Source of the DNA: Phascolarctobacterium sp.
GTDB lineage: Bacteria; Bacillota; Negativicutes; Acidaminococcales; Acidaminococcaceae
Assembly (NCBI RefSeq): GCF_030531065.1
Contig: NZ_JAUNOQ010000001.1
Span: 1-64,000, forward strand
Direction of reading: 5' to 3'
Length of the DNA stretch: 64,000 nt
This document shows positions 1-64,000 of this stretch, one piece after another. Each line of letters begins with the position of its first letter. The first letter of the stretch is position 1. The translations under genes were made by a program, and so were the position numbers. The notes beneath the pieces were generated by a model, which did not search any database, was not told where the DNA came from, and worked only from the letters and a program-made list of their open reading frames with translations.

Positions 1-953
1 TAATCGTGGGCTTTAGCTGCGCGGCGAATAACGCGGCTAAATATTTGTACGACGACAAGCCGATGAAGGTGGAAAATATCAATCCGTATTTGGTTGACGG
101 GCCTGTAATTTTTATTGAAAATCGCAATAAGCCTTTATGCGACGTGCCTAAGATGTCTACAGGTAATCGACCGGCAGACGGCGGCGCGTTGATTATTGAA
201 GCGGAGGACTACGATGATTTTATAAAAAAAGAACCGCTTGCAAAGCCGTTAATCAAAAGATTAGTTGGAGCTGTCGAGTTCATCAACAATAGAAAAAGAT
301 ATTGCTTATGGTTAGTGGGAGTTAGTCCGGCTGAATTACGAAAGTTGCCTGAAGTTATGAAGCGTGTTGAAGCTTGTAAAAATAATAGGTTAAACGGAGC
401 TGTTGATAGGCAGAAATTAGCAGATACGCCACATCTTTTTAGAGAAACAAAAAATCCTGAAACTTATGTTATAGTTCCTGCAACTTCATCTGAAAACAGA
501 AAATATATACCAATAGGATTTTTAGATAGTGACACTATACCTACAAATGCAGCTCTTATAATACCTGATGCAATGTTATATTCTTTGGGAATTTTGTCAT
601 CTAACGTCCACATGGCTTGGATGCGTGCGGTCGCAGGCAGATTGAAAAGCGATTATCGCTACTCGAAAGATATCGTCTACAATAATTTCCCGTGGCCCAC
701 GCCGACGGCGGCGCAACGCGAAAAAATCGAGCGCACGGCGCAGGGCATTTTAGACGCGCGGGCGCTGTACCCGGACAGCAGCCTGGCGGATTTGTACGAC
801 GAGCTGACGATGCCCAAAGAATTGCGCGACGCGCACCGCGCCAACGACCGCGCGGTGATGGAAGCCTACGGCTTTTGGGGAAAATTAAACAGCGAAGCCG
901 CGTGCGTGGCGGAGCTGATGAAGATGTACCGCACGTTGGCGGGGGAATCGTGA
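1..953 (+). CDS. MmeI-like DNA methyltransferase, C-terminal part (5' truncated by window)
   Basis: The reading frame is open to the left edge, so the visible 315-317 residues are the C-terminal part of a larger protein. They match the target-recognition and helical tail regions of MmeI-like (type IIL) restriction-modification enzymes. Recognisable pieces are YIPIGFLDSD, a segment around residues 200-215 ending AVAGRLKSDYRYS, then IVYNNFPWPTP, and near the C-terminus SLADLYDELTMP and NDRAVMEAYGF. Such proteins add N6-methyl groups to adenine, and many also cut DNA; the catalytic part lies outside the window. Codon use is AT-richer in the middle (residues 75-200), as is common in variable recognition domains. 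A near-copy of the last codons recurs at about 2169-2192, which suggests a past duplication of the 3' end. The family call is confident; whether the enzyme is active cannot be seen. Confidence 0.8.
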   Translation, partial: IVGFSCAANNAAKYLYDDKPMKVENINPYLVDGPVIFIENRNKPLCDVPKMSTGNRPADGGALIIEAEDYDDFIKKEPLAKPLIKRLVGAVEFINNRKRYCLWLVGVSPAELRKLPEVMKRVEACKNNRLNGAVDRQKLADTPHLFRETKNPETYVIVPATSSENRKYIPIGFLDSDTIPTNAALIIPDAMLYSLGILSSNVHMAWMRAVAGRLKSDYRYSKDIVYNNFPWPTPTAAQREKIERTAQGILDARALYPDSSLADLYDELTMPKELRDAHRANDRAVMEAYGFWGKLNSEAACVAELMKMYRTLAGES

Positions 954-1170
954 TAAACTCCCCCGGTCATTTTGCAAGCAAAATGCCAGCCCCCTCTAAG
1001 AGGGGGCAAAAAATACAGTTTAAAGCATAAAGTATTTTCCTCCCTCTAAGAGGGAGGTGCCGAACAAAGTGAGGCGGAGGGAGTTTTCGAGTAACGAAAA
1101 GCTTGGCAAAAAATGCTTTACCATTATCCACAAGGGGATAGATGTAAGCGAAATGTTACTTCTATCTTAC
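954..1170. other. Intergenic stretch with small hairpin repeats
   Basis: No gene is supported here. The stretch holds a palindrome CATTTTGC-AA-GCAAAATG at 972-989, a GCCCCCTCTAAGAGGGGGC hairpin near 990-1010, a related CTCCCTCTAAGAGGGAG hairpin near 1041-1060 followed by GTGCCGAAC, and a hairpin GATAGATGTA/TTACTTCTATC at about 1139-1168. The CCCTCTAAGAGGG type of hairpin is a dispersed intergenic repeat in related genomes as far as I recall; variants appear again near 1822-1850 and 26526-26536. Confidence 0.5.
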
Positions 1171-1432
1171 GGTAGCAAGGCCGCGCAGACCGGAACGTAC
1201 GACGGCTACGGTCGTTTTGCGATGTGCAGAGAAAGTTGTGTCGCAACGGACCAAAGGGACGCCCGTTCACTGCGCGTGTGTTCTGCGCTTCTATTTTCGT
1301 TTTCCTTAGCGCATACGCGGAATGCAGCGGGGCGTGACAGTAGGCGGCGGAATCCGGCAAGCGGCTAAAGCTTCTTTTTGCATACTTTTTACCCTAAAGG
1401 GCACACGTCTTACATTAAGAAAAAGTATGAAT
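1171..1432. repeat. 262-bp direct repeat, copy 1
   Basis: This GC-rich segment recurs at 2194-2456 in the same orientation with only scattered substitutions. It begins GGTAGCAAGGCCGCGCAGACC and ends AAAAGTATGAAT. An open frame runs through both copies, but it lacks a ribosome binding site and is arginine/serine/alanine rich, so I do not call it a gene. Local stem-forming pairs such as ACGAC/GTCGT and TGCGCT/AGCGCA suggest possible RNA structure. Its nature (miniature mobile element, structured RNA, or recombination by-product) is unknown. Confidence 0.75.
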
Positions 1433-1549
1433 GAGACAGAGTTAAGAGTAACGAAACGATACCGGAAAGAATGTTCGCAAAAAAATAAAGCGCGGGGGCG
1501 GTGGTGAAGTGCGGAATGAGAAAAATTTCTGTAAACGCTTCGCCATGCC

Positions 1550-1679
1550 TTGCGCCCAAGCTAAAAATGTAATATAATTATAAATGAAAAAGGACGTTGC
1601 CGATAGACGGTTGTCCCTAGAAGTTAATTGATTAAAAAATAACCGTCAACTTTGGTAGGGTGTGGCGGTTATTTTTTTG
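1550..1679 (+). ncRNA. Putative antitoxin RNA of a type I toxin-antitoxin locus
   Basis: A strong sigma-A-type promoter is present: TTGCGC at 1550-1555, a 17-bp spacer and TATAAT at 1573-1578. The predicted transcript starts near 1585, forms a hairpin between AGGAC and GTCC (about 1591-1617) and ends at a U-tailed hairpin, AATAACCG...CGGTTATTTTTTT, at about 1638-1678. It has no plausible reading frame. It converges on, and overlaps at the 3' end, the small hydrophobic ORF on the opposite strand (1669-1758), as in TxpA/RatA- or BsrG/SR4-type systems. Coordinates include the promoter. Antitoxin activity is inferred from layout. Confidence 0.6.
1634..1679. terminator. Bidirectional terminator shared by toxin and antitoxin transcripts
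   Basis: The inverted repeat AAATAACCG/CGGTTATTT is flanked by runs of T on both strands, so it can end the plus-strand RNA and the minus-strand toxin mRNA. The two 3' ends overlap across it. Confidence 0.65.
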
Positions 1680-1758
1680 CATTCTGAACAACGGACAGAA
1701 TAATTTCTATAATCTTAATTGCCAAATTCAGCAATCGAATCATAGTATCTATATCCAT
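1669..1758 (-). CDS. Small hydrophobic peptide, probable type I toxin
   Basis: This 29-residue ORF starts MDIDTMIRLLNLAIK, continues through an isoleucine/leucine-rich membrane-spanning stretch and ends VVQNAKK. A good Shine-Dalgarno (GAGGGTG) lies just upstream of the ATG. Its promoter on the minus strand is well formed: the -35 TTTACT is at 1908-1903, the spacer 17 bp and the -10 TAAAAT at 1885-1880. This gives a long 5' leader of about 115 nt containing the hairpin GAGAGGG-TTGCAG-CCCTCTC (about 1814-1833). The stop codon lies inside the shared terminator, where the convergent RNA ends. Short membrane peptide, structured leader and overlapping convergent RNA together match type I toxin loci. 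I do not recognise the peptide as a named family. Confidence 0.6.
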   Translation of the reverse strand: MDIDTMIRLLNLAIKIIEIILSVVQNAKK

Positions 1759-1879
1759 CACATCACCCTCTTTCCTTCTAATTTCCCGTAACCTAAGCTA
1801 TGAGATTTCAAACTGAGAGGGCTGCAACCCTCTCCAAGGAAGAGGGACTCCCGCCTACCGTTATGGCAACGCCAAAAGT

Positions 1880-1908
1880 ATTTTACCATAAAGCCACTAT
1901 AAAGTAAA
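1880..1908 (-). promoter_or_regulatory. Promoter of the small toxin mRNA
   Basis: On the minus strand, TTTACT (plus coordinates 1903-1908) and TAAAAT (1880-1885) are separated by 17 bp. The predicted start is near 1873, about 115 nt upstream of the peptide's ATG. Confidence 0.55.
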
Positions 1909-1910
1909 CA

Positions 1911-2192
1911 TTCTTTTTGGAAACGCTTGGGGGCGCGAAACGCGCTAGGAAAGAATGTTCGCAATAAGTAAGGGCGCAGGGGCGGTGGAGAAGTGCGGAA
2001 TGAGAAAAATTCCTGTAAACGCTTCGCCATGCCTTGCGCTCAAGCTAAAAGTGTAATATAAATTATAAATGAAAAGGACGTTGCCGATAGACGGTTGTCC
2101 TTGGAAATAATTCAGTTAAAAATAACCGCTCGTTTTCTCAGGACGGGGCGGTTATTTTTTTGCACTTTTACCGCACGTTGGCGGGGAAGTGA
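1911..2192. repeat. Second copy of the antitoxin RNA module, with the toxin end replaced
   Basis: 1948-2163 repeats 1464-1679: both begin GGAAAGAATGTTCGC and include the AAGTGCGGAATGAGAAAAAT segment, the promoter, the RNA and the terminator. Past the terminator the similarity ends. Instead of the toxin gene, the sequence TACCGCACGTTGGCGGGGAA at about 2169-2188 copies the 3' end of the methyltransferase gene (926-945, one G fewer). The segment appears to be a product of duplication and recombination. Confidence 0.6.
2034..2163 (+). ncRNA. Orphan copy of the antitoxin RNA
   Basis: A promoter TTGCGC (2034-2039), 17-bp spacer, TATAAA (2057-2062) drives a transcript nearly identical at its 5' half to the first antitoxin RNA, including the hairpin between AAGGAC and GTCCTT. 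It ends at the terminator AATAACCGC...GCGGTTATTTTTTT (about 2119-2161). The terminator loop has diverged, and the opposite strand keeps only the last few codons of the toxin. Function, if any, is unknown. Confidence 0.5.
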
Positions 2193-2193
2193 G

Positions 2194-2456
2194 GGTAGCA
2201 AGGCCGCGCAGACCGGAACGTACGACGGCTATGGTCGTTTTGCGATGTGCAGAAAAATTTGTGTTGCAACGGACCAAGGGGACGCCCGTTCTCTGCGCGT
2301 GTGTTCTGCGCTTCTATTTTCGTTTTCCTTAGCGCATACGCGGAATGCAGCGGGGCGTGACAGTAGGCGGCGGAATCCGGCAAGCGGCTAAAGGCTCTTT
2401 TTGCATACTTTTTACCCTAAAGGGTACAGGTCGTTTCTTTACGAAAAAGTATGAAT
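2194..2456. repeat. 262-bp direct repeat, copy 2
   Basis: Second copy of 1171-1432, same orientation, with a few substitutions clustered near 2250-2300 and at the right end. Both copies are followed within about 60 bp by a GGAAAGAATGTTCGC motif (1464, 2498), so the larger repeat unit probably included it. Confidence 0.75.
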
Positions 2457-2572
2457 AAAAATATTCGTATGGAGTTTTCGAGTAACGAAACGTTACTGGA
2501 AAGAATGTTCGCAATAAACAAAACGCGGGGGCGTATCGCGATTGTTTAGCAGTACGCCGCCGCGTTATGCAA

Positions 2573-2616
2573 TAAAAAAAGCTCCGTCCATACTGCCTGC
2601 GCAGTACGGACGGAGT
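2573..2616 (-). terminator. Terminator of the GlpA-like operon
   Basis: CTCCGTCC (2582-2589) pairs with GGACGGAG (2608-2615) with an extended stem inside, and is followed on the minus strand by seven T residues. It lies 29 bp past the stop of the last gene of the operon. Confidence 0.8.
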
Positions 2617-2644
2617 ATTGGAATGATGCGTCAGCTGATTTACT

Positions 2645-3019
2645 TTACTGGTGCAGCTCCATGTCGCGGCTAGCGACGATGTTCACGCCCAGGCCTAAAA
2701 TATTTTCTACGACTACGTCGCCGGTTTTTACGGGAGCGTGCAGCTTAACGCCGCGCAGATAGCGGGCGCAGTCCAAAATGCGCTCCTTGGGCAGCACGTT
2801 GGCGCTGACTACGGGCAGCAGCGGCAGCGCGCCGCCTTCGATGGCCACGGTGGAGGTCAGCATACGCTTGGGCGCGGTTACTTCGTCGTTAGCGTATTTA
2901 GCGCCGCGAGGGCAGGTGTTGCCGGTGACGTTGGTAACGGCTCCGTTTTCAATGGTGACGGTCAGTTCGCAGCCCATGGGGCACATAATGCAGTTCATAA
3001 CGCGAGTTTCAACAGCCAT
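2645..3019 (-). CDS. DUF1667 cysteine-rich protein
   Basis: A 124-residue protein with the motif CIMCPMGC near residue 10 and CPRG near residue 36, the cysteine pattern of the DUF1667 family. These small proteins are almost always encoded directly after the two FAD-dependent oxidoreductases found here. They are thought to act as the third, probably metal- or Fe-S-binding component of a GlpABC-like complex, although they are unrelated in length to GlpC. It is the last gene of a three-gene operon, 12 bp after the preceding gene. The substrate of the complex is not established from sequence. Confidence 0.85.
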   Translation of the reverse strand: MAVETRVMNCIMCPMGCELTVTIENGAVTNVTGNTCPRGAKYANDEVTAPKRMLTSTVAIEGGALPLLPVVSANVLPKERILDCARYLRGVKLHAPVKTGDVVVENILGLGVNIVASRDMELHQ

Positions 3020-3031
3020 TTTATACCCTCC

Positions 3032-4300
3032 TTACAGTACCAGGCCGACGGTAACTTCGTCGCCGATTTGGTTGAATTTAGCTGCGGGGATTTCTACCGC
3101 GATCATTTCGCTGGGCTTAGCCACAGGCAGCGGTTTGGACAGCAGCGTGTTTTCGCCGCTCTTGACGACCAGCTTGACCTTGCGGTGGGGCGCCGCTACG
3201 CGCATGAACAGCTTGATTTTTTCGTCGGCCGGAATGGCGGCTGGCAGGGTGAGCTGCTGCGGTACGCAGGTGCGCACGCCGTCGACGGCTTTGACGGTAA
3301 CGGTGCGGTTGTCGGCGGCCAGCTTGCCCTGCGCTTTGAGGGCGGCGTATTTGCCGGCGATTTCCGCCTCTTCGGATACGAAGTCTACCAGGTCGTGAAC
3401 GTGTACGACGTTGCCTGCGGCAAAGAAGCCGTCCAGGCTGGTTTCGCGGTGCTGGTCGACAACGGGGCCGTTGGTCAGCGGGTTCATGGCTAAATCAAGG
3501 CCGCGGGACAATTCGTTTTCGGGAATCAGGCCTACGGACAGCAGCACGGTATCGCATTCGATATCAAATTCCGTACCCGGAATCGGCGTCATATGGTCGT
3601 CTACTTTGGCGACGGTGATACCGGTCACGCGCTCCTCGCCGTGGATAGCCACGATGGTGTGGGACAGGTACAGAGGAATATTGTAATCGTTCAGGCATTG
3701 TACGATATTGCGGGTCAAGCCGTTGGAGAAGGGGCAGATTTCCAGGCAGGCCTGCACCTTGCAGCCTTCCAGGCTCATGCGGCGGGCCATGATAAGGCCG
3801 ATGTCGCCGCTGCCAAGGATAACGATTTTATGGCCGGGCAGATAGCCTTCCATATTTACCATGCGCTGTGCGGCGCCGGCGGTGAACACGCCTGCGGGGC
3901 GTTCGCCGGGAATGCGGATAGCGCCGCGGGTACGCTCGCGGCAGCCCATGGTCAGGATAACGGTTTTGCCTTCTAATTTCAATAAGCCTTTTTCCGGGTT
4001 GACGGCGATAACGGTTTTATTGCTTTGCACGTCGAGTACCATGGTATCGACCAGGGTTTCGATTTCAGGCTTATCTTTAATCAGCTCGATGCAGCGGTGC
4101 GCATAGCCGGGACCGGTCAGCTCCTCTTTGAAGTGATGCAGGCCGAAGCCGTTGTGGATGCATTGCTGCAGAATGCCGCCCAATTCGCGGTCACGTTCGA
4201 TAACGATGATTTTTTTTGCGCCGTTCTGCCAGGCGCTGTAAGCGGCAGAAAGACCAGCAGGGCCGCCGCCGACAATAATTACATCATATAACTGGCTCAT
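3032..4300 (-). CDS. FAD/NAD-dependent oxidoreductase (GlpB-position partner)
   Basis: A 422-residue pyridine nucleotide-disulfide oxidoreductase-like protein. The N-terminal dinucleotide-binding motif is VIIVGGGPAGLSAA, followed by CIHNGFGLHHF, which is characteristic of this subfamily. A second Rossmann motif is IVILGSGDIGLIMARRM (about residue 160), and FFAAGNVVHVHDLVD (about residue 310) is the FAD-binding C-terminal motif. It sits between a GlpA-like protein and DUF1667, with only 2 bp to the upstream gene, so the three are surely co-translated. The likely role is electron transfer between NAD(P)(H) and the partner's substrate. Such trios are often labelled anaerobic glycerol-3-phosphate dehydrogenase, but no glycerol kinase or facilitator is nearby, so the substrate is uncertain. 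Confidence 0.85.
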   Translation of the reverse strand: MSQLYDVIIVGGGPAGLSAAYSAWQNGAKKIIVIERDRELGGILQQCIHNGFGLHHFKEELTGPGYAHRCIELIKDKPEIETLVDTMVLDVQSNKTVIAVNPEKGLLKLEGKTVILTMGCRERTRGAIRIPGERPAGVFTAGAAQRMVNMEGYLPGHKIVILGSGDIGLIMARRMSLEGCKVQACLEICPFSNGLTRNIVQCLNDYNIPLYLSHTIVAIHGEERVTGITVAKVDDHMTPIPGTEFDIECDTVLLSVGLIPENELSRGLDLAMNPLTNGPVVDQHRETSLDGFFAAGNVVHVHDLVDFVSEEAEIAGKYAALKAQGKLAADNRTVTVKAVDGVRTCVPQQLTLPAAIPADEKIKLFMRVAAPHRKVKLVVKSGENTLLSKPLPVAKPSEMIAVEIPAAKFNQIGDEVTVGLVL

Positions 4301-4302
4301 AA

Positions 4303-5766
4303 TTATTCCTCCCCGCCGTCTACAGGATATTTTTCATAGAACATATTGGAATCTGCGCGCTCCTTGAGTACATCCGGAATGGGGATATTCAGCTCGCGGG
4401 CCAGAATCTGGGTAACGCGCGGGCCGCAGAAGCCGCCCTGGCAGCGTCCCATGCCTGCGCGGGTGCGGCGTTTTACGCCGTCCACGGTGCGGGCGCCTAC
4501 GGGGGAGTTGATAGCTTCCACAATTTCGCCTTCGGTTACGGTTTCGCAACGGCAGATTACGCGGCCGTAGAGATGGTTTTCCGCAATCTTTTCCGCTTGC
4601 TCGGAGGCGGTCATGCGGACGAAAGATTTTTTCTTGGGCAGCGCAGCTTTGAAATCGGCTTTTTTGGCCGCGCCGGATACGCGGGCGATTTCGTTGGCGA
4701 TGAGTTCGCCTACGGCGGGAGCCGCGGTCAGGCCGGGGGATTGCATACCTGCGGCGTTATACAAACCGGGAACGGCGTCGCAGGGGCCGATAATGAAGTC
4801 GCCGGTGCTGGAAACTGCGCGCAGGCCGGCAAATTCGGTAATGGCGGCGCCCATGGGCAGATTGGGGATGAGCTTGCGGGCGGAAGCGATGATTTCGTTC
4901 ATGCCGCCGGTAGTAACGGCGTGGTCCTCTTTGGATTCCTGTTCGTTGGCGTTGGGGCCGATGAAGGTGTTGCCGTGAGTAGTGGTGCAGACCAGAATGC
5001 CTTTGGATTTTTTCGTCGGCGTGGGGAATACGACGCCGTAAACCAGGCTGCTGCACGCGGTCTTGTCGAAAAGAATATATTCGCCTTTGCGCGGGGTGAT
5101 GGTAAAGCTGTCGTCGCCCGCCAGCTTGGCGATTTCATCCGCATAAATACCGGCGGCGTTGACTACGTATTTAGCTGCGATAACGCCTTTAGTGGTTTCT
5201 ACGCCGGTAATGCGGCCTTCTTCTTTAATAAAGCCCAATACCTTGCAGTCGCGGATTACTTCCGCGCCGTTTTGCACCGCGCATTGAGCGAAAGCGATGG
5301 CTGCGCCGAAGGGCCAGCATACGCCGGCGCTGGGAGCCCACAAAGCTCCTTTGACGGTCGTCAGGTTAGGCTCCTGCTCTACAACCTCTTCGTGAGTCAG
5401 GATTTGCAGGCCTTCCACGCCGTTGGCGCGGCCGCGCTGCATAAGCTCCTGTAAAGTCTGCATTTCTTCGTCGGTTGTTGCAGCTACTAAAGAGCCGGTC
5501 CATTTGATATCGAGGTCGAGCTCCTTTTCCAATTCGTGATACAGTCTGTTGCCGCGAACATTGGTAATAGCCTTGAGGCTTCCCGTAGGGGCGTCGAAGC
5601 CTGCGTGCAGGATAGCGCTGTTGGCCTTAGTCGTGCCTAAAGCGACGTCCGGCTCTTTTTCAACCAGTACGCATTTCAGGTCGTACTTGGAAAGCTCGCG
5701 CAAAACGGCAGTACCCACAATGCCGCCACCAATAACGACTACATCAGCGGATTTTACAAATTCCAT
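4303..5766 (-). CDS. GlpA-like FAD-dependent oxidoreductase with BFD [2Fe-2S] domain
   Basis: A 487-residue protein of the DAO family. The FAD-binding motif VVVIGGGIVGTAVLREL is at residues 10-26, the substrate domain lies in the middle and AGMQSPGLTAAPAVGE is near residue 335. The C-terminal 80 residues form a BFD-like [2Fe-2S] domain with CRCE at about 408 and GRCQGGFCGP at about 443, giving four cysteines. This arrangement equals GlpA of anaerobic glycerol-3-phosphate dehydrogenase and related 2-hydroxyglutarate/glycerol-phosphate oxidases. It is the first gene of its operon. The ATG at 5766 has a usable AAGGAAG site upstream. Oxidation of sn-glycerol 3-phosphate is the family-based guess; another 2-hydroxyacid is possible. 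Confidence 0.85.
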   Translation of the reverse strand: MEFVKSADVVVIGGGIVGTAVLRELSKYDLKCVLVEKEPDVALGTTKANSAILHAGFDAPTGSLKAITNVRGNRLYHELEKELDLDIKWTGSLVAATTDEEMQTLQELMQRGRANGVEGLQILTHEEVVEQEPNLTTVKGALWAPSAGVCWPFGAAIAFAQCAVQNGAEVIRDCKVLGFIKEEGRITGVETTKGVIAAKYVVNAAGIYADEIAKLAGDDSFTITPRKGEYILFDKTACSSLVYGVVFPTPTKKSKGILVCTTTHGNTFIGPNANEQESKEDHAVTTGGMNEIIASARKLIPNLPMGAAITEFAGLRAVSSTGDFIIGPCDAVPGLYNAAGMQSPGLTAAPAVGELIANEIARVSGAAKKADFKAALPKKKSFVRMTASEQAEKIAENHLYGRVICRCETVTEGEIVEAINSPVGARTVDGVKRRTRAGMGRCQGGFCGPRVTQILARELNIPIPDVLKERADSNMFYEKYPVDGGEE

Positions 5767-5826
5767 TCTGTCACTTCCTTGCCGAATTTTCTTGAAAATT
5801 ACAAGTAAATTTTATCACATTTTGCA

Positions 5827-5856
5827 CAAAAAAAGAACTGCCGCAGAGCAGTTCTT
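5827..5856 (-). terminator. Terminator downstream of lpxT
   Basis: AGAACTGC (5834-5841) and GCAGTTCT (5848-5855) form a hairpin followed on the minus strand by a run of seven T. It separates lpxT from the GlpA-like operon. Confidence 0.8.
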
Positions 5857-5907
5857 CGCAGATTTTTTCACAATTTCATCAAAATTTGTCCGCGCGGGAC
5901 ACGGTCG

Positions 5908-6630
5908 TTACCGCTTGAGCATGAAATAACGCAGGGGCAGACGCTTTTCCAGCCATTCGATAAAAATATCGGCGGCGGGAGTCAGGAGCAGCCAGCTTAA
6001 AATCACCAGCGCGAAGGAAACGGAACCGACGGCTATATCCGTAAACCAGTGAGCGCCGCTCATAACGCGCGGCAACGAAAAGATAAGAAAAACCGCAAGA
6101 GCTTTATAAAAAGCGTCGCGCCCAATATATTTCCACATATAGGCGGCGAAAATCAAAAGCATCATGCCGTGGTCGCCGGGAAAGCTGGCGCCGCTGCTGT
6201 CCTTTGCAGGCCAGCCGCTGAGCAGGCGCGTGAAATTAACATTATGATACACACTGTCGAAATAAACGCTGGCGCTGACGCGGTCGATGGGCAGCATGCG
6301 GTCGAACTGCTTCATGATGACGGCGCTGGCCAGCATGGCGACGCCGATGCAGAAAAGCCAGCGTTTGCCCTCGACGTTGGCGCGACGGTAATAGCCGTAG
6401 TAAATCAGCAGCATAATCGCAAAAGGCACTAAATCGAAGAGGCGCAGGTTGACGAAAGCCACGAGATATAAAAAGCCCTGGCTGAGCGCTAATTGCCGGT
6501 TGAAAAAATAAAAAACAGTTTTATCAATTTCAAACCAAAAGCCTTGGAAGGCTGTGGCGTACCAGCTGCCGAAAAGCGCAAACCCTATAAAATTGCAAAC
6601 GCCGAGTAAAAGCAATTTTTTGTTTCGCAT
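5908..6630 (-). CDS. lpxT: LpxT-like Kdo2-lipid A phosphotransferase (PAP2 family)
   Basis: A 240-residue membrane protein that follows E. coli LpxT closely along its length. Shared features are an N-terminal F-x-SWY segment, DKTVFYFFN near residue 36, KDSSGASFPGDHGMMLLIF near residue 146 (PAP2 motif 2 in the LpxT form SFPGDH) and PRVMSGAHWFTDIAVG near residue 188 (motif 3 with the catalytic His). LpxT transfers a phosphate from undecaprenyl pyrophosphate to lipid A on the periplasmic face of the inner membrane, and so also recycles the carrier. Its presence argues for an outer membrane with lipid A, as in Negativicutes. It appears to be a single-gene unit with its own terminator. Confidence 0.8.
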   Translation of the reverse strand: MRNKKLLLLGVCNFIGFALFGSWYATAFQGFWFEIDKTVFYFFNRQLALSQGFLYLVAFVNLRLFDLVPFAIMLLIYYGYYRRANVEGKRWLFCIGVAMLASAVIMKQFDRMLPIDRVSASVYFDSVYHNVNFTRLLSGWPAKDSSGASFPGDHGMMLLIFAAYMWKYIGRDAFYKALAVFLIFSLPRVMSGAHWFTDIAVGSVSFALVILSWLLLTPAADIFIEWLEKRLPLRYFMLKR

Positions 6631-6776
6631 CTGCGTATCCTACTTTCAAAAAAAGTTTGCTGAAAATTCATTGCACAATTTCTTCAATATATGATACCAT
6701 ATTCTTGAAGGTAATGTAAGAAAACAACTTGTGAAAATAATTTACTGCCGCAAGACCAGGCCGAGGGGGGATATTT

Positions 6777-7328
6777 ATGCGCAGGTGGTTGTTTATCGTT
6801 TTAGCGTTCCTGGTGAGCGTTCAGGCGGCGGCTTTCGCCAAAGAAAAGCAGGCGGACGTTAAGGAAGAAGGCGCGCGTCCCGCAGCTACGATTACGGTTG
6901 AAGAAATGGAGCGCCGCTGGCCGGAGCAGGACGCGGACGCAGATGTGCTTTACGTCAAGGTCAAGGACGATCAGGTGGAGGTTTACGAAGGGCTGGCGAA
7001 GGACCGCTCTTTGCGCAAGCAGCTTATTTTGCAGCTGCCCAACGCCGAAATGCTGCGCCTGTACACTTTGAATAAAGCGACCTACGAGCAGATGAGCAAG
7101 ATGCTGCTCGATTACGAAAACGACAACACGAATTTTAACGGCTATAAAATTATCACGGATAAGGACTTGCCGCGCAAATTGGATAACGGCGCGCAGGTTT
7201 ACCGCTTCTGGTTCATGAAGATCGAGCGGGAGAAGGCCAGCCGCCGCGGTTGGAACGTGCCTATCGGCATCGGTATCGGCATTGGCGGCCACCGGCACCA
7301 CGGGCCGTGGATTGGCGTGGGCTGGTAA
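6777..7328 (+). CDS. Secreted protein of unknown function
   Basis: A 183-residue protein with a clear signal peptide (MRRWLFIVLAFLVSVQAAAFA, cleavage near residue 21). A charged helical region follows with a segment starting MERRWPEQDADADVLYVKVK. The C-terminal tail is unusual: alternating Gly/Ile and His (PIGIGIGIGGHRHHGPWIGVGW). AGGGGGG lies 7 bp before the ATG. It is transcribed divergently from lpxT and ends at a terminator shared with the hydrogenase-like gene. I do not recognise the family. Export to the periplasm is supported, and the His-rich tail could bind metal, which is only a guess. Confidence 0.7.
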   Translation: MRRWLFIVLAFLVSVQAAAFAKEKQADVKEEGARPAATITVEEMERRWPEQDADADVLYVKVKDDQVEVYEGLAKDRSLRKQLILQLPNAEMLRLYTLNKATYEQMSKMLLDYENDNTNFNGYKIITDKDLPRKLDNGAQVYRFWFMKIEREKASRRGWNVPIGIGIGIGGHRHHGPWIGVGW

Positions 7329-7349
7329 CGGCAGAGTAAAGTTAAAAAC

Positions 7350-7395
7350 GAAAACCAGCCCTGGCTTATGCGGCCGAGGGCTGGTTTAATTTTTC
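7350..7395. terminator. Bidirectional terminator between the secreted protein and hydrogenase-like gene
   Basis: AAACCAGCCCT (7352-7362) pairs with AGGGCTGGTTT (7377-7387), with T-rich tails on both strands. It serves two convergent genes. Confidence 0.75.
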
Positions 7396-7424
7396 GCAGG
7401 GAAATTAGCGATGAAGTTTCAATT

Positions 7425-8879
7425 TTATTTGGTATGCTCCGTGTTCACCGCCTGTTGGTTGGGCGCGGCGGTGGCGTACTTGCTGAGAGCGACCTTAGTG
7501 ATACGGAAGTCGCCCACCGTTCCCGGTCCGTCCAGGCAGCCGTTGGGGCAGGCCATACCTTCGAGGTAGCTGCAGTCGAGCTTGCCCGCTTCGGCGTCTT
7601 TGACAGCTTGCAGGCAGTTGTCCAGGCCGCCGGCGTAATGCGCTTGGCGCACCTGCCCGCCCATAGCGGCGACGGTGTCCTTAACTGCGGCGGTAACGCC
7701 TGCCGTCAGCGGGAAGCCGAGGCCGAGCCTGGAAGCTTCGCGTTCGTATTCGCCTGCGGGCTGCTCGGCAATTTTAATATCCTTGCCCTCCAGCATGCAC
7801 ATAGCTTCTTCAAACGTCAGCACATAATCGATAATGTCGCTGTGCTCGCGGGCTTCGTTTTTCTTGGCGATGCAGGGGCCGATAAAAACAGTGACGGACT
7901 TAGGCCGCTGCGCTTTGACGTAACGCCCGGCGGAAACCATCGGCGAATCGGTTTCGCTGACTTTGACTGCGGCCTGGGGCGCTTGCGTTTTAACAAGCTT
8001 GACGAAGGCCGGGCAGCAGGAGCTCGTCATATAATTTTGCTGCGCGGGAACTTTTTCGATATATTCTTTGGCTTCTTTGACGCTTGTGATATCCGCGCCG
8101 AGCCCGACCTCGACGACGTCGGCGAAGCCGGCTTTTTTCAGCGCGCTGTAAATTTGCCCCATCGTAATCTTCAACCCGAACTGGCCGACGATGGATGGCG
8201 CTACCAGCGCGACGACTTCCCGCCCGCTCTTGATGGCGGTAATGACGCGCACGATATTACTGCGCTCGTCGATAGCGCCGAAGGGGCAGGCGTTGCGGCA
8301 CGCGCCGCAGCTGACGCAGATTTCGTGGTTGATGACGGCCTTGCGGTCTTCGCCGATGCTGACTGCGCCTAAAGCGCAGGCGCGGACGCAGGGACGGTGA
8401 ATTTCGATAATCGCGCCGTAAGGGCAGACTTGTTTGCAGCGACCGCATTCCACACATTTGGTTTTGTCGATAAAGGCGCGGTTCTGCACCAAGCTGATAG
8501 CTTTGCGCGGGCAGTTGTTCATACATTTATGGGCGATGCAGTGGCGGCAGATATCCGTCACGTGGTAAGCTTCGATGGGGCATTGGTCGCAGGCGGCGGG
8601 CAGCACGTCGATGAGCGGCAAATCCTTGCGCTCCGGCTCGTGCAGCGTCAGCTTGGACGCTTCGATAATATTTTCTTTACACTCTTGTCCCAGCGCCATG
8701 TCGATGCGGTTTTTTAAAACGGCGCGCTCCTTGTAGACGCAGCAGCGGTAACGCGGCGTGTCCTCGCGCACCTCCTGCAGGATATCGTAAACGCGGTCGA
8801 CGAGCACGTCGTTCCAGGTATAGCGGGATAAATGCTCCAGCACCATGCGGCGCAGTTGGGCAACGGCGGTCAGCTCCAT
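7425..8879 (-). CDS. Monomeric [FeFe] hydrogenase-like protein
   Basis: Iron-sulfur protein of 484 residues. Ferredoxin-type clusters are visible as CVECGRCKQVCP and CVSCGACRNACP, plus an earlier cysteine-rich stretch (CDQCP...CRHC...CMNNCP). The C-terminal half has the three H-cluster motifs of [FeFe] hydrogenases: SSCCPAF (L1), GPCIAKKNE (L2) and GMACPNGCLDGPG (L3), with all four H-cluster cysteines. The motif forms fit the group B or monomeric ferredoxin-linked type. No HydEFG maturases are in the window. The start is set at the ATG in the segment MELTAVAQL: an upstream in-frame TTG would place the ribosome binding site AAGGAGG inside the coding sequence, and that site is correctly spaced for 8879. 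H2 evolution or sensing are both possible. Confidence 0.8.
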   Translation of the reverse strand: MELTAVAQLRRMVLEHLSRYTWNDVLVDRVYDILQEVREDTPRYRCCVYKERAVLKNRIDMALGQECKENIIEASKLTLHEPERKDLPLIDVLPAACDQCPIEAYHVTDICRHCIAHKCMNNCPRKAISLVQNRAFIDKTKCVECGRCKQVCPYGAIIEIHRPCVRACALGAVSIGEDRKAVINHEICVSCGACRNACPFGAIDERSNIVRVITAIKSGREVVALVAPSIVGQFGLKITMGQIYSALKKAGFADVVEVGLGADITSVKEAKEYIEKVPAQQNYMTSSCCPAFVKLVKTQAPQAAVKVSETDSPMVSAGRYVKAQRPKSVTVFIGPCIAKKNEAREHSDIIDYVLTFEEAMCMLEGKDIKIAEQPAGEYEREASRLGLGFPLTAGVTAAVKDTVAAMGGQVRQAHYAGGLDNCLQAVKDAEAGKLDCSYLEGMACPNGCLDGPGTVGDFRITKVALSKYATAAPNQQAVNTEHTK

Positions 8880-9001
8880 ATTTTGTAACCTCCTTGACAA
8901 TATATTATTTAATTCTGCGTTTTAGTTTAAATTCCTGCCCAAGATTGCAGAAAAAGATTTGGAGGCGCTTAGAAAAAATAAAAAAATTTTGCTTTACCCC
9001 C

Positions 9002-9030
9002 TTTACAAAATCGCCGACTGGCTTTATAAT
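9002..9030 (+). promoter_or_regulatory. Promoter of the glutamine synthetase leader
   Basis: TTTACA (9002-9007), a 17-bp spacer and TATAAT (9025-9030). Transcription should start near 9037, giving a leader of about 275 nt before glnN. Confidence 0.75.
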
Positions 9031-9039
9031 AAGCCCATG

Positions 9040-9091
9040 AAGCAACAATGCCGTTGTTGGATGTCAATCCAAACTCCATTGTTGCTTTTTT
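9040..9091 (+). promoter_or_regulatory. Leader terminator with a competing hairpin (candidate attenuator)
   Basis: An 11-bp stem, 9040-9050 with 9077-9087, is followed by a run of T and would terminate the transcript some 50 nt after its start. An alternative hairpin, CAACAA (9043-9048) with TTGTTG (9054-9059), uses the terminator's 5' arm and so cannot coexist with it. A small hairpin TTGGA/TCCAA (9057-9072) with a six-base loop is nested inside. This is the architecture of conditional antitermination ahead of glutamine synthetase. The controlling factor is unknown. An independent small RNA ending here is the alternative. Confidence 0.55.
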
Positions 9092-9312
9092 GTTTTAGGT
9101 TTCGCAAGAGAAAATTTTTTCCTTGCGGGATAGTGCAACGAAGCACCGGGGTTGCGTAAAGCGGCCTGCGGTGCTTTCTCATTTTCGCAGGGCTAGAGAG
9201 AAAAACTTGCGAAAGCACCAAGCCAATATTATTTTTTTGAGAGGGGCTTACGTGAGTAAACCCAAAAGCGCTTCTGGTTTTTAAAACGAGAGAGATTAGG
9301 GAGGTTTTACGT
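9092..9312 (+). promoter_or_regulatory. Structured glnN leader with alternative pairings
   Basis: CGCAAG (9103-9108) can pair with CTTGCG at 9122-9127 or with the second CTTGCG at 9206-9211. GGTGCT (9170-9175) can pair with AGCACC at 9142-9147 or at 9214-9219. In addition GCAAC (9135-9139) pairs with GTTGC (9151-9155), which with the first AGCACC pairing gives an H-type pseudoknot. Two duplicated complementary arms are what a switching RNA would show. I do not recognise a known riboswitch class. The ribosome binding site GGGAGG lies about 10 bp before the start codon. Confidence 0.45.
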
Positions 9313-11400
9313 ATGAACGACGTACCGAAATTATTTGGCAGCTTAGTATTTAACGAAACCGTTATGAAAGACCGTCTGCCGACCGTAACTTACAAAGCCT
9401 ACAAGGCTGCGGTATTAGAGGGCAGACCTTTAAATTTGGAAATCGCTAATATCATCGCTAACGCAATGAAGGACTGGGCCTTGGAGCACGGCTGCACGCA
9501 CTTTACCCATTGGTTCCAGCCCATGACCGGCATCACCGCCGAAAAGCACGAAAGCTTTATTTCTCCGACCGCCGAAGGCCGCGTTATCATGGACTTTTCC
9601 GGCAAGGAATTGATTCAGGGCGAGCCCGACGCCTCCAGCTTCCCGTCCGGCGGCCTGCGCGCTACCTTTGAAGCCCGCGGCTATACCGCCTGGGACCCGA
9701 CGTCCTACGCTTTCGTAAAAGATAATTGCTTGTGCATCCCGACGGCGTTCTGCTCTTACACGGGCGAAGTGCTGGATAAAAAGACGCCGCTTTTGCGCTC
9801 CATGAACGCAGTAAGCAAAGCGTCCTGCAAGATTTTGAAGCTCTTCGGTATCGATACCGTGCGCGTTAACAGCACCGTCGGTCCCGAACAGGAATACTTC
9901 CTGGTAGATAAAAAAATGTGGGAAAAACGCAAGGATCTGGTTTACTGCGGACGCACCTTGTTCGGCGCAAAATCTCCGCGCGGCCAGGAGCTGGAAGACC
10001 ATTACTTCGGCATCATTAAACAAAGAGTTTTGGCCTTTATGAAGGATTTGGACGACGAATTGTGGAAGCTGGGTGTGCTTGCTAAAACCGAGCATAACGA
10101 GGTTGCTCCGGCGCAGCACGAATTGGCGCCCATCTTCTCCTCCACTAACGTAGCGTCCGACCACAACCAGCTGATGATGGAATTTATGAAGCGCGTAGCG
10201 CTGCGTCACGGTCTGGTTTGCCTGCTGCATGAAAAACCCTTTGAAGGCGTGAACGGCAGCGGCAAGCATAACAACTGGTCCTTGAGTACGGAAGAAGGCA
10301 TGAACCTTTTGGATCCCGGCAAGGAGCCTTACAAGAACCTGCGCTTTTTGACCTTCCTGGCCGCAATTTTGAAAGCGGTCGACGAATACCAGGATCTGCT
10401 GCGCGTATCCGTAGCGAGCGCCGGCAACGACCATCGCTTGGGCGCTAACGAAGCGCCTCCGGCTATCGTTTCCGTTTTCCTGGGCACGGAATTGACCGCA
10501 GTTTTGGAAGCTATCGCCGCCGATAAGGTTTACACCGGCAACCCCGAAGCCTTTATGAAAATCAGCGACGACACCATTCCCGCATTGGTAAAAGACAATA
10601 CCGATAGAAACCGTACTTCTCCCTTCGCTTTCACCGGCAATAAATTTGAATTCCGTATGCTGGGCAGCATGTTCTCCATTTCCGGTCCCAACATCGTTTT
10701 GAACACCATCGTCGCCGAAGAGTTGGACGGCTTCGTCGACAGGCTGGCGAACGCTCCCGATTTGGAAGCCGCAGTTTACGATTTGGTAAAAGAAACTTAC
10801 CTGGCGCATAAGCGCATCGTTTTCAACGGCAACGGCTACACCGACGAATGGGTGGAAGAAGCCGCTAAGCGCGGCCTGCTGAATCTCAAATCCACGCCGG
10901 AAGCTATTCCGTACATGGGCGCTCCGAAAAATGTGGCGCTGTTCACGAAGCATAATATCTTTACCGAAGCGGAAGTTAAATCCCGTGTGGAGATTTTGCT
11001 GGAAAACTACAGCACGACAATTTCCATCGAAGCCGCTACTGCGCTGGATATGTTCCACAAGGATATTTTGCCGGCAGTCAGCGCTTATACCAACGATTTG
11101 ACTAAAGCCGCTTTGGATAAAAAAGCCGCTGGCATCAGCGCAGGCTTTGAAGCGGAGCTGGCAGATAAGTTGAGCAAACTGAGCGCAGAAATGTACGCCG
11201 CTTCCGTGAAACTGGAAAAGGATATGCACGAAGCAGCAGCTATCGAGTGTAGCAAGAAGCAGGCTACTTTCTATCATGACGTAGTATTGGAGGATATGGG
11301 CGCGCTGCGCAGCGCGGTCGATGCGGCCGAAGCTTTGACCGGCGGCAAATATCTGGATTATCCGACCTACGGCGAGCTGCTCTTCGGCGTCAACGAGTAA
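9313..11400 (+). CDS. glnN: Glutamine synthetase type III
   Basis: A 695-residue protein with the length and motifs of the GSIII family (about 700 residues, against 450 for GSI). Features include HWFQPMTGITAEKHESF (near residue 63), PSGGLRATFEARGYTAWDP (about 110), NSTVGPEQEYF (about 190), HNEVAPAQHELAP (about 265), GSGKHNNWS (about 315) and ANEAPPAIVSVFLG (about 378). It makes glutamine from glutamate, ammonia and ATP in the cytoplasm. The next gene is an ammonium transporter fused to PII, so the two form a nitrogen assimilation pair, although each has its own terminator. Expression is probably conditional through the leader at 9037-9312. No GSI or glutamate synthase is visible in the window. 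Confidence 0.97.
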   Translation: MNDVPKLFGSLVFNETVMKDRLPTVTYKAYKAAVLEGRPLNLEIANIIANAMKDWALEHGCTHFTHWFQPMTGITAEKHESFISPTAEGRVIMDFSGKELIQGEPDASSFPSGGLRATFEARGYTAWDPTSYAFVKDNCLCIPTAFCSYTGEVLDKKTPLLRSMNAVSKASCKILKLFGIDTVRVNSTVGPEQEYFLVDKKMWEKRKDLVYCGRTLFGAKSPRGQELEDHYFGIIKQRVLAFMKDLDDELWKLGVLAKTEHNEVAPAQHELAPIFSSTNVASDHNQLMMEFMKRVALRHGLVCLLHEKPFEGVNGSGKHNNWSLSTEEGMNLLDPGKEPYKNLRFLTFLAAILKAVDEYQDLLRVSVASAGNDHRLGANEAPPAIVSVFLGTELTAVLEAIAADKVYTGNPEAFMKISDDTIPALVKDNTDRNRTSPFAFTGNKFEFRMLGSMFSISGPNIVLNTIVAEELDGFVDRLANAPDLEAAVYDLVKETYLAHKRIVFNGNGYTDEWVEEAAKRGLLNLKSTPEAIPYMGAPKNVALFTKHNIFTEAEVKSRVEILLENYSTTISIEAATALDMFHKDILPAVSAYTNDLTKAALDKKAAGISAGFEAELADKLSKLSAEMYAASVKLEKDMHEAAAIECSKKQATFYHDVVLEDMGALRSAVDAAEALTGGKYLDYPTYGELLFGVNE

Positions 11401-11447
11401 GACGCTCGCGGCGAGCGCAACTTAGCTACATTGTTTTGATACACAAC

Positions 11448-11483
11448 GAGGTGTATCCCGCAAGGGGTACGCCTCTTTCTTTT
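11448..11483 (+). terminator. glnN terminator
   Basis: GAGGTGTATCCC (11448-11459) and GGGGTACGCCTC (11464-11475) form a stem followed by TTTCTTTT. Confidence 0.8.
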
Positions 11484-11589
11484 AGCTTTTCATTTGCGAA
11501 CACTAAAGAGTGCCTAAAAAATAACATGCCGCAGGCATGAAAGATATAAAATATCCATATTTGTATTTTGTTTTGAGGGGTGACTAAGA

Positions 11590-13263
11590 ATGGATAAATT
11601 TGCAGCAACCGACACCATATGGGTACTCATTGGTGCTTTCCTTGTATTTTCCATGCAGCCTGGCTTCGCAATGGTAGAAACAGGCTTTACCAGAGCTAAG
11701 AACGCGGCCAATATCGTTATGAAAAACGTTATGGACATGTGCTTGGGCTCTATCGTCTTTTGGATTATCGGCTTTGGACTGATGTTCGGCACGGATATCG
11801 GCGGCTTCATCGGCACGCCGGACTTTTTCGTACAGGGCGACTATGGCGCCAGCTATCCGTCCACCGTATACTTTATTTTCCAGACCATGTTCTGCGCTAC
11901 GGCGGCGACTATCGTTTCGGGCGCTATGGCCGAGCGTACTAATTTCCTCGTCTATTGCATCTACAGCGTTGTTATCAGCGCCTTTATTTATCCCATCAGC
12001 GGCCACTGGATTTGGGGCGGCGGCTGGCTGGCGCAAATGGGCTTCCATGATTTCGCCGGGTCCACGGCGGTACATATGGTCGGCGGCGTCGCTTCCTTAA
12101 TCGGCGCGCGCATGATTGGCGCTCGTATCGGCAAATATAATGAAGACGGCAGCGTTAACGCTATTCCGGGACACAGCATTCCGCTCGGCGCTTTGGGCGT
12201 GTTCCTGCTGTGGTTCGGCTGGTTCGGCTTCAACGGCGCTTCCACCGTCTGCGCTACGGGCGACGACGTGCTGACTTCCATCGGTTCGATTTTCATTACT
12301 ACTAATATGGCTGCCGCAGCGGGCGCTACGGCGACGATGATTTACACCTGGGTTCGTTATGGCAAGCCCGATGTTTCCATGACGCTGAACGGCGTGCTGG
12401 CCGGTTTGGTCGCTATCACCGCGGGCTGCGATATGGTAAGCCCTGCCGGAGCTTTGATTATCGGCTTGGCCGCAGGCGTGCTGGTAGTTGCTTCCGTCGA
12501 ATTTTTTGACCATACCTTGAAAATCGACGATCCTGTCGGCGCAATTTCCGTACATGGCGTGTGCGGCGCTTTCGGCACTATCGCAACCGGCCTTTTCGCG
12601 TTGGACGGCGGCCTGCTGTATGGCGGCGGCACGGATTTCCTGCTCATTCAAATTCTTGGCGTTGTAGTCGTAGCGGTTTACGTAGCGATTGCGATGACCA
12701 TCATCTTTAAAGTTTTGGATAAAATCTTCGGTCTGCGCGTCAGCGAAGAAGAAGAAATCAAGGGCTTGGATATGGAAGAACACGGTCTGCTCAGCAGCTA
12801 TGCCGACTTCATGCCCACAGCTACCGTTGAAGCTCCTGTCGCTGCTTATACCGCTCCCGCAGCAGTAAAAACTCCGGCTGTTAAACCTGAAGGCGCGGCT
12901 AAGCTGAGCAAGGTGGTTATCATTACTTCGCAGAACCGCTTTGAAGCTTTGAAAACTGCGCTGGATAAGTTGGGCATCACCGGCATGACCGTAACTAAGG
13001 TTTTGGGTTACGGCATTCAAAAGGGCCAGACGGAAATGTACCGCGGCGCTGAAATAGCTGCGCATCTGTTGCCCAAAGTTAAAGTAGAAATGATTGTGTC
13101 CGCTATTCCTGTGGCTGACGTAGTCAACACCGCTAAAGCAGTGCTGTACACTGGTAAATACGGCGACGGCAAGATTTTTGTTTATGACGTCGAGGACGTT
13201 GTGAAGATCCGCACCGGTGAAACCGGCTTCGACGCTTTGCAGGACAAACCTATTGAAGGTTAA
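11590..13263 (+). CDS. amt: Ammonium transporter fused to a PII signalling domain
   Basis: A 557-residue fusion. Residues 1 to about 395 are an Amt/Mep/Rh channel with the pore histidines visible in STAVHMVGG and SVHGVCGAFG and the signature DFAGSTAVHM. After an Ala/Pro-rich linker (about 410-440) comes a complete PII (GlnB/GlnK) domain of about 110 residues, containing GITGMTVTKVLGYGIQKGQ, EMYRGAE, LPKVKVEMIV and TGKYGDGKIFVYDVEDVVKIRTGE. In the T-loop, Tyr46 (E. coli numbering) is kept, but the uridylylation site Tyr51 is replaced by Ile (RGAEI). Free GlnK normally plugs Amt trimers in a nucleotide- and 2-oxoglutarate-dependent way; here the plug is tethered. Upstream is glnN; downstream the terminator has been invaded by an integrated element. 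Confidence 0.95.
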   Translation: MDKFAATDTIWVLIGAFLVFSMQPGFAMVETGFTRAKNAANIVMKNVMDMCLGSIVFWIIGFGLMFGTDIGGFIGTPDFFVQGDYGASYPSTVYFIFQTMFCATAATIVSGAMAERTNFLVYCIYSVVISAFIYPISGHWIWGGGWLAQMGFHDFAGSTAVHMVGGVASLIGARMIGARIGKYNEDGSVNAIPGHSIPLGALGVFLLWFGWFGFNGASTVCATGDDVLTSIGSIFITTNMAAAAGATATMIYTWVRYGKPDVSMTLNGVLAGLVAITAGCDMVSPAGALIIGLAAGVLVVASVEFFDHTLKIDDPVGAISVHGVCGAFGTIATGLFALDGGLLYGGGTDFLLIQILGVVVVAVYVAIAMTIIFKVLDKIFGLRVSEEEEIKGLDMEEHGLLSSYADFMPTATVEAPVAAYTAPAAVKTPAVKPEGAAKLSKVVIITSQNRFEALKTALDKLGITGMTVTKVLGYGIQKGQTEMYRGAEIAAHLLPKVKVEMIVSAIPVADVVNTAKAVLYTGKYGDGKIFVYDVEDVVKIRTGETGFDALQDKPIEG

Positions 13264-13282
13264 TTATATTGCTTCTCCCTAA

Positions 13283-13354
13283 TTACTCCCTAATATAGCA
13301 GAAGAGACCGAAAGCCCTTGCGTCATGCGGGGTTTTTGGTCTCTTTTGCATTGA
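13283..13354. repeat. attL, 72-bp direct repeat
   Basis: Identical base for base to 24112-24183. It contains the amt transcription terminator. The base before it differs from that before attR (A versus G) and the bases after it differ, so the repeat limits are sharp. Confidence 0.9.
13303..13349 (+). terminator. amt terminator, lying inside attL
   Basis: AGAGACC...GGTCTCT with an inner GCCC/GGGG pairing, followed by TTTT. The same sequence is duplicated at 24132-24178 as part of the attR repeat, so the element inserted into this terminator without destroying it. Confidence 0.75.
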
Positions 13355-14003
13355 AACAGAGTTAAAACAGCGCAATTTATTTTTAGAGCTGCTTTTTGGG
13401 GCAGGGCTTTTACATATAAACGTATTTTTATATATACAATCAGTATACAGCGTGATAAAAACAAACAAAACGCGACAGAATGAATAAATGCCGTATATTT
13501 ATGCAGCTATACTGCATAAATACGCATAGAAAAATACAGAAAGACAGGAAAATAATCAAGTTACGTCCGATAATATAAATTATGTGAAGAATGCACTGCT
13601 GCTATGTTTGCAATAGCACTGCGCCGGGGACAAGGTAGCAGCGCCGTCAATTCTCTTTTCTTTTTAAAATTATAGGCCTCTATTGTAGAGCTGTGCTGTG
13701 ACAGTAATTTTTATAAATGCCGGGTAAAGTGGCATGGTTGAACGATTTTTGCCGTTTTTAGGGCTTAAAAAAGTGTCACAAGTGTCACAAAAGATTGTTT
13801 AAAAACAGAAAACATAAAGCGAAAATTAAGCAATTTTCAACGATTTGGTCATAAAAAATGTGCAAATTTCTGTGACACTGTCACAAATTATTTATTAAAC
13901 TTTATAAAACGGCTCTTTTTGCGTGAAAACGGCGGCGAAAAAGCCAAAAACAAACCAGCAAAGCGGCCACTATCTAACGCTTGCAATGCGTATAAATGCG
14001 CGT
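13355..14003. other. Non-coding left arm of the element with clustered TGTCACA sites
   Basis: No gene is supported in this AT-rich stretch. It holds an 11-bp inverted repeat TATTTATGCAG/CTGCATAAATA (13496-13506 and 13512-13522). Five copies of TGTGACA or its reverse complement lie at 13697, 13774, 13783, 13871 and 13879, and the motif CATGGTTGAACGATTTTT is at 13733-13750. Matching features recur in inverted orientation at 22804-22891, upstream of the integrase. Recombinase arm sites, a replication origin or shared operators could explain them. Confidence 0.55.
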
Positions 14004-14009
14004 TATAAT
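13981..14009 (+). promoter_or_regulatory. hicAB promoter
   Basis: TTGCAA (13981-13986), 17-bp spacer, TATAAT (14004-14009), about 20 bp before hicA. The overlapping GCGTATAAATGCGCGTTATA is partly palindromic and may be the HicB operator. Confidence 0.6.
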
Positions 14010-14028
14010 ATAAATAAAAGGCGGTGAA

Positions 14029-14214
14029 GTGTTGAAAACGGCAGAGCTTATAAAGCTTCTAAAGAAGCACGGCGTGTACCTGCTGCGCGAGGGCGGGCGG
14101 CATAGTCAATATTACTGCCCTCCGACGGGCAAGGTTATTATGATATGGCGGCACGCTAAAGAAGTACCAACGGGGACGGCCAACGCGATATTAAAGGACG
14201 CAGGGCTTAAATAA
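14029..14214 (+). CDS. hicA: HicA toxin
   Basis: A 61-residue protein with the HicA double-stranded-RNA-binding fold signature: LIKLLKKHG, then LLREGGRHSQYY with the catalytic histidine (His25 or so), PPTGKVIMIWRHAKEVPTGTANAILKDAGL. HicA is an mRNA interferase held in check by HicB. The start could be GTG at 14029 or TTG at 14032; the site GGCGGTG is close, and TTG gives better spacing. hicB follows after 27 bp. Confidence 0.9.
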   Translation: MLKTAELIKLLKKHGVYLLREGGRHSQYYCPPTGKVIMIWRHAKEVPTGTANAILKDAGLK

Positions 14215-14241
14215 GCGCGGATAGAATGGAGAGTGAAACGC

Positions 14242-14661
14242 ATGAAATATATTTACCCGGCTATTTTTACGTTAGATAAGAGCGATAAGGCTTTTCCCAA
14301 CGGCGTATATCAAGTAAAATTCGTTGATTTGGATACTTGCTATACATTCGGTAACACGTTGGAAGAAGCTTATGAAAACGCGGCGGACGCTTTAAATCTT
14401 GCTTTATGGGATTTGGAGGAACGCAAGGCCGCAATACCGGCGGCGACGGCGGTCAGCGAGGTACATTGCGGCACTGATGCCTTTGTTTCGCTTGTTACTG
14501 CTGATACCTTAGAGTATCGCAAGCAGTACGACACAAAAGCCGTCAGAAAGTCGCTTACTATACCGCGCTGGCTGGATACGCTGGCGCAGGAAAATAATAT
14601 AAACTTCTCCAACATTTTGAAAAGGGCGCTGCTGAAAGAGCTGAATATAAGCCCGCAATAG
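14242..14661 (+). CDS. hicB: HicB antitoxin
   Basis: A 139-residue protein. The N-terminal part (MKYIYPAIFTL...YQVKFVDLDTCYTFGNTLEEAYENAADAL) is the partly degraded RNase H-like HicB fold. The C-terminal 45 residues (SLTIPRWLDTLAQENNINFSNILKRALLKEL) form a ribbon-helix-helix DNA-binding domain, so HicB should both neutralise HicA and repress the operon. The ATG at 14242 is preferred because GGAGAG lies 8 bp upstream; an in-frame GTG at 14233 overlaps that site. Confidence 0.9.
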   Translation: MKYIYPAIFTLDKSDKAFPNGVYQVKFVDLDTCYTFGNTLEEAYENAADALNLALWDLEERKAAIPAATAVSEVHCGTDAFVSLVTADTLEYRKQYDTKAVRKSLTIPRWLDTLAQENNINFSNILKRALLKELNISPQ

Positions 14662-14914
14662 CAAAGCGGGGGCTTATGGACAAAAGTGGACATATACAAA
14701 ATTAAAGCCTTTTGCGATATTAGCGGCGTGTAAAGGGCAAAGACAAAAGGCAAAAGCACTGCAAGCGCAAATAGCGGCAGCTATGGGCTTTTTGTCACTA
14801 GATATTTAACATAGGGGCAAAGGGCAAAAGGCGGGAGAGCAAAAGCTTTTCTGCCTTTAGTGTTTTTTTGGTAGCATATAGCTGCTATAATAATCTTGTT
14901 AGGGGGTGGCCAGC

Positions 14915-15346
14915 TTGCAGACAATAGCGGTATTTGAGGAATTACAAAGGGCACGCGCCGCAAGAAAAAGAGCTTTGGAAGAATTTGAAGCGCTAAAGCA
15001 GAGGGCGGACGGCGTGGGCGCGGTAAAATACAGCGCCGCAAAGAGCTGTAACACCGGGGCAACGCATAGCAGCGTGGAGAGCATGGCAATTTTGCTAGAT
15101 ATGGCACACGAGCGCTTTGCCGACGCAGTAAATAAGGAATGCGGGTTGATGAAAGAAGTTATGCAGCTTATAGATTTAGCGCCTATGAGTATAGGCCGGG
15201 TAGTCCTTTCGCGGCGCTATCTTTTGGGGCAGAGCATAACAGAACTAGCAGAGGAGCTAGACATATCAATCAGCTATGCACACCGGGCGCGAAATAAGGC
15301 CATGAAAGAGCTAGCGGCTATACTTGAGAAGCAAACGGCAGCTTGA
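14915..15346 (+). CDS. DUF1492 / sigma-70 region 4-like phage regulator
   Basis: Roughly 143 residues. The N-terminal half is a charged helix (RARAARKRALEEFEALKQRAD) followed by a spacer. The C-terminal half has a region 4-like helix-turn-helix: VVLSRRYLLGQSITELAEELDISISYAHRARNKAMKELAAIL. This is the layout of DUF1492/ArpU-RinA-type regulators, which in phages switch on late genes. Here no late genes are present, which fits a satellite that acts on, or borrows from, a helper. The start is taken as TTG 14915, with AGGGGGTGG just upstream; a GTG at 14906 would overlap that site. A TATAAT lies at 14886-14891 without a good -35. Confidence 0.75.
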   Translation: MQTIAVFEELQRARAARKRALEEFEALKQRADGVGAVKYSAAKSCNTGATHSSVESMAILLDMAHERFADAVNKECGLMKEVMQLIDLAPMSIGRVVLSRRYLLGQSITELAEELDISISYAHRARNKAMKELAAILEKQTAA

Positions 15347-15551
15347 AAGTATATAGGGACGTGCTTTTTGTTTGACAGCGCCTTTTATAGCAGCCCGCTA
15401 GAGCGTTCAATTTTTGTTTGCAAGTAAATTTACCTGTTGACGATAAAAACCGCGTGGCGGTGCAAAGGCGGCGACGTGGGCGGCATATTTGCATAATCCG
15501 GCTTGAGTATTACGCAAAAAACTTGTCACGCAGCTTTATTATATAATAAGC

Positions 15552-15596
15552 AATAACTTAAAAGTGATTGACAATATAATAACTTAAAAGTATAAT
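15552..15596 (+). promoter_or_regulatory. Promoter and operator repeats of the HigBA-like pair
   Basis: A consensus promoter TTGACA (15568-15573), 17-bp spacer, TATAAT (15591-15596). The 14-bp word AATAACTTAAAAGT occurs twice, at 15552-15565 and 15579-15592, flanking the -35 and reaching the -10. Such direct repeats are likely binding sites for the antitoxin. Confidence 0.75.
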
Positions 15597-15619
15597 GAGA
15601 GCAGGGAGGGGAAAACGGT

Positions 15620-15982
15620 TTGCACAAGATATATTTTTACAAAGACAAAAGCGGCAAAACACCAGTGGCCGATTATATCAGAGAATTAGCGGGCAAATCT
15701 GATAAAGATAGCCGTATAAAGCTTAGGAAAATACAAGATTATATCAACGCTTTGCGCGAATATGGCTTGAAGCTTACAGAGCCATATATTAAACACCTTG
15801 ACGGCGAAATTTGGGAGCTAAGGCCATTACGGGACAGAATACTTTTTGTTACATGGTATAACGGCGGCTTTGTGTTGCTTCACCAATTCATGAAGAAAAC
15901 GCAGAAAACACCTGCGCGGGAGATTGAGAAAGCAAAGCGGGAGCTTGCCGACATGATAGAAAGGGGCGTTGATTATGAATAA
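15620..15982 (+). CDS. higB: RelE/HigB-type toxin (Gp49-like, DUF891)
   Basis: A 120-residue protein with the Gp49-like/HigB pattern: IYFYKDKSGKTPVADYIREL, then IKHLDGEIWELRPLRDRILFVTWYNGGFVLLHQFMKKTQKTPAREIEKAKRELADMIER. These are ribosome-dependent mRNA interferases. The start is TTG with GGGAGGGG upstream. The stop codon overlaps the start of the antitoxin gene, the usual toxin-first order of higBA. Confidence 0.85.
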   Translation: MHKIYFYKDKSGKTPVADYIRELAGKSDKDSRIKLRKIQDYINALREYGLKLTEPYIKHLDGEIWELRPLRDRILFVTWYNGGFVLLHQFMKKTQKTPAREIEKAKRELADMIERGVDYE

Positions 15983-16259
15983 TTCGGTTATCGGCGGAAC
16001 ATGGGACGAATTAGAAAAAGAGCTTTTCACGCCTGAGGAAATAGCGGCCAGCAATTTCAGAGTGGCCATTATCGGCGAATTGATTAAAGCGCGGCAGGCG
16101 CAAGGCCTAAGCCAAAAGAAGCTAGAGGAATTAAGCGGCGTGAAGCAGCCTATTATCGCAAGAATGGAAAAGGGCGTCACAAGCCCACAAATCGATACGC
16201 TTTTAAAAGTGCTTGCGCCATTAGGTAAAACGCTTGCGGTCGTGCCGTTGGAAAAATAA
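15975..16259 (+). CDS. higA: HigA-like XRE antitoxin
   Basis: A 94-residue protein with a helix-turn-helix of the XRE type (GELIKARQAQGLSQKKLEELSGVKQPIIARMEKGVTSPQIDTLLKVLAPLGKTLAVVP). It starts at ATG 15975, overlapping the toxin's last codons by 8 bp, which couples translation. It likely binds the toxin and represses through the direct repeats at 15552-15592. Confidence 0.85.
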   Translation: MNNSVIGGTWDELEKELFTPEEIAASNFRVAIIGELIKARQAQGLSQKKLEELSGVKQPIIARMEKGVTSPQIDTLLKVLAPLGKTLAVVPLEK

Positions 16260-16276
16260 AGGGGCGTTGCATACCG

Positions 16277-16315
16277 GCGGCGGGATAGTTTGTATAAAGC
16301 TATCCTGCTTTTTTA
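16277..16315 (+). terminator. Terminator of the HigBA-like operon
   Basis: GCGGGATAG (16280-16288) pairs with CTATCCTGC (16300-16308), followed by six T. Confidence 0.75.
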
Positions 16316-16381
16316 TTAGCAGGGCGGCGACAAGGATTATTTCCGCGCGAAAAGCGACTAGGGCAGAAACGGAGGCATATT

Positions 16382-16693
16382 ATGGCGATTACACGCAAGA
16401 TGATTTATAAAGACGAACCGCTTACAGAAGCGCAGATTAAAGAATTGGACGCGCTGGAAAGCCGCCCGGTAGAGTTCGACGCAGACTGCCCGGAATTGAC
16501 GGCAGACCAATTAAAGCAAATAGCGGCGCAGGCCAGGGCTAAAAGAGTTACCCGCCGTCAAGTGGTAGCATTGAGAGTGTCGGCTGCCACGCTGGAAAAG
16601 GCTAAGGCAACAGGCCATGGCTATACTGGATTTATGAGCAGGCTTTTAGACCTTGCGATAAATAATCCGGAAATGGTAAAGCGCTGCCTATAA
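16382..16693 (+). CDS. BrnA/CopG-like antitoxin without a toxin partner
   Basis: A 103-residue protein. The C-terminal part (VTRRQVVALRVSAATLEKAKATGHGYTGFMSRLLDLAI) matches the BrnA-type ribbon-helix-helix (valine-rich strand, then a KATGHGY turn). The N-terminal part is acidic and presumably binds a toxin. In brnTA the toxin gene precedes the antitoxin, but the gene upstream here is higA, so the toxin is missing. It may serve as a stand-alone repressor or an anti-addiction factor. Confidence 0.65.
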   Translation: MAITRKMIYKDEPLTEAQIKELDALESRPVEFDADCPELTADQLKQIAAQARAKRVTRRQVVALRVSAATLEKAKATGHGYTGFMSRLLDLAINNPEMVKRCL

Positions 16694-16699
16694 GAGCAA

Positions 16700-16730
16700 A
16701 GCAGGAGTGTAAAAGCTTCTGCTTTTTTTT
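16700..16730 (+). terminator. Terminator after the BrnA-like gene
   Basis: AGCAGGAG (16700-16707) pairs with CTTCTGCT (16716-16723), followed by a run of eight T. Confidence 0.75.
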
Positions 16731-16734
16731 ATTT

Positions 16735-16840
16735 TGCCGACGGCATAGCCGCACACTATGCTTGCAAATGGCTGGATAGGTATTAGAGCAGTAACAGCCC
16801 AAAGAAAAAGCAGCGTTCGCACACGCGGCTTTTATATCGG
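16735..16840 (+). pseudogene. Decayed copy of a small CKWLDRY membrane-peptide locus
   Basis: The frame ending at TAG 16784-16786 reads ADGIAAHYACKWLDRY. It matches the C-terminus of the intact small peptide gene at 26544-26630 (YYICKWLDRY), with matching bases either side (TTGCAAATGGCTGGA, then TATTAGAGCAG) and a remnant of the same downstream AGCAGCG...CGCGGCT hairpin at about 16809-16831. No start codon or ribosome binding site is left; the 5' part runs into the terminator of the preceding gene. Confidence 0.55.
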
Positions 16841-16847
16841 CGGCAAA

Positions 16848-16884
16848 ATAAAATGCCCCACAGTCTAGCACACTGCGGGGCATT
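16848..16884 (-). terminator. Terminator of the first repressor gene
   Basis: AATGCCCC (16852-16859) and GGGGCATT (16877-16884), with an inner CAGT/ACTG pairing, followed on the minus strand by TTTATTTTG. About 140 bp beyond the repressor stop codon. Nothing else is recognised between 16885 and 17026. Confidence 0.65.
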
Positions 16885-17026
16885 GCTCCTAGTGGAGAAG
16901 CGTTAAAACTCTTTGCACGGTAAGAATACCACAAGAGCCAAAAAAGTCAAATGACAAAACAGCATGAGGTGGCAAAATTTACTTGCAGGGCTGACCAGCG
17001 GCGCGGCAAAGCCTAATAGCAAGGGG

Positions 17027-17530
17027 CTATTTTTCGGGGGCGGGGGTAGAGTTTGGCTTAACGTCGTCGGCGTGCGTTGGCGGCGTTTTTGGGCGTTGGC
17101 TACGCAGAAACTCTATATAAGTTTTTATTTTGTCGAATTCATCTTCACTAATACCAATTAAAACAAGCATGGCAAAATAATTAAGCCATTCTATATTTTT
17201 GGGCTTGCTTTTATAAAACCATAAATCCAATAACATAAATTTATCGGTTGTAAAAATTGCTTGGCGTTTTTGCTGATGGACTAGAGATAAAAAAGCAGAA
17301 ATAGAATTACAAGCAAGCTCATCTGAGGGTATTAGTTTATCTAGCGGTACATCTAGTGCGCTATGTAGCTTTAGGAGCATTTCAAGCGGAATATCTGTTA
17401 CTATCCTCTTTTCGTATTTATATATAGCAGGAGCTTGAAGCCCCAAAAGTTGCGCTAGAGCCTCTTGCGTCATTCCTTTATTTTTTCTAGCTTGTCTTAT
17501 TATTGCGCCAGCGTCTTTTGATACTTTCAT
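17027..17530 (-). CDS. XRE-family repressor (first CI-like regulator)
   Basis: A 167-residue protein with an N-terminal helix-turn-helix (IIRQARKNKGMTQEALAQLLGLQAPAIYKYEKRI) and a C-terminal domain with no LexA-type peptidase motif. The start is the ATG of MKVSKDAG (17530), which has AAGGGA upstream; the longer frame upstream begins within the operator region. It is divergent from a small Cro-like gene at 17675, with TCTT/AAGA-type palindromes between and beyond them. It probably controls one of two switches in the element. Confidence 0.8.
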   Translation of the reverse strand: MKVSKDAGAIIRQARKNKGMTQEALAQLLGLQAPAIYKYEKRIVTDIPLEMLLKLHSALDVPLDKLIPSDELACNSISAFLSLVHQQKRQAIFTTDKFMLLDLWFYKSKPKNIEWLNYFAMLVLIGISEDEFDKIKTYIEFLRSQRPKTPPTHADDVKPNSTPAPEK

Positions 17531-17604
17531 TTTTGCGTATTCCCTTTCAATATGTACTTGTATTATACGAAAGTTCAACGAAAAACGCAAGGAACGCAAG
17601 AAAA

Positions 17605-17656
17605 ACATCTTGCAAGACATTTATTTTTGTGTTAAGAAAAAACATCTTATAAGACA
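17605..17656. promoter_or_regulatory. Two operator sites between the first repressor and its Cro-like gene
   Basis: ACATCTTGCAAGACAT (17605-17620) and ACATCTTATAAGACA (17642-17656) share the form ACATCTTnnAAGACA. A third site, ACATCTTGTGAGATGT, lies just after the Cro-like gene at 17881-17896. Confidence 0.65.
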
Positions 17657-17674
17657 AAAAGGAGGGCTGCTAAA

Positions 17675-17878
17675 ATGAATAAAGAGTTGTTCAAATATCA
17701 TGCGGCTAAAAATCGCGATACTATGCGAGATGTTGCCGAAATTTTGAATATCTACCCGCAAACTTTATCAGCGCGCTTAAATGGCCGTTATGGCAAGTTT
17801 TCACTAGATAATATAGCCATTTTGCGCGAGCGTTGGCATTTAACGGCGGAACAATGCGCCGAAATTTTTTTAGATTAA
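17675..17878 (+). CDS. Cro-like small regulator
   Basis: A 67-residue helix-turn-helix protein (YHAAKNRDTMRDVAEILNIYPQTLSARLNGRYGKFSLDNIAILRERWHLTAEQCAEIF). AAGGAGGG lies upstream of the ATG. It is divergent from the repressor at 17027-17530, as in phage lysogeny switches. An operator-like palindrome begins 2 bp after the stop codon. Confidence 0.75.
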   Translation: MNKELFKYHAAKNRDTMRDVAEILNIYPQTLSARLNGRYGKFSLDNIAILRERWHLTAEQCAEIFLD

Positions 17879-17880
17879 AT

Positions 17881-17896
17881 ACATCTTGTGAGATGT
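17881..17896. promoter_or_regulatory. Third operator of the first switch
   Basis: ACATCTTGTGAGATGT, a near-perfect 16-bp palindrome related to the two sites at 17605-17656. Confidence 0.5.
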
Positions 17897-17967
17897 ATTG
17901 GGCGGGCAAGCTGGCGGCGACTTGTCAAAACTTGTCATTGAAAACCTTATAAAACCTAATACGCTAC

Positions 17968-18648
17968 TTATTTTTCGTTGTTGGTAAGTTCAGAGCCATA
18001 AATTTTGTTTCTAAAGGCGGGGTCAGCAGCTAGTTTATAATAAAAAGCTTCTAAATAACGAATTTTATTTTTTATTTGCTTTATTTTTTCAATATCTAAA
18101 TTTTTGTTTAAAGCTTCTAATTCATTGTTTATTTCTTCAAATATTTCTTCTTGTGACACAAAGGCATAATCTGAAAAAATTTCAGCGTTCAACTCTTTTG
18201 CAAATTTATCACGAAAGGCTACATTGGCAGCCTTTTGCCCTTTGGCTATTAGCTTTTTCACAAAATCAAAAAAATCTGTTGCTGCTAAATTTAAATTTAC
18301 CCCAGTTTCTAGGTGATTTAAAATATATCCATTTACAATAGATTTATTGTCTTTGACAGCGTCTTTAAATGACAAATACTCTGTAAAAGTACCTTTAGTT
18401 ACGCTTATACCGTATTGAGACAATAAAGAAATATATTCTTGCTCTGTACTTGTTTTATAATTTAATAGTTCATTTGGCGTTATATTTAAAACCTTGCATA
18501 ATTCAATAATAAAGCCTATGCGCGGCTCCGTATTAGTGGTTTCATACCTGCCAATCATAGACGCAGGCACCAAAAGGAGCTGGCCTAATTCTTTTTGTGA
18601 CAATCCAGCTTTTTCACGCGCTGCTTTTAAGCATTCGCCGAAATTCAT
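17968..18648 (-). CDS. XRE-family repressor (second CI-like regulator)
   Basis: A 226-residue protein. The N-terminal 65 residues are a typical XRE domain (LKAAREKAGLSQKELGQLLLVPASMIGRYETTNTEPRIGFIIELCKVLNITPNELL). The remainder is charged and helical (DIEKIKQIKNKIRYLEAFYYK) without a recognisable peptidase domain, so SOS-type self-cleavage is not expected. Release by an anti-repressor from a helper would be the satellite-like alternative. It is divergent from the gene at 18783, with a perfect inverted repeat between them. AT-rich codon use is marked. Confidence 0.8.
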   Translation of the reverse strand: MNFGECLKAAREKAGLSQKELGQLLLVPASMIGRYETTNTEPRIGFIIELCKVLNITPNELLNYKTSTEQEYISLLSQYGISVTKGTFTEYLSFKDAVKDNKSIVNGYILNHLETGVNLNLAATDFFDFVKKLIAKGQKAANVAFRDKFAKELNAEIFSDYAFVSQEEIFEEINNELEALNKNLDIEKIKQIKNKIRYLEAFYYKLAADPAFRNKIYGSELTNNEK

Positions 18649-18712
18649 AAAACAACACCTGCCTTTTTTTGTTTAAGTTTATCATGTAAAAAGCTAATAC
18701 GCTATAAAAAGC

Positions 18713-18765
18713 TTGACAATATAGCTAAATAGATACTAAAATAAAAACAGTATCTATTTAGCTAT
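18713..18765 (+). promoter_or_regulatory. Promoter with embedded 17-bp inverted repeat operator
   Basis: TTGACA (18713-18718), 18-bp spacer, TAAAAT (18737-18742). The perfect inverted repeat ATAGCTAAATAGATACT (18721-18737) / AGTATCTATTTAGCTAT (18749-18765), with an 11-bp spacer, overlaps the spacer and -10, so a bound repressor would block transcription of the rightward operon. Confidence 0.75.
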
Positions 18766-18782
18766 TAAAGTGGGGTGAAAAT

Positions 18783-18977
18783 ATGCAATTAGTAATTAAC
18801 ACAAAAACTCTAGGCTTAGCCATGGCAGAGCAACAACTTAGCATAACAGAATTGCAAGAAAAGGCAAAAATAAGTCAAGCTGTTATAAAAAGCATTAACG
18901 CCGGAAAATCGGTAAAGCCTGCAACGCTGGGCAAGTTAGCGGCGGCGTTAGGCGTAGAGCCTAAAGAGCTAGTATAA
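18783..18977 (+). CDS. Cro-like regulator of the second switch
   Basis: A 64-residue XRE protein (KTLGLAMAEQQLSITELQEKAKISQAVIKSINAGKSVKPATLGKLAAALGVEPKELV). It is the first gene of the rightward block leading to the primase-helicase and integrase. GGGGTG lies upstream of the ATG. Confidence 0.75.
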   Translation: MQLVINTKTLGLAMAEQQLSITELQEKAKISQAVIKSINAGKSVKPATLGKLAAALGVEPKELV

Positions 18978-19023
18978 AAGCCTTGCCCTATTATCGGCAG
19001 AGCTAGAAAGCGAGGCGAAACAC

Positions 19024-19203
19024 ATGAACAAACTGGAAAAAGACTGGGTATTTAACGAAATTATGCGGCATTTGTCAACACATGGGCGCGGCGGCGATTT
19101 TGGCAGTTATACGGCGGGGCGCGTTGACGCGCTTGTCGAGTTTCTACGGAATGCCGGGTATTACAGGCAGTTTTTAAAATGGCGCGCGAAGCAATGCAAG
19201 TAA
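19024..19203 (+). CDS. Small hypothetical protein
   Basis: A 59-residue ORF beginning MNKLEKDWVFNEIMRHL and ending FLKWRAKQCK, preceded by GAGGCGAAAC. Basic and probably helical. It is in the same direction as its neighbours, 46 bp after the Cro-like gene. No family recognised; called a gene on position, ribosome binding site and codon use. Confidence 0.55.
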   Translation: MNKLEKDWVFNEIMRHLSTHGRGGDFGSYTAGRVDALVEFLRNAGYYRQFLKWRAKQCK

Positions 19204-19345
19204 ACGCCTATTTTGGGGCGCGTAGGACGCGCTAGGAACGTTATTTGGCAATGCAAACGCTCAACAGGTATAAAGTATCGCGCCGCCGATTTGCAACGCT
19301 TAAAATGGCGTTAGGGCGGTAATATGAAGAAAGGAATGGTAAACC

Positions 19346-19570
19346 ATGTTAAACAATCAAAACGCTATTACAGAACAAGAAACAGCCCTGCAAAACAATA
19401 TGGAGGCAGAGCCGGTTTATATTAACTGCCGCGAGGTTATGCGGATAACGGGCTTGTCGCGCGGCAAAGCCTACGAGCTTATCAGACAGTGTAATAAAGA
19501 ATTGGCGGCGGCGGGCAAGTTCATTCGGCGCGGCATGGTCAACAGACACTACTTGAATAAAAAATTATAA
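19346..19570 (+). CDS. Excisionase-like helix-turn-helix protein
   Basis: A 74-residue protein. VYINCREVMRITGLSRGKAYELIRQCNKELAAAGKFIRRGMVNRHYLNKKL is the winged-helix pattern of small Xis/AlpA-like proteins encoded by integrative elements. AAAGGAA lies upstream of the ATG. It probably guides excision together with the integrase at 22942, or acts as a regulator. Confidence 0.65.
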   Translation: MLNNQNAITEQETALQNNMEAEPVYINCREVMRITGLSRGKAYELIRQCNKELAAAGKFIRRGMVNRHYLNKKL

Positions 19571-19609
19571 GCCCTGACTTGCAGGGCTTTAGCGAAAGGG
19601 GCGTTCAAC

Positions 19610-19726
19610 ATGAGAAAAGCTAATTATCAAAAAGCCGCTTTTTACGTATGGCTGGCGGCGATGCTGGCCTTTATCGCCACTAATGCGGCGGCGAAATTCT
19701 TTTGGCTAGGGGGTCGTATAGCATGA
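19610..19726 (+). CDS. Small membrane peptide
   Basis: A 38-residue ORF with one hydrophobic segment (FYVWLAAMLAFIATNAAA) and basic ends. GAAAGGGGCG lies upstream. Small membrane proteins at this position are usual in satellites and phages. No family recognised. Confidence 0.45.
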   Translation: MRKANYQKAAFYVWLAAMLAFIATNAAAKFFWLGGRIA

Positions 19727-19754
19727 CTGGACAAAAGCAAATCGGGGGGGTACT

Positions 19755-19997
19755 TTGCCGCAAATGATTTATGAAATTGTATTGCATACGCCGTGCTTAC
19801 TGGACGATGCAGAACACGCGCAAGCTTTCAATGGCGTGTTAAAGCGTCAGGGCGAATATAGCGCACGCTGGACGTGTATGCTAATATATACGGCTGGCGT
19901 TCTGATGGGCATAAGGCAGGAACGGCAGCGCAGACATAAAAAAAGACATTCCAGCGCGGGCGGCGCGGAATGCCTAAGGCTAAGAAGCGGAAAATAA
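19755..19997 (+). CDS. Small hypothetical protein
   Basis: An 80-residue ORF (start TTG 19755, or ATG 19764) with GGGGGG upstream. It has CLLDDAEHAQAFNGVLKRQGEY, a short hydrophobic stretch (MLIYTAGVLMG) and a strongly basic tail (RQERQRRHKKRH). No family recognised. It precedes the primase-helicase. Confidence 0.5.
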   Translation: MPQMIYEIVLHTPCLLDDAEHAQAFNGVLKRQGEYSARWTCMLIYTAGVLMGIRQERQRRHKKRHSSAGGAECLRLRSGK

Positions 19998-20106
19998 AGC
20001 TTTTTAGCAGCTGTTAGTTCTTTAATATTTTAACAAATTAAGCCGCTTTCCGTCAAGCAATAATGCAAGGCGGGGCGGCTCATTTTATATATTAAGGGGG
20101 TACACT

Positions 20107-22779
20107 ATGCAGAAAAAATTATTAACGCTTGACGATATAAGGCCATTGTTAGAGGGAGCAAAAGAAAAGGCGAACGGCCATATAATAGCCACGTGCCCGC
20201 TATGCGGCAAGGCGGAACACCTGCATATTGACGAAAAGGACGGCGGCCAGCTTTTAGTTTATTGCCAAAAGTGCAGTGCGCCGGGCGCGGATTTTTTCAA
20301 AGAATGGCACAGACTGCTTGACGATGGCAGCGCACACGGGCAGGATACTTACAGCAAGGCCGCCGCTAAGCCAGCGCCGCCAAAGGCAACGCCGCCAAAA
20401 GACCACGGGGCGCAAATAGAGGATTATTACCACGTTTACAGAATGCCGGACGGCGCAGAGGTTTTCCGCAAGCGGCGCAGGAAATGGGCAGACGGCCACA
20501 AGGCTTTTAGCTTTGAGTTTATGGACGGTACCGGTAACAAGCGTTATTCTAAGCCGGAAAACAGCAATAATTTATATAATCTAGACCTGCTGGAAAAGGC
20601 CGCGCCAACGGATACGCTTTACATTGTAGAGGGCGAAAAGTGCGCCGACGCTATGACGGGGCAGGGCTTTTTGTGTACGACGGCTTGCACGGGCGCGCAG
20701 AAAAGCATTAAGTTTACTGATACGGACAAGGCCGCGCTGGCCAAATTCCAAAAGCTGGTTATCATTCCCGACAATGACGAAAAAGGGCAAAGCTACGTAG
20801 AAGCCTTTGCAGAATTTAGGCCGTATATCTTGCGTCTGCCGTCATTGTGGCCAGTTTGCCCGCCTAAAGGCGATATAGCAGATTATTTTGCACAGGGCGG
20901 CGAAGCGGCGGCGGTAACAGGCGCGGAATGCGAAGCGCCGCCAGCCCTGCCGCTGGAATTAAACGCGGAAACGATAAAGGGCTTTAGCGCTGCCGACATA
21001 ATCGGCGACGGCGTTTTTACGGCGCTTTTCGCTATTACAGACCAATACAAGCGGGCGCAGATAGAGGCGCTGCTGAATACCAGAGCGGCAGAGCTAAAGA
21101 CCGCGCGGAATTTTGCCAAATGCCTAAAGGCTTATAAAATGACGCGGGCGCAGGAAAAGCGCGGCGGCCACGTTACGCAGTTCCCGGAGCAGCCGTTAGA
21201 ATTGAAGCTATCCGACAAATGGGGCGGCGATGCAAGCGGCGTGTACTGCTGGAAACAGGCGGGCGACGAATACGTTAAAGAATACGCCAGCTATACGCCT
21301 GTTATGCCAATAAAGCTTTTGCACGATGTAGAGCAGCGCACGGATAAGATAGAGCTTGCCTTTTATCGATACGGCCACTGGGAGAGCATTATTACAGACA
21401 TGAACGCTATCGCCAGCAAGTCCAAAATATTAACGCTTGCTAATTACGGGCTGGACGTAAGCGAAGGAACGGCAAAGCTTTTAATAGAGTATCTTGCGGC
21501 GGTTAGAGCTTTAAACAGCGACACGCTGCCGCGCCAAAACATTGTAAGCCGTTTGGGATGGATTGGCGGCGACTTTGTGCCGTATAGCGGGGGCTATGTT
21601 ATCGACGGCGGAAGCCACGCAGACCTATTAGAGGCAGTGACGCTTAAAGGCAGCCTGCAGGCTTGGGTTGATGCCGTAAAGCCGCTGCAGCAGGATATCC
21701 GTTTTAGGTTGACGCTTGCGGCGGCGTTTGCAAGCGTGATGCTGGAAAAAGTAGACGCGCAGCCGTTTATCTTGCATTTGTGGGGGCAGAGCGGCAGCGG
21801 TAAAACAGTAAGCTTGCAAATTGCGGCCAGCGTATGGGGACATAATACGCTTATCGGCTCAATGAACGCCACAACTAACGCGGCAGAACATAAAGCGGCG
21901 GCGCTCCATAACATACCGGTATTATGCGACGAATTGCAGACCGTCAAAACATACGGGCAAAATAATTATGATGCGGTCATTATGCGCTTGTGCGAGGGCA
22001 CGGGCAGGGCAAGATTAAACGTAGAGGGGGCAAGCCGTCCGGTTACAAAATGGCATAACTGCTTTATCGTTACAGGGGAGGAAACACTTTGCAAAAAGAA
22101 CAGCGGCGGCGGCGCGGCTAATCGTGTTATAGAAATTGAAACTGGCGCAAGTATATTGCCCGCCGGGGTCGACGTTGGGGAATTGCTGGCCACGGCGGCG
22201 ACTAATTGCGGCAACGCCGGGAAAGCGTTTGTAAATGCCCTGCAAAGTATGGAGCTGAAAGAGCTGCAAGACCTTTGCAAAATGTCAGTAAGCATTATAA
22301 CGCAGACTTGCAAAACCACAGGCAAGCAAGCGGCGGCGATGGGGCTAATATACGCGGCAGACTGCCTTGTAAGCGAGCATATTTTTAATAACCGCGCCGA
22401 CATACTCAAACCGGAACAGTTAAAGCCGTTTGTAAAAACTCTTGCCGCCGTCGACGTAGCGGAACGCGCCAAAGAATTTATTATAGGCCATATAACAGCA
22501 CATCAAGCTAATTTTGCGCCGGTAGGGGAAAAATTCGCGCCGTCTTATACCTTTTGGGGCAAATTACTTTGCAGAAACGCAGACCAGCAGGTCGATGGCG
22601 TGCAGATAATTAAGCAAGTATTAGACGCAGAGCTTGCGGCGCAAGGATTTGATTTAAAAGCAGTTTGTCGGCGCTGGATTGAAAACGGCTTTATGCAAGA
22701 GGGCGGCGCGCAGCAAATACGGCTAAACGGCAACGACAGGACAAGGGTATTAACGCTAAATTTCCGCCTTGCTATCTAG
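20107..22779 (+). CDS. Primase-helicase with zinc-finger, TOPRIM and DUF927 domains
   Basis: An 890-residue replication protein. The N-terminal zinc ribbon is visible as CPLCGKAEHLHI...YCQKCSAPG (residues about 31-61). A TOPRIM domain follows (YIVEGEKCADAM, then LVIIPDNDEKGQSY, about 170-230). The second half is a DUF927 helicase-like ATPase with Walker A GQSGSGKT (about 560) and Walker B-like IPVLCDEL (about 604). Such proteins start and drive replication of phages, satellites and integrative elements, so the element probably replicates after excision. AAGGGGG lies upstream of the ATG. Confidence 0.85.
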   Translation: MQKKLLTLDDIRPLLEGAKEKANGHIIATCPLCGKAEHLHIDEKDGGQLLVYCQKCSAPGADFFKEWHRLLDDGSAHGQDTYSKAAAKPAPPKATPPKDHGAQIEDYYHVYRMPDGAEVFRKRRRKWADGHKAFSFEFMDGTGNKRYSKPENSNNLYNLDLLEKAAPTDTLYIVEGEKCADAMTGQGFLCTTACTGAQKSIKFTDTDKAALAKFQKLVIIPDNDEKGQSYVEAFAEFRPYILRLPSLWPVCPPKGDIADYFAQGGEAAAVTGAECEAPPALPLELNAETIKGFSAADIIGDGVFTALFAITDQYKRAQIEALLNTRAAELKTARNFAKCLKAYKMTRAQEKRGGHVTQFPEQPLELKLSDKWGGDASGVYCWKQAGDEYVKEYASYTPVMPIKLLHDVEQRTDKIELAFYRYGHWESIITDMNAIASKSKILTLANYGLDVSEGTAKLLIEYLAAVRALNSDTLPRQNIVSRLGWIGGDFVPYSGGYVIDGGSHADLLEAVTLKGSLQAWVDAVKPLQQDIRFRLTLAAAFASVMLEKVDAQPFILHLWGQSGSGKTVSLQIAASVWGHNTLIGSMNATTNAAEHKAAALHNIPVLCDELQTVKTYGQNNYDAVIMRLCEGTGRARLNVEGASRPVTKWHNCFIVTGEETLCKKNSGGGAANRVIEIETGASILPAGVDVGELLATAATNCGNAGKAFVNALQSMELKELQDLCKMSVSIITQTCKTTGKQAAAMGLIYAADCLVSEHIFNNRADILKPEQLKPFVKTLAAVDVAERAKEFIIGHITAHQANFAPVGEKFAPSYTFWGKLLCRNADQQVDGVQIIKQVLDAELAAQGFDLKAVCRRWIENGFMQEGGAQQIRLNGNDRTRVLTLNFRLAI

Positions 22780-22803
22780 TTTTATAAAGTTTTATAAATG
22801 TTT

Positions 22804-22891
22804 TGTGACAGGCTGTGACAAATTTTGTGACAGAAAAATCGCTCAACCATGCGGCTTTAAGCCCTGCTGTCACAAAAATATTACTGTCACA
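22804..22891. repeat. Right cluster of TGTCACA sites
   Basis: Five copies of TGTGACA/TGTCACA (22804, 22814, 22826, 22868, 22885) flank AAAAATCGCTCAACCATG (22834-22851). Read on the minus strand, this last motif matches 13733-13750 at 17 of 18 bases. The cluster sits directly upstream of the integrase gene and mirrors the cluster at 13697-13885. Confidence 0.7.
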
Positions 22892-22941
22892 AGAAAATAA
22901 TATATACTTAAGTAAAAAAAGAATTGGAGGGGAAACGCTTA

Positions 22942-24021
22942 ATGACAATAGAGCAGTACGAAACTAAAACAAAGGGTAAGCTATGGCGTTATGAATGCGG
23001 TTATCGTGATTGGCAGGGCATTTATAAACGGCGCAAGCAGTCGGGATTTAAGACGAAAAAGGAAGCAAAGGCAGCGCAGCAATATTTCCTCGATACGGTA
23101 AGCCAGCAGCCTAATATATTATTTGCAGCGCTGGTCGGCGAATACCTAGAGTATTACAGGGCAAGGCGCAAAAAGCAGACAGTGGCCACGGCAGAAAGCT
23201 ATATAAAATACGCTATATTGCCGTTTTTTAAGGATATGTTGATAACGGATATAACCGCCGCCGCCGTGAGCCGCTGGCAGAACGAAATAATAAAGAAATA
23301 TGCCTTGACTACACAAAGGCAGATACAAGGCAGGTTGTCGGCGATATTAAACTATGCAATGCGCTTTCGCGGCCTGCGTATGAATGCGGCGCGTGAAGCC
23401 GGGAGTATAGGCAAAGACCGCGCAGGCCGGGAACAGATATGGAAGCTGGAAGAATTTAACCGATTTATCGAATGCGTACCGATGGAGTATAAAGCGGCGT
23501 TTATAGTGCTATTTTATAGCGGTATGAGGGTAGGGGAATTATTAGCGCTGACGATAGCTGACTACAACGCGGCAGAGCGCAAGCTTAATATCGATAAAAG
23601 CCTTTCGCGCGTACATGGGCAAAACATTATAGGGTACACTAAGAACGATAGCAGCAGGCGCGTTATTACGGTGCCTGACATTGCCGCCGCCGCGCTAGAC
23701 GAATATATAAGCCATTTATACAAGCCGCGGCCATATGAGCGCATTTTTGAGCTTATAAGCAGGGATAAACTACAATACAGGCTAAAGAGGGGAGCAGATG
23801 CGGCCAACGTGCCGCCGATACGCATACATGACTTAAGGCATTCACACGCTAGCTTACTAGTGCATATCAACGAAAATATTAAGGTTATACAAAAGCGGCT
23901 GGGGCATAGCAGCATTAAGACAACGCTAGGAACATATGGCCACCTATACGAGGAAGCCGACGCGGAAACAGCGGCGCGGCTGGACGGATTAACAGAGCAG
24001 AAAAAGGGGCAAAAATTTTAA
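22942..24021 (+). CDS. int: Tyrosine recombinase (integrase)
   Basis: A 359-residue phage-type integrase. The N-terminal arm-binding domain (LWRYECGYRDWQGIYKRRKQSGFKTKKEAKAA) and a SAM-like core-binding domain precede the catalytic domain. That domain holds the first Arg in FYSGMRVGELLAL, HDLRHSHASLLVHI (His-x-x-Arg), LGHSSIKTTLGTYGHL (His/Trp position and the nucleophilic Tyr). The ATG at 22942 is chosen because GGAGGGG lies upstream; the frame extends further but only through that site. It ends 90 bp before attR. Confidence 0.95.
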   Translation: MTIEQYETKTKGKLWRYECGYRDWQGIYKRRKQSGFKTKKEAKAAQQYFLDTVSQQPNILFAALVGEYLEYYRARRKKQTVATAESYIKYAILPFFKDMLITDITAAAVSRWQNEIIKKYALTTQRQIQGRLSAILNYAMRFRGLRMNAAREAGSIGKDRAGREQIWKLEEFNRFIECVPMEYKAAFIVLFYSGMRVGELLALTIADYNAAERKLNIDKSLSRVHGQNIIGYTKNDSSRRVITVPDIAAAALDEYISHLYKPRPYERIFELISRDKLQYRLKRGADAANVPPIRIHDLRHSHASLLVHINENIKVIQKRLGHSSIKTTLGTYGHLYEEADAETAARLDGLTEQKKGQKF

Positions 24022-24111
24022 AACCATGAAAACGCTAGAAAAGAAAGTTAAAATACAGTAACCATAAAAACAAGAAAGCACTATAAAAATTAAAAGTAGG
24101 GATATTCGAGG

Positions 24112-24183
24112 TTACTCCCTAATATAGCAGAAGAGACCGAAAGCCCTTGCGTCATGCGGGGTTTTTGGTCTCTTTTGCATTGA
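24112..24183. repeat. attR, 72-bp direct repeat
   Basis: Perfect copy of 13283-13354. Past it begins chromosomal sequence leading to the HD-domain gene. Confidence 0.9.
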
Positions 24184-24238
24184 TTGGCTTCGGTTTGGTT
24201 TTAGAAGCTGCGACTAAGCTTGTCAATTAGCTTTTATA

Positions 24239-24267
24239 TTGGAGTTTATGGCGCAGTGAAGTATAAT
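24239..24267 (+). promoter_or_regulatory. Promoter of the HD-domain gene
   Basis: TTGGAG (24239-24244), 17-bp spacer, TATAAT (24262-24267). Confidence 0.5.
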
Positions 24268-24326
24268 ATAGATATAAAATCCATTAAAAAACAGGATTAC
24301 AATTAATAGAGAAAGGTCGTTTTAAA

Positions 24327-24824
24327 ATGAAGAATATTGCGTTATATAAAGCCATGCTGCAATATTTCAGCGGTGATCCGCGCCGCTGCCAGCATTTAAT
24401 TAAGGTTGCCAGCCTGGCGCGGGAAATAGCGCTGCTGGAAAATTTAGATGAGCAGACCGTTGCGCTGGTGGAGGCTGCCGGTTTAGTCCACGACTGCGGC
24501 ATTAAAATTGGCGAAGCTAAATATGGCGCAGGCAAATGTACCGGCAAGATTCAGGAGCAGGAGGGCCCGGCCGCCGCGCAAAAAATTTTAGCGGAGCTGG
24601 GCTATGATGCCGCTGCGGCAGAGCGCATTTGTTATCTCGTAGGACACCACCATACCTATAATAATATCGATGGACTTGATTATCAGATTTTAGTGGAAGC
24701 CGACTTTCTCGTAAATTTTTATGAGGACGAGTTGAGCAAAAATGCGATAGCTCATGCCGTGGAGAAAATTTTCCGCACGGACAGCGGCAAATTGCTGGCG
24801 CAGGCAATGTTTGGGTTGAAATAA
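24327..24824 (+). CDS. HD-domain phosphohydrolase
   Basis: A 165-residue protein with the HD metal ligands visible: RRCQHLIKVASLAREIA (first His), AGLVHDCGI (HD), VGHHHTYNNI and VEADFLVNFYED (final Asp). HD enzymes hydrolyse phosphoesters of nucleotides or signalling molecules; the substrate cannot be told. AGAAAGG lies upstream of the ATG. Before insertion of the element this gene directly followed amt. Confidence 0.8.
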   Translation: MKNIALYKAMLQYFSGDPRRCQHLIKVASLAREIALLENLDEQTVALVEAAGLVHDCGIKIGEAKYGAGKCTGKIQEQEGPAAAQKILAELGYDAAAAERICYLVGHHHTYNNIDGLDYQILVEADFLVNFYEDELSKNAIAHAVEKIFRTDSGKLLAQAMFGLK

Positions 24825-24829
24825 AATAA

Positions 24830-24882
24830 ACTCCTAAAGCAGACCGTCTTGATTTCAAGTAGCTGCTTTAGGAGTATTATAT
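24830..24882. terminator. Bidirectional terminator
   Basis: CTCCTAAAGCAG and CTGCTTTAGGAG form a 12-bp stem between the convergent HD gene and the 516-residue gene, with T-rich tails. Confidence 0.7.
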
Positions 24883-24900
24883 TTTAATGCAGGAAGTTTA

Positions 24901-26451
24901 TTATTTTTTAGCGTGGAGCTTTTTCAGCTTGCGCATCAGCGCTTCTAAATCAAGCCTTTGCCCTTGCAGTAATGCGGCGGCGCGGGCCTTGATCAGCTCG
25001 TCTGTGCTGGTGCGGATTGTTTGGCGCAGGGCATCCCTGATTGCCGGTGTCAGCTGCTGTGGCTCCCAGCTTTCCAAAGCGTCGCAGGCACAGCCGCGCA
25101 GCAGCTCGTGCAGCGAACCCAGAGCGGCCGTAATAATGGCTTCGCCCTGTCCCGGATGGGTTTGCAGATAGCGGAGCGGCACTACTAAAGCGTGCAGCTC
25201 GGCGGCATACAGCGGCAGCCGGTCAGTGATAAGCTGCAGGACGCGCTGGGAACGGTCGTCGCCTTCGTAGGACAGCAGGTAAGGAAAGAGCGTATATTCC
25301 AAGGGATGCTGCTGCCAGTAGGCAAACAGCCGAGGCCAAACGTCCATTTCCGTTTCGTAAGCAAAATCAGCCAGCTGGTAATTGATTTGACCGTCGATAA
25401 TCAGGCGCTGGTGTATCTGCTCTTGCCAATCCTGACAGTAGACCATATTATCGCAGCGGGCAATCAGTTCGTGGCATTGATTTGGCGACAAGGAATAAAG
25501 AGTGTTTTCCTCCAGCAGGCTGCGCAGAGTGTTGGCAATAGTTATCATATCCAGCAGGTCTTCGGGGATTACGGCCAGGTATTGCGCATGGCGCAGCAGG
25601 CTGCATAGCATGGAATAGATGTCGATGCTATGCAGATTATGGCTTTCGCGCACATTTTGCGGCGGATAATGCAGCAGCATAAATAAATAATTGCCAATTA
25701 TGGCCATGGCGCTTTTATACACGGCAAAGGAAATTACCGGCCGCTGCAGCACCTGGGCCAGCTTTGTGGCCTGCATCAGCTTAACGGACAGGGGCGGATA
25801 TTCCACTTCGATATCGGGGCCGTTTTTCAAAAGCCACAAGCGCTGAGCTTCGTCGGCGCATTGGCAGTCGATGATAGCGAAAACCTTGCCCCAGCCTTTG
25901 GTACAGCCTAACAGCTCCCATACTGCTTTTTGCGGCGTGTAGTTGCCGATGCGGCAGCCGTATAAAAAGCTGAAGGTAAATTCCTCGCAGTGAGCCAGTG
26001 TGACAATATCCTGCCACAGCTGGGGCTCTTCTTTTTGCAGGCGTTCCATGCCGTACAGGCCGAAAAGTATCAGGGCAAATTTCAGCGGCTCGCGGTGGCG
26101 GGCGTTGTAGAAGAAGCTACGCGCTAGGTCGAGGGCCACGATGTTCATATCGTCCGCGTCAAAGGAGGATATAAAGGGGTCGCAGTATTCGGCCATGGAC
26201 ATACTTTTGAGATCCTGGTATAGACGCTGGCGATGGGGCTGCAGGGGCTCGGCCAGATAGGCGCGCAGGTCCTTGAGCAGCAAGCTGGCGTCGTCGACCG
26301 CAGCGGGCATATCCATGGTGTAGTAAAAAGCGTCGGTATGACCGGGCTCCGTAAAGTAGGGATAATCGCTGCTGTCAGGCAGGTCTGGTTCGGTGTAAAA
26401 ACCGTCCTCGTCAATATGATTTTTGATGTAATGGTACAATGATTTATTCAT
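24901..26451 (-). CDS. Large hypothetical protein, helical
   Basis: About 516 residues when started at MNKSLYHYIKNHIDEDGF (26451). A longer in-frame extension exists but runs through another gene's terminator and antisense to a small peptide, so I reject it. The sequence is soluble, Leu-rich and helical with several repeated helical pairs; the C-terminal part (ELIKARAAALLQGQRLDLEALMRKLKKLHAKK) is basic. A HEAT-like repeat fold is possible. No catalytic motif or named family is recognised. The start has no clear ribosome binding site. Confidence 0.6.
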   Translation of the reverse strand: MNKSLYHYIKNHIDEDGFYTEPDLPDSSDYPYFTEPGHTDAFYYTMDMPAAVDDASLLLKDLRAYLAEPLQPHRQRLYQDLKSMSMAEYCDPFISSFDADDMNIVALDLARSFFYNARHREPLKFALILFGLYGMERLQKEEPQLWQDIVTLAHCEEFTFSFLYGCRIGNYTPQKAVWELLGCTKGWGKVFAIIDCQCADEAQRLWLLKNGPDIEVEYPPLSVKLMQATKLAQVLQRPVISFAVYKSAMAIIGNYLFMLLHYPPQNVRESHNLHSIDIYSMLCSLLRHAQYLAVIPEDLLDMITIANTLRSLLEENTLYSLSPNQCHELIARCDNMVYCQDWQEQIHQRLIIDGQINYQLADFAYETEMDVWPRLFAYWQQHPLEYTLFPYLLSYEGDDRSQRVLQLITDRLPLYAAELHALVVPLRYLQTHPGQGEAIITAALGSLHELLRGCACDALESWEPQQLTPAIRDALRQTIRTSTDELIKARAAALLQGQRLDLEALMRKLKKLHAKK

Positions 26452-26472
26452 AGATTTATTCGCGAAAAAACT

Positions 26473-26500
26473 TTTACTAAATTTAATTATATGGTACAAT
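26473..26500 (+). promoter_or_regulatory. Promoter of the CKWLDRY peptide
   Basis: TTTACT (26473-26478), 16-bp spacer, TACAAT (26495-26500), 43 bp before the TTG start. Confidence 0.5.
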
Positions 26501-26543
26501 AAAGAGGCTGCGACTCTTTCCAGTAGGAGGGAGGTGTCTGGCG

Positions 26544-26630
26544 TTGGAAGATAGTATCCATACCTTTGTCGTATCTGTTGGAGCAAGTATAGTCGCCTAC
26601 TATATTTGCAAATGGCTGGACAGATATTAG
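26544..26630 (+). CDS. Small single-pass membrane peptide, toxin-like
   Basis: A 28-residue ORF starting at TTG with GGAGGGAGGTG upstream. The sequence begins MEDSIHTFVVSVGASIVA and ends YYICKWLDRY: one membrane segment and a charged tail ending like Fst-type toxins (KWLDR). It has its own promoter and a strong terminator, and a decayed copy exists at 16735-16840 inside the integrated element. A type I toxin or membrane regulatory peptide is likely; the matching antisense RNA is not obvious. Confidence 0.55.
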   Translation: MEDSIHTFVVSVGASIVAYYICKWLDRY

Positions 26631-26647
26631 AGCAGCACCAGCATAAT

Positions 26648-26680
26648 AAAAAAGCAGCGGTCGCCTCCGCTGCTTTTTTT
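26648..26680. terminator. Bidirectional terminator
   Basis: AGCAGCGG (26653-26660) and CCGCTGCT (26667-26674) with A- and T-runs on either side. It ends the small peptide transcript and, on the minus strand, probably the pyruvate carboxylase transcript. Confidence 0.75.
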
Positions 26681-26763
26681 GTGCCACGCTTTGGAAGAAA
26701 CGTGCCCATAACCTTTTGTGCTTAAAGTATAGCATAGAGATAAGAAAATAGCAAGTTTTTGTT

Positions 26764-29700
26764 TTACATTTGCGTTGTAATCTCCATCAGGCAGTCGCCG
26801 CTTTCCACGCGCTCGCCGGCAGCTACATGAATAGCGCTGACGATACCGGAGATAGGCGCTGATAAAGTCGTTTCCATTTTCATGGCTTCGGTGATAATTA
26901 AAGGCGTGCCCTTAGTTACGGCCTGACCCTTTTCAGCCAGTACCTTGACTACGGACCCGGACAGCGAAGCGCCGATTTCACCCAGCTTGCTCTTATCCGC
27001 TTTTTTGCGGGTGACGTTGGTCGCTTTGGCGTTGCGGTCCTTGATAATGATTTCGCGTGGCAGTCCGTTGAACTCAAAGGTTACGGTGCGCATACCGGCG
27101 GCATTGGCTTCGGAAATATGGTCTAATTTGATGACCAGTACCTTGCCCTGCTCTATTTCTACCTTAATTGTTTCGCCGGGAGTCATGCCGAAGAAGAAGG
27201 TGGGCGTATCGAGTACGGATACGTCGCCAAATTCGTTGTAACGGGTTACCCAATCGGTGAATACTTTGGGATACAGGCAGTAGGAGCTGATAGCTTCGTC
27301 AGTGGTGGGGGCGCCCATATCCTTGAGCTTGCTGCGAACAGCTTCAAAGTCCACTGGCTCCAAAGCGGCTCCGGGACGTACGGTAATAGGCTGACGGCCC
27401 TTGAGAATAATTTTTTGCAGCTTTTCCGGGAAGCCCTGATAAGGAACGCCGATACGCCCTTCGAAAAATTCTACGACGGAGGCGGGGAAGTCCAGCACAT
27501 CGCCTTTTGCGTAAACATCTTCTTCCGTCAGTTCGTTTTGCAGCATGAACAGCGCCATGTCGCCTACGATTTTAGAGGACGGCGTAACCTTGATTAAATC
27601 GCCGAAGAGCATGGATACGCGGTGATACATATCCTTGACTTCTTCCCAGCGGTGAATCAGTCCCAAGGCCTGGGCTTGCTGCTTCAAATTGGTGTACTGG
27701 CCGCCGGGCATTTCGTGAACGTAAACTTCGGGGTTGGGGAAGTTTTCCGTTCTGTCGGCAGCTTTATAATAAGGACGCACGGTTTCCCAGTAGCGGGACA
27801 GCTCGTTGAGGGAATCAACGTCCAGCCGCGGCTGGCGGGGGTGGCCGCTTAATGCGTAATATAAACTGCTGGTGGAGGGCTGGCTGGTGCCGCAGCTCAT
27901 GGAACTCATGGCCGTATCCACGATGTCCACGCCTGCGTCGATAGCGCGGGCGTAAGTATAAATAGCGTTGCCGCTGCCCTCGTGAGTGTGCAGGTGAATA
28001 GGAACGCCTACATAGGATTTCAAGCTGCTGACTAATCTGTAAGCGGCTTCCGGCTTTAACAGACCGGCCATATCCTTAATGGCGATAATATTAGCGCCGG
28101 CTTTTTCCAAAGCCTTTGCCATATCGATATAATATTGCAGGTCGTATTTATCGCGGTGCGGGTCGAGAATATCGCCGGTGTAGCACAGCGCGGCTTCGGC
28201 TACCTTGCCGCATTCGCGCACGGTGTCGATGGAAAGACGCATATTATCCAGACCGTTGAGGCTGTCGAAGATGCGGAACACGTCGATACCGTTCTTGGCG
28301 GCCAGTTGGATAAAATGCTTCACTACATTATCGGGATAGCTGGTATAGCCTACGGCGTTAGCGCCGCGCAGCAGCATTTGGAATAAGATATTGGGAGCCG
28401 CTTGGCGGAATTGAGCCAGACGCTGCCAGGGGCTTTCGTCCAAGAAGCGGTAGGCTACGTCGAAGGTAGCGCCGCCCCAGCATTCAAAGGAGAAAAGTCC
28501 GGGCAGCTTACCGGCGGTATCGCGCATGACGCGCAGCATATCGCTAGTGCGCAGGCGGGTTGCGAACAGGGATTGATGGGCGTCGCGGAAGGTGGTATCG
28601 GTAACGAGAACCTCCTGCTGGGCCATTACCCAATCGGTTAAGCCTTCGGGGCCTTGGGTATCCAGTACATGCTTAGCGCCTAAAGCTAAAATGCCGTTAT
28701 AGGGCTTGGGCAGATTCAAAGGCGCGAAGTCGGGCTTGGGCTGCACGCCTACGTTGGAATAGCCGTTGACCGTAATATCGGCAATATAATGCAGCAGCTT
28801 GTTGCCGCGGTCCAAGGTTTTGGGGAAAACGAACAGCTCCGGCGTTTCGTCTACAAAGTCGGTGGTGTAGTCGCCTTTGATGAAATGTTCGTTTTGCAGC
28901 ACATTCTCTAAGAATTGGATGTTGGTCTTAACGCCGCGGATGCGGAATTCTTTTAAGCAGCGCAGCATTTTAGTAATGGCTATCTGGTGGGTCAGGCCCC
29001 AGGTAGTGGCCTTAACCAGCAGCGAATCGTAATAGGGAGTGATAACGGAACCGGTGAAAGCGTTGCCGCCGTCCAGGCGGATGCCGAAGCCGCCGCCGCT
29101 GCGATAGGTAATCAGCTTGCCGGTGTCGGGCATAAAATTATTGGACGGATCTTCGGTGGTAATACGGCACTGGATGGCATGGCCGATGGTGCGCAGTTCG
29201 TCCTGCTGGGGCAGGGCAATTTCCGGCCCGTGCAGGCTGTAGCCTTCGGCAATGCGGATTTGGGTTTGCACGATATCAATGCCGGTGATTTGCTCGGTAA
29301 CGGTATGCTCGACCTGAATGCGGGGGTTGACTTCAATAAAATAGAATTTGCCGTCGGGAGTGGCTAAAAATTCCACCGTACCAGCGCTGATATAATCTAC
29401 GTTCTTCATCAGCTTTACTGCGGCGTCGCAAATGGCCTGGCGCTGCTCCAAAGGCAGGGAGAAAGCCGGAGCGATCTCCACCAGCTTTTGGTGGCGGCGC
29501 TGCACGGAGCAATCGCGCTCAAACAAATGCATTAAATTGCCATGGGTGTCGCCGATGATTTGTACTTCAATATGCTTGGGATTTTGCAGATATTTTTCCA
29601 AATAGATTTCGTCGTTGCCAAAAGCTTTTTTCGCTTCGCTTTTAGCCATGTCGTAAGCGGTTACGGCTTCTTCGGCAGATTTAACGACGCGCATACCGCG

Positions 29701-30204
29701 GCCGCCGCCACCGTTCACTGCTTTAATGATAATGGGATAACCGTATTGTTCGCCAAACTCCAGAACTTCCTGCAGGCTGTTGACGGTGCCCTTGCTGCCG
29801 GGAATCATGGGGATGCCGGCCAGTTCGGCTTGCTTGCGGGCGTTGATTTTATCTCCGAACATAATTAAATGCTCAAGGCGCGGGCCGATGAAGATTAAAC
29901 CTTCTTCGGAGCAGCGGCGCGCTAGATTGCTGTTTTCGGATAAGAAGCCGTAGCCGGGGTGGATAGCATCTACGTCGTGTTCCTTAGCCACACGCAAAAT
30001 ATCTTCGATATCCAGATAAGCGTCCGTAGGGCTTTTGCCCTCTCCTACTAAATAAGCTTCGTCGGCCTTATTGCGGTGCAGGGATAGAGTGTCTTCTTTA
30101 GAATATATAGCAACAGTGCGGATGCCTAATTCATTGCAGGCACGAAAAACACGAATGGCGATTTCGCCGCGATTAGCAACTAAAACTGTGTTAATTTTGG
30201 GCAT
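26764..30204 (-). CDS. pyc: Pyruvate carboxylase
   Basis: A 1146-residue single-chain enzyme. Biotin carboxylase domain: VLVANRGEIAIRVFRA at the start, the Gly-rich loop GGGGRGMRVV near 165 and EVNPRIQVEHTVTE near 290. Carboxyltransferase domain: LVTDTTFRDAHQSLFATR near 530, then AIKDMAGLLKP and the HLHTHEGSGN metal/substrate region. A C-terminal biotin carboxyl carrier domain has the biotinylated lysine in EAMKMET. It makes oxaloacetate from pyruvate, feeding the reductive branch to succinate and propionate or anabolism. It is a single gene, with spacing that suggests its own promoter. Confidence 0.97.
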   Translation of the reverse strand: MPKINTVLVANRGEIAIRVFRACNELGIRTVAIYSKEDTLSLHRNKADEAYLVGEGKSPTDAYLDIEDILRVAKEHDVDAIHPGYGFLSENSNLARRCSEEGLIFIGPRLEHLIMFGDKINARKQAELAGIPMIPGSKGTVNSLQEVLEFGEQYGYPIIIKAVNGGGGRGMRVVKSAEEAVTAYDMAKSEAKKAFGNDEIYLEKYLQNPKHIEVQIIGDTHGNLMHLFERDCSVQRRHQKLVEIAPAFSLPLEQRQAICDAAVKLMKNVDYISAGTVEFLATPDGKFYFIEVNPRIQVEHTVTEQITGIDIVQTQIRIAEGYSLHGPEIALPQQDELRTIGHAIQCRITTEDPSNNFMPDTGKLITYRSGGGFGIRLDGGNAFTGSVITPYYDSLLVKATTWGLTHQIAITKMLRCLKEFRIRGVKTNIQFLENVLQNEHFIKGDYTTDFVDETPELFVFPKTLDRGNKLLHYIADITVNGYSNVGVQPKPDFAPLNLPKPYNGILALGAKHVLDTQGPEGLTDWVMAQQEVLVTDTTFRDAHQSLFATRLRTSDMLRVMRDTAGKLPGLFSFECWGGATFDVAYRFLDESPWQRLAQFRQAAPNILFQMLLRGANAVGYTSYPDNVVKHFIQLAAKNGIDVFRIFDSLNGLDNMRLSIDTVRECGKVAEAALCYTGDILDPHRDKYDLQYYIDMAKALEKAGANIIAIKDMAGLLKPEAAYRLVSSLKSYVGVPIHLHTHEGSGNAIYTYARAIDAGVDIVDTAMSSMSCGTSQPSTSSLYYALSGHPRQPRLDVDSLNELSRYWETVRPYYKAADRTENFPNPEVYVHEMPGGQYTNLKQQAQALGLIHRWEEVKDMYHRVSMLFGDLIKVTPSSKIVGDMALFMLQNELTEEDVYAKGDVLDFPASVVEFFEGRIGVPYQGFPEKLQKIILKGRQPITVRPGAALEPVDFEAVRSKLKDMGAPTTDEAISSYCLYPKVFTDWVTRYNEFGDVSVLDTPTFFFGMTPGETIKVEIEQGKVLVIKLDHISEANAAGMRTVTFEFNGLPREIIIKDRNAKATNVTRKKADKSKLGEIGASLSGSVVKVLAEKGQAVTKGTPLIITEAMKMETTLSAPISGIVSAIHVAAGERVESGDCLMEITTQM

Positions 30205-30343
30205 GATAGCTCCTCCTTGTCTTGATTACAGCCTTATTGTATATAAAAGCCGGGTGTAATGCAAGCAGGCAGACAGATGTATACAGGTATTCTTATATAT
30301 TCTTTCGTGAAAATTGACGTGTACGATGTTAGAAATAAAGAAG

Positions 30344-30380
30344 AAACCCATACGAAAGGCAGCGCCTTGGGTATGGGTTT
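30344..30380 (-). terminator. Terminator of the 857-residue gene
   Basis: AAACCCATAC (30344-30353) pairs with GTATGGGTTT (30371-30380); on the minus strand the stem is followed by CTTCTTTAT. Confidence 0.6.
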
Positions 30381-30404
30381 GAAGATTTATGGGATCTTTT
30401 TATT

Positions 30405-32978
30405 TCAAACATCTTCTGCTTGCGGATTTTCCGATTCATTATTGTCCTGAACATTTTCGCTTTGGGTATTGTAGGACGACCAAAAGGCGTCTTCTATTTG
30501 GCTGCCGTCGGGGCGCAGATAAATTTGAAAATGCTCGTTGCTGTCCGGCAGGCGATAAGCCAGGCTGGCATGATAATCCTGATTAATAAATGCCGCTGCC
30601 AGCGTACCGGCGCTGCCGTCGGGCGCAGTATATTCCAGCCATTGGCCGCCGTCGAGACGTTCCTTAAATTGGCTTAGCCAATCGGCGCGCATTTTAGATA
30701 AACCGGCTTCGTTCATGCAGAAGTTTATGTCTATCTTATGTCCTTGAACCACATAATTAAAACGGCAGTAGGGATTGTTCTTCGTATAATCTGTGGGCTG
30801 GGGATTAAATAATTCCTGGAAGCGATTCAAGCCTTCCTCATCCGTGCGGATGCAGGCTATGGCCTGCTGCTTGGCGTCGGCGTCTTCGTCCAGTCCCTCC
30901 TGCAGCTTACGGTCGGCGTCGGGATTTATCCAATGGTATTCCATCCGTTCCAGGGAATCGCCGGCTTCGATTTCCTGACCCAGCGTCAAAAATTCGTAAT
31001 CGCCGGGAACGGCCTTGAGACCCTGCTGTACGGCGTCCAAGGCGCCGGTCTTATCGCCGAAATGATTGCGCAGCTTTGCTACTTGCAGCCAAACCCAGGG
31101 ATATTCCGGCTCTTCCGCAGCGCCGCGTTCCGCATATTGCAGCGCTTTTTCCAGCTGGCCGCAGTACATCAGCGCGGCGGAATAACGGTAATACCAAGTG
31201 GCGCAGCCTTTTGCATTTTTTTCGGAAGCGGGCATCCACTGCATTACTTTGTAATAATATTTGTAGGCGTCGATATTATTGGCGGCAAAGGCGTACCAGT
31301 TAGCAATCTGCAAATCTTCCTTGGCTTGCTGTTCCGTAAAGGCGCCGCTGGCTGTGCCTTCCGTGATGAAATTTTCCAGATAGTTGAGCATTTGGTAAAA
31401 ATATCCGGATGCGCCGTCGTCGAAGGATTGCAGCGTTTCAATGTCCTGCGGCGACAGCAGCGAGCCTGTTTCTTCGTGTATTGGCGGAGCGGTCTGCGTA
31501 CCTTCGTCACTCTTCAGCAGGCGGACTGCTCCGGTATAGCGGCGGAAGGAATGGAAATTAGCCCAGGATAAATTTGCGCTTTGCAGAAATTCCTTCGCCG
31601 CGTCCAAAACGGCGTACAAATCCCAGGCGATAAAATCCAGATAACCGCAATACAAGCCGGTTGCGCCGCCTAAAAAGGTAACGGCTGCCTCGCTGCCGAC
31701 CCGCTCGACGATAGCTTTTTCCAAAGCGTCGCGAAAATCTAAAATTGCTTTAGCGCGGTCGTCGCCGGTAAAGCCGTTCAAAGGGTAGCATAAAAATCCC
31801 GGAACGGCTCCGTCGTCGTGAAAAGCGTTCATAGCGTCGCAGTAGCCGCGCAAATATTCGTTAATCAGCACGGGCAGACGGGTAGAACCGATATATGTAT
31901 CCAGCCGCCAATCGGCGTCCGGGTCTTCCACTGCTTCCAGCTCGTAGCCGATATAATTATTGTCTAAAAAATCCTGCGCCGTTAAATTCAGATCGAAGTC
32001 CCGGTCGCGTAAAAATTGCGGCAGCTCGTTCAAGGTGATGGCAGCTTCCGATTTAGGTGCAGGCAGCACATTGAAGAATTCAATATAGGCGATAGCGGGA
32101 ATTTCGCCGATGATTAAATCGGTCAGCGTGCTCAAAAGCCACCAGGCGCGGTTTTCGTTTTCGCTTAAAAGCGGGATTAATTTTGCGCAGTACAGCTCTA
32201 AGGCGATGCGCTTATCGCCGCGCATTTCCGGCCAGATTTGGACGTCGCTGCCGTTGATGTCCCAGCCGTTGGAGCACAAAACGTTATTGTCCGAAGGCTG
32301 GCGGCCTACAATAATGTTCCAGCGCTGCAAAATTTGCGGCGGCGCGAATTTTTGGAAATATACCAAGGAAAACAGCCGCTTGCTGTCGCCTTCGGGCGTT
32401 AGAATCAATTCGTACTTTGCGCCGCTGCTTCCAAGCTCAAAGGCGATGTTGTCAAAGGCAAGCTGCAAAATGCTTTGACATTTGCCGACTAAAAAATCGC
32501 TCAGGCTTTCGCGTTCCGGATAATCCAGCAAGCGCCGCAGCTCGCCTTCTTCCGCCAGAAAGGTTTCCCATGCTTTCTGCGTCCGTTGCCGAAAGGTTTG
32601 AGAAAATTTTGGCAAGGATAGAATACTGCGGCATTCATTGATAAACTGCTGCGTGTCCTCGTCGCCGGGACGAGCAGCTAGGGCTTTTTCAAAATATGGC
32701 AGCGCCAGATATTCTTTGTCCAGATAAAAATAGGCGTAGGCTATGCGGAAATTCCAGCAGTGATCTTCGGCAAAATATTCTTCGTGGGGCTTCAGCAGGT
32801 CCAACGCTTTGCGGAACAGCTCTTTATCGCCTGACTGTGCAATATTATTGTAAGCACGGGCCAGTTCGCTGTCGGTTTCCGGTGTGCGTTCTGCGGCGGG
32901 CAGAGACTCCAGCGCGTCGATAATTTTTTTGTACTCGTCATTTTCGTGCCAGCTTTGGCATTGTTCCAGCAGTGTCAT
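30405..32978 (-). CDS. Large TPR-containing protein of unknown function
   Basis: An 857-residue soluble protein. The N-terminal 115 residues contain tetratricopeptide-like helices (ELARAYNNIAQSGDKELFRKALDLLKPHEEYF, then YAYFYLDKEYLALPYFEKALAARPGD). Another TPR-like block lies near residues 590-670 (ATWYYRYSAALMYCGQLEKALQYAERGAAEEPEYPWVWLQVAKLRNHFG). Between them is a mixed alpha/beta region. The C-terminus is acidic. I have seen similar TPR proteins in Firmicutes and Bacteroidetes, but no function is established. Confidence 0.7.
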   Translation of the reverse strand: MTLLEQCQSWHENDEYKKIIDALESLPAAERTPETDSELARAYNNIAQSGDKELFRKALDLLKPHEEYFAEDHCWNFRIAYAYFYLDKEYLALPYFEKALAARPGDEDTQQFINECRSILSLPKFSQTFRQRTQKAWETFLAEEGELRRLLDYPERESLSDFLVGKCQSILQLAFDNIAFELGSSGAKYELILTPEGDSKRLFSLVYFQKFAPPQILQRWNIIVGRQPSDNNVLCSNGWDINGSDVQIWPEMRGDKRIALELYCAKLIPLLSENENRAWWLLSTLTDLIIGEIPAIAYIEFFNVLPAPKSEAAITLNELPQFLRDRDFDLNLTAQDFLDNNYIGYELEAVEDPDADWRLDTYIGSTRLPVLINEYLRGYCDAMNAFHDDGAVPGFLCYPLNGFTGDDRAKAILDFRDALEKAIVERVGSEAAVTFLGGATGLYCGYLDFIAWDLYAVLDAAKEFLQSANLSWANFHSFRRYTGAVRLLKSDEGTQTAPPIHEETGSLLSPQDIETLQSFDDGASGYFYQMLNYLENFITEGTASGAFTEQQAKEDLQIANWYAFAANNIDAYKYYYKVMQWMPASEKNAKGCATWYYRYSAALMYCGQLEKALQYAERGAAEEPEYPWVWLQVAKLRNHFGDKTGALDAVQQGLKAVPGDYEFLTLGQEIEAGDSLERMEYHWINPDADRKLQEGLDEDADAKQQAIACIRTDEEGLNRFQELFNPQPTDYTKNNPYCRFNYVVQGHKIDINFCMNEAGLSKMRADWLSQFKERLDGGQWLEYTAPDGSAGTLAAAFINQDYHASLAYRLPDSNEHFQIYLRPDGSQIEDAFWSSYNTQSENVQDNNESENPQAEDV

Positions 32979-33467
32979 TTGAACAGCCTCCTTTAGATTA
33001 ATAATAAATGAAAAAGTAAAGATGATTGCAGTCGCCGAATATCAGGGAAAAATCATAGCTCACAACTCTTCTCTTTAATAGACATAACTATAAAAATGAA
33101 ATCGTTTTTTTGTTTTTATTCTAACATGATTTACTATTTTAAGCAAGCGAATATAGCGAGTTTGCTTTCTCAAGAGATTTTTCCTTGCTGAATTTTATAA
33201 AAATGGTGATATATTCTATGTAATTACCGAAAATCCTGCTGAAAGTCGGTGAAATAAATATTTTAAAATTTGTGCTCTACATATAGACTTTTTCTAAAAT
33301 TATGTTATGATATTAACAAGCAAAGAATATAACAGGAATATTCTGAAAAGTAAACGCAAAAATGTGATAGAATAATTTGTGAGTGCGTAAAGATTTACAG
33401 TGTATTTCTGAGAGAGGCATGGCGAATCTAAAAATTAAAAATTTTATCAATAAGGAGATATCGGTGT
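32979..33467. other. AT-rich intergenic region
   Basis: About 490 bp without a supportable gene. A possible promoter for the downstream gene is TAGACT followed by TATGAT near 33285-33312. No clear terminator, riboswitch or repeat is seen. Confidence 0.4.
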
Positions 33468-34178
33468 ATGATGAATGATTTTACTGTGGCGTCCACCAAA
33501 GAAACCAATCTGTTTATGCAGCAATATTGCCGAAGCGAGAAATCTCGTCTAAGTATTATAAAACATTTTGCTGTTGAAACTGAAGTGTATGAGGTTCTGG
33601 CTCCGGGACAGCAAGTATATAGTTGGATAAATGGCGGCAAGCTGATAGGGGATACGGTTATAGCTTTTCTAGTGAAGGATTTGTATAATTTGAAAATATA
33701 TTATCCTGTTTTTCCAGAAAGTATAGGCAAGCAATTGCTGAAGGCATGGGGAATGCCGTTACCACCAAAATGGAGTATATATGCGTATGATAATAAGCAG
33801 CTGTATATGGAAAAGGCAGATGAATTTAATCAGGAAATGCGCAGGCTGCTGCTTTACGGGCGTTTATTCATCAGTTTACAGCAGCGTGGCTTTTGCCCTA
33901 TGCCCTATAGTTTTAAAGAAATATATCTTCAATTAAACAAATTTTCTAACGATTCTGTGGACGTGAGCGTTGTACGCATGGTGAATGCTGTACTGCGCGA
34001 ATATTTACACGTGAAGGGCAGATTTATGAATTGCAATAATCTACAGGATTTTATCGCTTACCTGCATAAAAATATACTTTATTGTCATTTGTCAACGCAG
34101 ATTTTTCCGGACTGCGGCAGTTATTGGCGCAAGAGAATGAACAATGCTATTTTTAGGAGGGTGCATGGAAACTTGTAA
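33468..34178 (+). CDS. Hypothetical protein
   Basis: A 236-residue protein with AT-rich codons unlike most neighbours. It has a central hydrophobic segment (GDTVIAFLVKDLYNLKIYYPVFPESIG) and a basic C-terminus. AAGGAG lies upstream of the tandem ATGATG start. No motif or family recognised. Its last codons overlap a small gene that resembles the tail of MazE. The codon bias suggests acquisition by transfer. Confidence 0.6.
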   Translation: MMNDFTVASTKETNLFMQQYCRSEKSRLSIIKHFAVETEVYEVLAPGQQVYSWINGGKLIGDTVIAFLVKDLYNLKIYYPVFPESIGKQLLKAWGMPLPPKWSIYAYDNKQLYMEKADEFNQEMRRLLLYGRLFISLQQRGFCPMPYSFKEIYLQLNKFSNDSVDVSVVRMVNAVLREYLHVKGRFMNCNNLQDFIAYLHKNILYCHLSTQIFPDCGSYWRKRMNNAIFRRVHGNL

Positions 34179-34275
34179 AAAAAGACGGTCTTTGGATGAA
34201 TTATTTGCTGACTACGAAGGAAGTTATAAATGCCAGAAAGCTGCTTCCGGCGAGTCTGTGGGAAAGAAATTTTAA
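34165..34275 (+). CDS. Remnant or mini MazE-type antitoxin tail
   Basis: A 36-residue ORF with an excellent ribosome binding site (AGGAGG, 5 bp before ATG). The sequence begins METCKKRRSLDELFADYEGS and closes with VGKKF. It resembles the toxin-binding C-terminal tail of AbrB/MazE-type antitoxins (LEELFxxYxGxY...PVGKE). The DNA-binding AbrB half is missing and no MazF gene follows. It overlaps the preceding gene by 14 bp. Confidence 0.5.
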   Translation: METCKKRRSLDELFADYEGSYKCQKAASGESVGKKF

Positions 34276-34309
34276 CTAATATAAATTTTTAGCTCAAAAC
34301 AAAAATTCC

Positions 34310-34344
34310 TAAACAAAAGAAAGCGCCGCAGAAAAGCGGCGCTT
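34310..34344 (-). terminator. Terminator of the symporter gene
   Basis: AGCGCCGC (34322-34329) and GCGGCGCT (34336-34343), followed on the minus strand by TTTCTTTTG. Confidence 0.7.
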
Positions 34345-34376
34345 GCGAAACGATGCAGTTGAATAAATGTTAGTTT

Positions 34377-35354
34377 TTATGCGTTTTCCTTATCATAATC
34401 AGGATCGAATTTAGGATTCAGATAGTTTTGGAACAGCCAGGCGAGTACTGCGCCGGAAATATTATGCCAAGCGGAGAACACAGCGCCGGGAACGGTAGCT
34501 GCGGGCATTGCGGCAAAGTGAGCTTTAGCCAGGCCGGTTGCCAGACCGGAGTTCTGCATGCCAACCTCTACGGACAGAGCAACTGCTTTTTTCCAGCTGA
34601 GGCCGCACAAGCGGGCAATACCGAAGCCCAGCGCATAGCCGCAGCAGTTATGCAGAATAACTACCAGAATAATCAGGCCGGAGGTTTTGAGGATCAGGTC
34701 GCGGCTGGCGCCGATTACGCCGGCAATGATTAAAGAAATAGCGATAGTGGAAACTGCTGGCAGATAGTCGGTAGCCGTAGCTGCCAGCTTGGGCAGGAAG
34801 GATTTAACAGCCAAGCCCAGGCAGATGGGCAGGATTACGATTTGCACGATGGAAAAGAACATGCCAACGGGGTCGAAAGCAATTTTTTGACCGATAATTA
34901 AATAGGTAATAAACGGAGTTAAAATAGGGGACAGCACCGTGGATACGCTGGTCATGGTAACGGACAGCGCTACGTCGCCTTTGGACATAAAGGTAATGAC
35001 GTTGGAGGAGGTGCCGCCGGGACAGGTGCCTACCAGTACGACGCCGGCAGTCAGCGCCGGGTCCAGGTTGAAAGCCGTAGCCAGCAAATAAGCCAGACCG
35101 GGCATAATAAAGAATTGCGCGCACGCGCCGATTAAAACGTCGGCGGGGCGTTTTAAAACTAAAGCGAAATCTTTCAGGTTGAGCGTTGTGCCCATGCCGA
35201 ACATTACAACGCCTAACAGGCAGCTGAGAACGCTGATGCCGCCTACCTTACCCAATACCCACAGAAAATTCTGGGGCATAACCATACCGAGGATCAGAAA
35301 GACGATGGCGATAATGCCAAAGAACTTGCCGATCAATGCGCAGATTTGTTTCAT
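34377..35354 (-). CDS. Bile acid:sodium symporter (BASS) family transporter
   Basis: A 325-residue membrane protein with about ten hydrophobic segments. Family motifs are VVLVGTCPGGTSSNVITFMSKGDVALSVTMT (the GTCPGGTxSN signature, near residue 110) and ALSVEVGMQNSGLATGLA (near residue 260), both forming sodium and substrate sites. Members of this branch (PanS/YocS-like) carry organic anions such as pantoate or keto-acids rather than bile salts in many bacteria. It appears monocistronic. Confidence 0.88.
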   Translation of the reverse strand: MKQICALIGKFFGIIAIVFLILGMVMPQNFLWVLGKVGGISVLSCLLGVVMFGMGTTLNLKDFALVLKRPADVLIGACAQFFIMPGLAYLLATAFNLDPALTAGVVLVGTCPGGTSSNVITFMSKGDVALSVTMTSVSTVLSPILTPFITYLIIGQKIAFDPVGMFFSIVQIVILPICLGLAVKSFLPKLAATATDYLPAVSTIAISLIIAGVIGASRDLILKTSGLIILVVILHNCCGYALGFGIARLCGLSWKKAVALSVEVGMQNSGLATGLAKAHFAAMPAATVPGAVFSAWHNISGAVLAWLFQNYLNPKFDPDYDKENA

Positions 35355-35583
35355 TTGATATACCTCTTTCCCTTAAAAAAATAAATACTGCGGGCGTCCG
35401 CCCTTGGAAAAATATCCGCTTGCGCGAATTTTTTCCTTTATATTTTAAACGTCCACTATTATAGCAAAGATATGTTAAAAAATAAAGGGACGTTGCTAAA
35501 AACGGCGAAAAAAATTGCCGCGTTGCGGCAATGTGTTATAATAGTTATATAATTGCACTAAACTAAGGACGGAGGTACGCCGT

Positions 35584-36207
35584 TTGTATACGATAAGCAG
35601 GGACTACCGCAAGGAAATTGTTATTGAAAAATCACGCTTCATCTGTACGCTGAAAAAAGTCGGCGATGAAACGGAAGCGCAGGAGTTTATCAAAGCCGTG
35701 AAAAAAGAATTTTGGGACGCTACGCATAATTGCTCGGCGTATATTGTCGACGATTTGGCGCAGCGGTCCAGCGACGACGGCGAACCGTCGGGGACGGCGG
35801 GCGTGCCTATGCTGGAGGTTCTGCGCAAAAACCGGCTCGTCGGTACGGCGGCGGTAGTGACGCGCTATTTTGGCGGCGTTAAATTGGGCGCTGGTGGTTT
35901 GGTGCGCGCTTACAGCGGCAGCGTGGCGGGCGCTTTGAAAGAATGCGGGCTGGCCGAGCGCGTTTTAACGAGCCGCTTTAGCTTTACTTACGACGTGAAC
36001 AGCGTGGGGCGCGCGTTGAATATTTTGTATCAGCAAAATTTCTTTACTATTGCCGAGGTGGAATACGGGTTGCGCGCTAAAATAATTTTACAGATGCGCG
36101 ACGACCAAAAGTACGAGGCCGAAGCGTGGCTGACGGAAAACTTGAACCAGCCCGTAGAGCTGGAGCTTGAAAGTAGCGAATACGCCGAAATTCCGGTGCG
36201 AGAGTAA
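35584..36207 (+). CDS. yigZ: YigZ/IMPACT family protein
   Basis: A 207-residue protein beginning at TTG with GGAGG upstream. The family motif RSSDDGEPSGTAGVPML (near residue 60) and VTRYFGGVKLGAGGLVRAYS (near 100) are clear. A second ferredoxin-like domain follows. YigZ proteins (UPF0029) are linked to translation or nucleotide binding, but their exact role is open. The stop is 2 bp from the convergent pdxR stop. Confidence 0.92.
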   Translation: MYTISRDYRKEIVIEKSRFICTLKKVGDETEAQEFIKAVKKEFWDATHNCSAYIVDDLAQRSSDDGEPSGTAGVPMLEVLRKNRLVGTAAVVTRYFGGVKLGAGGLVRAYSGSVAGALKECGLAERVLTSRFSFTYDVNSVGRALNILYQQNFFTIAEVEYGLRAKIILQMRDDQKYEAEAWLTENLNQPVELELESSEYAEIPVRE

Positions 36208-36209
36208 TC

Positions 36210-37622
36210 TTAAAGTTTAAGGTAGGGCTGCAGCGCGCCAAAAAGCTTATCCAGCGCAGGGTACAGGCGTTCTTCCTCCAGCCCGGCGTAATTCATCAGC
36301 ATGGTGCGGCTGTTGTCGTTGACTTTTTGGTAGTAATAATCTGACAAAAATTTTATTTCGATATTTTGCGCGGCTGCCGCTTGCTTTAAAACTGCGTCCG
36401 GGGCATCGGTGTCTAGGTGCAGCAAAAAGTGCAGGCCGCTGTCTTCGCCTTCGACTTTAAGCGCGCGCGCCGCCGGGCAGGACGAGAGATATTGCAGCAG
36501 CGCGTCGCGCTTGTTGCGGTAATAGGTGCGCATGCGGTTGATGTGGCGCTCGAAGTAGCCGTCGTCGATAAATTTTGCCAGAGTGAATTGTTCGAAATTG
36601 GAAACTGTGCAGGAATAAAAGCCCAGTTTTTCGTAAAAAAGCATAGCCAGATGCGGCGGCAAAATCATATAGCTGATGCGGAAGGTCGGCGCTAAGGTTT
36701 TGGAAAAGGTATTGATGTAGATAACCTTTTCTTCCGTATCGATGCTTTGCAGCGGCGGTATAGGCTTGCCGGACAGACGGAATTCGCAGTCGTAATCGTC
36801 TTCGATAATATAACGGCGGGCGCTTTGCGCAGCCCAGCGCAGCAGCTCGTAGCGGCGGCTGATGGGCATGGTGACGCCGGTAGGGAATTGGTGCGAGGGC
36901 GTGATATGCAGAATATCCGCGCCGCTGTCGGCCAGCACGTCGGCGCATAAGCCTTGTTCGTCCATGGGCAGGTGGCGGCAGAAAACGTCGTTGGCACGGT
37001 AAGCCGCTGCCAGCTGCGGGTAGCCTGGGTCTTCTAAAGCGTAGATCTTATTGCGTCCCAAAAGCTGCACAACCAGATTGTACAGGGTTTGCGTGCCCGC
37101 GCCTACGATGATTTGTTCCGGCTGCACCTGGAGGGCGCGGAACTGGTATAAATGACGCGCCAGAGCCTGGCGCAGGGGAGCAGCTCCTCCGGCGGAGGTG
37201 TCGCTGATTAAAGCATGTTCGTCGGCCGTAGTTAAAGTATGGCGCAAAAGGCGCGCCCATGTATTATAAGGAAAGGTGTCTGGCGGGACGCTGCTTTGGG
37301 CAAAGCTCAGCAGCGGCTTTTTTTTGCGCGCGGGCAGCGCTGCGGTTGTCACGGCGCGCTTTGGCGGCGGCGCCTGGCGCTGCAGGTCGGCCACGTAATA
37401 GCCGCGTCTGGGGCGGGAATAAATATAGCCTTCGACCAAGAGCTGCGCGTAGGCGTTTTCAACCGTGATCAGGCTGACGCCTAAATTTTTTGCCAACGTC
37501 CTCTTAGAAGGAAGCTTTTCGTTGGCCGGGAGAGTGCCTGCAGCGATATCGTTTTTGACGCAGTTATAAAGATGGTTGTACATGCTGTCTCCATGCAGGT
37601 CGGCAAAATCATAGGTCAACAT
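36210..37622 (-). CDS. pdxR: PdxR: MocR-type GntR regulator with aminotransferase domain
   Basis: About 470 residues. The N-terminal winged helix (NHLYNCVKNDIAAGTLPANEKLPSKRTLAKNLGVSLITVENAYAQLLVEGYIYSRPRRGYYV) is followed by a fold-type I aminotransferase-like domain. The PLP lysine is in NTFSKTLAPTFRISY; EDDYDCEF and LEDPGYP are also typical. It is divergent from pdxST, so it most likely activates PLP synthesis when PLP is low. The start is the ATG preceded by AAGGAG (37622); an upstream in-frame ATG has no such site. Confidence 0.88.
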   Translation of the reverse strand: MLTYDFADLHGDSMYNHLYNCVKNDIAAGTLPANEKLPSKRTLAKNLGVSLITVENAYAQLLVEGYIYSRPRRGYYVADLQRQAPPPKRAVTTAALPARKKKPLLSFAQSSVPPDTFPYNTWARLLRHTLTTADEHALISDTSAGGAAPLRQALARHLYQFRALQVQPEQIIVGAGTQTLYNLVVQLLGRNKIYALEDPGYPQLAAAYRANDVFCRHLPMDEQGLCADVLADSGADILHITPSHQFPTGVTMPISRRYELLRWAAQSARRYIIEDDYDCEFRLSGKPIPPLQSIDTEEKVIYINTFSKTLAPTFRISYMILPPHLAMLFYEKLGFYSCTVSNFEQFTLAKFIDDGYFERHINRMRTYYRNKRDALLQYLSSCPAARALKVEGEDSGLHFLLHLDTDAPDAVLKQAAAAQNIEIKFLSDYYYQKVNDNSRTMLMNYAGLEEERLYPALDKLFGALQPYLKL

Positions 37623-37755
37623 AGGGCGGCTCCTTATCTGGCAATAATAATTTGGCAAAAAATGAATATAACAATATATTCAGCTGTTTGTATAATACTA
37701 CGTAGCGGATATTGCTGTAAAGTAAAATCTGCGAGAAATTATTATTGGAGGAATT

Positions 37756-38631
37756 ATGATGAACGAACGCTATAAATTAAACGCGCAGCTGGCCCAAATG
37801 CTCAAGGGCGGCGTTATCATGGACGTTACTAATCCGGAGCAGGCGCGCATTGCCGAAGCTGCAGGGGCCTGCGCCGTTATGGCGCTGGAAAAAATTCCGG
37901 CGGATATCCGCGCGGCCGGCGGCGTAGCGCGCATGAGCGACCCTAAATTGATTAAAGAAATCCAAAACGCGGTGTCCATTCCCGTTATGGCAAAATGCCG
38001 CATCGGCCATTTTGTAGAGGCGCAGATTCTGGAAGCGCTGGAAATCGACTACATTGACGAAAGCGAAGTGCTGTCCCCGGCGGACGACGTTTACCATATC
38101 GACAAAACTAAATTTAAGGTTCCGTTCGTTTGCGGCGCCAGGGATTTGGGCGAAGCGCTGCGCCGCATCAACGAGGGCGCGGCGATGATCCGCACTAAGG
38201 GCGAGCCCGGTACCGGCGACGTAGTGCAGGCCGTGCGTCATATGCGTAAAATGAACCAACAGATTGCGCAGTTGGCCGCTTTGAATGAGGACGAGTTGTT
38301 TAACGCCGCTAAAGAATTGCAGGTTCCTTACGATTTGGTAGTGTACGTCCACGAGCATAAGCGTTTGCCCGTTGTTAATTTTGCCGCTGGCGGTGTCGCA
38401 ACTCCAGCGGACGCGGCGCTGATGATGCAGCTGGGCGCGGAGGGAGCTTTCGTAGGCTCCGGTATTTTCAAATCCGGCGACCCCGCTAAGCGTGCGCAGG
38501 CCATAGTGAAAGCTGTCACTAATTTCAAGGACGCTAAAATGCTGGCCGAACTGTCCGAAAATCTGGGCGAAGCCATGGTGGGCATCAACGAGCAGGAAAT
38601 ACAGCTGCTGATGGCGGAGCGTGGTAAATAA
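37756..38631 (+). CDS. pdxS: Pyridoxal 5'-phosphate synthase subunit PdxS
   Basis: A 291-residue TIM-barrel synthase. Motifs: [86 protein letters not shown] and the GSGIFKS phosphate loop. It condenses ribose 5-phosphate, glyceraldehyde 3-phosphate and ammonia into PLP. GGAGGAATT is upstream. pdxT starts on its last base. Confidence 0.97.
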
Positions 38632-39200
38632 TGGTCGGCGTTTTGGCGGTGCAGGGCGCGTTCATTGAGCATATGCAGGCGTTGCGCTCGTTGGGCGTTC
38701 CCTGCGTAGAACTGCGGCAGCAGGCGGACGCACGGCAGGAACTGACGGGCCTGGTGCTGCCGGGCGGCGAAAGCACGGTGCAGGGTAAGCTGCTGCGCGA
38801 TTTAAATATGTTCGACACGCTCAAAGAAAAAATCGAGCGCGGGTTGCCGGTTTTGGCGACCTGCGCCGGGATGATTCTGCTGGCGGAGCATTTGAGCAAC
38901 GACGATAAGGTGCATTTCGCCACGATGCCCATTACCGTGAAGCGCAACGCTTACGGCAGGCAGCTGGGCAGCTTTCATACGCAGGCAGATTTTGCCGGGT
39001 TGGGCAGCGTGCCCATGACCTTTATCCGCGCGCCGTATATTGAAAGCGCGGGTGCGGGCGTAAAAGTTTTGGCGGAAGTCGACGGGCGTATTGTGGCGGC
39101 GCGTTACGGGGAACAGTTGGCGTTGGCGTTCCACCCGGAGCTGGACCTGGATAAAAGCATGGCGATTCACAAATATTTCCTCGCCATGTGCGCAAAATAA
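38631..39200 (+). CDS. pdxT: Pyridoxal 5'-phosphate synthase glutaminase PdxT
   Basis: A 189-residue class I glutaminase. It begins VGVLAVQGAFIEHMQAL, has LPGGEST, the nucleophile in ATCAGMILLA and the catalytic His/Glu in LAFHPEL. It supplies ammonia to PdxS. Its ATG overlaps the pdxS stop by one base, so the two are translationally coupled. Confidence 0.96.
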   Translation: MVGVLAVQGAFIEHMQALRSLGVPCVELRQQADARQELTGLVLPGGESTVQGKLLRDLNMFDTLKEKIERGLPVLATCAGMILLAEHLSNDDKVHFATMPITVKRNAYGRQLGSFHTQADFAGLGSVPMTFIRAPYIESAGAGVKVLAEVDGRIVAARYGEQLALAFHPELDLDKSMAIHKYFLAMCAK

Positions 39201-39212
39201 AATAAAATTCGT

Positions 39213-39247
39213 AAGCGGTTCGTCGCTGGTCGGCGCGCCGCTTTTTT
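39213..39247 (+). terminator. pdxST terminator
   Basis: AAGCGG (39213-39218) pairs with CCGCTT (39238-39243), with an inner stem, followed by six T. Confidence 0.6.
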
Positions 39248-39393
39248 CTGCCGCGAAACGCAGCGCTGCAGGCTATTATTTAGTAGTGGAATTATTTCAC
39301 TGCGGGCGTCGCGCGAGCTGTAAGCGAGCGGGAATTTTATATTTATTTTATGGTGAAAATACGGCGTTCTTGTATTTTTTGTAACAAAAGTAA

Positions 39394-39421
39394 TTGACGC
39401 AACACTGAAAGATGATATACT
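39394..39421 (+). promoter_or_regulatory. Promoter of the wecA-like/wecB unit
   Basis: TTGACG (39394-39399), 16-bp spacer, TATACT (39416-39421). Confidence 0.6.
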
Positions 39422-39482
39422 ATATAGACGAAGCTTTAGATTTTCTGTTTTGTTTGTTGTTTGACGTTTGGAGAAAATAACA

Positions 39483-40496
39483 ATGTTAAGCGCTTATGGG
39501 TTCCCCTTTTTGCTTGCCGCTTTGGTGAGCTATATATTGACTCCTTATATAAAAAAATTAGCCTTTCGCATCGGCGCTATTGACAGACCCGATAACCGCA
39601 AAGTGCATAAAAAAATTATGCCGCGCTTGGGCGGGCTGGCTATTTATATCGCGTTTATGTTTGCCGCAGTAGCGAGCCTGGAGCTGACTAAGGATATTGT
39701 GGGTATTCTGGTCGGCGGTACAGTGATTGTTATCGTGGGCGTGCTGGATGATAAGTACCAGCTGCCGGCGAAGGTCAAGCTGCTGGGGCAGATTTTTGCT
39801 GCCTGCGTACTGGTGCTTTTCGATATACGCATCGAATGGGTTAATAATCCTTTGGGCGGCTATTTTTATTTGGATTATCTGTCCATACCGCTGACCATTT
39901 TCTGGGTGATAAGCTTTACGAATGTGGTCAATCTGATAGACGGCCTGGACGGCCTGGCTGCGGGCGTATCTGCCATTGCTTCGCTGACGGTGATTCTGGT
40001 GGCGGTGCAGATGGGTTACTATCATATTGCTGTGATGACGGCGGCGCTGGCCGGCGGTATTATCGGCTTTATCCGTTATAATTTTAATCCGGCCACTATT
40101 TTTATGGGCGATACGGGCAGTATGTTCATCGGCTATATGCTGGCGGCTATTTCTGTATACGGCGCGGTAAAGACCGCAGCGACTGTGGCGCTTATTGTAC
40201 CCGCCATCGCCCTAGGCCTGCCGATTATGGATACGGCTTTCGCTATTATGCGCCGCTACAGCAACGGGCGCCCCATCTTCCAGCCGGATAAGGGGCATCT
40301 GCATCACCGCTTACTGGCCATGGGCATGAACCAGAAGCAGGCCGTGCTGCTGATGTATGGTATTACTGCCGTCCTTGGCATTGCAGCCGTGCTGTGGGCC
40401 GAGGTGGACGGCTTTTACGCGGCCTTGATTATCGCCGCGATTATTACGGCTGTCGCTGTAGGCGCGAAAAAAATCGGTATTCTGAACGACAGGTAA
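39483..40496 (+). CDS. wecA: Undecaprenyl-phosphate GlcNAc-1-phosphate transferase (WecA/TagO type)
   Basis: A 337-residue membrane protein of the MraY/WecA family. Motifs: DRPDNRKVHKKIMPRLGG (near residue 35), GVLDDKYQLPAKVKL (DD motif), NVVNLIDGLDGLAAG, NFNPATIFMGDTGSM and a HIHH-like GHLHHRLLAMG. It transfers GlcNAc-1-phosphate to undecaprenyl phosphate on the cytoplasmic side, starting a surface polymer. The ATG at 39483 is chosen, with GGAGAAAATAAC upstream; the in-frame TTG at 39468 lies in that site. Co-oriented with wecB 15 bp downstream. Confidence 0.88.
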   Translation: MLSAYGFPFLLAALVSYILTPYIKKLAFRIGAIDRPDNRKVHKKIMPRLGGLAIYIAFMFAAVASLELTKDIVGILVGGTVIVIVGVLDDKYQLPAKVKLLGQIFAACVLVLFDIRIEWVNNPLGGYFYLDYLSIPLTIFWVISFTNVVNLIDGLDGLAAGVSAIASLTVILVAVQMGYYHIAVMTAALAGGIIGFIRYNFNPATIFMGDTGSMFIGYMLAAISVYGAVKTAATVALIVPAIALGLPIMDTAFAIMRRYSNGRPIFQPDKGHLHHRLLAMGMNQKQAVLLMYGITAVLGIAAVLWAEVDGFYAALIIAAIITAVAVGAKKIGILNDR

Positions 40497-40511
40497 AGGG
40501 GAGGAAGAACC

Positions 40512-41669
40512 GTGAAGAAACTTAAATTGATGACTGTCTTTGGCACTCGTCCGGAAGCAATTAAAATGTGCCCGCTGGTCTTGGAGATGCGCAAATATCC
40601 TGAATATATCCAGCCCATTGTGGCCGTTACCGCACAGCACCGCGAAATGTTGGACCAGGTACTGGAGCTTTTCGGCATCAAGCCGGACTATGATTTGAAT
40701 ATTATGACCAGCGGCCAAACTCTGTACGACGTTACTACCCGCGCGTTGATGGGCTTGAAGCCGGTTATGGAGGAAGCTAAGCCCGATATGGTTTTAGTAC
40801 ACGGCGACACCACGACTACCTTCGCGGGGGCGTTGGCGGCATTTTACGCGCAAATTCCAGTGGGGCACGTGGAGGCCGGGCTGCGCACGGGCAATAAGTA
40901 TTCGCCCTATCCGGAGGAAATGAACCGCAAGCTGACGGGCGCTATCGCCGATATGCACTTTGCGCCGACTTCGACGAGCAAAGCCAATCTGCTGCGGGAA
41001 AATGTAAAGCCGGAAAATATTCTGGTGACTGGCAACACGGTTATCGATGCTTTGCAGACTACGGTGCGAGCTGATTATCATTTTGAGGACGAGGACTTTA
41101 ATAAGGTATTTGCCAGCGGCCGCCGTCTGATTTTAATGACCACGCACCGCCGTGAAAATTTGGGCGAACCCATGCGTCATGTGTACCGCGCACTGAAAAG
41201 CGTGCTGGAAACGCATGAAGACGTGGAAGCCATCTTCCCGGTGCATAAAAATCCCAAGGTGCGCGAAATCGTCAACCAGGAGCTGGGGCATTTAAACCGT
41301 GTGCATCTTATCGAGCCCATGGATTACGAGCCCTTCGCTAATTTAATGGCCAAGGTGGATATCGTGCTGACGGACAGCGGCGGCATTCAGGAGGAGGCTC
41401 CCGCTTTAGGCAAGCCGGTGCTGGTGCTGCGCGATACTACGGAACGCCCCGAAGCTGTGGTCGCCGGTACGGTAAAACTGGTAGGCACGGCTTACGAGGA
41501 TGTGTTGCGGGAAACGAACCGCCTGCTGGACGACGCCGGATATTATCGCTCGATGGCGGAGGCTGCCAATCCTTACGGCGACGGCAAGGCTTGCCAGCGC
41601 ATTATCAGCGCTATTTTGCGCAAAAACGGTTTTGACGCAGAAATTTTTTCCGAATTTCAGCATAATTGA
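40512..41669 (+). CDS. wecB: UDP-N-acetylglucosamine 2-epimerase (non-hydrolysing)
   Basis: A 385-residue enzyme. Motifs: VFGTRPEAIKMCPLV, GHVEAGLRTGNKYSPYPEEMNR, TTHRRENLGEPM, FPVHKNPKVREI and DSGGIQEEAPALGKPVLVLRDTTERPE. It interconverts UDP-GlcNAc and UDP-ManNAc in the cytoplasm. The GTG start has GGGGAGG upstream. Pairing with the WecA-like gene points to a cell-surface polymer or linkage unit; no UDP-ManNAc dehydrogenase is visible here. Confidence 0.95.
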   Translation: MKKLKLMTVFGTRPEAIKMCPLVLEMRKYPEYIQPIVAVTAQHREMLDQVLELFGIKPDYDLNIMTSGQTLYDVTTRALMGLKPVMEEAKPDMVLVHGDTTTTFAGALAAFYAQIPVGHVEAGLRTGNKYSPYPEEMNRKLTGAIADMHFAPTSTSKANLLRENVKPENILVTGNTVIDALQTTVRADYHFEDEDFNKVFASGRRLILMTTHRRENLGEPMRHVYRALKSVLETHEDVEAIFPVHKNPKVREIVNQELGHLNRVHLIEPMDYEPFANLMAKVDIVLTDSGGIQEEAPALGKPVLVLRDTTERPEAVVAGTVKLVGTAYEDVLRETNRLLDDAGYYRSMAEAANPYGDGKACQRIISAILRKNGFDAEIFSEFQHN

Positions 41670-41676
41670 GTGGACA

Positions 41677-41705
41677 TTGTTTGTGAAATAATTTAAAATT
41701 ATATT
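41677..41705 (+). promoter_or_regulatory. Probable atp operon promoter
   Basis: TTGTTT (41677-41682), 17-bp spacer, TATATT (41700-41705), followed by a small ACCATT/AATGGT hairpin before the first gene of the operon. Confidence 0.45.
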
Positions 41706-41764
41706 ATACCATTCTGTGAACTGCAAAATGGTCTGTTAAGTGTGTGACGATTTGAAAGGACTAT

Positions 41765-42025
41765 ATGGATAAACGCAAGGAAGCGCGGGAACGTGTTAAA
41801 ATGCTTAATGCGCTGGCGACGGTTTCCTCCTTGGCTATCATGATCGTTTGCGATTTTTTGCTGGCGTATTGGGGCGGGGACTGGCTGGATAATTATTTTC
41901 AAACTGGCGACCATTCTTTTCGCGTGGGCTGTATTTGCCTGGCCATCGTTACAGTATTCCTGACATTCTTCAAGCTGATATATTCAGTTATGCTTGATAA
42001 GGACGACGACGAGAAAAAATCATGA
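41765..42025 (+). CDS. AtpZ-like small membrane protein
   Basis: An 86-residue protein with two membrane segments (ATVSSLAIMIVCDFLLAYWGGDWLDNYF and RVGCICLAIVTVFLTFFKLIYSVML) and charged ends. It fits the AtpZ/AtpI-like first genes of bacterial atp operons, which help c-ring assembly or magnesium uptake. It overlaps the next gene by 4 bp. Confidence 0.7.
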   Translation: MDKRKEARERVKMLNALATVSSLAIMIVCDFLLAYWGGDWLDNYFQTGDHSFRVGCICLAIVTVFLTFFKLIYSVMLDKDDDEKKS

Positions 42026-42426
42026 TGAAATTTGATTTGGCGCCGTCGCTGAAAAGCGGGTACAAGCAATTCCTTGTTGGGCCTGCCGTCGGCGGCGTGG
42101 CGATGGCCATAGCGGCGCATATTCTGATATCGCCCGCCTGGGCGCTGGCTTTGTTTAGAGGCAGTATTGTAGGCTTACTGGATAAAGTAATAATGCTTCA
42201 CGGTATCAGGCGCGCTATGCCGTATGAAAAGGAGCCTGAAAAGGGCCTGGCTATTATGCGTCGTTACCGCTGGTACAGGGTTATAGCGGCTTCCAGTATT
42301 ATAATAATGTTGTTGAAGCAGGGGCGCGATGTGACTGGCGTTTGCATCGGGCTTCTCCTGATACATATATTTTACTTAATCAATTTAACATTTATCGCGT
42401 ACCGACTGAATAAGGAGGAGACGTGA
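42022..42426 (+). CDS. atpI: ATP synthase subunit I (AtpI-like)
   Basis: A 134-residue membrane protein with four hydrophobic stretches; it carries LDKVIMLHGIRRAMPYEKEPEKGLAIMRRYRW and ends YLINLTFIAYRLNKEET. Its position immediately before atpB and its fold type match UncI-family assembly factors. Overlap with the preceding gene indicates coupled translation. Confidence 0.75.
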   Translation: MMKFDLAPSLKSGYKQFLVGPAVGGVAMAIAAHILISPAWALALFRGSIVGLLDKVIMLHGIRRAMPYEKEPEKGLAIMRRYRWYRVIAASSIIIMLLKQGRDVTGVCIGLLLIHIFYLINLTFIAYRLNKEET

Positions 42427-42442
42427 AGAAAGGAGTAAAAGA

Positions 42443-43156
42443 ATGGGAAATGAAGCAGCAGCTGCGGCACAAGAACATTCCGGCGAGATCGTCCATTACC
42501 TTGCCACGGAAGTAGCCCCTGGTATCGTCATCAATATGCAGACAATGTATATGACCTGGATTACCATGGCTGTCGTTTTCGTGCTCTTTGTTATGGCTGC
42601 AAGAAGTCCGAAGCTGGTTCCCAGCGGTTTGCAAAATGTAATGGAATTTTTTGTCGACTTCCTTAATGGTCTGATGGAAGGTACCCTTGGTGCTAAAGGA
42701 AGCAAATATATGGCTCCTTTTATCATCACCCTCTTTATGTTTATCTTCATCGCCAATGAACTCGGCATGCTTCCTCAGGTTGGCGTACACTGGACGTCTC
42801 CGACTAACGATATCAACACCTGTTTTGGTTTATCTTTGATGGTTGCCGCAGGCGTATATGTTGTCGGCGTATGTCAAAAAGGTTTAAGCCACTTCAAGCA
42901 TTTTGTCAGCCCTTCCCCGGCTTTCTTGCCCTTGCATTTGTTGGAAGAAATCACTAAGCCGCTGACCATGGCTCTTCGTCTATTTGGTAATATCCTGGCA
43001 GGCGAAATTTTGCTGATTGTACTGTATCAATTGGCTCCGTGGGTAGTACCCGAATTCTGGGTAATGTTCAGCTTATTCATCGGCTTCTTGCAGGCCTTTA
43101 TCTTCACCATGCTGACGCTGACCAGCTATGCTATCGTATTCGCTCATCACGAATAA
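42443..43156 (+). CDS. atpB: ATP synthase Fo subunit a
   Basis: A 237-residue membrane protein with the family signature NELGMLPQV near residue 107, a PSPAFLPLHLLEEITKPLTMALRLFGNILAGEILL segment (essential Arg in MALRLFGN) and a C-terminal hydrophobic hairpin. It forms the ion half-channels against the c-ring. AAGGAG lies upstream of the ATG. Confidence 0.97.
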   Translation: MGNEAAAAAQEHSGEIVHYLATEVAPGIVINMQTMYMTWITMAVVFVLFVMAARSPKLVPSGLQNVMEFFVDFLNGLMEGTLGAKGSKYMAPFIITLFMFIFIANELGMLPQVGVHWTSPTNDINTCFGLSLMVAAGVYVVGVCQKGLSHFKHFVSPSPAFLPLHLLEEITKPLTMALRLFGNILAGEILLIVLYQLAPWVVPEFWVMFSLFIGFLQAFIFTMLTLTSYAIVFAHHE

Positions 43157-43219
43157 GAGGCAGTTCAGCACATCACATCATTAAATTTTAAAGTATTTAG
43201 TTCTGAAAGGATGAATGAA

Positions 43220-43474
43220 ATGACTGAAAACGCTATGATCATTGCAGCATCTATGTTTGCTGTTGCATTTATTTGCTTGGGCGCAGCTCTGGGCGCTGCT
43301 CTTGGTAACGGTAACTTGACCGGTAAAGGTCTGGAATCTATGGCTCGTCAACCGGAAGAAGCCGGCAAGCTGTTCACCAACATGCTGGTATCCGTAGGCT
43401 TGGTAGAATCCATGCCTATTCTTTGCTATGTAATCGCAGTAGTATTGGTATTTGCTAACCCCTTCGTTAAATAA
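43220..43474 (+). CDS. atpE: ATP synthase Fo subunit c
   Basis: An 84-residue hairpin of two membrane helices. It has the polar loop ARQPE and the ion-binding Glu in GLVESMPIL. The ATG at 43220 is preferred, as AAAGG is well placed for it; the ATG at 43211 immediately adjoins that site. The residue after Glu is Ser, as in sodium-binding rings, but the position equal to Gln32 of Ilyobacter is Asn (GNGNLTGKG) and the Thr after Ser is Met, so ion choice is unclear. Confidence 0.95.
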   Translation: MTENAMIIAASMFAVAFICLGAALGAALGNGNLTGKGLESMARQPEEAGKLFTNMLVSVGLVESMPILCYVIAVVLVFANPFVK

Positions 43475-43518
43475 TTGTATCCCTGATTTTAAGAAAACAA
43501 TAAAGGAGAGTGCTATAA

Positions 43519-43998
43519 TTGGTTAATATTAACGCAACACTTATCGCGCAAATCCTGAACTTTTTGGTTCTTGTTTTCGTTCTTGCAAAATTTGCTTATA
43601 AACCTTTATTAGGTATTATGGAAGAGCGCAAGAATAAAATTGCCAGCGATTTGGAAGCTGCTGAAAAGGCTAAAACCGACGCAGAAACAGTTAAATCCGA
43701 ATACGCTGCTAAATTAGCGGATGCAAGACAGGAAGCACAGGCTATTATCGATAATGCCCGCAAAACTGCACAGGCTGCTCATGATAAGATCATGGCTGAC
43801 ACTAAGGCAGAGCAGGAGCAGCTGATTGCCGCTGCTAAAGAAACCATCGCTTTGGAGAAGCAAAAATCTCTGGACGATATCCGTGCTCAGGTTATCAACC
43901 TGTCCATGATTGCTGCTGGCAAGATCGTTGAACAAAAATTAAGTTCTGAAGAAGACAAAAAATTAGCCGGCGAAATCGTTGATTCTATTCTGAAATAA
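43519..43998 (+). CDS. atpF: ATP synthase Fo subunit b
   Basis: A 159-residue subunit. An N-terminal membrane helix (ATLIAQILNFLVLVFVLAKFAYKPLL) is followed by a long charged coiled coil with Ala-rich heptads. Ordinary length, so it is not a b-delta fusion. The start is TTG with AAGGAGAG 8 bp upstream. It forms the stalk that normally binds delta. Confidence 0.95.
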   Translation: MVNINATLIAQILNFLVLVFVLAKFAYKPLLGIMEERKNKIASDLEAAEKAKTDAETVKSEYAAKLADARQEAQAIIDNARKTAQAAHDKIMADTKAEQEQLIAAAKETIALEKQKSLDDIRAQVINLSMIAAGKIVEQKLSSEEDKKLAGEIVDSILK

Positions 43999-44091
43999 GC
44001 GTTTTGCCGCTTTCTCTAACAAGCCGGACAAATCTGCTGAAATGCGAATCAGCAAAGATGAAAGCCGGTATTCGGAGGTGATTGGTACAAT

Positions 44092-45918
44092 ATGAAGAGC
44101 GAAGAAAATATTGCTTTGATTAAGCAAGAATTATCCAGCTTCAAAATTGATCTCGGCTCCATTAAAGAGCTGTTAGATGTAAATGTTACCACGGCTAAAA
44201 AATTATCCGTGGACGAGTATCAATCCATTTCTGCAATTCTCACCGAGAAACTGGGCCGCGAAATCTTCCTGAATAAAAAGGTTGATCCGGCAATCCTCGG
44301 CGGTATCATTATCCAAGTTGGCGATAAGGTTTACGACGCTTCCGCAGCTCGCAAGCTGAAGAAAATGGAAGTTGCTCTGAGTGGTATTGACATTCACGAG
44401 TACACTAAACCCGAAGCCATGGGTGATGCTCTGAGCGCTAAGCTGGAGAATTACAATGTGGATGCTGATCTTGAAGAAGTTGGTATCGTAGAGAAGATCG
44501 GTGACGGTATCGCAAACGTTATCGGTATGAAAAACGCAATGGCAGGCGAGCTGGTAGAGCTGCCGCACAACGTATCCGGCATGGTACTGAACCTGAACCC
44601 TGATTCCGTCGGCATCGTATTGATGGGCGGCGAAACCAAGATTAAGGAAGGCGACATTGTACGCCGCACCGGTCGCATCATGGAGGTTCCCGTAGGCGAA
44701 AACCTGCTGGGCCGCGTTGTAAGCGCTATCGGCGATCCTATCGACGGCAAAGGTGAAATCGTTGCCGCTGAATATCGTCCTGTTGAATCCCCTGCACATG
44801 GTATCGCAGACCGTAAGTCCGTTGATACTCCTTTGCAGACCGGTATTAAATGTATCGACGCGCTCGTTCCTATCGGACGCGGCCAGCGCGAATTGATCAT
44901 CGGCGACCGCGGCACCGGCAAGACGGCTGTTGCTATCGATACCATTATTAACCAAAAAGGCCTGGGCGTTATCTGCATTTATGTAGCTATCGGTCAAAAG
45001 GCTTCCAATGTTGCCCGTATCGTTCGCACTTTGGAACAACACGGCGCAATGGAATACACCATCATCGTTGCCGCTACCGCAGCAGATTCCGCTCCGCTGC
45101 AATATCTGGCTCCGTATGCGGGCGTAACCATGGCTGAATATTTCATGGACCAGGGCAAAGACGTTCTGTGCGTATACGACGACCTGTCCAAGCACGCCGT
45201 TGCTTACCGCGCCATGTCCCTGCTGCTCCGCCGTCCGCCAGGACGCGAAGCTTATCCCGGCGACGTATTCTACTTGCATTCCCGTCTGCTGGAACGCGCT
45301 GCTAAGCTGAACGACGAGTTGAAGGGCGGTTCCATCACCGCGCTGCCGGTTATTGAAACCCTGGCAGGCGACGTAGGCGGCTTTATTCCGACCAACGTAA
45401 TTTCCATTACCGACGGTCAGATCTTCCTGGAATCCGAGCTGTTCTATTCCGGTATCCGTCCGGCTATCAACTCCGGCTTGTCCGTATCCCGCGTAGGCGG
45501 CGCAGCTCAGATTAAAGCTATGAAACAGGTTGCAGGTACTCTGCGTCTGGATTTGGCACAGTTCCGCGAACTGGCAGCATTTGCTCAGTTTGCTTCTGAC
45601 CTGGATAAAGCTACCAAAGCTCAGTTGGATCGCGGCCAGCGTCTGACCGAGGTTTTGAAGCAAGGTCAATACAGCCCGTTGTCTGTTGAAAAACAGGTTA
45701 TGGCCATTTACCTTGGTACTAAAGGTTATCTCGACGACGTAGAGGTTAAAGAAGTAACCCGCTGCGAAAAAGAATTCCTGGACTTCATGGAAGCTAACCA
45801 TCCTGAAGTAGGCGCAGATATCCTCAAAACCAAGAAAATCACCGATGAGAATGAAGAAGCATTGAAGAAAGCTATCGCCGAGTTCAAGGAAACATTTGTA
45901 TCCAGTGAAGGCAGGTGA
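44092..45918 (+). CDS. atpA: ATP synthase alpha subunit with an N-terminal delta-like domain (delta-alpha fusion)
   Basis: 608 residues, about 95 more than usual. The alpha part starts near residue 95 ([39 protein letters not shown]) and is complete: Walker [10 protein letters not shown], the family signature [17 protein letters not shown]. The extra N-terminus contains [55 protein letters not shown] (residues about 38-91). That matches the C-terminal domain of delta/OSCP (AtpH), which ends in the xGGxxxxxGDxxxDxSxxxxL pattern. No separate atpH exists in the operon; the 93 bp after atpF hold no gene. The delta N-terminal domain, which normally binds alpha, appears absent. GGAGGTGATT lies upstream of the ATG. 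Confidence 0.92.
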
Positions 45919-45925
45919 TTAACTA

Positions 45926-46810
45926 ATGGCTACTGCACGCGAGATTCATCGCCACATGAAGAGCGTAGGTAACATTGGTAAGATCACCAAGGCTATGAAG
46001 ATGGTTGCCGCCGCCCGCCTGAGACGTGCTCAGGAGCGCGCTGCCGCCAGCCGTCCTTACGCCATCAAGATCAAAGAAGTGTTGTCCAACGTTGTGAGCG
46101 ATCCGAGTATTCTTGCAGGCCTAAGTGCCAAAAAACACCCGCTGCTTCAACATCGTGAAGTTAAAAAAGTTGGTTATCTGGTGCTCGCCTCTGATAAAGG
46201 TCTGGCTGGCGCATACAGCTCCAACGCATTGAAGCTGGCCGTTGCGGAAATTTCCGCCTGCGACTCTGAAGTCGTTGTAATTACCAGCGGTCGCAAGGCA
46301 AGGGATTTCTTCCGGCGCCGCGGCTATAATGTGCTGAGCTCTCATATGGGCTATTCCGACAGACCTTCCTATGATAACGCGGTAGAAATTGCTCAGGATG
46401 CGGCAAAACGCTTTGCAGACCAGGGCTTTGACGAGCTGCGTATCATCTTTACTCTGTTTAAAACCGCTTTGTCCCAGACTCCTACCTGCGAAAAGATTCT
46501 GCCGGTAGAGCCTCCTGTGAAGGAAAAGGGCAAGGCTGAAGCAACCTTTATGTTCGAGCCCGGCGAAGACGAAACCTTGGAAGTCCTCGCTCCCAAGTAT
46601 CTGGAAACCGTCGTTTACGCCGCGCTGGTACAATCCGCTGCCAGCGAGCTGGGCTCCCGTATGACCGCTATGTCTTCTGCTACTGATAACGCCGCTAAGC
46701 TGGTACAAAATCTGGAGCTGTCCTACAACAAGGCGCGTCAGGCTACCATTACCCGAGAGCTGACGGAAATCGTCGGCGGCGTAGAAGCGCTGAAGCAAGC
46801 GCAACAATAA
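45926..46810 (+). CDS. atpG: ATP synthase gamma subunit
   Basis: A 294-residue subunit with the N-terminal helix IHRHMKSVGNIGKITKAMKMVAAARLRRAQ and C-terminal RMTAMSSATDNAAKLVQNLELSYNKARQATITRELTEIVGGVEAL, which form the rotor coiled coil. GGCAGGTG is upstream, and the gene follows atpA by 7 bp. Confidence 0.97.
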   Translation: MATAREIHRHMKSVGNIGKITKAMKMVAAARLRRAQERAAASRPYAIKIKEVLSNVVSDPSILAGLSAKKHPLLQHREVKKVGYLVLASDKGLAGAYSSNALKLAVAEISACDSEVVVITSGRKARDFFRRRGYNVLSSHMGYSDRPSYDNAVEIAQDAAKRFADQGFDELRIIFTLFKTALSQTPTCEKILPVEPPVKEKGKAEATFMFEPGEDETLEVLAPKYLETVVYAALVQSAASELGSRMTAMSSATDNAAKLVQNLELSYNKARQATITRELTEIVGGVEALKQAQQ

Positions 46811-46816
46811 TCTTAA

Positions 46817-48253
<1,437 letters not shown>

Positions 48254-48255
48254 TA

Positions 48256-48666
48256 ATGGCTACACCTTTTACATTTGAAATTGTCACGCCGGATAAGATG
48301 CTTTTTTCCGCTGAAAATGTAACCTATGTTGGCTTCCGCTCTTTGTCCGGTGGCCTGGGTATCAAAGCCAAGCATTTGCCCATCATTGCTACCCTGGACA
48401 TTGCGCCTATGAAGCTGGAGTTTACTGATGGCACTGCGAAGAGTTTTGCAGTGTGCGGCGGCTTCCTGGAAATGAAGGACAATAAATGTACCGTTTTGGC
48501 AACTATTGCCGAAGCTGATACAGATATTGATACTGCCCGCGCTAATGCAGCTAAGGAACGCGCCGAACATCGTTTGCAAAGCCAAAGCAACGATATCGAC
48601 CATGCCCGTGCAGAGCGTGCGCTAAAGAGAGCGCTCACTCGTCTGCGTGCCGCCAGCAAGGCTTAA
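48256..48666 (+). CDS. atpC: ATP synthase epsilon subunit
   Basis: A 136-residue subunit: an N-terminal beta-sandwich (FEIVTPDKMLFSAENVTYVGFRSLSGGLGIKAKHLPIIATLDIAPMKLEF) and a C-terminal helical pair ending RALKRALTRLRAASKA. Two bp after atpD. Last gene of the operon. Confidence 0.95.
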   Translation: MATPFTFEIVTPDKMLFSAENVTYVGFRSLSGGLGIKAKHLPIIATLDIAPMKLEFTDGTAKSFAVCGGFLEMKDNKCTVLATIAEADTDIDTARANAAKERAEHRLQSQSNDIDHARAERALKRALTRLRAASKA

Positions 48667-48700
48667 AGCATTTCAAGACAATGCAATGAAAAAACAATTA

Positions 48701-48729
48701 AGCCCCGCTCGTAAGAGCGGGGCTTTTTG
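48701..48729. terminator. atp operon terminator, possibly bidirectional
   Basis: AGCCCCGCTC (48701-48710), GTAA loop, GAGCGGGGCT (48715-48724), then TTTT. On the opposite strand it could also end the ClC-family gene transcript. Confidence 0.85.
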
Positions 48730-48745
48730 TATGCAGAAGAGTATG

Positions 48746-50311
48746 TTATTCGCCACTGCCTGCCATAGCCTGTAAAATTTCGATGTGTTCGTTTTCCGTC
48801 AGCACGTAGATAAAATCGCCGGGCAAAAGGCGCGTGTCGCCTGTGGGAACGATTTGCTGCTCGCCGCGCTTGACGTCTACTAAAAGCGTGTTATGCGGCC
48901 AGGGTATATCCTTGATAAGTTTATTAGCAACCGGGCTGCCGCTGCAAACGGCAAGCTCGATAACATTACGCTGCTCCAGCGTATCGGGAGCGGGCTTATC
49001 CTTTTGCAGCATGCGGTTCAGCAGCTCTTCGTAAATAGGCTTGCTTTGGCACAGCTCCGCGATAACGAAAGCTACCATGGAGGCGATAGCCAAAGAAAGC
49101 AGCTGCTGGTAAGACGAAGTCATTTCCATAATCAGTACGGTACCTGTAATTGGCGCGCGCACTGACGAAGAAAAGAGCGCCGCCATCGCGACAACCATAA
49201 TATTAGCGGCGTAAAGCGGTTCGATAACCTGCAACTGAATTAAAATATTGGCGCAAATACTGCCGCTCAGCGCGCCGATAACGAGCATGGGCAGAAAGAA
49301 GCCGCCGGGGACGCCGCAGCCGTAGCTTACAAGCGTAAAAAGCAGCTTGCCCGCTAAAAAGCACAACAGCAGCTGCAAGGATACCGGCGTTTGCGCAAGA
49401 TGGTTGATGAGTTCGTTGCCGCCGCCGAGTACCTGCGGTAAAAAATAACCCAGCGCTCCGGCCGAGAGCAATGCGAAAATAATCTTATGCGCTTGGCTTT
49501 TAAACGGCGGCAGGCTGTAGAAGCGACCGATATTCAGCAAACCTTTATTAAAGATTACGCCCGCCGCGCCTGCGAACAGCGCGACTAAAACGACAATTCC
49601 GTAATAATTCAGAGGCAGGAGCTGCAAATCGGGAATGGCGAAAATAGAAGCGCGGCCGAAAAGCGCGCGCGAAATCACCGTCGCCGTCATGGCTGCGGCC
49701 ATGGAGGGCAGCAGCACCATAATAGAAAAATTGCGGTGCAGCTCTTCCAAAGCAAAAATTACGCCTGCTAGGGGCGCGTTGAAAGCTGCGGCCAAGCCGG
49801 CGCTGGCGCCACTGGTCATTAAATAGCGTTCCTCCATGCGCGTCCGCCCTAAAAGACGGCTTACTCCCTGGGCCGCTACTGCGCCCAGCTGAATGGACGG
49901 GCCTTCGCGTCCCAACGACAGGCCGGCGCCGATGCCTAAAACGCCGGCAACAAGCTTGACCCACATAACGGAAAACCAGCGCATTTTCATCAGGCCGAGC
50001 AGCGCCCCCTTAACCTGGGGGATACCGCTGCCTGCGGCCATGGGCTCCAGCTTTGTCAGGCGATATAAAATCAAGCCCAATATTACGAGCGCGGCGAACC
50101 AGGCGGCGCTCCACGGCCATTTGCAAAGAGCCAGTTGTTCGTACAGGTGGGCGCGGCCCGCTTCCGCTTCCGATAAGCTCCAGCGAAACAGGCTGATGAC
50201 CAGACCGGCAAAGACGCCGGTTAAAATACCTTCGGCGAAGAGGCGCAGACGAAAGCGGTGCCAATTGCCGATGGATTTATAAGTTCCGATAATTTGTTTT
50301 TTACTGTCCAT
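48746..50311 (-). CDS. clcA: ClC-family chloride/proton antiporter with TrkA-C domain
   Basis: A 521-residue protein. The transport domain shows GSGIPQVKG (Cl- selectivity), GREGPSIQLG (gating Glu), FALEELHRNF (inner proton Glu) and GVPGGFFLPMLV. The C-terminal 90 residues form a TrkA-C/RCK-C domain (VCSGSPVANKLIKDIPWPHNTLLVDVKRGEQQIVPTGDTRLLPGDFIYVL). Retention of both glutamates favours H+/Cl- exchange over a channel. It is the last gene of a minus-strand cluster, 10 bp after the HerA-like gene. Confidence 0.9.
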   Translation of the reverse strand: MDSKKQIIGTYKSIGNWHRFRLRLFAEGILTGVFAGLVISLFRWSLSEAEAGRAHLYEQLALCKWPWSAAWFAALVILGLILYRLTKLEPMAAGSGIPQVKGALLGLMKMRWFSVMWVKLVAGVLGIGAGLSLGREGPSIQLGAVAAQGVSRLLGRTRMEERYLMTSGASAGLAAAFNAPLAGVIFALEELHRNFSIMVLLPSMAAAMTATVISRALFGRASIFAIPDLQLLPLNYYGIVVLVALFAGAAGVIFNKGLLNIGRFYSLPPFKSQAHKIIFALLSAGALGYFLPQVLGGGNELINHLAQTPVSLQLLLCFLAGKLLFTLVSYGCGVPGGFFLPMLVIGALSGSICANILIQLQVIEPLYAANIMVVAMAALFSSSVRAPITGTVLIMEMTSSYQQLLSLAIASMVAFVIAELCQSKPIYEELLNRMLQKDKPAPDTLEQRNVIELAVCSGSPVANKLIKDIPWPHNTLLVDVKRGEQQIVPTGDTRLLPGDFIYVLTENEHIEILQAMAGSGE

Positions 50312-50321
50312 GATAACGAGC

Positions 50322-51857
50322 TTACTTTTTGAGCAGGCTGCCCAGCAAGCCGCGCGCTAAAGACGTGGCGATGGTGCGCCCGAAGGTTTGCAGCGCGCTG
50401 GTCGCTACTTTTTCCAAAACAGACGGCGCTTCGCGCGTCGTGCGGGAGGAACGCGCAGTCGAAGCCGTCTTTTTACCGGCGGGCGCGTTGCGGCGGATTT
50501 CGTCGCGCAGGCTGTCGGAATTTTGCTCTTCTTCCTTTTTGTTCGGAATTGCTTCCGCCTGCTGTGCGCGCTTTTGCAAAACCTCGTAGGCCGATTCGCG
50601 GTCGATAGCTTGCGCGTATTTATGGTACAGATAATCGGAGTTTATTTGCTGTTGGCGCAGGTCGTCGCTGCACACGCCCAAATAACTGCGCGGCGGCATA
50701 ACGTAAGCGCGCTGTACAACGCCGGGCACGCCCTCTTCGTCCAGCAGGGAAACCAAAACCTCGCCCGTTCCCAGCTCGCTGAGCGCCGCCTCCGCATTCA
50801 GCTCAGGATTAGGACGGAAGGCTTGCGCCGCCGCTTTCAAACCTTTGCGTTCCTTCGGCGTATAAGCGCGCAGGGCGTGCTGCAATTTATTGCCCAGCTG
50901 CGCTAAAATGCTTTCGGGAATATCTGCGGGCTGCTGCGTTACGAAATAAACGCCCACGCCCTTGGAACGGATTAAACGCACAATCTGCTCCACTTTATCC
51001 AGCAGGCTGCGCGGAGCGTCCTTAAAAATCAAATGCGCTTCATCGAAGAAAAAGATAATCTTCGGTTTATCCAGGTCGCCCGCTTCCGGCAAAATTTCGT
51101 ACAGCTCCGACAGCATCCACAGCAGGAAAGTGGAATAAAGCAGCGGGCTTTGATACAGCTCGGCGCAGTGCAGCAAATTTATTTTACCGTGCCCCTGAGT
51201 ATCGATAGCGAACCACTCGCTGATATCCAGCGCGGGCTCGCCGAAGAAAATATCGCCGCCCTGGTCCTCCAAGCGCAGCAGCGCGCGCTGGATAGCGCCT
51301 ATGCTTTGCGGCGACACGTTGCCGTATTGCAGCTTGATGGCGGCGCTGTTGTCGCCGACGTATTGCGTCATGCTGCGCAAATCCTTTAAATCCAAAAGCA
51401 GCAGGCCCTGCTCGTCGGCCACGCGGAAGATAATATTCATGACGCCCGTTTGGGTATCGTTAAGCTCCAGCAAGCGGCTTAAAAGCTCCGGTCCCATTTC
51501 GGAGATGGTGGTGCGCACCGGCAAGCCCTTCTTGCCGTAAACATCCCAAAAGCGCACGGGATAACCGGCAAACTGCCAGTCAATGGCCAAACCTAATTTT
51601 TCCCGGATACGTTTTTGAAAGCCGGGGCTGTCCTCGCCCGGCAGGCACATGCCGGATACGTCGCCTTTGATGTCGGCTAAAAATACGGGCACGCCCATCT
51701 CGCTGAAGCTTTCAGCCAGAACTTTTAGCGTAACCGTTTTGCCCGTGCCGGTAGCACCGGCGATGAGCCCGTGGCGGTTCGCCATTTTTGGCGTCAGATA
51801 AATGCTGCCCTGAGCGTTTTGGCAGAGCCAGACCTTGTGCAGTTCGGGTACATACAT
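50322..51857 (-). CDS. HerA-like ATPase, DUF853 (YjgR family)
   Basis: A 511-residue protein with Walker A GATGTGKT near residue 35 and Walker [14 protein letters not shown] near residue 268, then [34 protein letters not shown], typical of DUF853. The C-terminal part is a Lys/Arg/Ser-rich linker ending in a hydrophobic [11 protein letters not shown] helix. Related to HerA/FtsK-type translocases; the cellular role of this family is not settled. Confidence 0.88.
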
Positions 51858-51869
51858 AGGCTTTCCTCC

Positions 51870-52100
51870 TCAATATGAACGCTTGCCCAGCAGCGGGTGG
51901 CTGCATGGCTTGAGCGTCAGGTGCTGCACCATATAGGCGGCTTCGTCCAAAGGCAGGTCGTCCCGACCGCCGCTGCGCTCCAATACGCAGATGGGCCGTT
52001 CCGAGCCTACTTCGCCGCCCGGCAGATAAATATATTCGTTATTGTCGCTGTCGCCGAAAATAATTCCGGCCAACAGCTTTTCAGCAATTACTTTAGACAT
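51870..52100 (-). CDS. Small hypothetical protein
   Basis: A 76-residue soluble ORF with AAGGAGAG upstream of its ATG. It has IIFGDSDNNEYIYLPGGEVGSERPICVLERSGGRDDLPLDEAAYMVQ. It sits between corA and the HerA-like gene with tight spacing, so it is probably co-transcribed. No family recognised. Confidence 0.6.
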   Translation of the reverse strand: MSKVIAEKLLAGIIFGDSDNNEYIYLPGGEVGSERPICVLERSGGRDDLPLDEAAYMVQHLTLKPCSHPLLGKRSY

Positions 52101-52124
52101 AAGCTCTCCTTCTTGCAGGGTGCG

Positions 52125-53075
52125 TCAGAACATACGCCGCTTCCACAGCCACAGAGCGCTGCCGATGGCGACTACGAAGGCCAGCACCACGACGACGGTG
52201 AAGCCGTAAGGGCTGTCCTCGAAAGGCACGGCGACGTTCATGCCCCAGAAGCTGCTGACTAACGTAGGGATGGCCAGCAAAATCGTAATGGAAGCTAAAA
52301 ATTTCATGACTAGGTTCAGATTGTTGCTGATGATACTGGCGAATACTTCCATCATGCTGTTGAGAATGTGGCTGTACATCTCTACCATTTCCACGGCTTG
52401 CTTGTATTCGATAATAACGTCGTCCAGCAAATCCTCGTCCTCTTCGTAAACCTTAATGAGATGTTGGGATTGGGTGGCGTTGCGCAAACGCAGCAGTCGT
52501 TCCATAACTATGGAATTGCTGCGCAGGGACGTAGAAAAATACGTCAGCGACTTTTGTAAATCCAAAAGATTAAACAGCTCGTTATTTTCCATGGACTGGC
52601 GCAGATGAATTTCCAATTCGTCGGTACGGCGGATGATAATACGAATGTATTTCAAATATAAGGTCGCAGATTTATACAGAATCTGGAACAGGAAGCGGGT
52701 CTTTTTAAAGGTGCTGAACAGGCGGCTGTTGTGGCTGCCGAAATCAGCCGTGACCCCGTTAGGCTCCAGGCAAATGGTAGCGATGCCCGTGGCCGTTATA
52801 ATGATGCCTAAGGGCAGAGTATCGTAATCCTTATTGCTGCGCAGAAACGGGATATCCACCAAAATAAGAATTTGGTCTTCTTCTACTTCGATACGGGATT
52901 TTTCTTCCTCGTCCAGCGCGGCGCTCAGAAAATCCATTTGGATTTTGGTGGCCGCCGCAATTTCCTGCAATTCCTCTTCAGAGGGCGCCACTATATCGAG
53001 CCAGTAGCCCTTTTCTAAATTGTCCAGCTCCAGCTCGTCCAAACCATTGTCGGTACTTTTTAAAATTTTGTACAT
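52125..53075 (-). CDS. corA: CorA-family magnesium transporter
   Basis: A 316-residue protein: a large N-terminal cytoplasmic domain, a long helix, then two C-terminal membrane segments with the GMN selectivity motif (FWGMNVAVPFEDSPYGF). The tail ends in basic residues (WLWKRRMF). It takes up Mg2+ or other divalent cations. AGGGAGGGAT lies upstream of the ATG. Confidence 0.93.
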   Translation of the reverse strand: MYKILKSTDNGLDELELDNLEKGYWLDIVAPSEEELQEIAAATKIQMDFLSAALDEEEKSRIEVEEDQILILVDIPFLRSNKDYDTLPLGIIITATGIATICLEPNGVTADFGSHNSRLFSTFKKTRFLFQILYKSATLYLKYIRIIIRRTDELEIHLRQSMENNELFNLLDLQKSLTYFSTSLRSNSIVMERLLRLRNATQSQHLIKVYEEDEDLLDDVIIEYKQAVEMVEMYSHILNSMMEVFASIISNNLNLVMKFLASITILLAIPTLVSSFWGMNVAVPFEDSPYGFTVVVVLAFVVAIGSALWLWKRRMF

Positions 53076-53107
53076 GGCGATCCCTCCCTTCGTGTAGTAA
53101 ACGGCGC

Positions 53108-53347
53108 TTACAGATTGGCTAAAATAGCCTTGGACAGCTGATCGGCGCAGCTGGTGCCGCGACCGTTGCAGTCGTTGCCCGCTAAAATTGCGGCGACGCT
53201 GCGGGCGTCCTGACCCTCTACAAGCTTACCGATGGCCGCTAGATTGCCGGGGCAGCCGCCGATAAATTTTACATTGTGCAGCTTGCCGTCGATAATATCA
53301 AAATTTATTTTACGGGCGCAAACGCCGCTGGGTGCGTAAGAATACAT
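53108..53347 (-). CDS. TSCPD domain protein (TIGR03905 type)
   Basis: A 79-residue protein (PSGVCARKINFDIIDGKLHNVKFIGGCPGNLAAIGKLVEGQDARSVAAILAGNDCNGRGTSCADQLSKAI). It has the TSCxDQL motif of the TSCPD domain, also seen at the C-terminus of some ribonucleotide reductases. Cys residues suggest metal or Fe-S binding. Stand-alone function unknown. A TATAAA-type -10 lies upstream. Confidence 0.85.
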   Translation of the reverse strand: MYSYAPSGVCARKINFDIIDGKLHNVKFIGGCPGNLAAIGKLVEGQDARSVAAILAGNDCNGRGTSCADQLSKAILANL

Positions 53348-53508
53348 ATAATTTTCCCTCCAGGCTTCGGCGCGGGGCCGATAGTTTTATACTACTTGAC
53401 ATAACATACATTAAAAATTTCGACATAAAAAAATAAAATCCTTTTTCTGACGCGGCTTTCGTAAAAATTTTACGAGATTTTTCCTGGCGAGGATTTTTTC
53501 AGAAATAC

Positions 53509-53580
53509 TTTTAATTGCAGCTGATTATTGGTATAATTAAAATTAATCTTACCCGTGTAGCATGGTAGTATGGTAAGCAG
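53509..53580 (+). promoter_or_regulatory. Promoter and leader hairpin of the serine operon, possible HutP site
   Basis: TTTTAA (53509-53514), 17-bp spacer, TATAAT (53532-53537). The leader contains CTTACC (53548-53553) pairing with GGTAAG (53572-53577) and several NAG triplets (TAG 53558, TAG 53566, AAG 53575, CAG 53578). HutP proteins bind spaced NAG triplets, and a HutP-like gene is in the operon. No leader terminator is evident, so this is tentative. Confidence 0.35.
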
Positions 53581-53627
53581 TTTATCGTTATGCGTACAAG
53601 GGAGCATGGAAGAAAGGTAGTGTATTT

Positions 53628-55061
53628 ATGTCTATTCAATTGGTTATCGTTTGTCTGTACATCGTGATGCTGTTCGGTATCAGCTTTTGGGTAAAACGCC
53701 GGGCTGACAAGGGCTCGACGGAATACCTCTTTGCCGGGCGCAAGCTGGGCAGCGCGTTGATTGCCGTCAACATCACCGGCTTGGCCGTCGGCGCGGCTTC
53801 TACCGTCGGCGTGGCGGAAAGAGCCTTCTCCGTCGGTATGGCGGCAGGCTGGTATAACGCCGCCTGGGCGGCAGGCTCCGTAGTAATGGGCCTGGTGGCG
53901 GCCGGCAAGCTGCGCGCTTTGAAGGTTTCTACTATTCCGGAGTTTTTTGAAAAATATTATGATACCAAGGGCCGCGTTATCAGCGCTATCGGGTTGATCA
54001 TTATAATGTGCGTTATTACGGCTTTGCAATATTTAGCGGGCGGCGCTATTCTGTCGTCCCTGCTGCCTAACATTTTTACTTTTAAGAGCGGTATGCTGAT
54101 GAGCGCCGTGGTATTTATCGGCATTACGCTGATCGGCGGCCTGTGGTCCAGCGGCCTGGCTAATATCGTCAGCGTTACGCTGATTTATCTGGGCATCATT
54201 TACTCCTGCATCGAAGCCGTAATTCACGTGGGCGGGCTGGAAGCGTTGGAGGCTAATCTGCCCAACGCGTCCGTGATGATGAATCCGCTGGGCGGTATTC
54301 CTATCGTAGTTATCGTAAGCTGGTTCATCGTTATGATTACCCAGGCTATTACGGCGCAGGGCCCGGTGCAGATTGCCTGCGGCGCCAGCAATGAAAAAAC
54401 TGCCCGCAACGGCTTTTTGCTGGGCGGTCTGCTGATTTTCCCCATCGGTTTTTTGTGCGCGATTCTGGGCCTGGTCGCTAAGGTTATGTTCCCGGATATT
54501 CCTGTGGAAAAGGCTGCGCTGGCTATGCCTAAGGTAGTTATGAGCCTGAATCCTATTGCCTCCGGTGCTACGCTGGCCGCTTTGTGGGCCGCCGACGTAT
54601 CCACCGCCTGCACAATTTTGCTGGGCGCGGGCACACTGTTTTCTCAGGATATTTATAAGCGCTTTATCAATCCCCAAATCAGCGATACGGCTTTTGTCAA
54701 GATTAACCGTATCATTATCTTTGTCGTAGGTATGGTAACGCTGTGGTTTGCCTTCAATGCAGCGGGCATTCTCAAAACTATGATCGCCGGCCTTTCTATG
54801 ACGACGGCGCTGACCTGCATTTTCTTCTTTACGGTTTTTGCGCCGGGCGTCTGCCGTCGCAGCAGCGCTTTCTGGACTACGCTGGTAGGTATAGTGGGCA
54901 TTGTGCTGTGGTATATGCCGGGGAATGTTTTGGGCGCTGTTAAACCCTTCTTCCAAGAGGTAGTTTACTTTGAATGGGTGATTTGCATTATCACTTTCCT
55001 GTTGGTTGCCGTTGTGGATAAAAATAAAATTAAGGATGTAGAAAAAACAGAAGAGGCTTGA
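53628..55061 (+). CDS. Sodium:solute symporter (SSS family)
   Basis: A 477-residue membrane protein with about 12-13 hydrophobic segments. It starts VCLYIVMLFGISFWVKRRADKGSTEYLFAGRKLGSALIAVNITGLAVGAAS, the typical N-terminus of SSS transporters. Based on its place ahead of the two serine dehydratase subunits it probably imports L-serine or another amino acid with Na+. GAAAGG lies upstream of the start. Confidence 0.88.
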   Translation: MSIQLVIVCLYIVMLFGISFWVKRRADKGSTEYLFAGRKLGSALIAVNITGLAVGAASTVGVAERAFSVGMAAGWYNAAWAAGSVVMGLVAAGKLRALKVSTIPEFFEKYYDTKGRVISAIGLIIIMCVITALQYLAGGAILSSLLPNIFTFKSGMLMSAVVFIGITLIGGLWSSGLANIVSVTLIYLGIIYSCIEAVIHVGGLEALEANLPNASVMMNPLGGIPIVVIVSWFIVMITQAITAQGPVQIACGASNEKTARNGFLLGGLLIFPIGFLCAILGLVAKVMFPDIPVEKAALAMPKVVMSLNPIASGATLAALWAADVSTACTILLGAGTLFSQDIYKRFINPQISDTAFVKINRIIIFVVGMVTLWFAFNAAGILKTMIAGLSMTTALTCIFFFTVFAPGVCRRSSAFWTTLVGIVGIVLWYMPGNVLGAVKPFFQEVVYFEWVICIITFLLVAVVDKNKIKDVEKTEEA

Positions 55062-55065
55062 TAAA

Positions 55066-55506
55066 ATGCATGAAAATGGCAAAAACTCTTTAAACAGTAT
55101 CGAAATAGGCCGCGCCGCTCTGCGCATCGCCCTGACGGAAAACCGGCAGGAGGAACTGCGCGTTAAGGAAAGGCTGGCGGCTGTGGGCATCCGCGCGACG
55201 GCTGTGGATTTTGGCGGCGAGTTTATTCCCTCCATCGTTAAAATCATCGAGCGCGCCGTAGTTGCGGCCCAGAGGCAGGGCTTGGTAACGGAAACTCACG
55301 TTGGCGCAGGCGCGGTGGCGGGGGCGGCTCACGAGGCGCTGGAGCAGGTGAAGAATAAGGCCGTGGGCTTTAACGTGGGCGGCAAGATCGGTCTGGCCCG
55401 CTGCGGCGAGCATTTATGCGTGGCGCTGTACATGGGCGTGGGCGTACTCAACCTTAATGAAATGTGCGTGGGGTTGGCTCACCGTTCCCTGGCCAGCGAT
55501 GAATAA
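55066..55506 (+). CDS. HutP-like RNA-binding regulator
   Basis: A 146-residue protein matching HutP in its second half: HVGAGAVAGAAHEALEQVKNKAVGFNVGGKIGLARCGEHLCVALYMGVGVLNLNEMCVGLAHR. HutP of Bacillus is an L-histidine and Mg2+-dependent antiterminator of the hut operon. Here the gene sits between a transporter and serine dehydratase, so it may sense serine or another amino acid and control this operon's RNA. It follows the transporter by 4 bp. Confidence 0.8.
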   Translation: MHENGKNSLNSIEIGRAALRIALTENRQEELRVKERLAAVGIRATAVDFGGEFIPSIVKIIERAVVAAQRQGLVTETHVGAGAVAGAAHEALEQVKNKAVGFNVGGKIGLARCGEHLCVALYMGVGVLNLNEMCVGLAHRSLASDE

Positions 55507-55519
55507 AGGGTGATTGACC

Positions 55520-56185
55520 ATGAATATTATTGACGTTATCGGTCCGGTGATGATTGGGCCGTCCAGCTCCCATACGGCCGGGGCGGTGCGCTTGGGGCTG
55601 TTGGCCTCCAGCATTTTAGGAGCGCGGCCGGTAAAGGCGGAAATTAACCTGCACGGCTCCTTTGCCGAAACCTATCAGGGTCACGGCACGGACATGGCGC
55701 TGCTGGCGGGGCTGATGGGCTGGCTGCCGGACGACGAGCGCATCCCCAGGGCCGCAGAATATGCTGCTGACGCAGGGCTTGTTTATTCCTATCATAAAAT
55801 AGACTTGGGCAACAAAGCTCATCCTAATACGGTGCTGTTTAAGCTGACCTCTGCCAGCGGCAGCTACTGTGAAATTATCGGCTCCTCCGTTGGCGGAGGG
55901 CAGGTCAAGGTAACGGAAATCGACGGCTTCCCCGTGGAGCTGACGGGCAGGCTGCCGGCCATTTTAACCGTGCATGTGGACGCGCGCGGTGTGATCGCGC
56001 TGGTGACGAGCACGTTGGCTAATGCCGGAGTGAATATCGCTACGATGCGCGTCTTCCGCAGCAATAAGGGCGGGATGGCTTCCATGGTTATTGAATGCGA
56101 CCAGGCTGTGCCGCAGGAAATTATCAATCTTATCGCCGCTTTGCAGCAGATAGAATCGGTGCGCTTTATCGGCAGTGTTTTGTAA
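55520..56185 (+). CDS. sdaAB: L-serine dehydratase, beta subunit
   Basis: A 221-residue subunit: IDVIGPVMIGPSSSHTAGAVRLG at the start, with GSFAETYQGHGTDMALLAG, and a C-terminal ACT domain (PAILTVHVDARGVIALVTSTLANAGVNIATMRVFRSNKGG). Together with the alpha subunit it forms the Fe-S enzyme that converts L-serine to pyruvate and ammonia. The ATG at 55520 follows AAAGGGTG. It overlaps the alternative longer frame of sdaAA but not its chosen start. Confidence 0.95.
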   Translation: MNIIDVIGPVMIGPSSSHTAGAVRLGLLASSILGARPVKAEINLHGSFAETYQGHGTDMALLAGLMGWLPDDERIPRAAEYAADAGLVYSYHKIDLGNKAHPNTVLFKLTSASGSYCEIIGSSVGGGQVKVTEIDGFPVELTGRLPAILTVHVDARGVIALVTSTLANAGVNIATMRVFRSNKGGMASMVIECDQAVPQEIINLIAALQQIESVRFIGSVL

Positions 56186-56195
56186 GGAGCTTGCG

Positions 56196-57089
56196 ATGAA
56201 AAAAGAAATGCTTTCGCTAAACGGCTGGATTGATGAAGCCGTCGGCTGGCAGCAGCCTTTGGACGAATTTTTACTGGATTATAATATGCGCGAGCTGGAA
56301 TGCAGTCAGGAGGATTTGCTGGAGCAAATGAAAGCCATGCTCGCGGTTATGGAAAAATCTGTGGAGCACGGCTTGACCGGCGTTCGCTCTCACAGCGGCC
56401 TGACGGGCGGCGACGCGAAAAAATTAGCTCAGGCGGCTGCCGGGCAGCAGCTGGTCCGTCTTTTGGGAGATAAAGCGCTGGACGCAGTTATTTATGCTAC
56501 GGCGGTGGGCGAATGCAACGCGGCCATGGGCCGGATTGTGGCCGCGCCGACGGCGGGAGCCAGCGGCGTACTGCCGGGAGTATTTTTTTCTTTGAAAAAG
56601 CATTGCCAGTTAAACGAAGATACGCTGGCCCGCGGGCTGGTGGTGGCAGGTAGCATCGGCCTGGTAATCGCCGAGCGCGCTTCGCTGGCAGGAGCTATGG
56701 GCGGCTGTCAGGCGGAATGCGGCAGCGCGGCCGCTATGGCTGCGGGGGCTGCCGTATCCATGCTGGGAGGAACGGCTCAGCAGGTTGGCACTGCCGTAGC
56801 TATCGTCTTTAAAAATATTTTGGGCTTGGTCTGCGACCCGGTGGCCGGGCTGGTAGAGGTGCCCTGCATTAAACGTAACGGTTCCTGCGCTTTGCAGGCG
56901 TTGCTGGCGGCGCAGCTGGCGCTGGCCGGCATCGGCAGCTTTATTTCGGCCGACGAAGCTATTGACGCTATGAAAAGCGTGGGGGACCAGCTTCCCTGCG
57001 CTTTGAAGGAAACTGCCGGCGGCGGTATGGCCGTCACGCCGACAGCTCTGGCCTGGGCTAAGCAATATTTTTCCCGGGCTGATAAATAA
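56196..57089 (+). CDS. sdaAA: L-serine dehydratase, alpha subunit
   Basis: A 297-residue subunit with SHSGLTGGDAKKL near residue 70, TAGASGVLPGVFF and the cysteines expected to hold the [4Fe-4S] cluster (GGCQAECGSAAAM and LVCDPVAGLVEVPCIKRNG). The start is the ATG at 56196, which has AAGGAG upstream, rather than an in-frame ATG inside sdaAB. Pyruvate formed here can enter pyruvate carboxylase or ferredoxin-linked oxidation. Confidence 0.95.
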   Translation: MKKEMLSLNGWIDEAVGWQQPLDEFLLDYNMRELECSQEDLLEQMKAMLAVMEKSVEHGLTGVRSHSGLTGGDAKKLAQAAAGQQLVRLLGDKALDAVIYATAVGECNAAMGRIVAAPTAGASGVLPGVFFSLKKHCQLNEDTLARGLVVAGSIGLVIAERASLAGAMGGCQAECGSAAAMAAGAAVSMLGGTAQQVGTAVAIVFKNILGLVCDPVAGLVEVPCIKRNGSCALQALLAAQLALAGIGSFISADEAIDAMKSVGDQLPCALKETAGGGMAVTPTALAWAKQYFSRADK

Positions 57090-57111
57090 AAAAGCAAAGG
57101 AGATTTTTAGT

Positions 57112-57486
57112 ATGCAAGTTATCGCAAGCAGCAAAGCGCCTAAAGCCTTAGGCCCTTATTCCCAAGCTATTTTAGTAGGCGGCACCTTGTACATGTCGGG
57201 CCAGATCGCTATTAACCGTTTGACCGGCGAGTTTGTGCAAAGCAGCATCGAAGCGGAAACCGAACAGATTATGCATAATATTGAAGCCGTGCTGGAGGAA
57301 GCGGGCTACCATCTGCAAAACGTAGTTAAGACTACAATTTTTGCTACGGATATCAAGGATTTTGAAGCTATCAACGGCGTGTACGCTAAATATTTTAAGG
57401 CTAACCCTCCGGCGCGTTCCTTTGTGCAGGTTGCGGCTTTGCCTAAAGGCGCACGGGTAGAGATTGAGGCTGTCGCTTACAAATAA
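57112..57486 (+). CDS. ridA: RidA family 2-iminobutanoate/2-iminopropanoate deaminase
   Basis: A 124-residue protein covering the family: SKAPKALGPYSQAILVGGTLYMSGQIAINRLTGEF and NPPARSFVQVAALPKGARVEIEAVAY with the substrate-binding Arg. It hydrolyses reactive enamine/imine products such as 2-aminoacrylate that arise from serine and threonine dehydratases, which fits its place directly after sdaAA. AAAGGAGA is upstream. Confidence 0.95.
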   Translation: MQVIASSKAPKALGPYSQAILVGGTLYMSGQIAINRLTGEFVQSSIEAETEQIMHNIEAVLEEAGYHLQNVVKTTIFATDIKDFEAINGVYAKYFKANPPARSFVQVAALPKGARVEIEAVAYK

Positions 57487-57670
57487 GCCGCGCTCTGAAT
57501 TTTTTCGGCTGGCCGTCAGGCTGGCGAACAATTTTCGTACTGACACTTTTGTTTTAAAGGCAGCAATTTATGTAAAAATTTTACATGTTTTTTGCAAAAG
57601 GTGTTGACGAAAAGGGCGCTATATAGTATAATACTATTCGTCGCCAAGCTATTAAGTTTGGAAACAATTT

Positions 57671-57747
57671 GGTGGCTGTGGTGAAGTGGTTAACACGGCG
57701 GATTGTGGCTCCGTTACGCGTGGGTTCGACTCCCACCAGTCACCCCA
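57671..57747 (+). tRNA. tRNA-His (GTG)
   Basis: Cloverleaf with acceptor GTGGCTG/CAGTCAC, anticodon GTG in ATTGTGGCT, T-arm GGGTTCGACTCCC and encoded CCA. The extra G at 57671 can serve as G-1 opposite the C discriminator. Confidence 0.93.
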
Positions 57748-57792
57748 CCTTTCAGAATGCTTTGCATTCCAAGGTTAACCATATTTTACAAT

Positions 57793-57868
57793 TGGGGCGT
57801 AGCCAAGTCGGTAAGGCACGGGACTTTGACTCCCGCATGCGTTGGTTCGAGTCCAGCCGCCCCAGCCA
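57793..57868 (+). tRNA. tRNA-Gln (TTG)
   Basis: Acceptor TGGGGCG/CGCCCCA, anticodon TTG in ACTTTGACT, T-loop GGTTCGAGTCC, G discriminator and encoded CCA. Confidence 0.93.
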
Positions 57869-57871
57869 TGT

Positions 57872-57947
57872 GATTCACTAGCTCAGTTGGTAGAGCACCT
57901 GACTTTTAATCAGGGTGTCCCGGGTTCGAGTCCCGGGTGGATCACCA
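57872..57947 (+). tRNA. tRNA-Lys (TTT)
   Basis: Acceptor GATTCAC/GTGGATC, anticodon TTT in ACTTTTAAT, T-arm CCGGGTTCGAGTCCCGG, A discriminator and encoded CCA. Only 3 bp after tRNA-Gln. Confidence 0.93.
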
Positions 57948-57958
57948 GCGACATTTGA

Positions 57959-57985
57959 CGCCGTAGCGAAAGCTACGGCGTTTTT
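57959..57985 (+). terminator. Terminator of the tRNA operon
   Basis: CGCCGTAGC-GAAA-GCTACGGCG followed by TTTTT. Confidence 0.9.
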
Positions 57986-57997
57986 AATTACTATATT

Positions 57998-58026
57998 TTG
58001 CTTTCGTTACCGTTTTAGGATATAAT
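57998..58026 (+). promoter_or_regulatory. Promoter of the DUF4160/DUF2442 pair
   Basis: TTGCTT (57998-58003), 17-bp spacer, TATAAT (58021-58026). Confidence 0.6.
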
Positions 58027-58064
58027 ATAAAAAGAAAAGGTAATAAACGACGGAGGAAAATACA

Positions 58065-58325
58065 ATGCCGACAATTTCAATGTTCAGAGGAATAAAGGTA
58101 TATATAAATTGGAATGATCATTTGCCGCCGCATTTTCATGCTAAATATGGCAGCGATGAAGTTATAGTAGATATTAATTCTATAGAAGTATTAGATGGGG
58201 GTTTACCTAATAAACAATTAAAAATGCTTTTGGGGTGGGCTGCTTTTCATCAAGAAGAGTTATTGGAAAACTGGGAATTAGCTACGAAAATGCAAGAGTT
58301 GTTTAGTATTGAACCTTTGAGATGA
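58065..58325 (+). CDS. DUF4160 protein
   Basis: An 86-residue protein with the family pattern PTISMFRGIKVYINWNDHLPPHFHAKYGSDEVIVDI, including the HxPPHxHA motif. DUF4160 genes are nearly always paired with DUF2442, as here, and the pair is suspected to act as a toxin-antitoxin-like module. AT-rich codons set it apart from most neighbours. CGGAGG is upstream. Confidence 0.88.
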   Translation: MPTISMFRGIKVYINWNDHLPPHFHAKYGSDEVIVDINSIEVLDGGLPNKQLKMLLGWAAFHQEELLENWELATKMQELFSIEPLR

Positions 58326-58335
58326 GGTGAGAATA

Positions 58336-58683
58336 ATGGCAAAGGATGTAAAATATTATCTTTCTAAAGGTTTTAGCCAAAAGGCGGCAGAATATTTTGC
58401 TGGCGGTCGAAAAAAAATTAAAGCTGTACAGGCTAATGACAATTTTACTTTAACGCTTACATTTGATAATGGAGAAAAACGTCTGTATAATATGTATCCG
58501 TTGCTGCAGCCCGATACTATTTTTGAAAAGCTAAGAAATATTAATGTCTTCAAAAGAGTTTATTTGGATGATTCTGCTTGTGTGTCTTGGGATATCGATC
58601 CTGCTGTTGACAGCAGTAAAGTTTGGAATAATAAAATAGATTTGTGTCCTGATAGCTGTTATATAGATAGCGTACCTGCGTAA
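58336..58683 (+). CDS. DUF2442 protein
   Basis: A 115-residue protein with the family core (VKAVQANDNFTLTLTFDNGEKRLYNMYPLL) and DDSACVSWDIDPAVD, matching the usual VSWPxGxD-like segment of DUF2442. The ATG at 58336 has GAGGTGA upstream. It follows DUF4160 by 10 bp. Biochemical role unknown. Confidence 0.85.
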   Translation: MAKDVKYYLSKGFSQKAAEYFAGGRKKIKAVQANDNFTLTLTFDNGEKRLYNMYPLLQPDTIFEKLRNINVFKRVYLDDSACVSWDIDPAVDSSKVWNNKIDLCPDSCYIDSVPA

Positions 58684-58733
58684 ATCTACTTCTACAAGAC
58701 TTTAAATAAATTTATAGCAAAAATCAAATAAGT

Positions 58734-58771
58734 ATGCGCCTTACACTGAATTGCTTCGGTATAAGGCGCAT
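58734..58771. terminator. Hairpin between convergent genes
   Basis: ATGCGCCTTA (58734-58743) and TAAGGCGCAT (58762-58771). T-tracts are weak on both sides, so termination is only probable. Confidence 0.45.
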
Positions 58772-58834
58772 TGTTATCATAGATGCTTTTTCGGTTAATT
58801 GCTGGCTGAATTATGTAGTTCTTTGCATTTTCCC

Positions 58835-59869
58835 TTACAACTCGTTAATCATTTCTATGAGCCTGTCCACCTCTTCGTCCTTCGTGGCCCAGCTGGTGCA
58901 GATGCGCACGCTGTAATTGCCGTCGGGCAGATAGGCGATATGGCTCAGGGCAAATTCTTCGCTGAGCTTAGCGAATTGCGCGGGCGTCATAATTACGAAT
59001 TGCTGGTTGGTGGGCGAATCGGTAACGAATTTAAAGCCGCGGGCCAGCAGCGCTTCGCGAATTTTCAGCGCCTGCAGCGTGCCCTTGGCGCAGATTTTAG
59101 TATACAGATCGTCGGTGAAAATAGTGCCGTACTGCACGCCTAAAAGACGGCCCTTGGCCATTATCGCGCCGCATTGCTTGGCGATGGTGCGAAAGTCCGG
59201 CTTGAGCGCGTCGTTGGTGATGACTACCGCTTCGCCGAAGAGCAGGCCGCATTTTGTGCCGCCGATATAGAATACGTCGCAGTTAGCCGCCAGATCGGCT
59301 GCGGTCATATCGTTGCTCGGAGCGCCCAGCGCGTAGCCCAGGCGCGCGCCGTCCACGAACAGGTATAACCCTGCTTCTCTGCATACGGCGTACAACTCCT
59401 GCAGCTCTTGCTTGCTGTACATACTGCCGATTTCTGTGGGCTGAGAAATGTAAACCATTTTCGGCTGCGCCCAATGCTCGCGGGACGGGTCGGTATCGTA
59501 TTTAATCCATTCGGCCTTAATTTGGGCTGCGGTCAGCTTGCCGTCGTCGCTGGGCAGGGGCAGAACACGGTGCCCCACATGCTCGATAGCTCCGGCCTCG
59601 TGGGTATTGATATGGCTGGGAACGGCGCCGAAAACGGCTTGGTGAGGACGCAGCGCGGCGCAGATAACCGTAAGGTTAGTCTGGGTGCCGCCGACTAAAA
59701 AGTGGACGTCTGCGTCAGGGCAGCTAAAGGCCTTTTTGATTTTTTCTCTTGCCTCGTCGCAGTACGGGTCGAGGCCATAGCCGTCCGTCTGCTCCATATT
59801 GGTTGCGATCAGCCGTTCCAAAACGGCGGGATGGCAGCCTTCGGTGTAGTCGCTGTTGAATCTGTACAT
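58835..59869 (-). CDS. ltaE: Low-specificity L-threonine aldolase
   Basis: A 344-residue fold-type I PLP enzyme. Features: NSDYTEGCHPAVLERL at the start, FLVGGTQTNLTVICAALRPH, HEAGAIEHVGHRVLPLP, LFVDGARLGYALGA and the PLP lysine in YIGGTKCGLLFGEA. It cleaves threonine or allo-threonine to glycine and acetaldehyde. The ATG at 59869 follows GAGGGGG; an upstream in-frame start would include that site. Confidence 0.9.
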   Translation of the reverse strand: MYRFNSDYTEGCHPAVLERLIATNMEQTDGYGLDPYCDEAREKIKKAFSCPDADVHFLVGGTQTNLTVICAALRPHQAVFGAVPSHINTHEAGAIEHVGHRVLPLPSDDGKLTAAQIKAEWIKYDTDPSREHWAQPKMVYISQPTEIGSMYSKQELQELYAVCREAGLYLFVDGARLGYALGAPSNDMTAADLAANCDVFYIGGTKCGLLFGEAVVITNDALKPDFRTIAKQCGAIMAKGRLLGVQYGTIFTDDLYTKICAKGTLQALKIREALLARGFKFVTDSPTNQQFVIMTPAQFAKLSEEFALSHIAYLPDGNYSVRICTSWATKDEEVDRLIEMINEL

Positions 59870-59937
59870 AAATAAACCCCCTCGTAAAATCAAATTATAT
59901 ATTAGTAATCCAGCCGGCAGCAAAATTAAATTTCTCT

Positions 59938-60588
59938 TTAATTTTTGTGCAACAGCTTTTTGCCAACCAATTCATATAAAACCGGCAGCACGGAAAAGAT
60001 AACGATGCCCAAGGTTACGAGCGTAAAATTTTGCTTGATAACGGGGATGTTGCCGAAGAAATAGCCGCCGCCGACAAAAAGGAAAACCCAGGTTACGGCG
60101 CCGATTACATTATAATGGGCGAAGGTCAGATAGTGCATTTTGCCTATGCCTGCCACAAAGGGCGCGAAGGTGCGCACGATGGGCACGAAGCGGGCTAAGA
60201 ATATAGCCTTATGCCCGTGCTTTTCGTAAAAGGCGCTGGCTTTGTCGATATGCTCCTTTTTTATCAGGCTGTGCTTGGCGTTGATTAAGTGCAGCCCCAG
60301 CTTTTCGCCGATCATATAATTGCAGGCGTCGCCTAAGATTGAAGATATTAAAAAGATAATGGTGATGATTTTTATATCCATACCTTCCGGCGCAGTAGCG
60401 GCCAACGCGCCGCAGGCGAAAAGCAGGGAATCGCCGGGCAGGAAAGGGGTGACGACCAGACCCGTTTCACAAAATACAACTAAAAATAAAATTGCGTAAA
60501 TCAAATGACCATAGGCCGCCATAATCTCCGGCAGATGCTTGTCAAGGTGCAGCACCAGGTCGATAAAATACATTGCGTAGGCTTCCAT
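59938..60588 (-). CDS. DedA family membrane protein
   Basis: A 216-residue protein with the DedA/SNARE-associated (VTT) signature: FCETGLVVTPFLPGDSLLFACGALAA, GDACNYMIGEKLG and FLARFVPIVRTFAPFVAGIGKMHYLTF. Members flip undecaprenyl phosphate or other lipids, or support the proton gradient. AAGGAGAG precedes the ATG at 60588. Confidence 0.93.
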   Translation of the reverse strand: MEAYAMYFIDLVLHLDKHLPEIMAAYGHLIYAILFLVVFCETGLVVTPFLPGDSLLFACGALAATAPEGMDIKIITIIFLISSILGDACNYMIGEKLGLHLINAKHSLIKKEHIDKASAFYEKHGHKAIFLARFVPIVRTFAPFVAGIGKMHYLTFAHYNVIGAVTWVFLFVGGGYFFGNIPVIKQNFTLVTLGIVIFSVLPVLYELVGKKLLHKN

Positions 60589-60756
60589 TCTTTGCTCTCC
60601 TTTTCACTATCGATATAAAAATATTTTAGCAGAAAAATTTCTCCTTGTCATAATATTTTCGCAGGGAATTGTGATTTTTTCCTTAAAAATGTGATAAAAT
60701 AAAAAATATAATCAGTAAAACTTTAATAAGTGATAAAGACAAGGAGCATATTTGAT

Positions 60757-61623
60757 ATGGAAGAAAAAGAAGTATTATGCTGGTGCGGAAGCGGTAAGGC
60801 TTACGCTCATTGCCATCAGATGAACGACGCTAAGCTGGCGTTGCTGCAATCTCAGGGACAGGAAGTGCCTTCGCGGGATATGATTAAAACGCCGGAACAG
60901 ATTGCCGGTATCCGCGAGGCCTGCGCTATCAATACGGCGGTGTTGGACGAGGTGGCAAAATACATTAAGGTCGGTATGACTACGGAAGAAATCAATACCA
61001 TCGTTTACGATTTTACTATCGCTCACGACGCGGTGCCTGCGCCTTTGGGCTTTTGCGGCTTTCCTAAATCCGTCTGCACCTCTGTGAACGATCAGGTGTG
61101 CCACGGCATTCCCAGCGAAAAGGACGTGCTGCGCAGCGGCGATATTGTCAACGTGGACGTTTCTACTATTTATAAGGGTTATTACGCCGACGCTTCCCGT
61201 ATGTTTATGATTGGCAAGGTTAAAAAACCGGCTGCCGATTTGGTGGCTATCACCAAGCAATGCCTGCTCAAGGGCATTGAAGCGGCGCAGCCCTGGGCTC
61301 ATCTGGGCGATATCGGCGCGGCGGTTTCCCAGCTGGCGCGCAAGCACGGCTACAGCGTCGTTACCGAATTTGGCGGTCACGGCGTGGGTATAGATTTTCA
61401 CGAGGACCCCTTCGTCTGCCATGTTGGCAAGCGCAACACCGGTATGGTGCTGGCTCCCGGTATGATTTTTACCATCGAGCCCATGATCAATATGGGGCGC
61501 AAGGATATTTTTGTGGACGCGGCTAACGATTGGACCGTTTATACCAACGACGGCAGTCTTTCCGCTCAGTGGGAGCATACCATTTTAATCACCGAAAACG
61601 GGCCGGAGATTTTGACTTACTGA
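60757..61623 (+). CDS. map: Methionine aminopeptidase type I with N-terminal SEC-C zinc motif
   Basis: A 288-residue enzyme. The first 20 residues hold the SEC-C zinc motif (LCWCGSGKAYAHCH). The catalytic domain has the metal ligands in VNVDVSTIYKGYYADASRMF, GHGVGIDFHEDPFV and FTIEPMIN, and the last Glu in SAQWEHTILIT. It removes N-terminal methionine from nascent proteins. The ATG at 60757 has AAGGAG upstream. Confidence 0.95.
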   Translation: MEEKEVLCWCGSGKAYAHCHQMNDAKLALLQSQGQEVPSRDMIKTPEQIAGIREACAINTAVLDEVAKYIKVGMTTEEINTIVYDFTIAHDAVPAPLGFCGFPKSVCTSVNDQVCHGIPSEKDVLRSGDIVNVDVSTIYKGYYADASRMFMIGKVKKPAADLVAITKQCLLKGIEAAQPWAHLGDIGAAVSQLARKHGYSVVTEFGGHGVGIDFHEDPFVCHVGKRNTGMVLAPGMIFTIEPMINMGRKDIFVDAANDWTVYTNDGSLSAQWEHTILITENGPEILTY

Positions 61624-61687
61624 TGCAGGCTGAAAGCGGCTTGGCTTTTTATACTGCAATTTTATTTTAAGAAAGTAGAGGGAATTT

Positions 61688-63412
61688 ATGCTTACCCATA
61701 TCCGCAGCGTGGCGTTGGGCAGGAAGCCGGCTGATTTGCTGCTGCAAAACGGCAGGGTGGTCGACGTGCTGACAGAAACTATTTATGAGGCCGACGTGGC
61801 GCTGGCCGACGGCCGTATTGCCGCTGTGCTGCCGGCCGGCACGCCCTGCGAGGCGGCGGAGATAATCGACTTGGCTGGCGCTTATGTCGCTCCCGGTTTG
61901 ATTAACGCTCACTGCCATGTGGAAAGCAGTATGGCGGCTCCGGAAAGCTATTGCGCCGAAGAGCTGCGCTGGGGCGTGACGACGCTGATTACCGACCCGC
62001 ACGAAATTGCCAACGTGGCCGGGGCCGAGGGCATTCGCTATATGCTGCGCGCTGGCAGGCAGATGCCGCTCAATTATTATGTGGAGCTGCCAAGCTGCGT
62101 GCCTGCCACGCCTTGGGAGCATGCTGGCTGCGTTATGGAAGCTGCGGCTATTGCCGAGCTGCTGGAGGAGCCGGGAGTTTTAGGCCTGGGCGAGATGATG
62201 AATGTGCCGGGCGTACTGCACAACGACGCGGAGGTTTTGGCGAAGCTGCGGCTATTCCTGAAAGCGGGGCGCATCGTCGACGGGCACGCGCCTTTGCTGA
62301 CGGGGCGGGAGCTGCAGGCCTACGCTGCCAGCGGCATCTCTACGGACCACGAGGTCGTAAGCTGGGAGGAAGCAAAAGAAAAGCTGCGCGCCGGTCTGGC
62401 CGTTTTAGTGCGAGAGGGCAGTGCTTCGAAAAATTTGCGGGCCATTTTGCAGGGCGCTGTCAGCGAGGGCATTGCTACCCGTAATTTTGCTTTCTGTACC
62501 GATGATAAGCATTTGGCGGATATTCGCCGCGAGGGCACGATTCGCCATTGTGTGCGTCAGGCGGTGGCCTTGGGATTGCCGCCCGCCAAGGCTTTGGCTA
62601 TCGCCAGCATTAACGCTGCGCAGATTTATGGTTTGCGACGTTTGGGCGCTATTGCTCCCGGCTGGCAGGCGGATATCGTAGTTTTTAAGAATTTGCAGGA
62701 TTTTGAACCGCTGCGGGTTTTCCATCAGGGCAGGGACGCTTGGGCGGTATGCGCGGAAATTAAGCCGGTAACGCCGCCAGCGGTCTTGCGCGGCAGCGTG
62801 CGGCCAGCCCCCTTCAGCGCCGCCGATTTTTCTTTAAGTAAATTTTTGCCTGATAAGGAATATCCCGTGATCAAAATGCTGCCGGATAATATCTGCACCG
62901 AACGGGGTAGCATTCAAGGCTGCGAAATTGCTTCGGCCTTGGCGGCAGGGAAGTTGCACTTGATAGCTGTGCTGGAACGGCATCACGGTACCGGACATTT
63001 AGGTTTGGGGCTGTTGCAGGGCTACGGCCTGAGCGACGGCGCTGCCGCTACGACGGTGGCCCACGATTCCCATAATTTAATCGTTGCCGGCACCGACCCT
63101 GACGCTATGGCAATAGCGGCACAGGAGCTGGTGCGGGTGCAGGGCGGCTATACGCTTGTGCAGAACGGCAAAGTCGCAGGTACGGTGCCTCTCAATATCT
63201 GCGGCCTGATGAGCAGCGCGGATACGGAGAACTTAATAAAAAGCTTGGAAAATATCGCAGCGCTGGCTCATGCCCAGGGCGTGCCGAAGAACATCGACCC
63301 CTTTGTTTCCTTGAGCTTTATGGCGCTGCCGGTAATTCCCCGCCTGCGCATTACCGATATGGGACTTTTTGACGTGGATAAATTTCAATTTGTAGAAGGA
63401 ATGGGAGCGTAA
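61688..63412 (+). CDS. ade: Adenine deaminase
   Basis: A 574-residue amidohydrolase: LINAHCHVESSMAAPESYC (metal ligands), TTLITDPHEIANVAG, GLGEMMNVPGV, DGHAPLLTG, STDHEVVSWEEA and FCTDDKHLADI. The C-terminal part includes VAHDSHNLIVAGTD. It converts adenine to hypoxanthine and ammonia, for purine salvage and nitrogen supply. It follows map after 64 bp. Confidence 0.95.
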   Translation: MLTHIRSVALGRKPADLLLQNGRVVDVLTETIYEADVALADGRIAAVLPAGTPCEAAEIIDLAGAYVAPGLINAHCHVESSMAAPESYCAEELRWGVTTLITDPHEIANVAGAEGIRYMLRAGRQMPLNYYVELPSCVPATPWEHAGCVMEAAAIAELLEEPGVLGLGEMMNVPGVLHNDAEVLAKLRLFLKAGRIVDGHAPLLTGRELQAYAASGISTDHEVVSWEEAKEKLRAGLAVLVREGSASKNLRAILQGAVSEGIATRNFAFCTDDKHLADIRREGTIRHCVRQAVALGLPPAKALAIASINAAQIYGLRRLGAIAPGWQADIVVFKNLQDFEPLRVFHQGRDAWAVCAEIKPVTPPAVLRGSVRPAPFSAADFSLSKFLPDKEYPVIKMLPDNICTERGSIQGCEIASALAAGKLHLIAVLERHHGTGHLGLGLLQGYGLSDGAAATTVAHDSHNLIVAGTDPDAMAIAAQELVRVQGGYTLVQNGKVAGTVPLNICGLMSSADTENLIKSLENIAALAHAQGVPKNIDPFVSLSFMALPVIPRLRITDMGLFDVDKFQFVEGMGA

Positions 63413-63413
63413 T

Positions 63414-64000
63414 ATGCATAAGCTTGTAGCGCAACTTATAGTTTACCGTAATCTGCCGCCGGACAATTTATTGCAGCCCCTGGCGGCTGTCTGCGAGGAA
63501 TTCAGCAGCGGCGTCTATCAGCGGGAGCAGCTGGTGGCCCGCATCTACGACCAGGTGCATAAGCTGCTGGACGTGGCGACGGTTTACGGCTTCGATAAAA
63601 ATTTATGGCATAATTATCTTACTTATTTATTGGTGAGCTGCGAGAATCCTTTCGCCATTACCTGTGAAAAGGAAGGCGCCTGCGACGGCAGCGTCAACCG
63701 GTTTGCGAAAAATGATTTTGCCGTGTTCAAGCAGCTTTTCGATTATGATTTCAGCGAGCTGGAGCAAAAGCTGCATATCAGCTGCTTTTCCATAATCAGT
63801 AATTACCGGGCAGTGGTGAAAAAGGAACGCCGCTATAATAAAAATATCAGCGAAAAGGTGCAGGCTTTAAGCGCCGCCATCGAGCAGGCCGCCGACGCCG
63901 AGGAAATTTTTAAGCTGGTAACGGATTTTTATAAAGCCTACGGTGTGGGCAAGCTGGGCTTGAACAAAGCCTTTCGTCTGGCGCATGAGGAGGCGGGCGT
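63414..64000 (+). CDS. DUF815 ATP-binding protein, N-terminal part (truncated by window)
   Basis: The ATG lies 1 bp after the ade stop codon. 195 codons are visible and the frame is open to the edge. The sequence (MHKLVAQLIVYRNLPPDN..., SCENPFAITCEKEGACDGSVNRFAKNDFAVFKQLFDYD) matches the N-terminal helical part of DUF815 proteins, which continue into an AAA-type ATPase domain. The ATPase motifs are beyond the window, so the call rests on the N-terminus only. Confidence 0.7.
   Translation, partial: MHKLVAQLIVYRNLPPDNLLQPLAAVCEEFSSGVYQREQLVARIYDQVHKLLDVATVYGFDKNLWHNYLTYLLVSCENPFAITCEKEGACDGSVNRFAKNDFAVFKQLFDYDFSELEQKLHISCFSIISNYRAVVKKERRYNKNISEKVQALSAAIEQAADAEEIFKLVTDFYKAYGVGKLGLNKAFRLAHEEAG

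Follow-up and report, generated by a model that had tools for sequence, protein, structure and literature searches.

Candidate single-hexaloop ANTAR attenuators in the glnN-amtB region of a Phascolarctobacterium genome

We found that the leader of glnN, in a 2.37 Mb Phascolarctobacterium genome (G000), carries a conserved element that, judged by sequence comparison, is most likely a single-hexaloop variant of the ANTAR target and not a riboswitch. The window, that is the whole 64,000-nucleotide stretch analysed, would carry three transcription attenuators in the glnN-amtB region, here called T1, T2 and T3. At each of them the nascent RNA would fold by default into an intrinsic terminator, and the alternative fold would be a small hairpin that takes up part of the terminator 5′ arm and has a hexaloop with A at position 1 and G at position 4 (A1/G4). 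An activated ANTAR regulator, probably the sole REC-ANTAR protein of G000 with its PdtaS-type kinase, would bind the hexaloop. The bound hairpin would be held and RNA polymerase would read on into glnN and then into amtB, presumably under nitrogen demand. There would be one hexaloop per terminator, that of T1 right at the start of the transcript. We regard this explanation, taken as a whole, as probable. Sequence comparison shows the alternative folds, the identity of the loop, the covariation and the co-occurrence with the regulator; binding by the protein, antitermination, the signal, the direction of control and a role of T2 like that of T1 and T3 are inferred. The nitrogen signal is a guess, made because of the genes concerned and because of NitR as it appears in the available text of PMC6316151.

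Results

The glnN leader and its proposed duplicated arms

The promoter and the two genes of the region are:

9002..9030, plus strand: promoter TTTACA-17-TATAAT of the glnN transcript (11 of 12 consensus matches; the promoter-proximal position of the unit is conserved)
9313..11400, plus strand: glnN, type III glutamine synthetase (GSIII; PF12437 at 6e-78, PF18318, PF00120)
11590..13263, plus strand: amtB fused to a P-II domain, downstream of T3 (PF00909 at 2e-128, PF00543 at 6e-24)

The original prediction had placed a ligand- or protein-controlled riboregulator with duplicated pairing arms at 9092-9230, unlike any known riboswitch class. This range folds at -55.4 kcal/mol (z -5.2 against shuffles; z -5.0 for 9030-9320). 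Just upstream of it, and more widely conserved, are the promoter and T1 (9002-9096), which the prediction leaves out; it also overlooks the hexaloop, the feature that points to the likely partner protein. The unlikeness to known classes was borne out, as no Rfam family matched over gathering. Searched with E up to 10, the glnN leader gave two matches, both far below gathering; eight loci of relatives gave none over gathering, and in the whole window only three tRNAs reached the gathering score. A blastn search of the leader against phages returned only two short chance matches.

The words that make up the proposed arms are all located as claimed: CTTGCG at 9122 and 9206, AGCACC at 9142 and 9214, CGCAAG at 9103, GGTGCT at 9170, GCAAC at 9135 and GTTGC at 9151. 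The pairings are possible, and for the isolated stretch of G000 the long-range pairing is predicted. We checked their conservation in G000 and three relatives with the element (G001, G002 and G003; figures are given in the order G000 to G003). The T2 stem (9142-9147/9170-9175) forms 6 of 6 pairs in all four genomes. However, the second AGCACC (9214-9219) forms 6, 5, 2 and 2 of 6 pairs with GGTGCT, G002 and G003 being gapped there, and the long-range helix 9103-9108/9206-9211 forms 6, 4, 4 and 4 of 6. The pseudoknot 9135-9139/9151-9155 forms 5, 5, 4 and 4 of 5 pairs, partly G-U, so that the full pairing stands in G000 and G001 and one pair is missing in the other two. Local hairpins occupy the same region:

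9100..9130, plus strand: hairpin P0 in the T1-T2 interval, formed by CGCAAG and the first CTTGCG (-12.3 kcal/mol)
9183..9214, plus strand: hairpin H3, formed locally with the 3′ copy of CTTGCG

In H3 the 3′ copy (9206-9214) pairs with 9183-9190 by 7 of 7 pairs in 4 of 4 genomes, with sequence changes, and at the position of P0 the relatives have a hairpin of their own with a different sequence.

Thus the 5′ set of arms is kept in 4 of 4 genomes while the second set is particular to G000. Since the 3′ copies are not kept in the relatives, the duplicated-arm switch is specific to G000; as proposed, with its arms, pseudoknot and long-range fold, it is not conserved even among the four genomes of one genus in which this stretch occurs. 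The conserved core is limited to the hexaloop hairpin and T2, and the three relatives have no conserved aptamer core, the pseudoknot being partly kept. We therefore consider a metabolite riboswitch or pseudoknot switch made from the CTTGCG and AGCACC arms to be very improbable. What survives of the proposed riboregulator is control by a protein, which is the best reading; nothing indicates a small-molecule ligand.

T1, a terminator at the transcript start

Mutually exclusive RNA folds, as had been proposed for the glnN leader, are supported. Those of T1 are:

9043..9056, plus strand: hexaloop hairpin 1, CAAC[AAUGCC]GUUG, loop 9047-9052 with A1 and G4 (from the sequence and from stem covariation in the wide set)
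9040..9096, plus strand: terminator T1, stem 9040-9050/9077-9087 and U tract (-20.2 kcal/mol)

The 5′ arm of T1 consists of the 5′ arm and loop of hexaloop hairpin 1, so the two folds exclude each other. In an alignment of 25 family units (A1) the terminator arms covary, with 34 cells changed on both sides; none of 500 shuffles scored as high. Of the 28 loci screened for A1, L050 and L051 lack a pattern match and were added by hand, and three were excluded: L057 and L058, which duplicate L056, and L060, which almost does. L068-L072, where glnN is without a promoter-proximal leader of its own, were kept out of the screen. The alignment is the basis of model R1, which scores the T1 of the window at E 2.7e-11 and, at a threshold of E 0.1, finds matches in 45 of 100 genomes. 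A simple terminator scan confined to loops of 3-8 picked up neither T1 nor T2.

Because A1 was selected by a pattern that demands CAACNNNGNNGTTG, the invariance of CAAC/GUUG and of G4 within it carries no weight. The tests free of this bias are those on C[AANGNN]G units for the stem and the scans of 80 and 109 leaders for the loop.

Hexaloop units across glnN leaders

The leader set comprised 109 glnN leaders from Negativicutes and Clostridia (80 loci, 22 loci and 7 outgroups), 107 of them distinct by their last 200 nt. A promoter-proximal hexaloop with a purine at position 1 and G at position 4, followed by a T run, was present in 83 of the 109; 26 were without a unit, and 78 units were unique. 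When all hexaloop hairpins in the 109 leaders were counted by loop positions 1 and 4, AG was found 84 times, AC and AA 6 times each and AT 3 times. A separate scan of 80 of those leaders gave AG 64 times, followed by GG with 10.

For the stem we collected C[AANGNN]G with a promoter and a T run, pairing not being required, which gave 74 units. Of these, 69, 71 and 66 form stem pairs 2, 3 and 4, respectively, where shuffling gives 50.0, 58.7 and 44.7 (0 of 1000 for each pair). When A, C or T was asked for at loop position 4 as a control, 18, 1 and 4 units were obtained.

These data bear on two further explanations. The repeat at the transcript start could be a DNA operator, the terminators being constitutive, and the start of T1 at 7-14 nt past the -10 box in most leaders is an operator-like position. 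However, covariation links the 5′ arm to a distant 3′ arm that precedes a U tract, the hexaloop stem covaries across the 74 units, and T3 shares the design 2.4 kb downstream of the promoter; we hold an operator to be highly unlikely. The second explanation is attenuation by a leader peptide. In the window sequence a short frame can be read from the ATG at 9037, with CAA CAA glutamine codons across T1, but this ATG is absent in most relatives and follows the likely start point too closely to leave space for a ribosome binding site. We rejected the leader peptide, whose start codon is not conserved, as barely credible.

The ANTAR regulator remains the likely partner of the T1 hairpin, since an A1/G4 hexaloop that excludes a terminator is the described ANTAR target. 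In the available text of PMC3369931 and PMC8934654 this target has two hexaloops with a constrained linker, both needed for antitermination. We found a second A1/G4 hexaloop no more than 15 nt downstream in 4 of 83 units; shuffles give 4.0, so there is no excess. Upstream one occurs in 3 of 83, and in each of these the inner hairpin had been picked by the script as the main hairpin; L192 is the one plausible natural hexaloop pair among the three. The hairpin mostly begins 7-14 nt past the -10 box, too close for another hairpin to fit upstream of it. A two-hexaloop reading of the glnN units was rejected, the second loop being at chance frequency, and the units are set apart from the dual-hexaloop family on these two grounds, as a single-hexaloop variant whose mode of action is most likely similar.

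T3, between glnN and amtB

Scanning both window strands with a descriptor for hexaloop hairpins that overlap a terminator, we obtained 62 candidates. Of these, 7 are AG, and T1, T2 and T3 belong to the 7. T3 is located behind glnN:

11438..11457, plus strand: hexaloop hairpin 3, GAUACAC[AACGAG]GUGUAUC, loop 11445-11450 (from the family alignment; covarying stem)
11448..11482, plus strand: terminator T3, stem 11448-11459/11464-11475 and U tract (-22.8 kcal/mol; from the descriptor scan)

T3 overlaps hexaloop 3 from loop position 4 onwards and lies 2.4 kb downstream of the promoter. At this site 17 of 17 distinct family sequences have a hexaloop with a purine at position 1 (A in 14, G in 3) and G at position 4, and in the aligned sequences the terminator begins within the hexaloop. 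The hexaloop stem covaries among the 17 (0 of 500 shuffles); the alignment tests demanded a closing C-G pair. For L059 the script chose another hairpin, and its AAAGTG hexaloop was entered by hand. A hairpin of this kind was sought behind glnN in three further loci, L062, L064 and L067 (all genus g14), and was absent.

T2, a weaker candidate for a third unit

Within the range of the original prediction lies a third candidate, which together with its hexaloop hairpin spans 9133-9186:

9133..9146, plus strand: hexaloop hairpin 2, GUGC[AACGAA]GCAC, loop 9137-9142 with A1 and G4 (16-nt core identical in 4 genomes)
9141..9186, plus strand: terminator-like T2, stem 9141-9148/9169-9176, inner helix and U-rich tail (-23.4 kcal/mol)

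T2 starts inside hexaloop 2, and we read it as a third unit mainly because its hairpin geometry equals that of T3. The closing C-G pair and the AANG loop agree with the wide set of 78 unique units. Of 59 family genomes, 4 share the core GUGC[AACGAA]GCACCG without change; they belong to one genus and have it before glnN, and the other 55 lack it. Since the core is invariant, the hexaloop stem can show no covariation. The T2 terminator has -17.8 to -20.5 kcal/mol in the three relatives and hexaloop hairpin 2 only -4.8; because the terminator is far more stable, the hairpin would prevail only with a protein bound to it, as in described ANTAR systems.

The reading of T2 is weaker than that of T1 or T3, since it comes from four genomes of one genus only. 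Alternatively, T1 and T3 would be ANTAR units and T2 an ordinary structured spacer or plain terminator-like hairpin whose A1/G4 loop is coincidental. Besides this confinement to four genomes, the tail UCUCAUUUU is only moderately to weakly U-rich, and A1/G4 alone is weak proof because 7 of the 62 window candidates are AG, which is about 1 in 9 by chance. Against coincidence, the 16-nt core is unchanged in the four genomes while the flanks have diverged, its closing pair, loop and geometry are those of the wide set and of T3, and tandem units are found elsewhere. Such tandems within one glnN leader occur in L182 and L186, from distant Clostridia, among the 80 leaders; L178 and L212 were also flagged, their second unit being doubtful. 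A coincidental T2 is in our view unlikely but a serious contender, and we favour the reading in which T2 would work like T1 and T3.

The ANTAR regulator and its co-occurrence with T1-type units

The ANTAR domain (PF03861) was found in 82 of 100 genomes and occurs in a single copy in G000, on contig C3:

G000:C3:62005-62586 (L116:3006-3587): REC-ANTAR gene, receiver plus ANTAR (PF03861)

The gene adjoins that of a kinase with GAF_PdtaS and HisKA_2 domains, and the pair is encoded away from glnN. The best PDB match of the protein is 1s8n (8e-57), titled putative antiterminator, which we take to be PdtaR; EutV (6wsh) matches at 1e-42. The likeness to PdtaS/PdtaR is at the protein level, in the two kinase domains and the regulator match, whereas the targets here would be the glnN-amtB terminators. 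The protein is identical to EutV at the RNA contacts Arg142, Lys149, Glu160, Tyr164 and Met172, taken from the available text of PMC8934654 with a numbering offset of 2 that was deduced from the alignment.

Of the 59 family genomes, 46 have ANTAR and 13 do not. R1 matched 38 of the former and 1 of the latter with an E value of 1e-3 or lower, and glnN was present in 40 and 1, respectively; 8 of the 46 had no R1 match at E 1e-3. The exception is G013, an assembly of 400 contigs, which has R1 and glnN and in which no ANTAR was found. Outside the family 1 of 41 genomes (G039) had a strong R1 match, on both strands at one place, which is probably a plain terminator. The co-occurrence is suggestive; the genomes being related, the table carries no probability value, and it is partly phylogenetic because the 12 genomes that lack both ANTAR and a strong R1 match come from two genera.

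In genus g17 a second, REC-less ANTAR gene stands divergent beside glnN (L115 3200-3784, and L114), resembling the NitR arrangement, and the glnN leader there has AAGGC[AAUGGC]GUCUU before a terminator.

Discussion

The glnN units resemble the dual-hexaloop targets (EutV/eut, NasR/nasF and AmiR) in the A1/G4 hexaloop, the short stem, the nitrogen genes, the hairpin that overlaps or excludes an intrinsic terminator and the ANTAR protein encoded in the genome. As far as the available text of PMC3369931 and PMC8934654 describes those targets, the glnN units differ in having one hexaloop per terminator, not two across a linker. They also tolerate G at loop position 1. In T1 the hexaloop lies at the transcript start, and the terminator arm is the 5′ arm and loop of the hairpin, not its 3′ arm. 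In the portions available, Walshe 2022 (PMC8934654) has the ANTAR dimer hold one hexaloop at a time and redefines the minimal site as a single hexaloop; it leaves open how far single hexaloops are used, the eut system requiring both hairpins for antitermination. The glnN units, which occupy a defined place in many genomes, are obvious candidates for one-hexaloop terminators and make this a directly testable question. They would also explain the control of GSIII and the ammonium transporter in gut Acidaminococcaceae and of GSIII in many Clostridia.

Within the same limits of the source, the searches of Ramesh 2012 (PMC3369931) included glutamine synthetase genes. We found no description of the single-hexaloop variant in the open-access literature on ANTAR, glnN/GSIII and Negativicutes, the hit tables of Ramesh 2012 not being covered. 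NitR of Clostridium saccharobutylicum, as presented in the available text of PMC6316151, is analogous in that ANTAR antitermination of glutamine synthetase genes responds to nitrogen limitation. Here the proposed regulator is a REC-ANTAR protein paired with a PdtaS-like kinase, its gene lies at a distance from glnN, and the comparison is one of regulators, not of target RNAs.

We lean slightly towards a broader view, in which a large class of single-hexaloop ANTAR units occupies the first dozens of nucleotides of glnN transcripts in Negativicutes and Clostridia, does without the recruiting first hairpin that has been regarded as obligatory, can be stacked in series in a single leader and also gates an undescribed small RNA.

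Other genes and a small RNA behind T1-type units

R1 also matched upstream of glmS in g14 genomes (L111, L112 and L113), upstream of an aminotransferase gene in L113, and upstream of a non-coding RNA that is conserved, measures about 170 nt and has a terminator of its own (G000:C2:125983-126106, minus strand, in this genome, and in others). This RNA had no Rfam match over gathering and is, as far as we could find, an undescribed small RNA. Model R2, built for it, reached an E value of 1e-5 or lower in 10 of 59 family genomes, and every match directly follows a T1-type unit. The seeds of R2 were RNAs that R1 had located, among them those of 9 of the 10 genomes, which leaves only G014 as an independent case. 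MAFFT misplaces the variable 3′ parts of alignments A4 and A5, and A4 was used for a rough model only and A5 for the hexaloop stem only.

The loci of the RNA are L103 2406-2620 (minus strand, G000:C2), L104-L108, L110, L117, L128 and L131. Its core is GCGGCCAAAUGAGGGGA with a closing stem near CGCGUG/CACGCG, directly behind the T1-type ANTAR unit. In L113 (3117-14862, G030:C21) aminotransferase, glmS, glnN and carAB-like genes, the last named by eye, are clustered with the kinase/REC-ANTAR pair, and two T1-type units lie among the genes.

A further motif, UGAGGGG, was compared in L044-L060. It occurs in 13 of 21 family glnN leaders, 3′ of glnN in 11 of 21, often near the start of amtB, and also in the non-coding RNA behind the T1-type unit. 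In the window UGAGGGG itself is at 11574-11580 and the variant GAGAGGGG at 9239-9246, where a small structure follows:

9241..9262, plus strand: GAGGGG and then a small hairpin, 5′ of the glnN ribosome binding site (aligned in 4 genomes)

The motif may be a shared contact site for a protein or RNA near ribosome binding sites. Elsewhere in the window, 1171-1424 and 2194-2447 form a 254-nt direct repeat with 93% identity, 1023 nt apart; in either copy there is a hexaloop hairpin, ATGC[AGCGGG]GCGT, followed by a T-rich tail.
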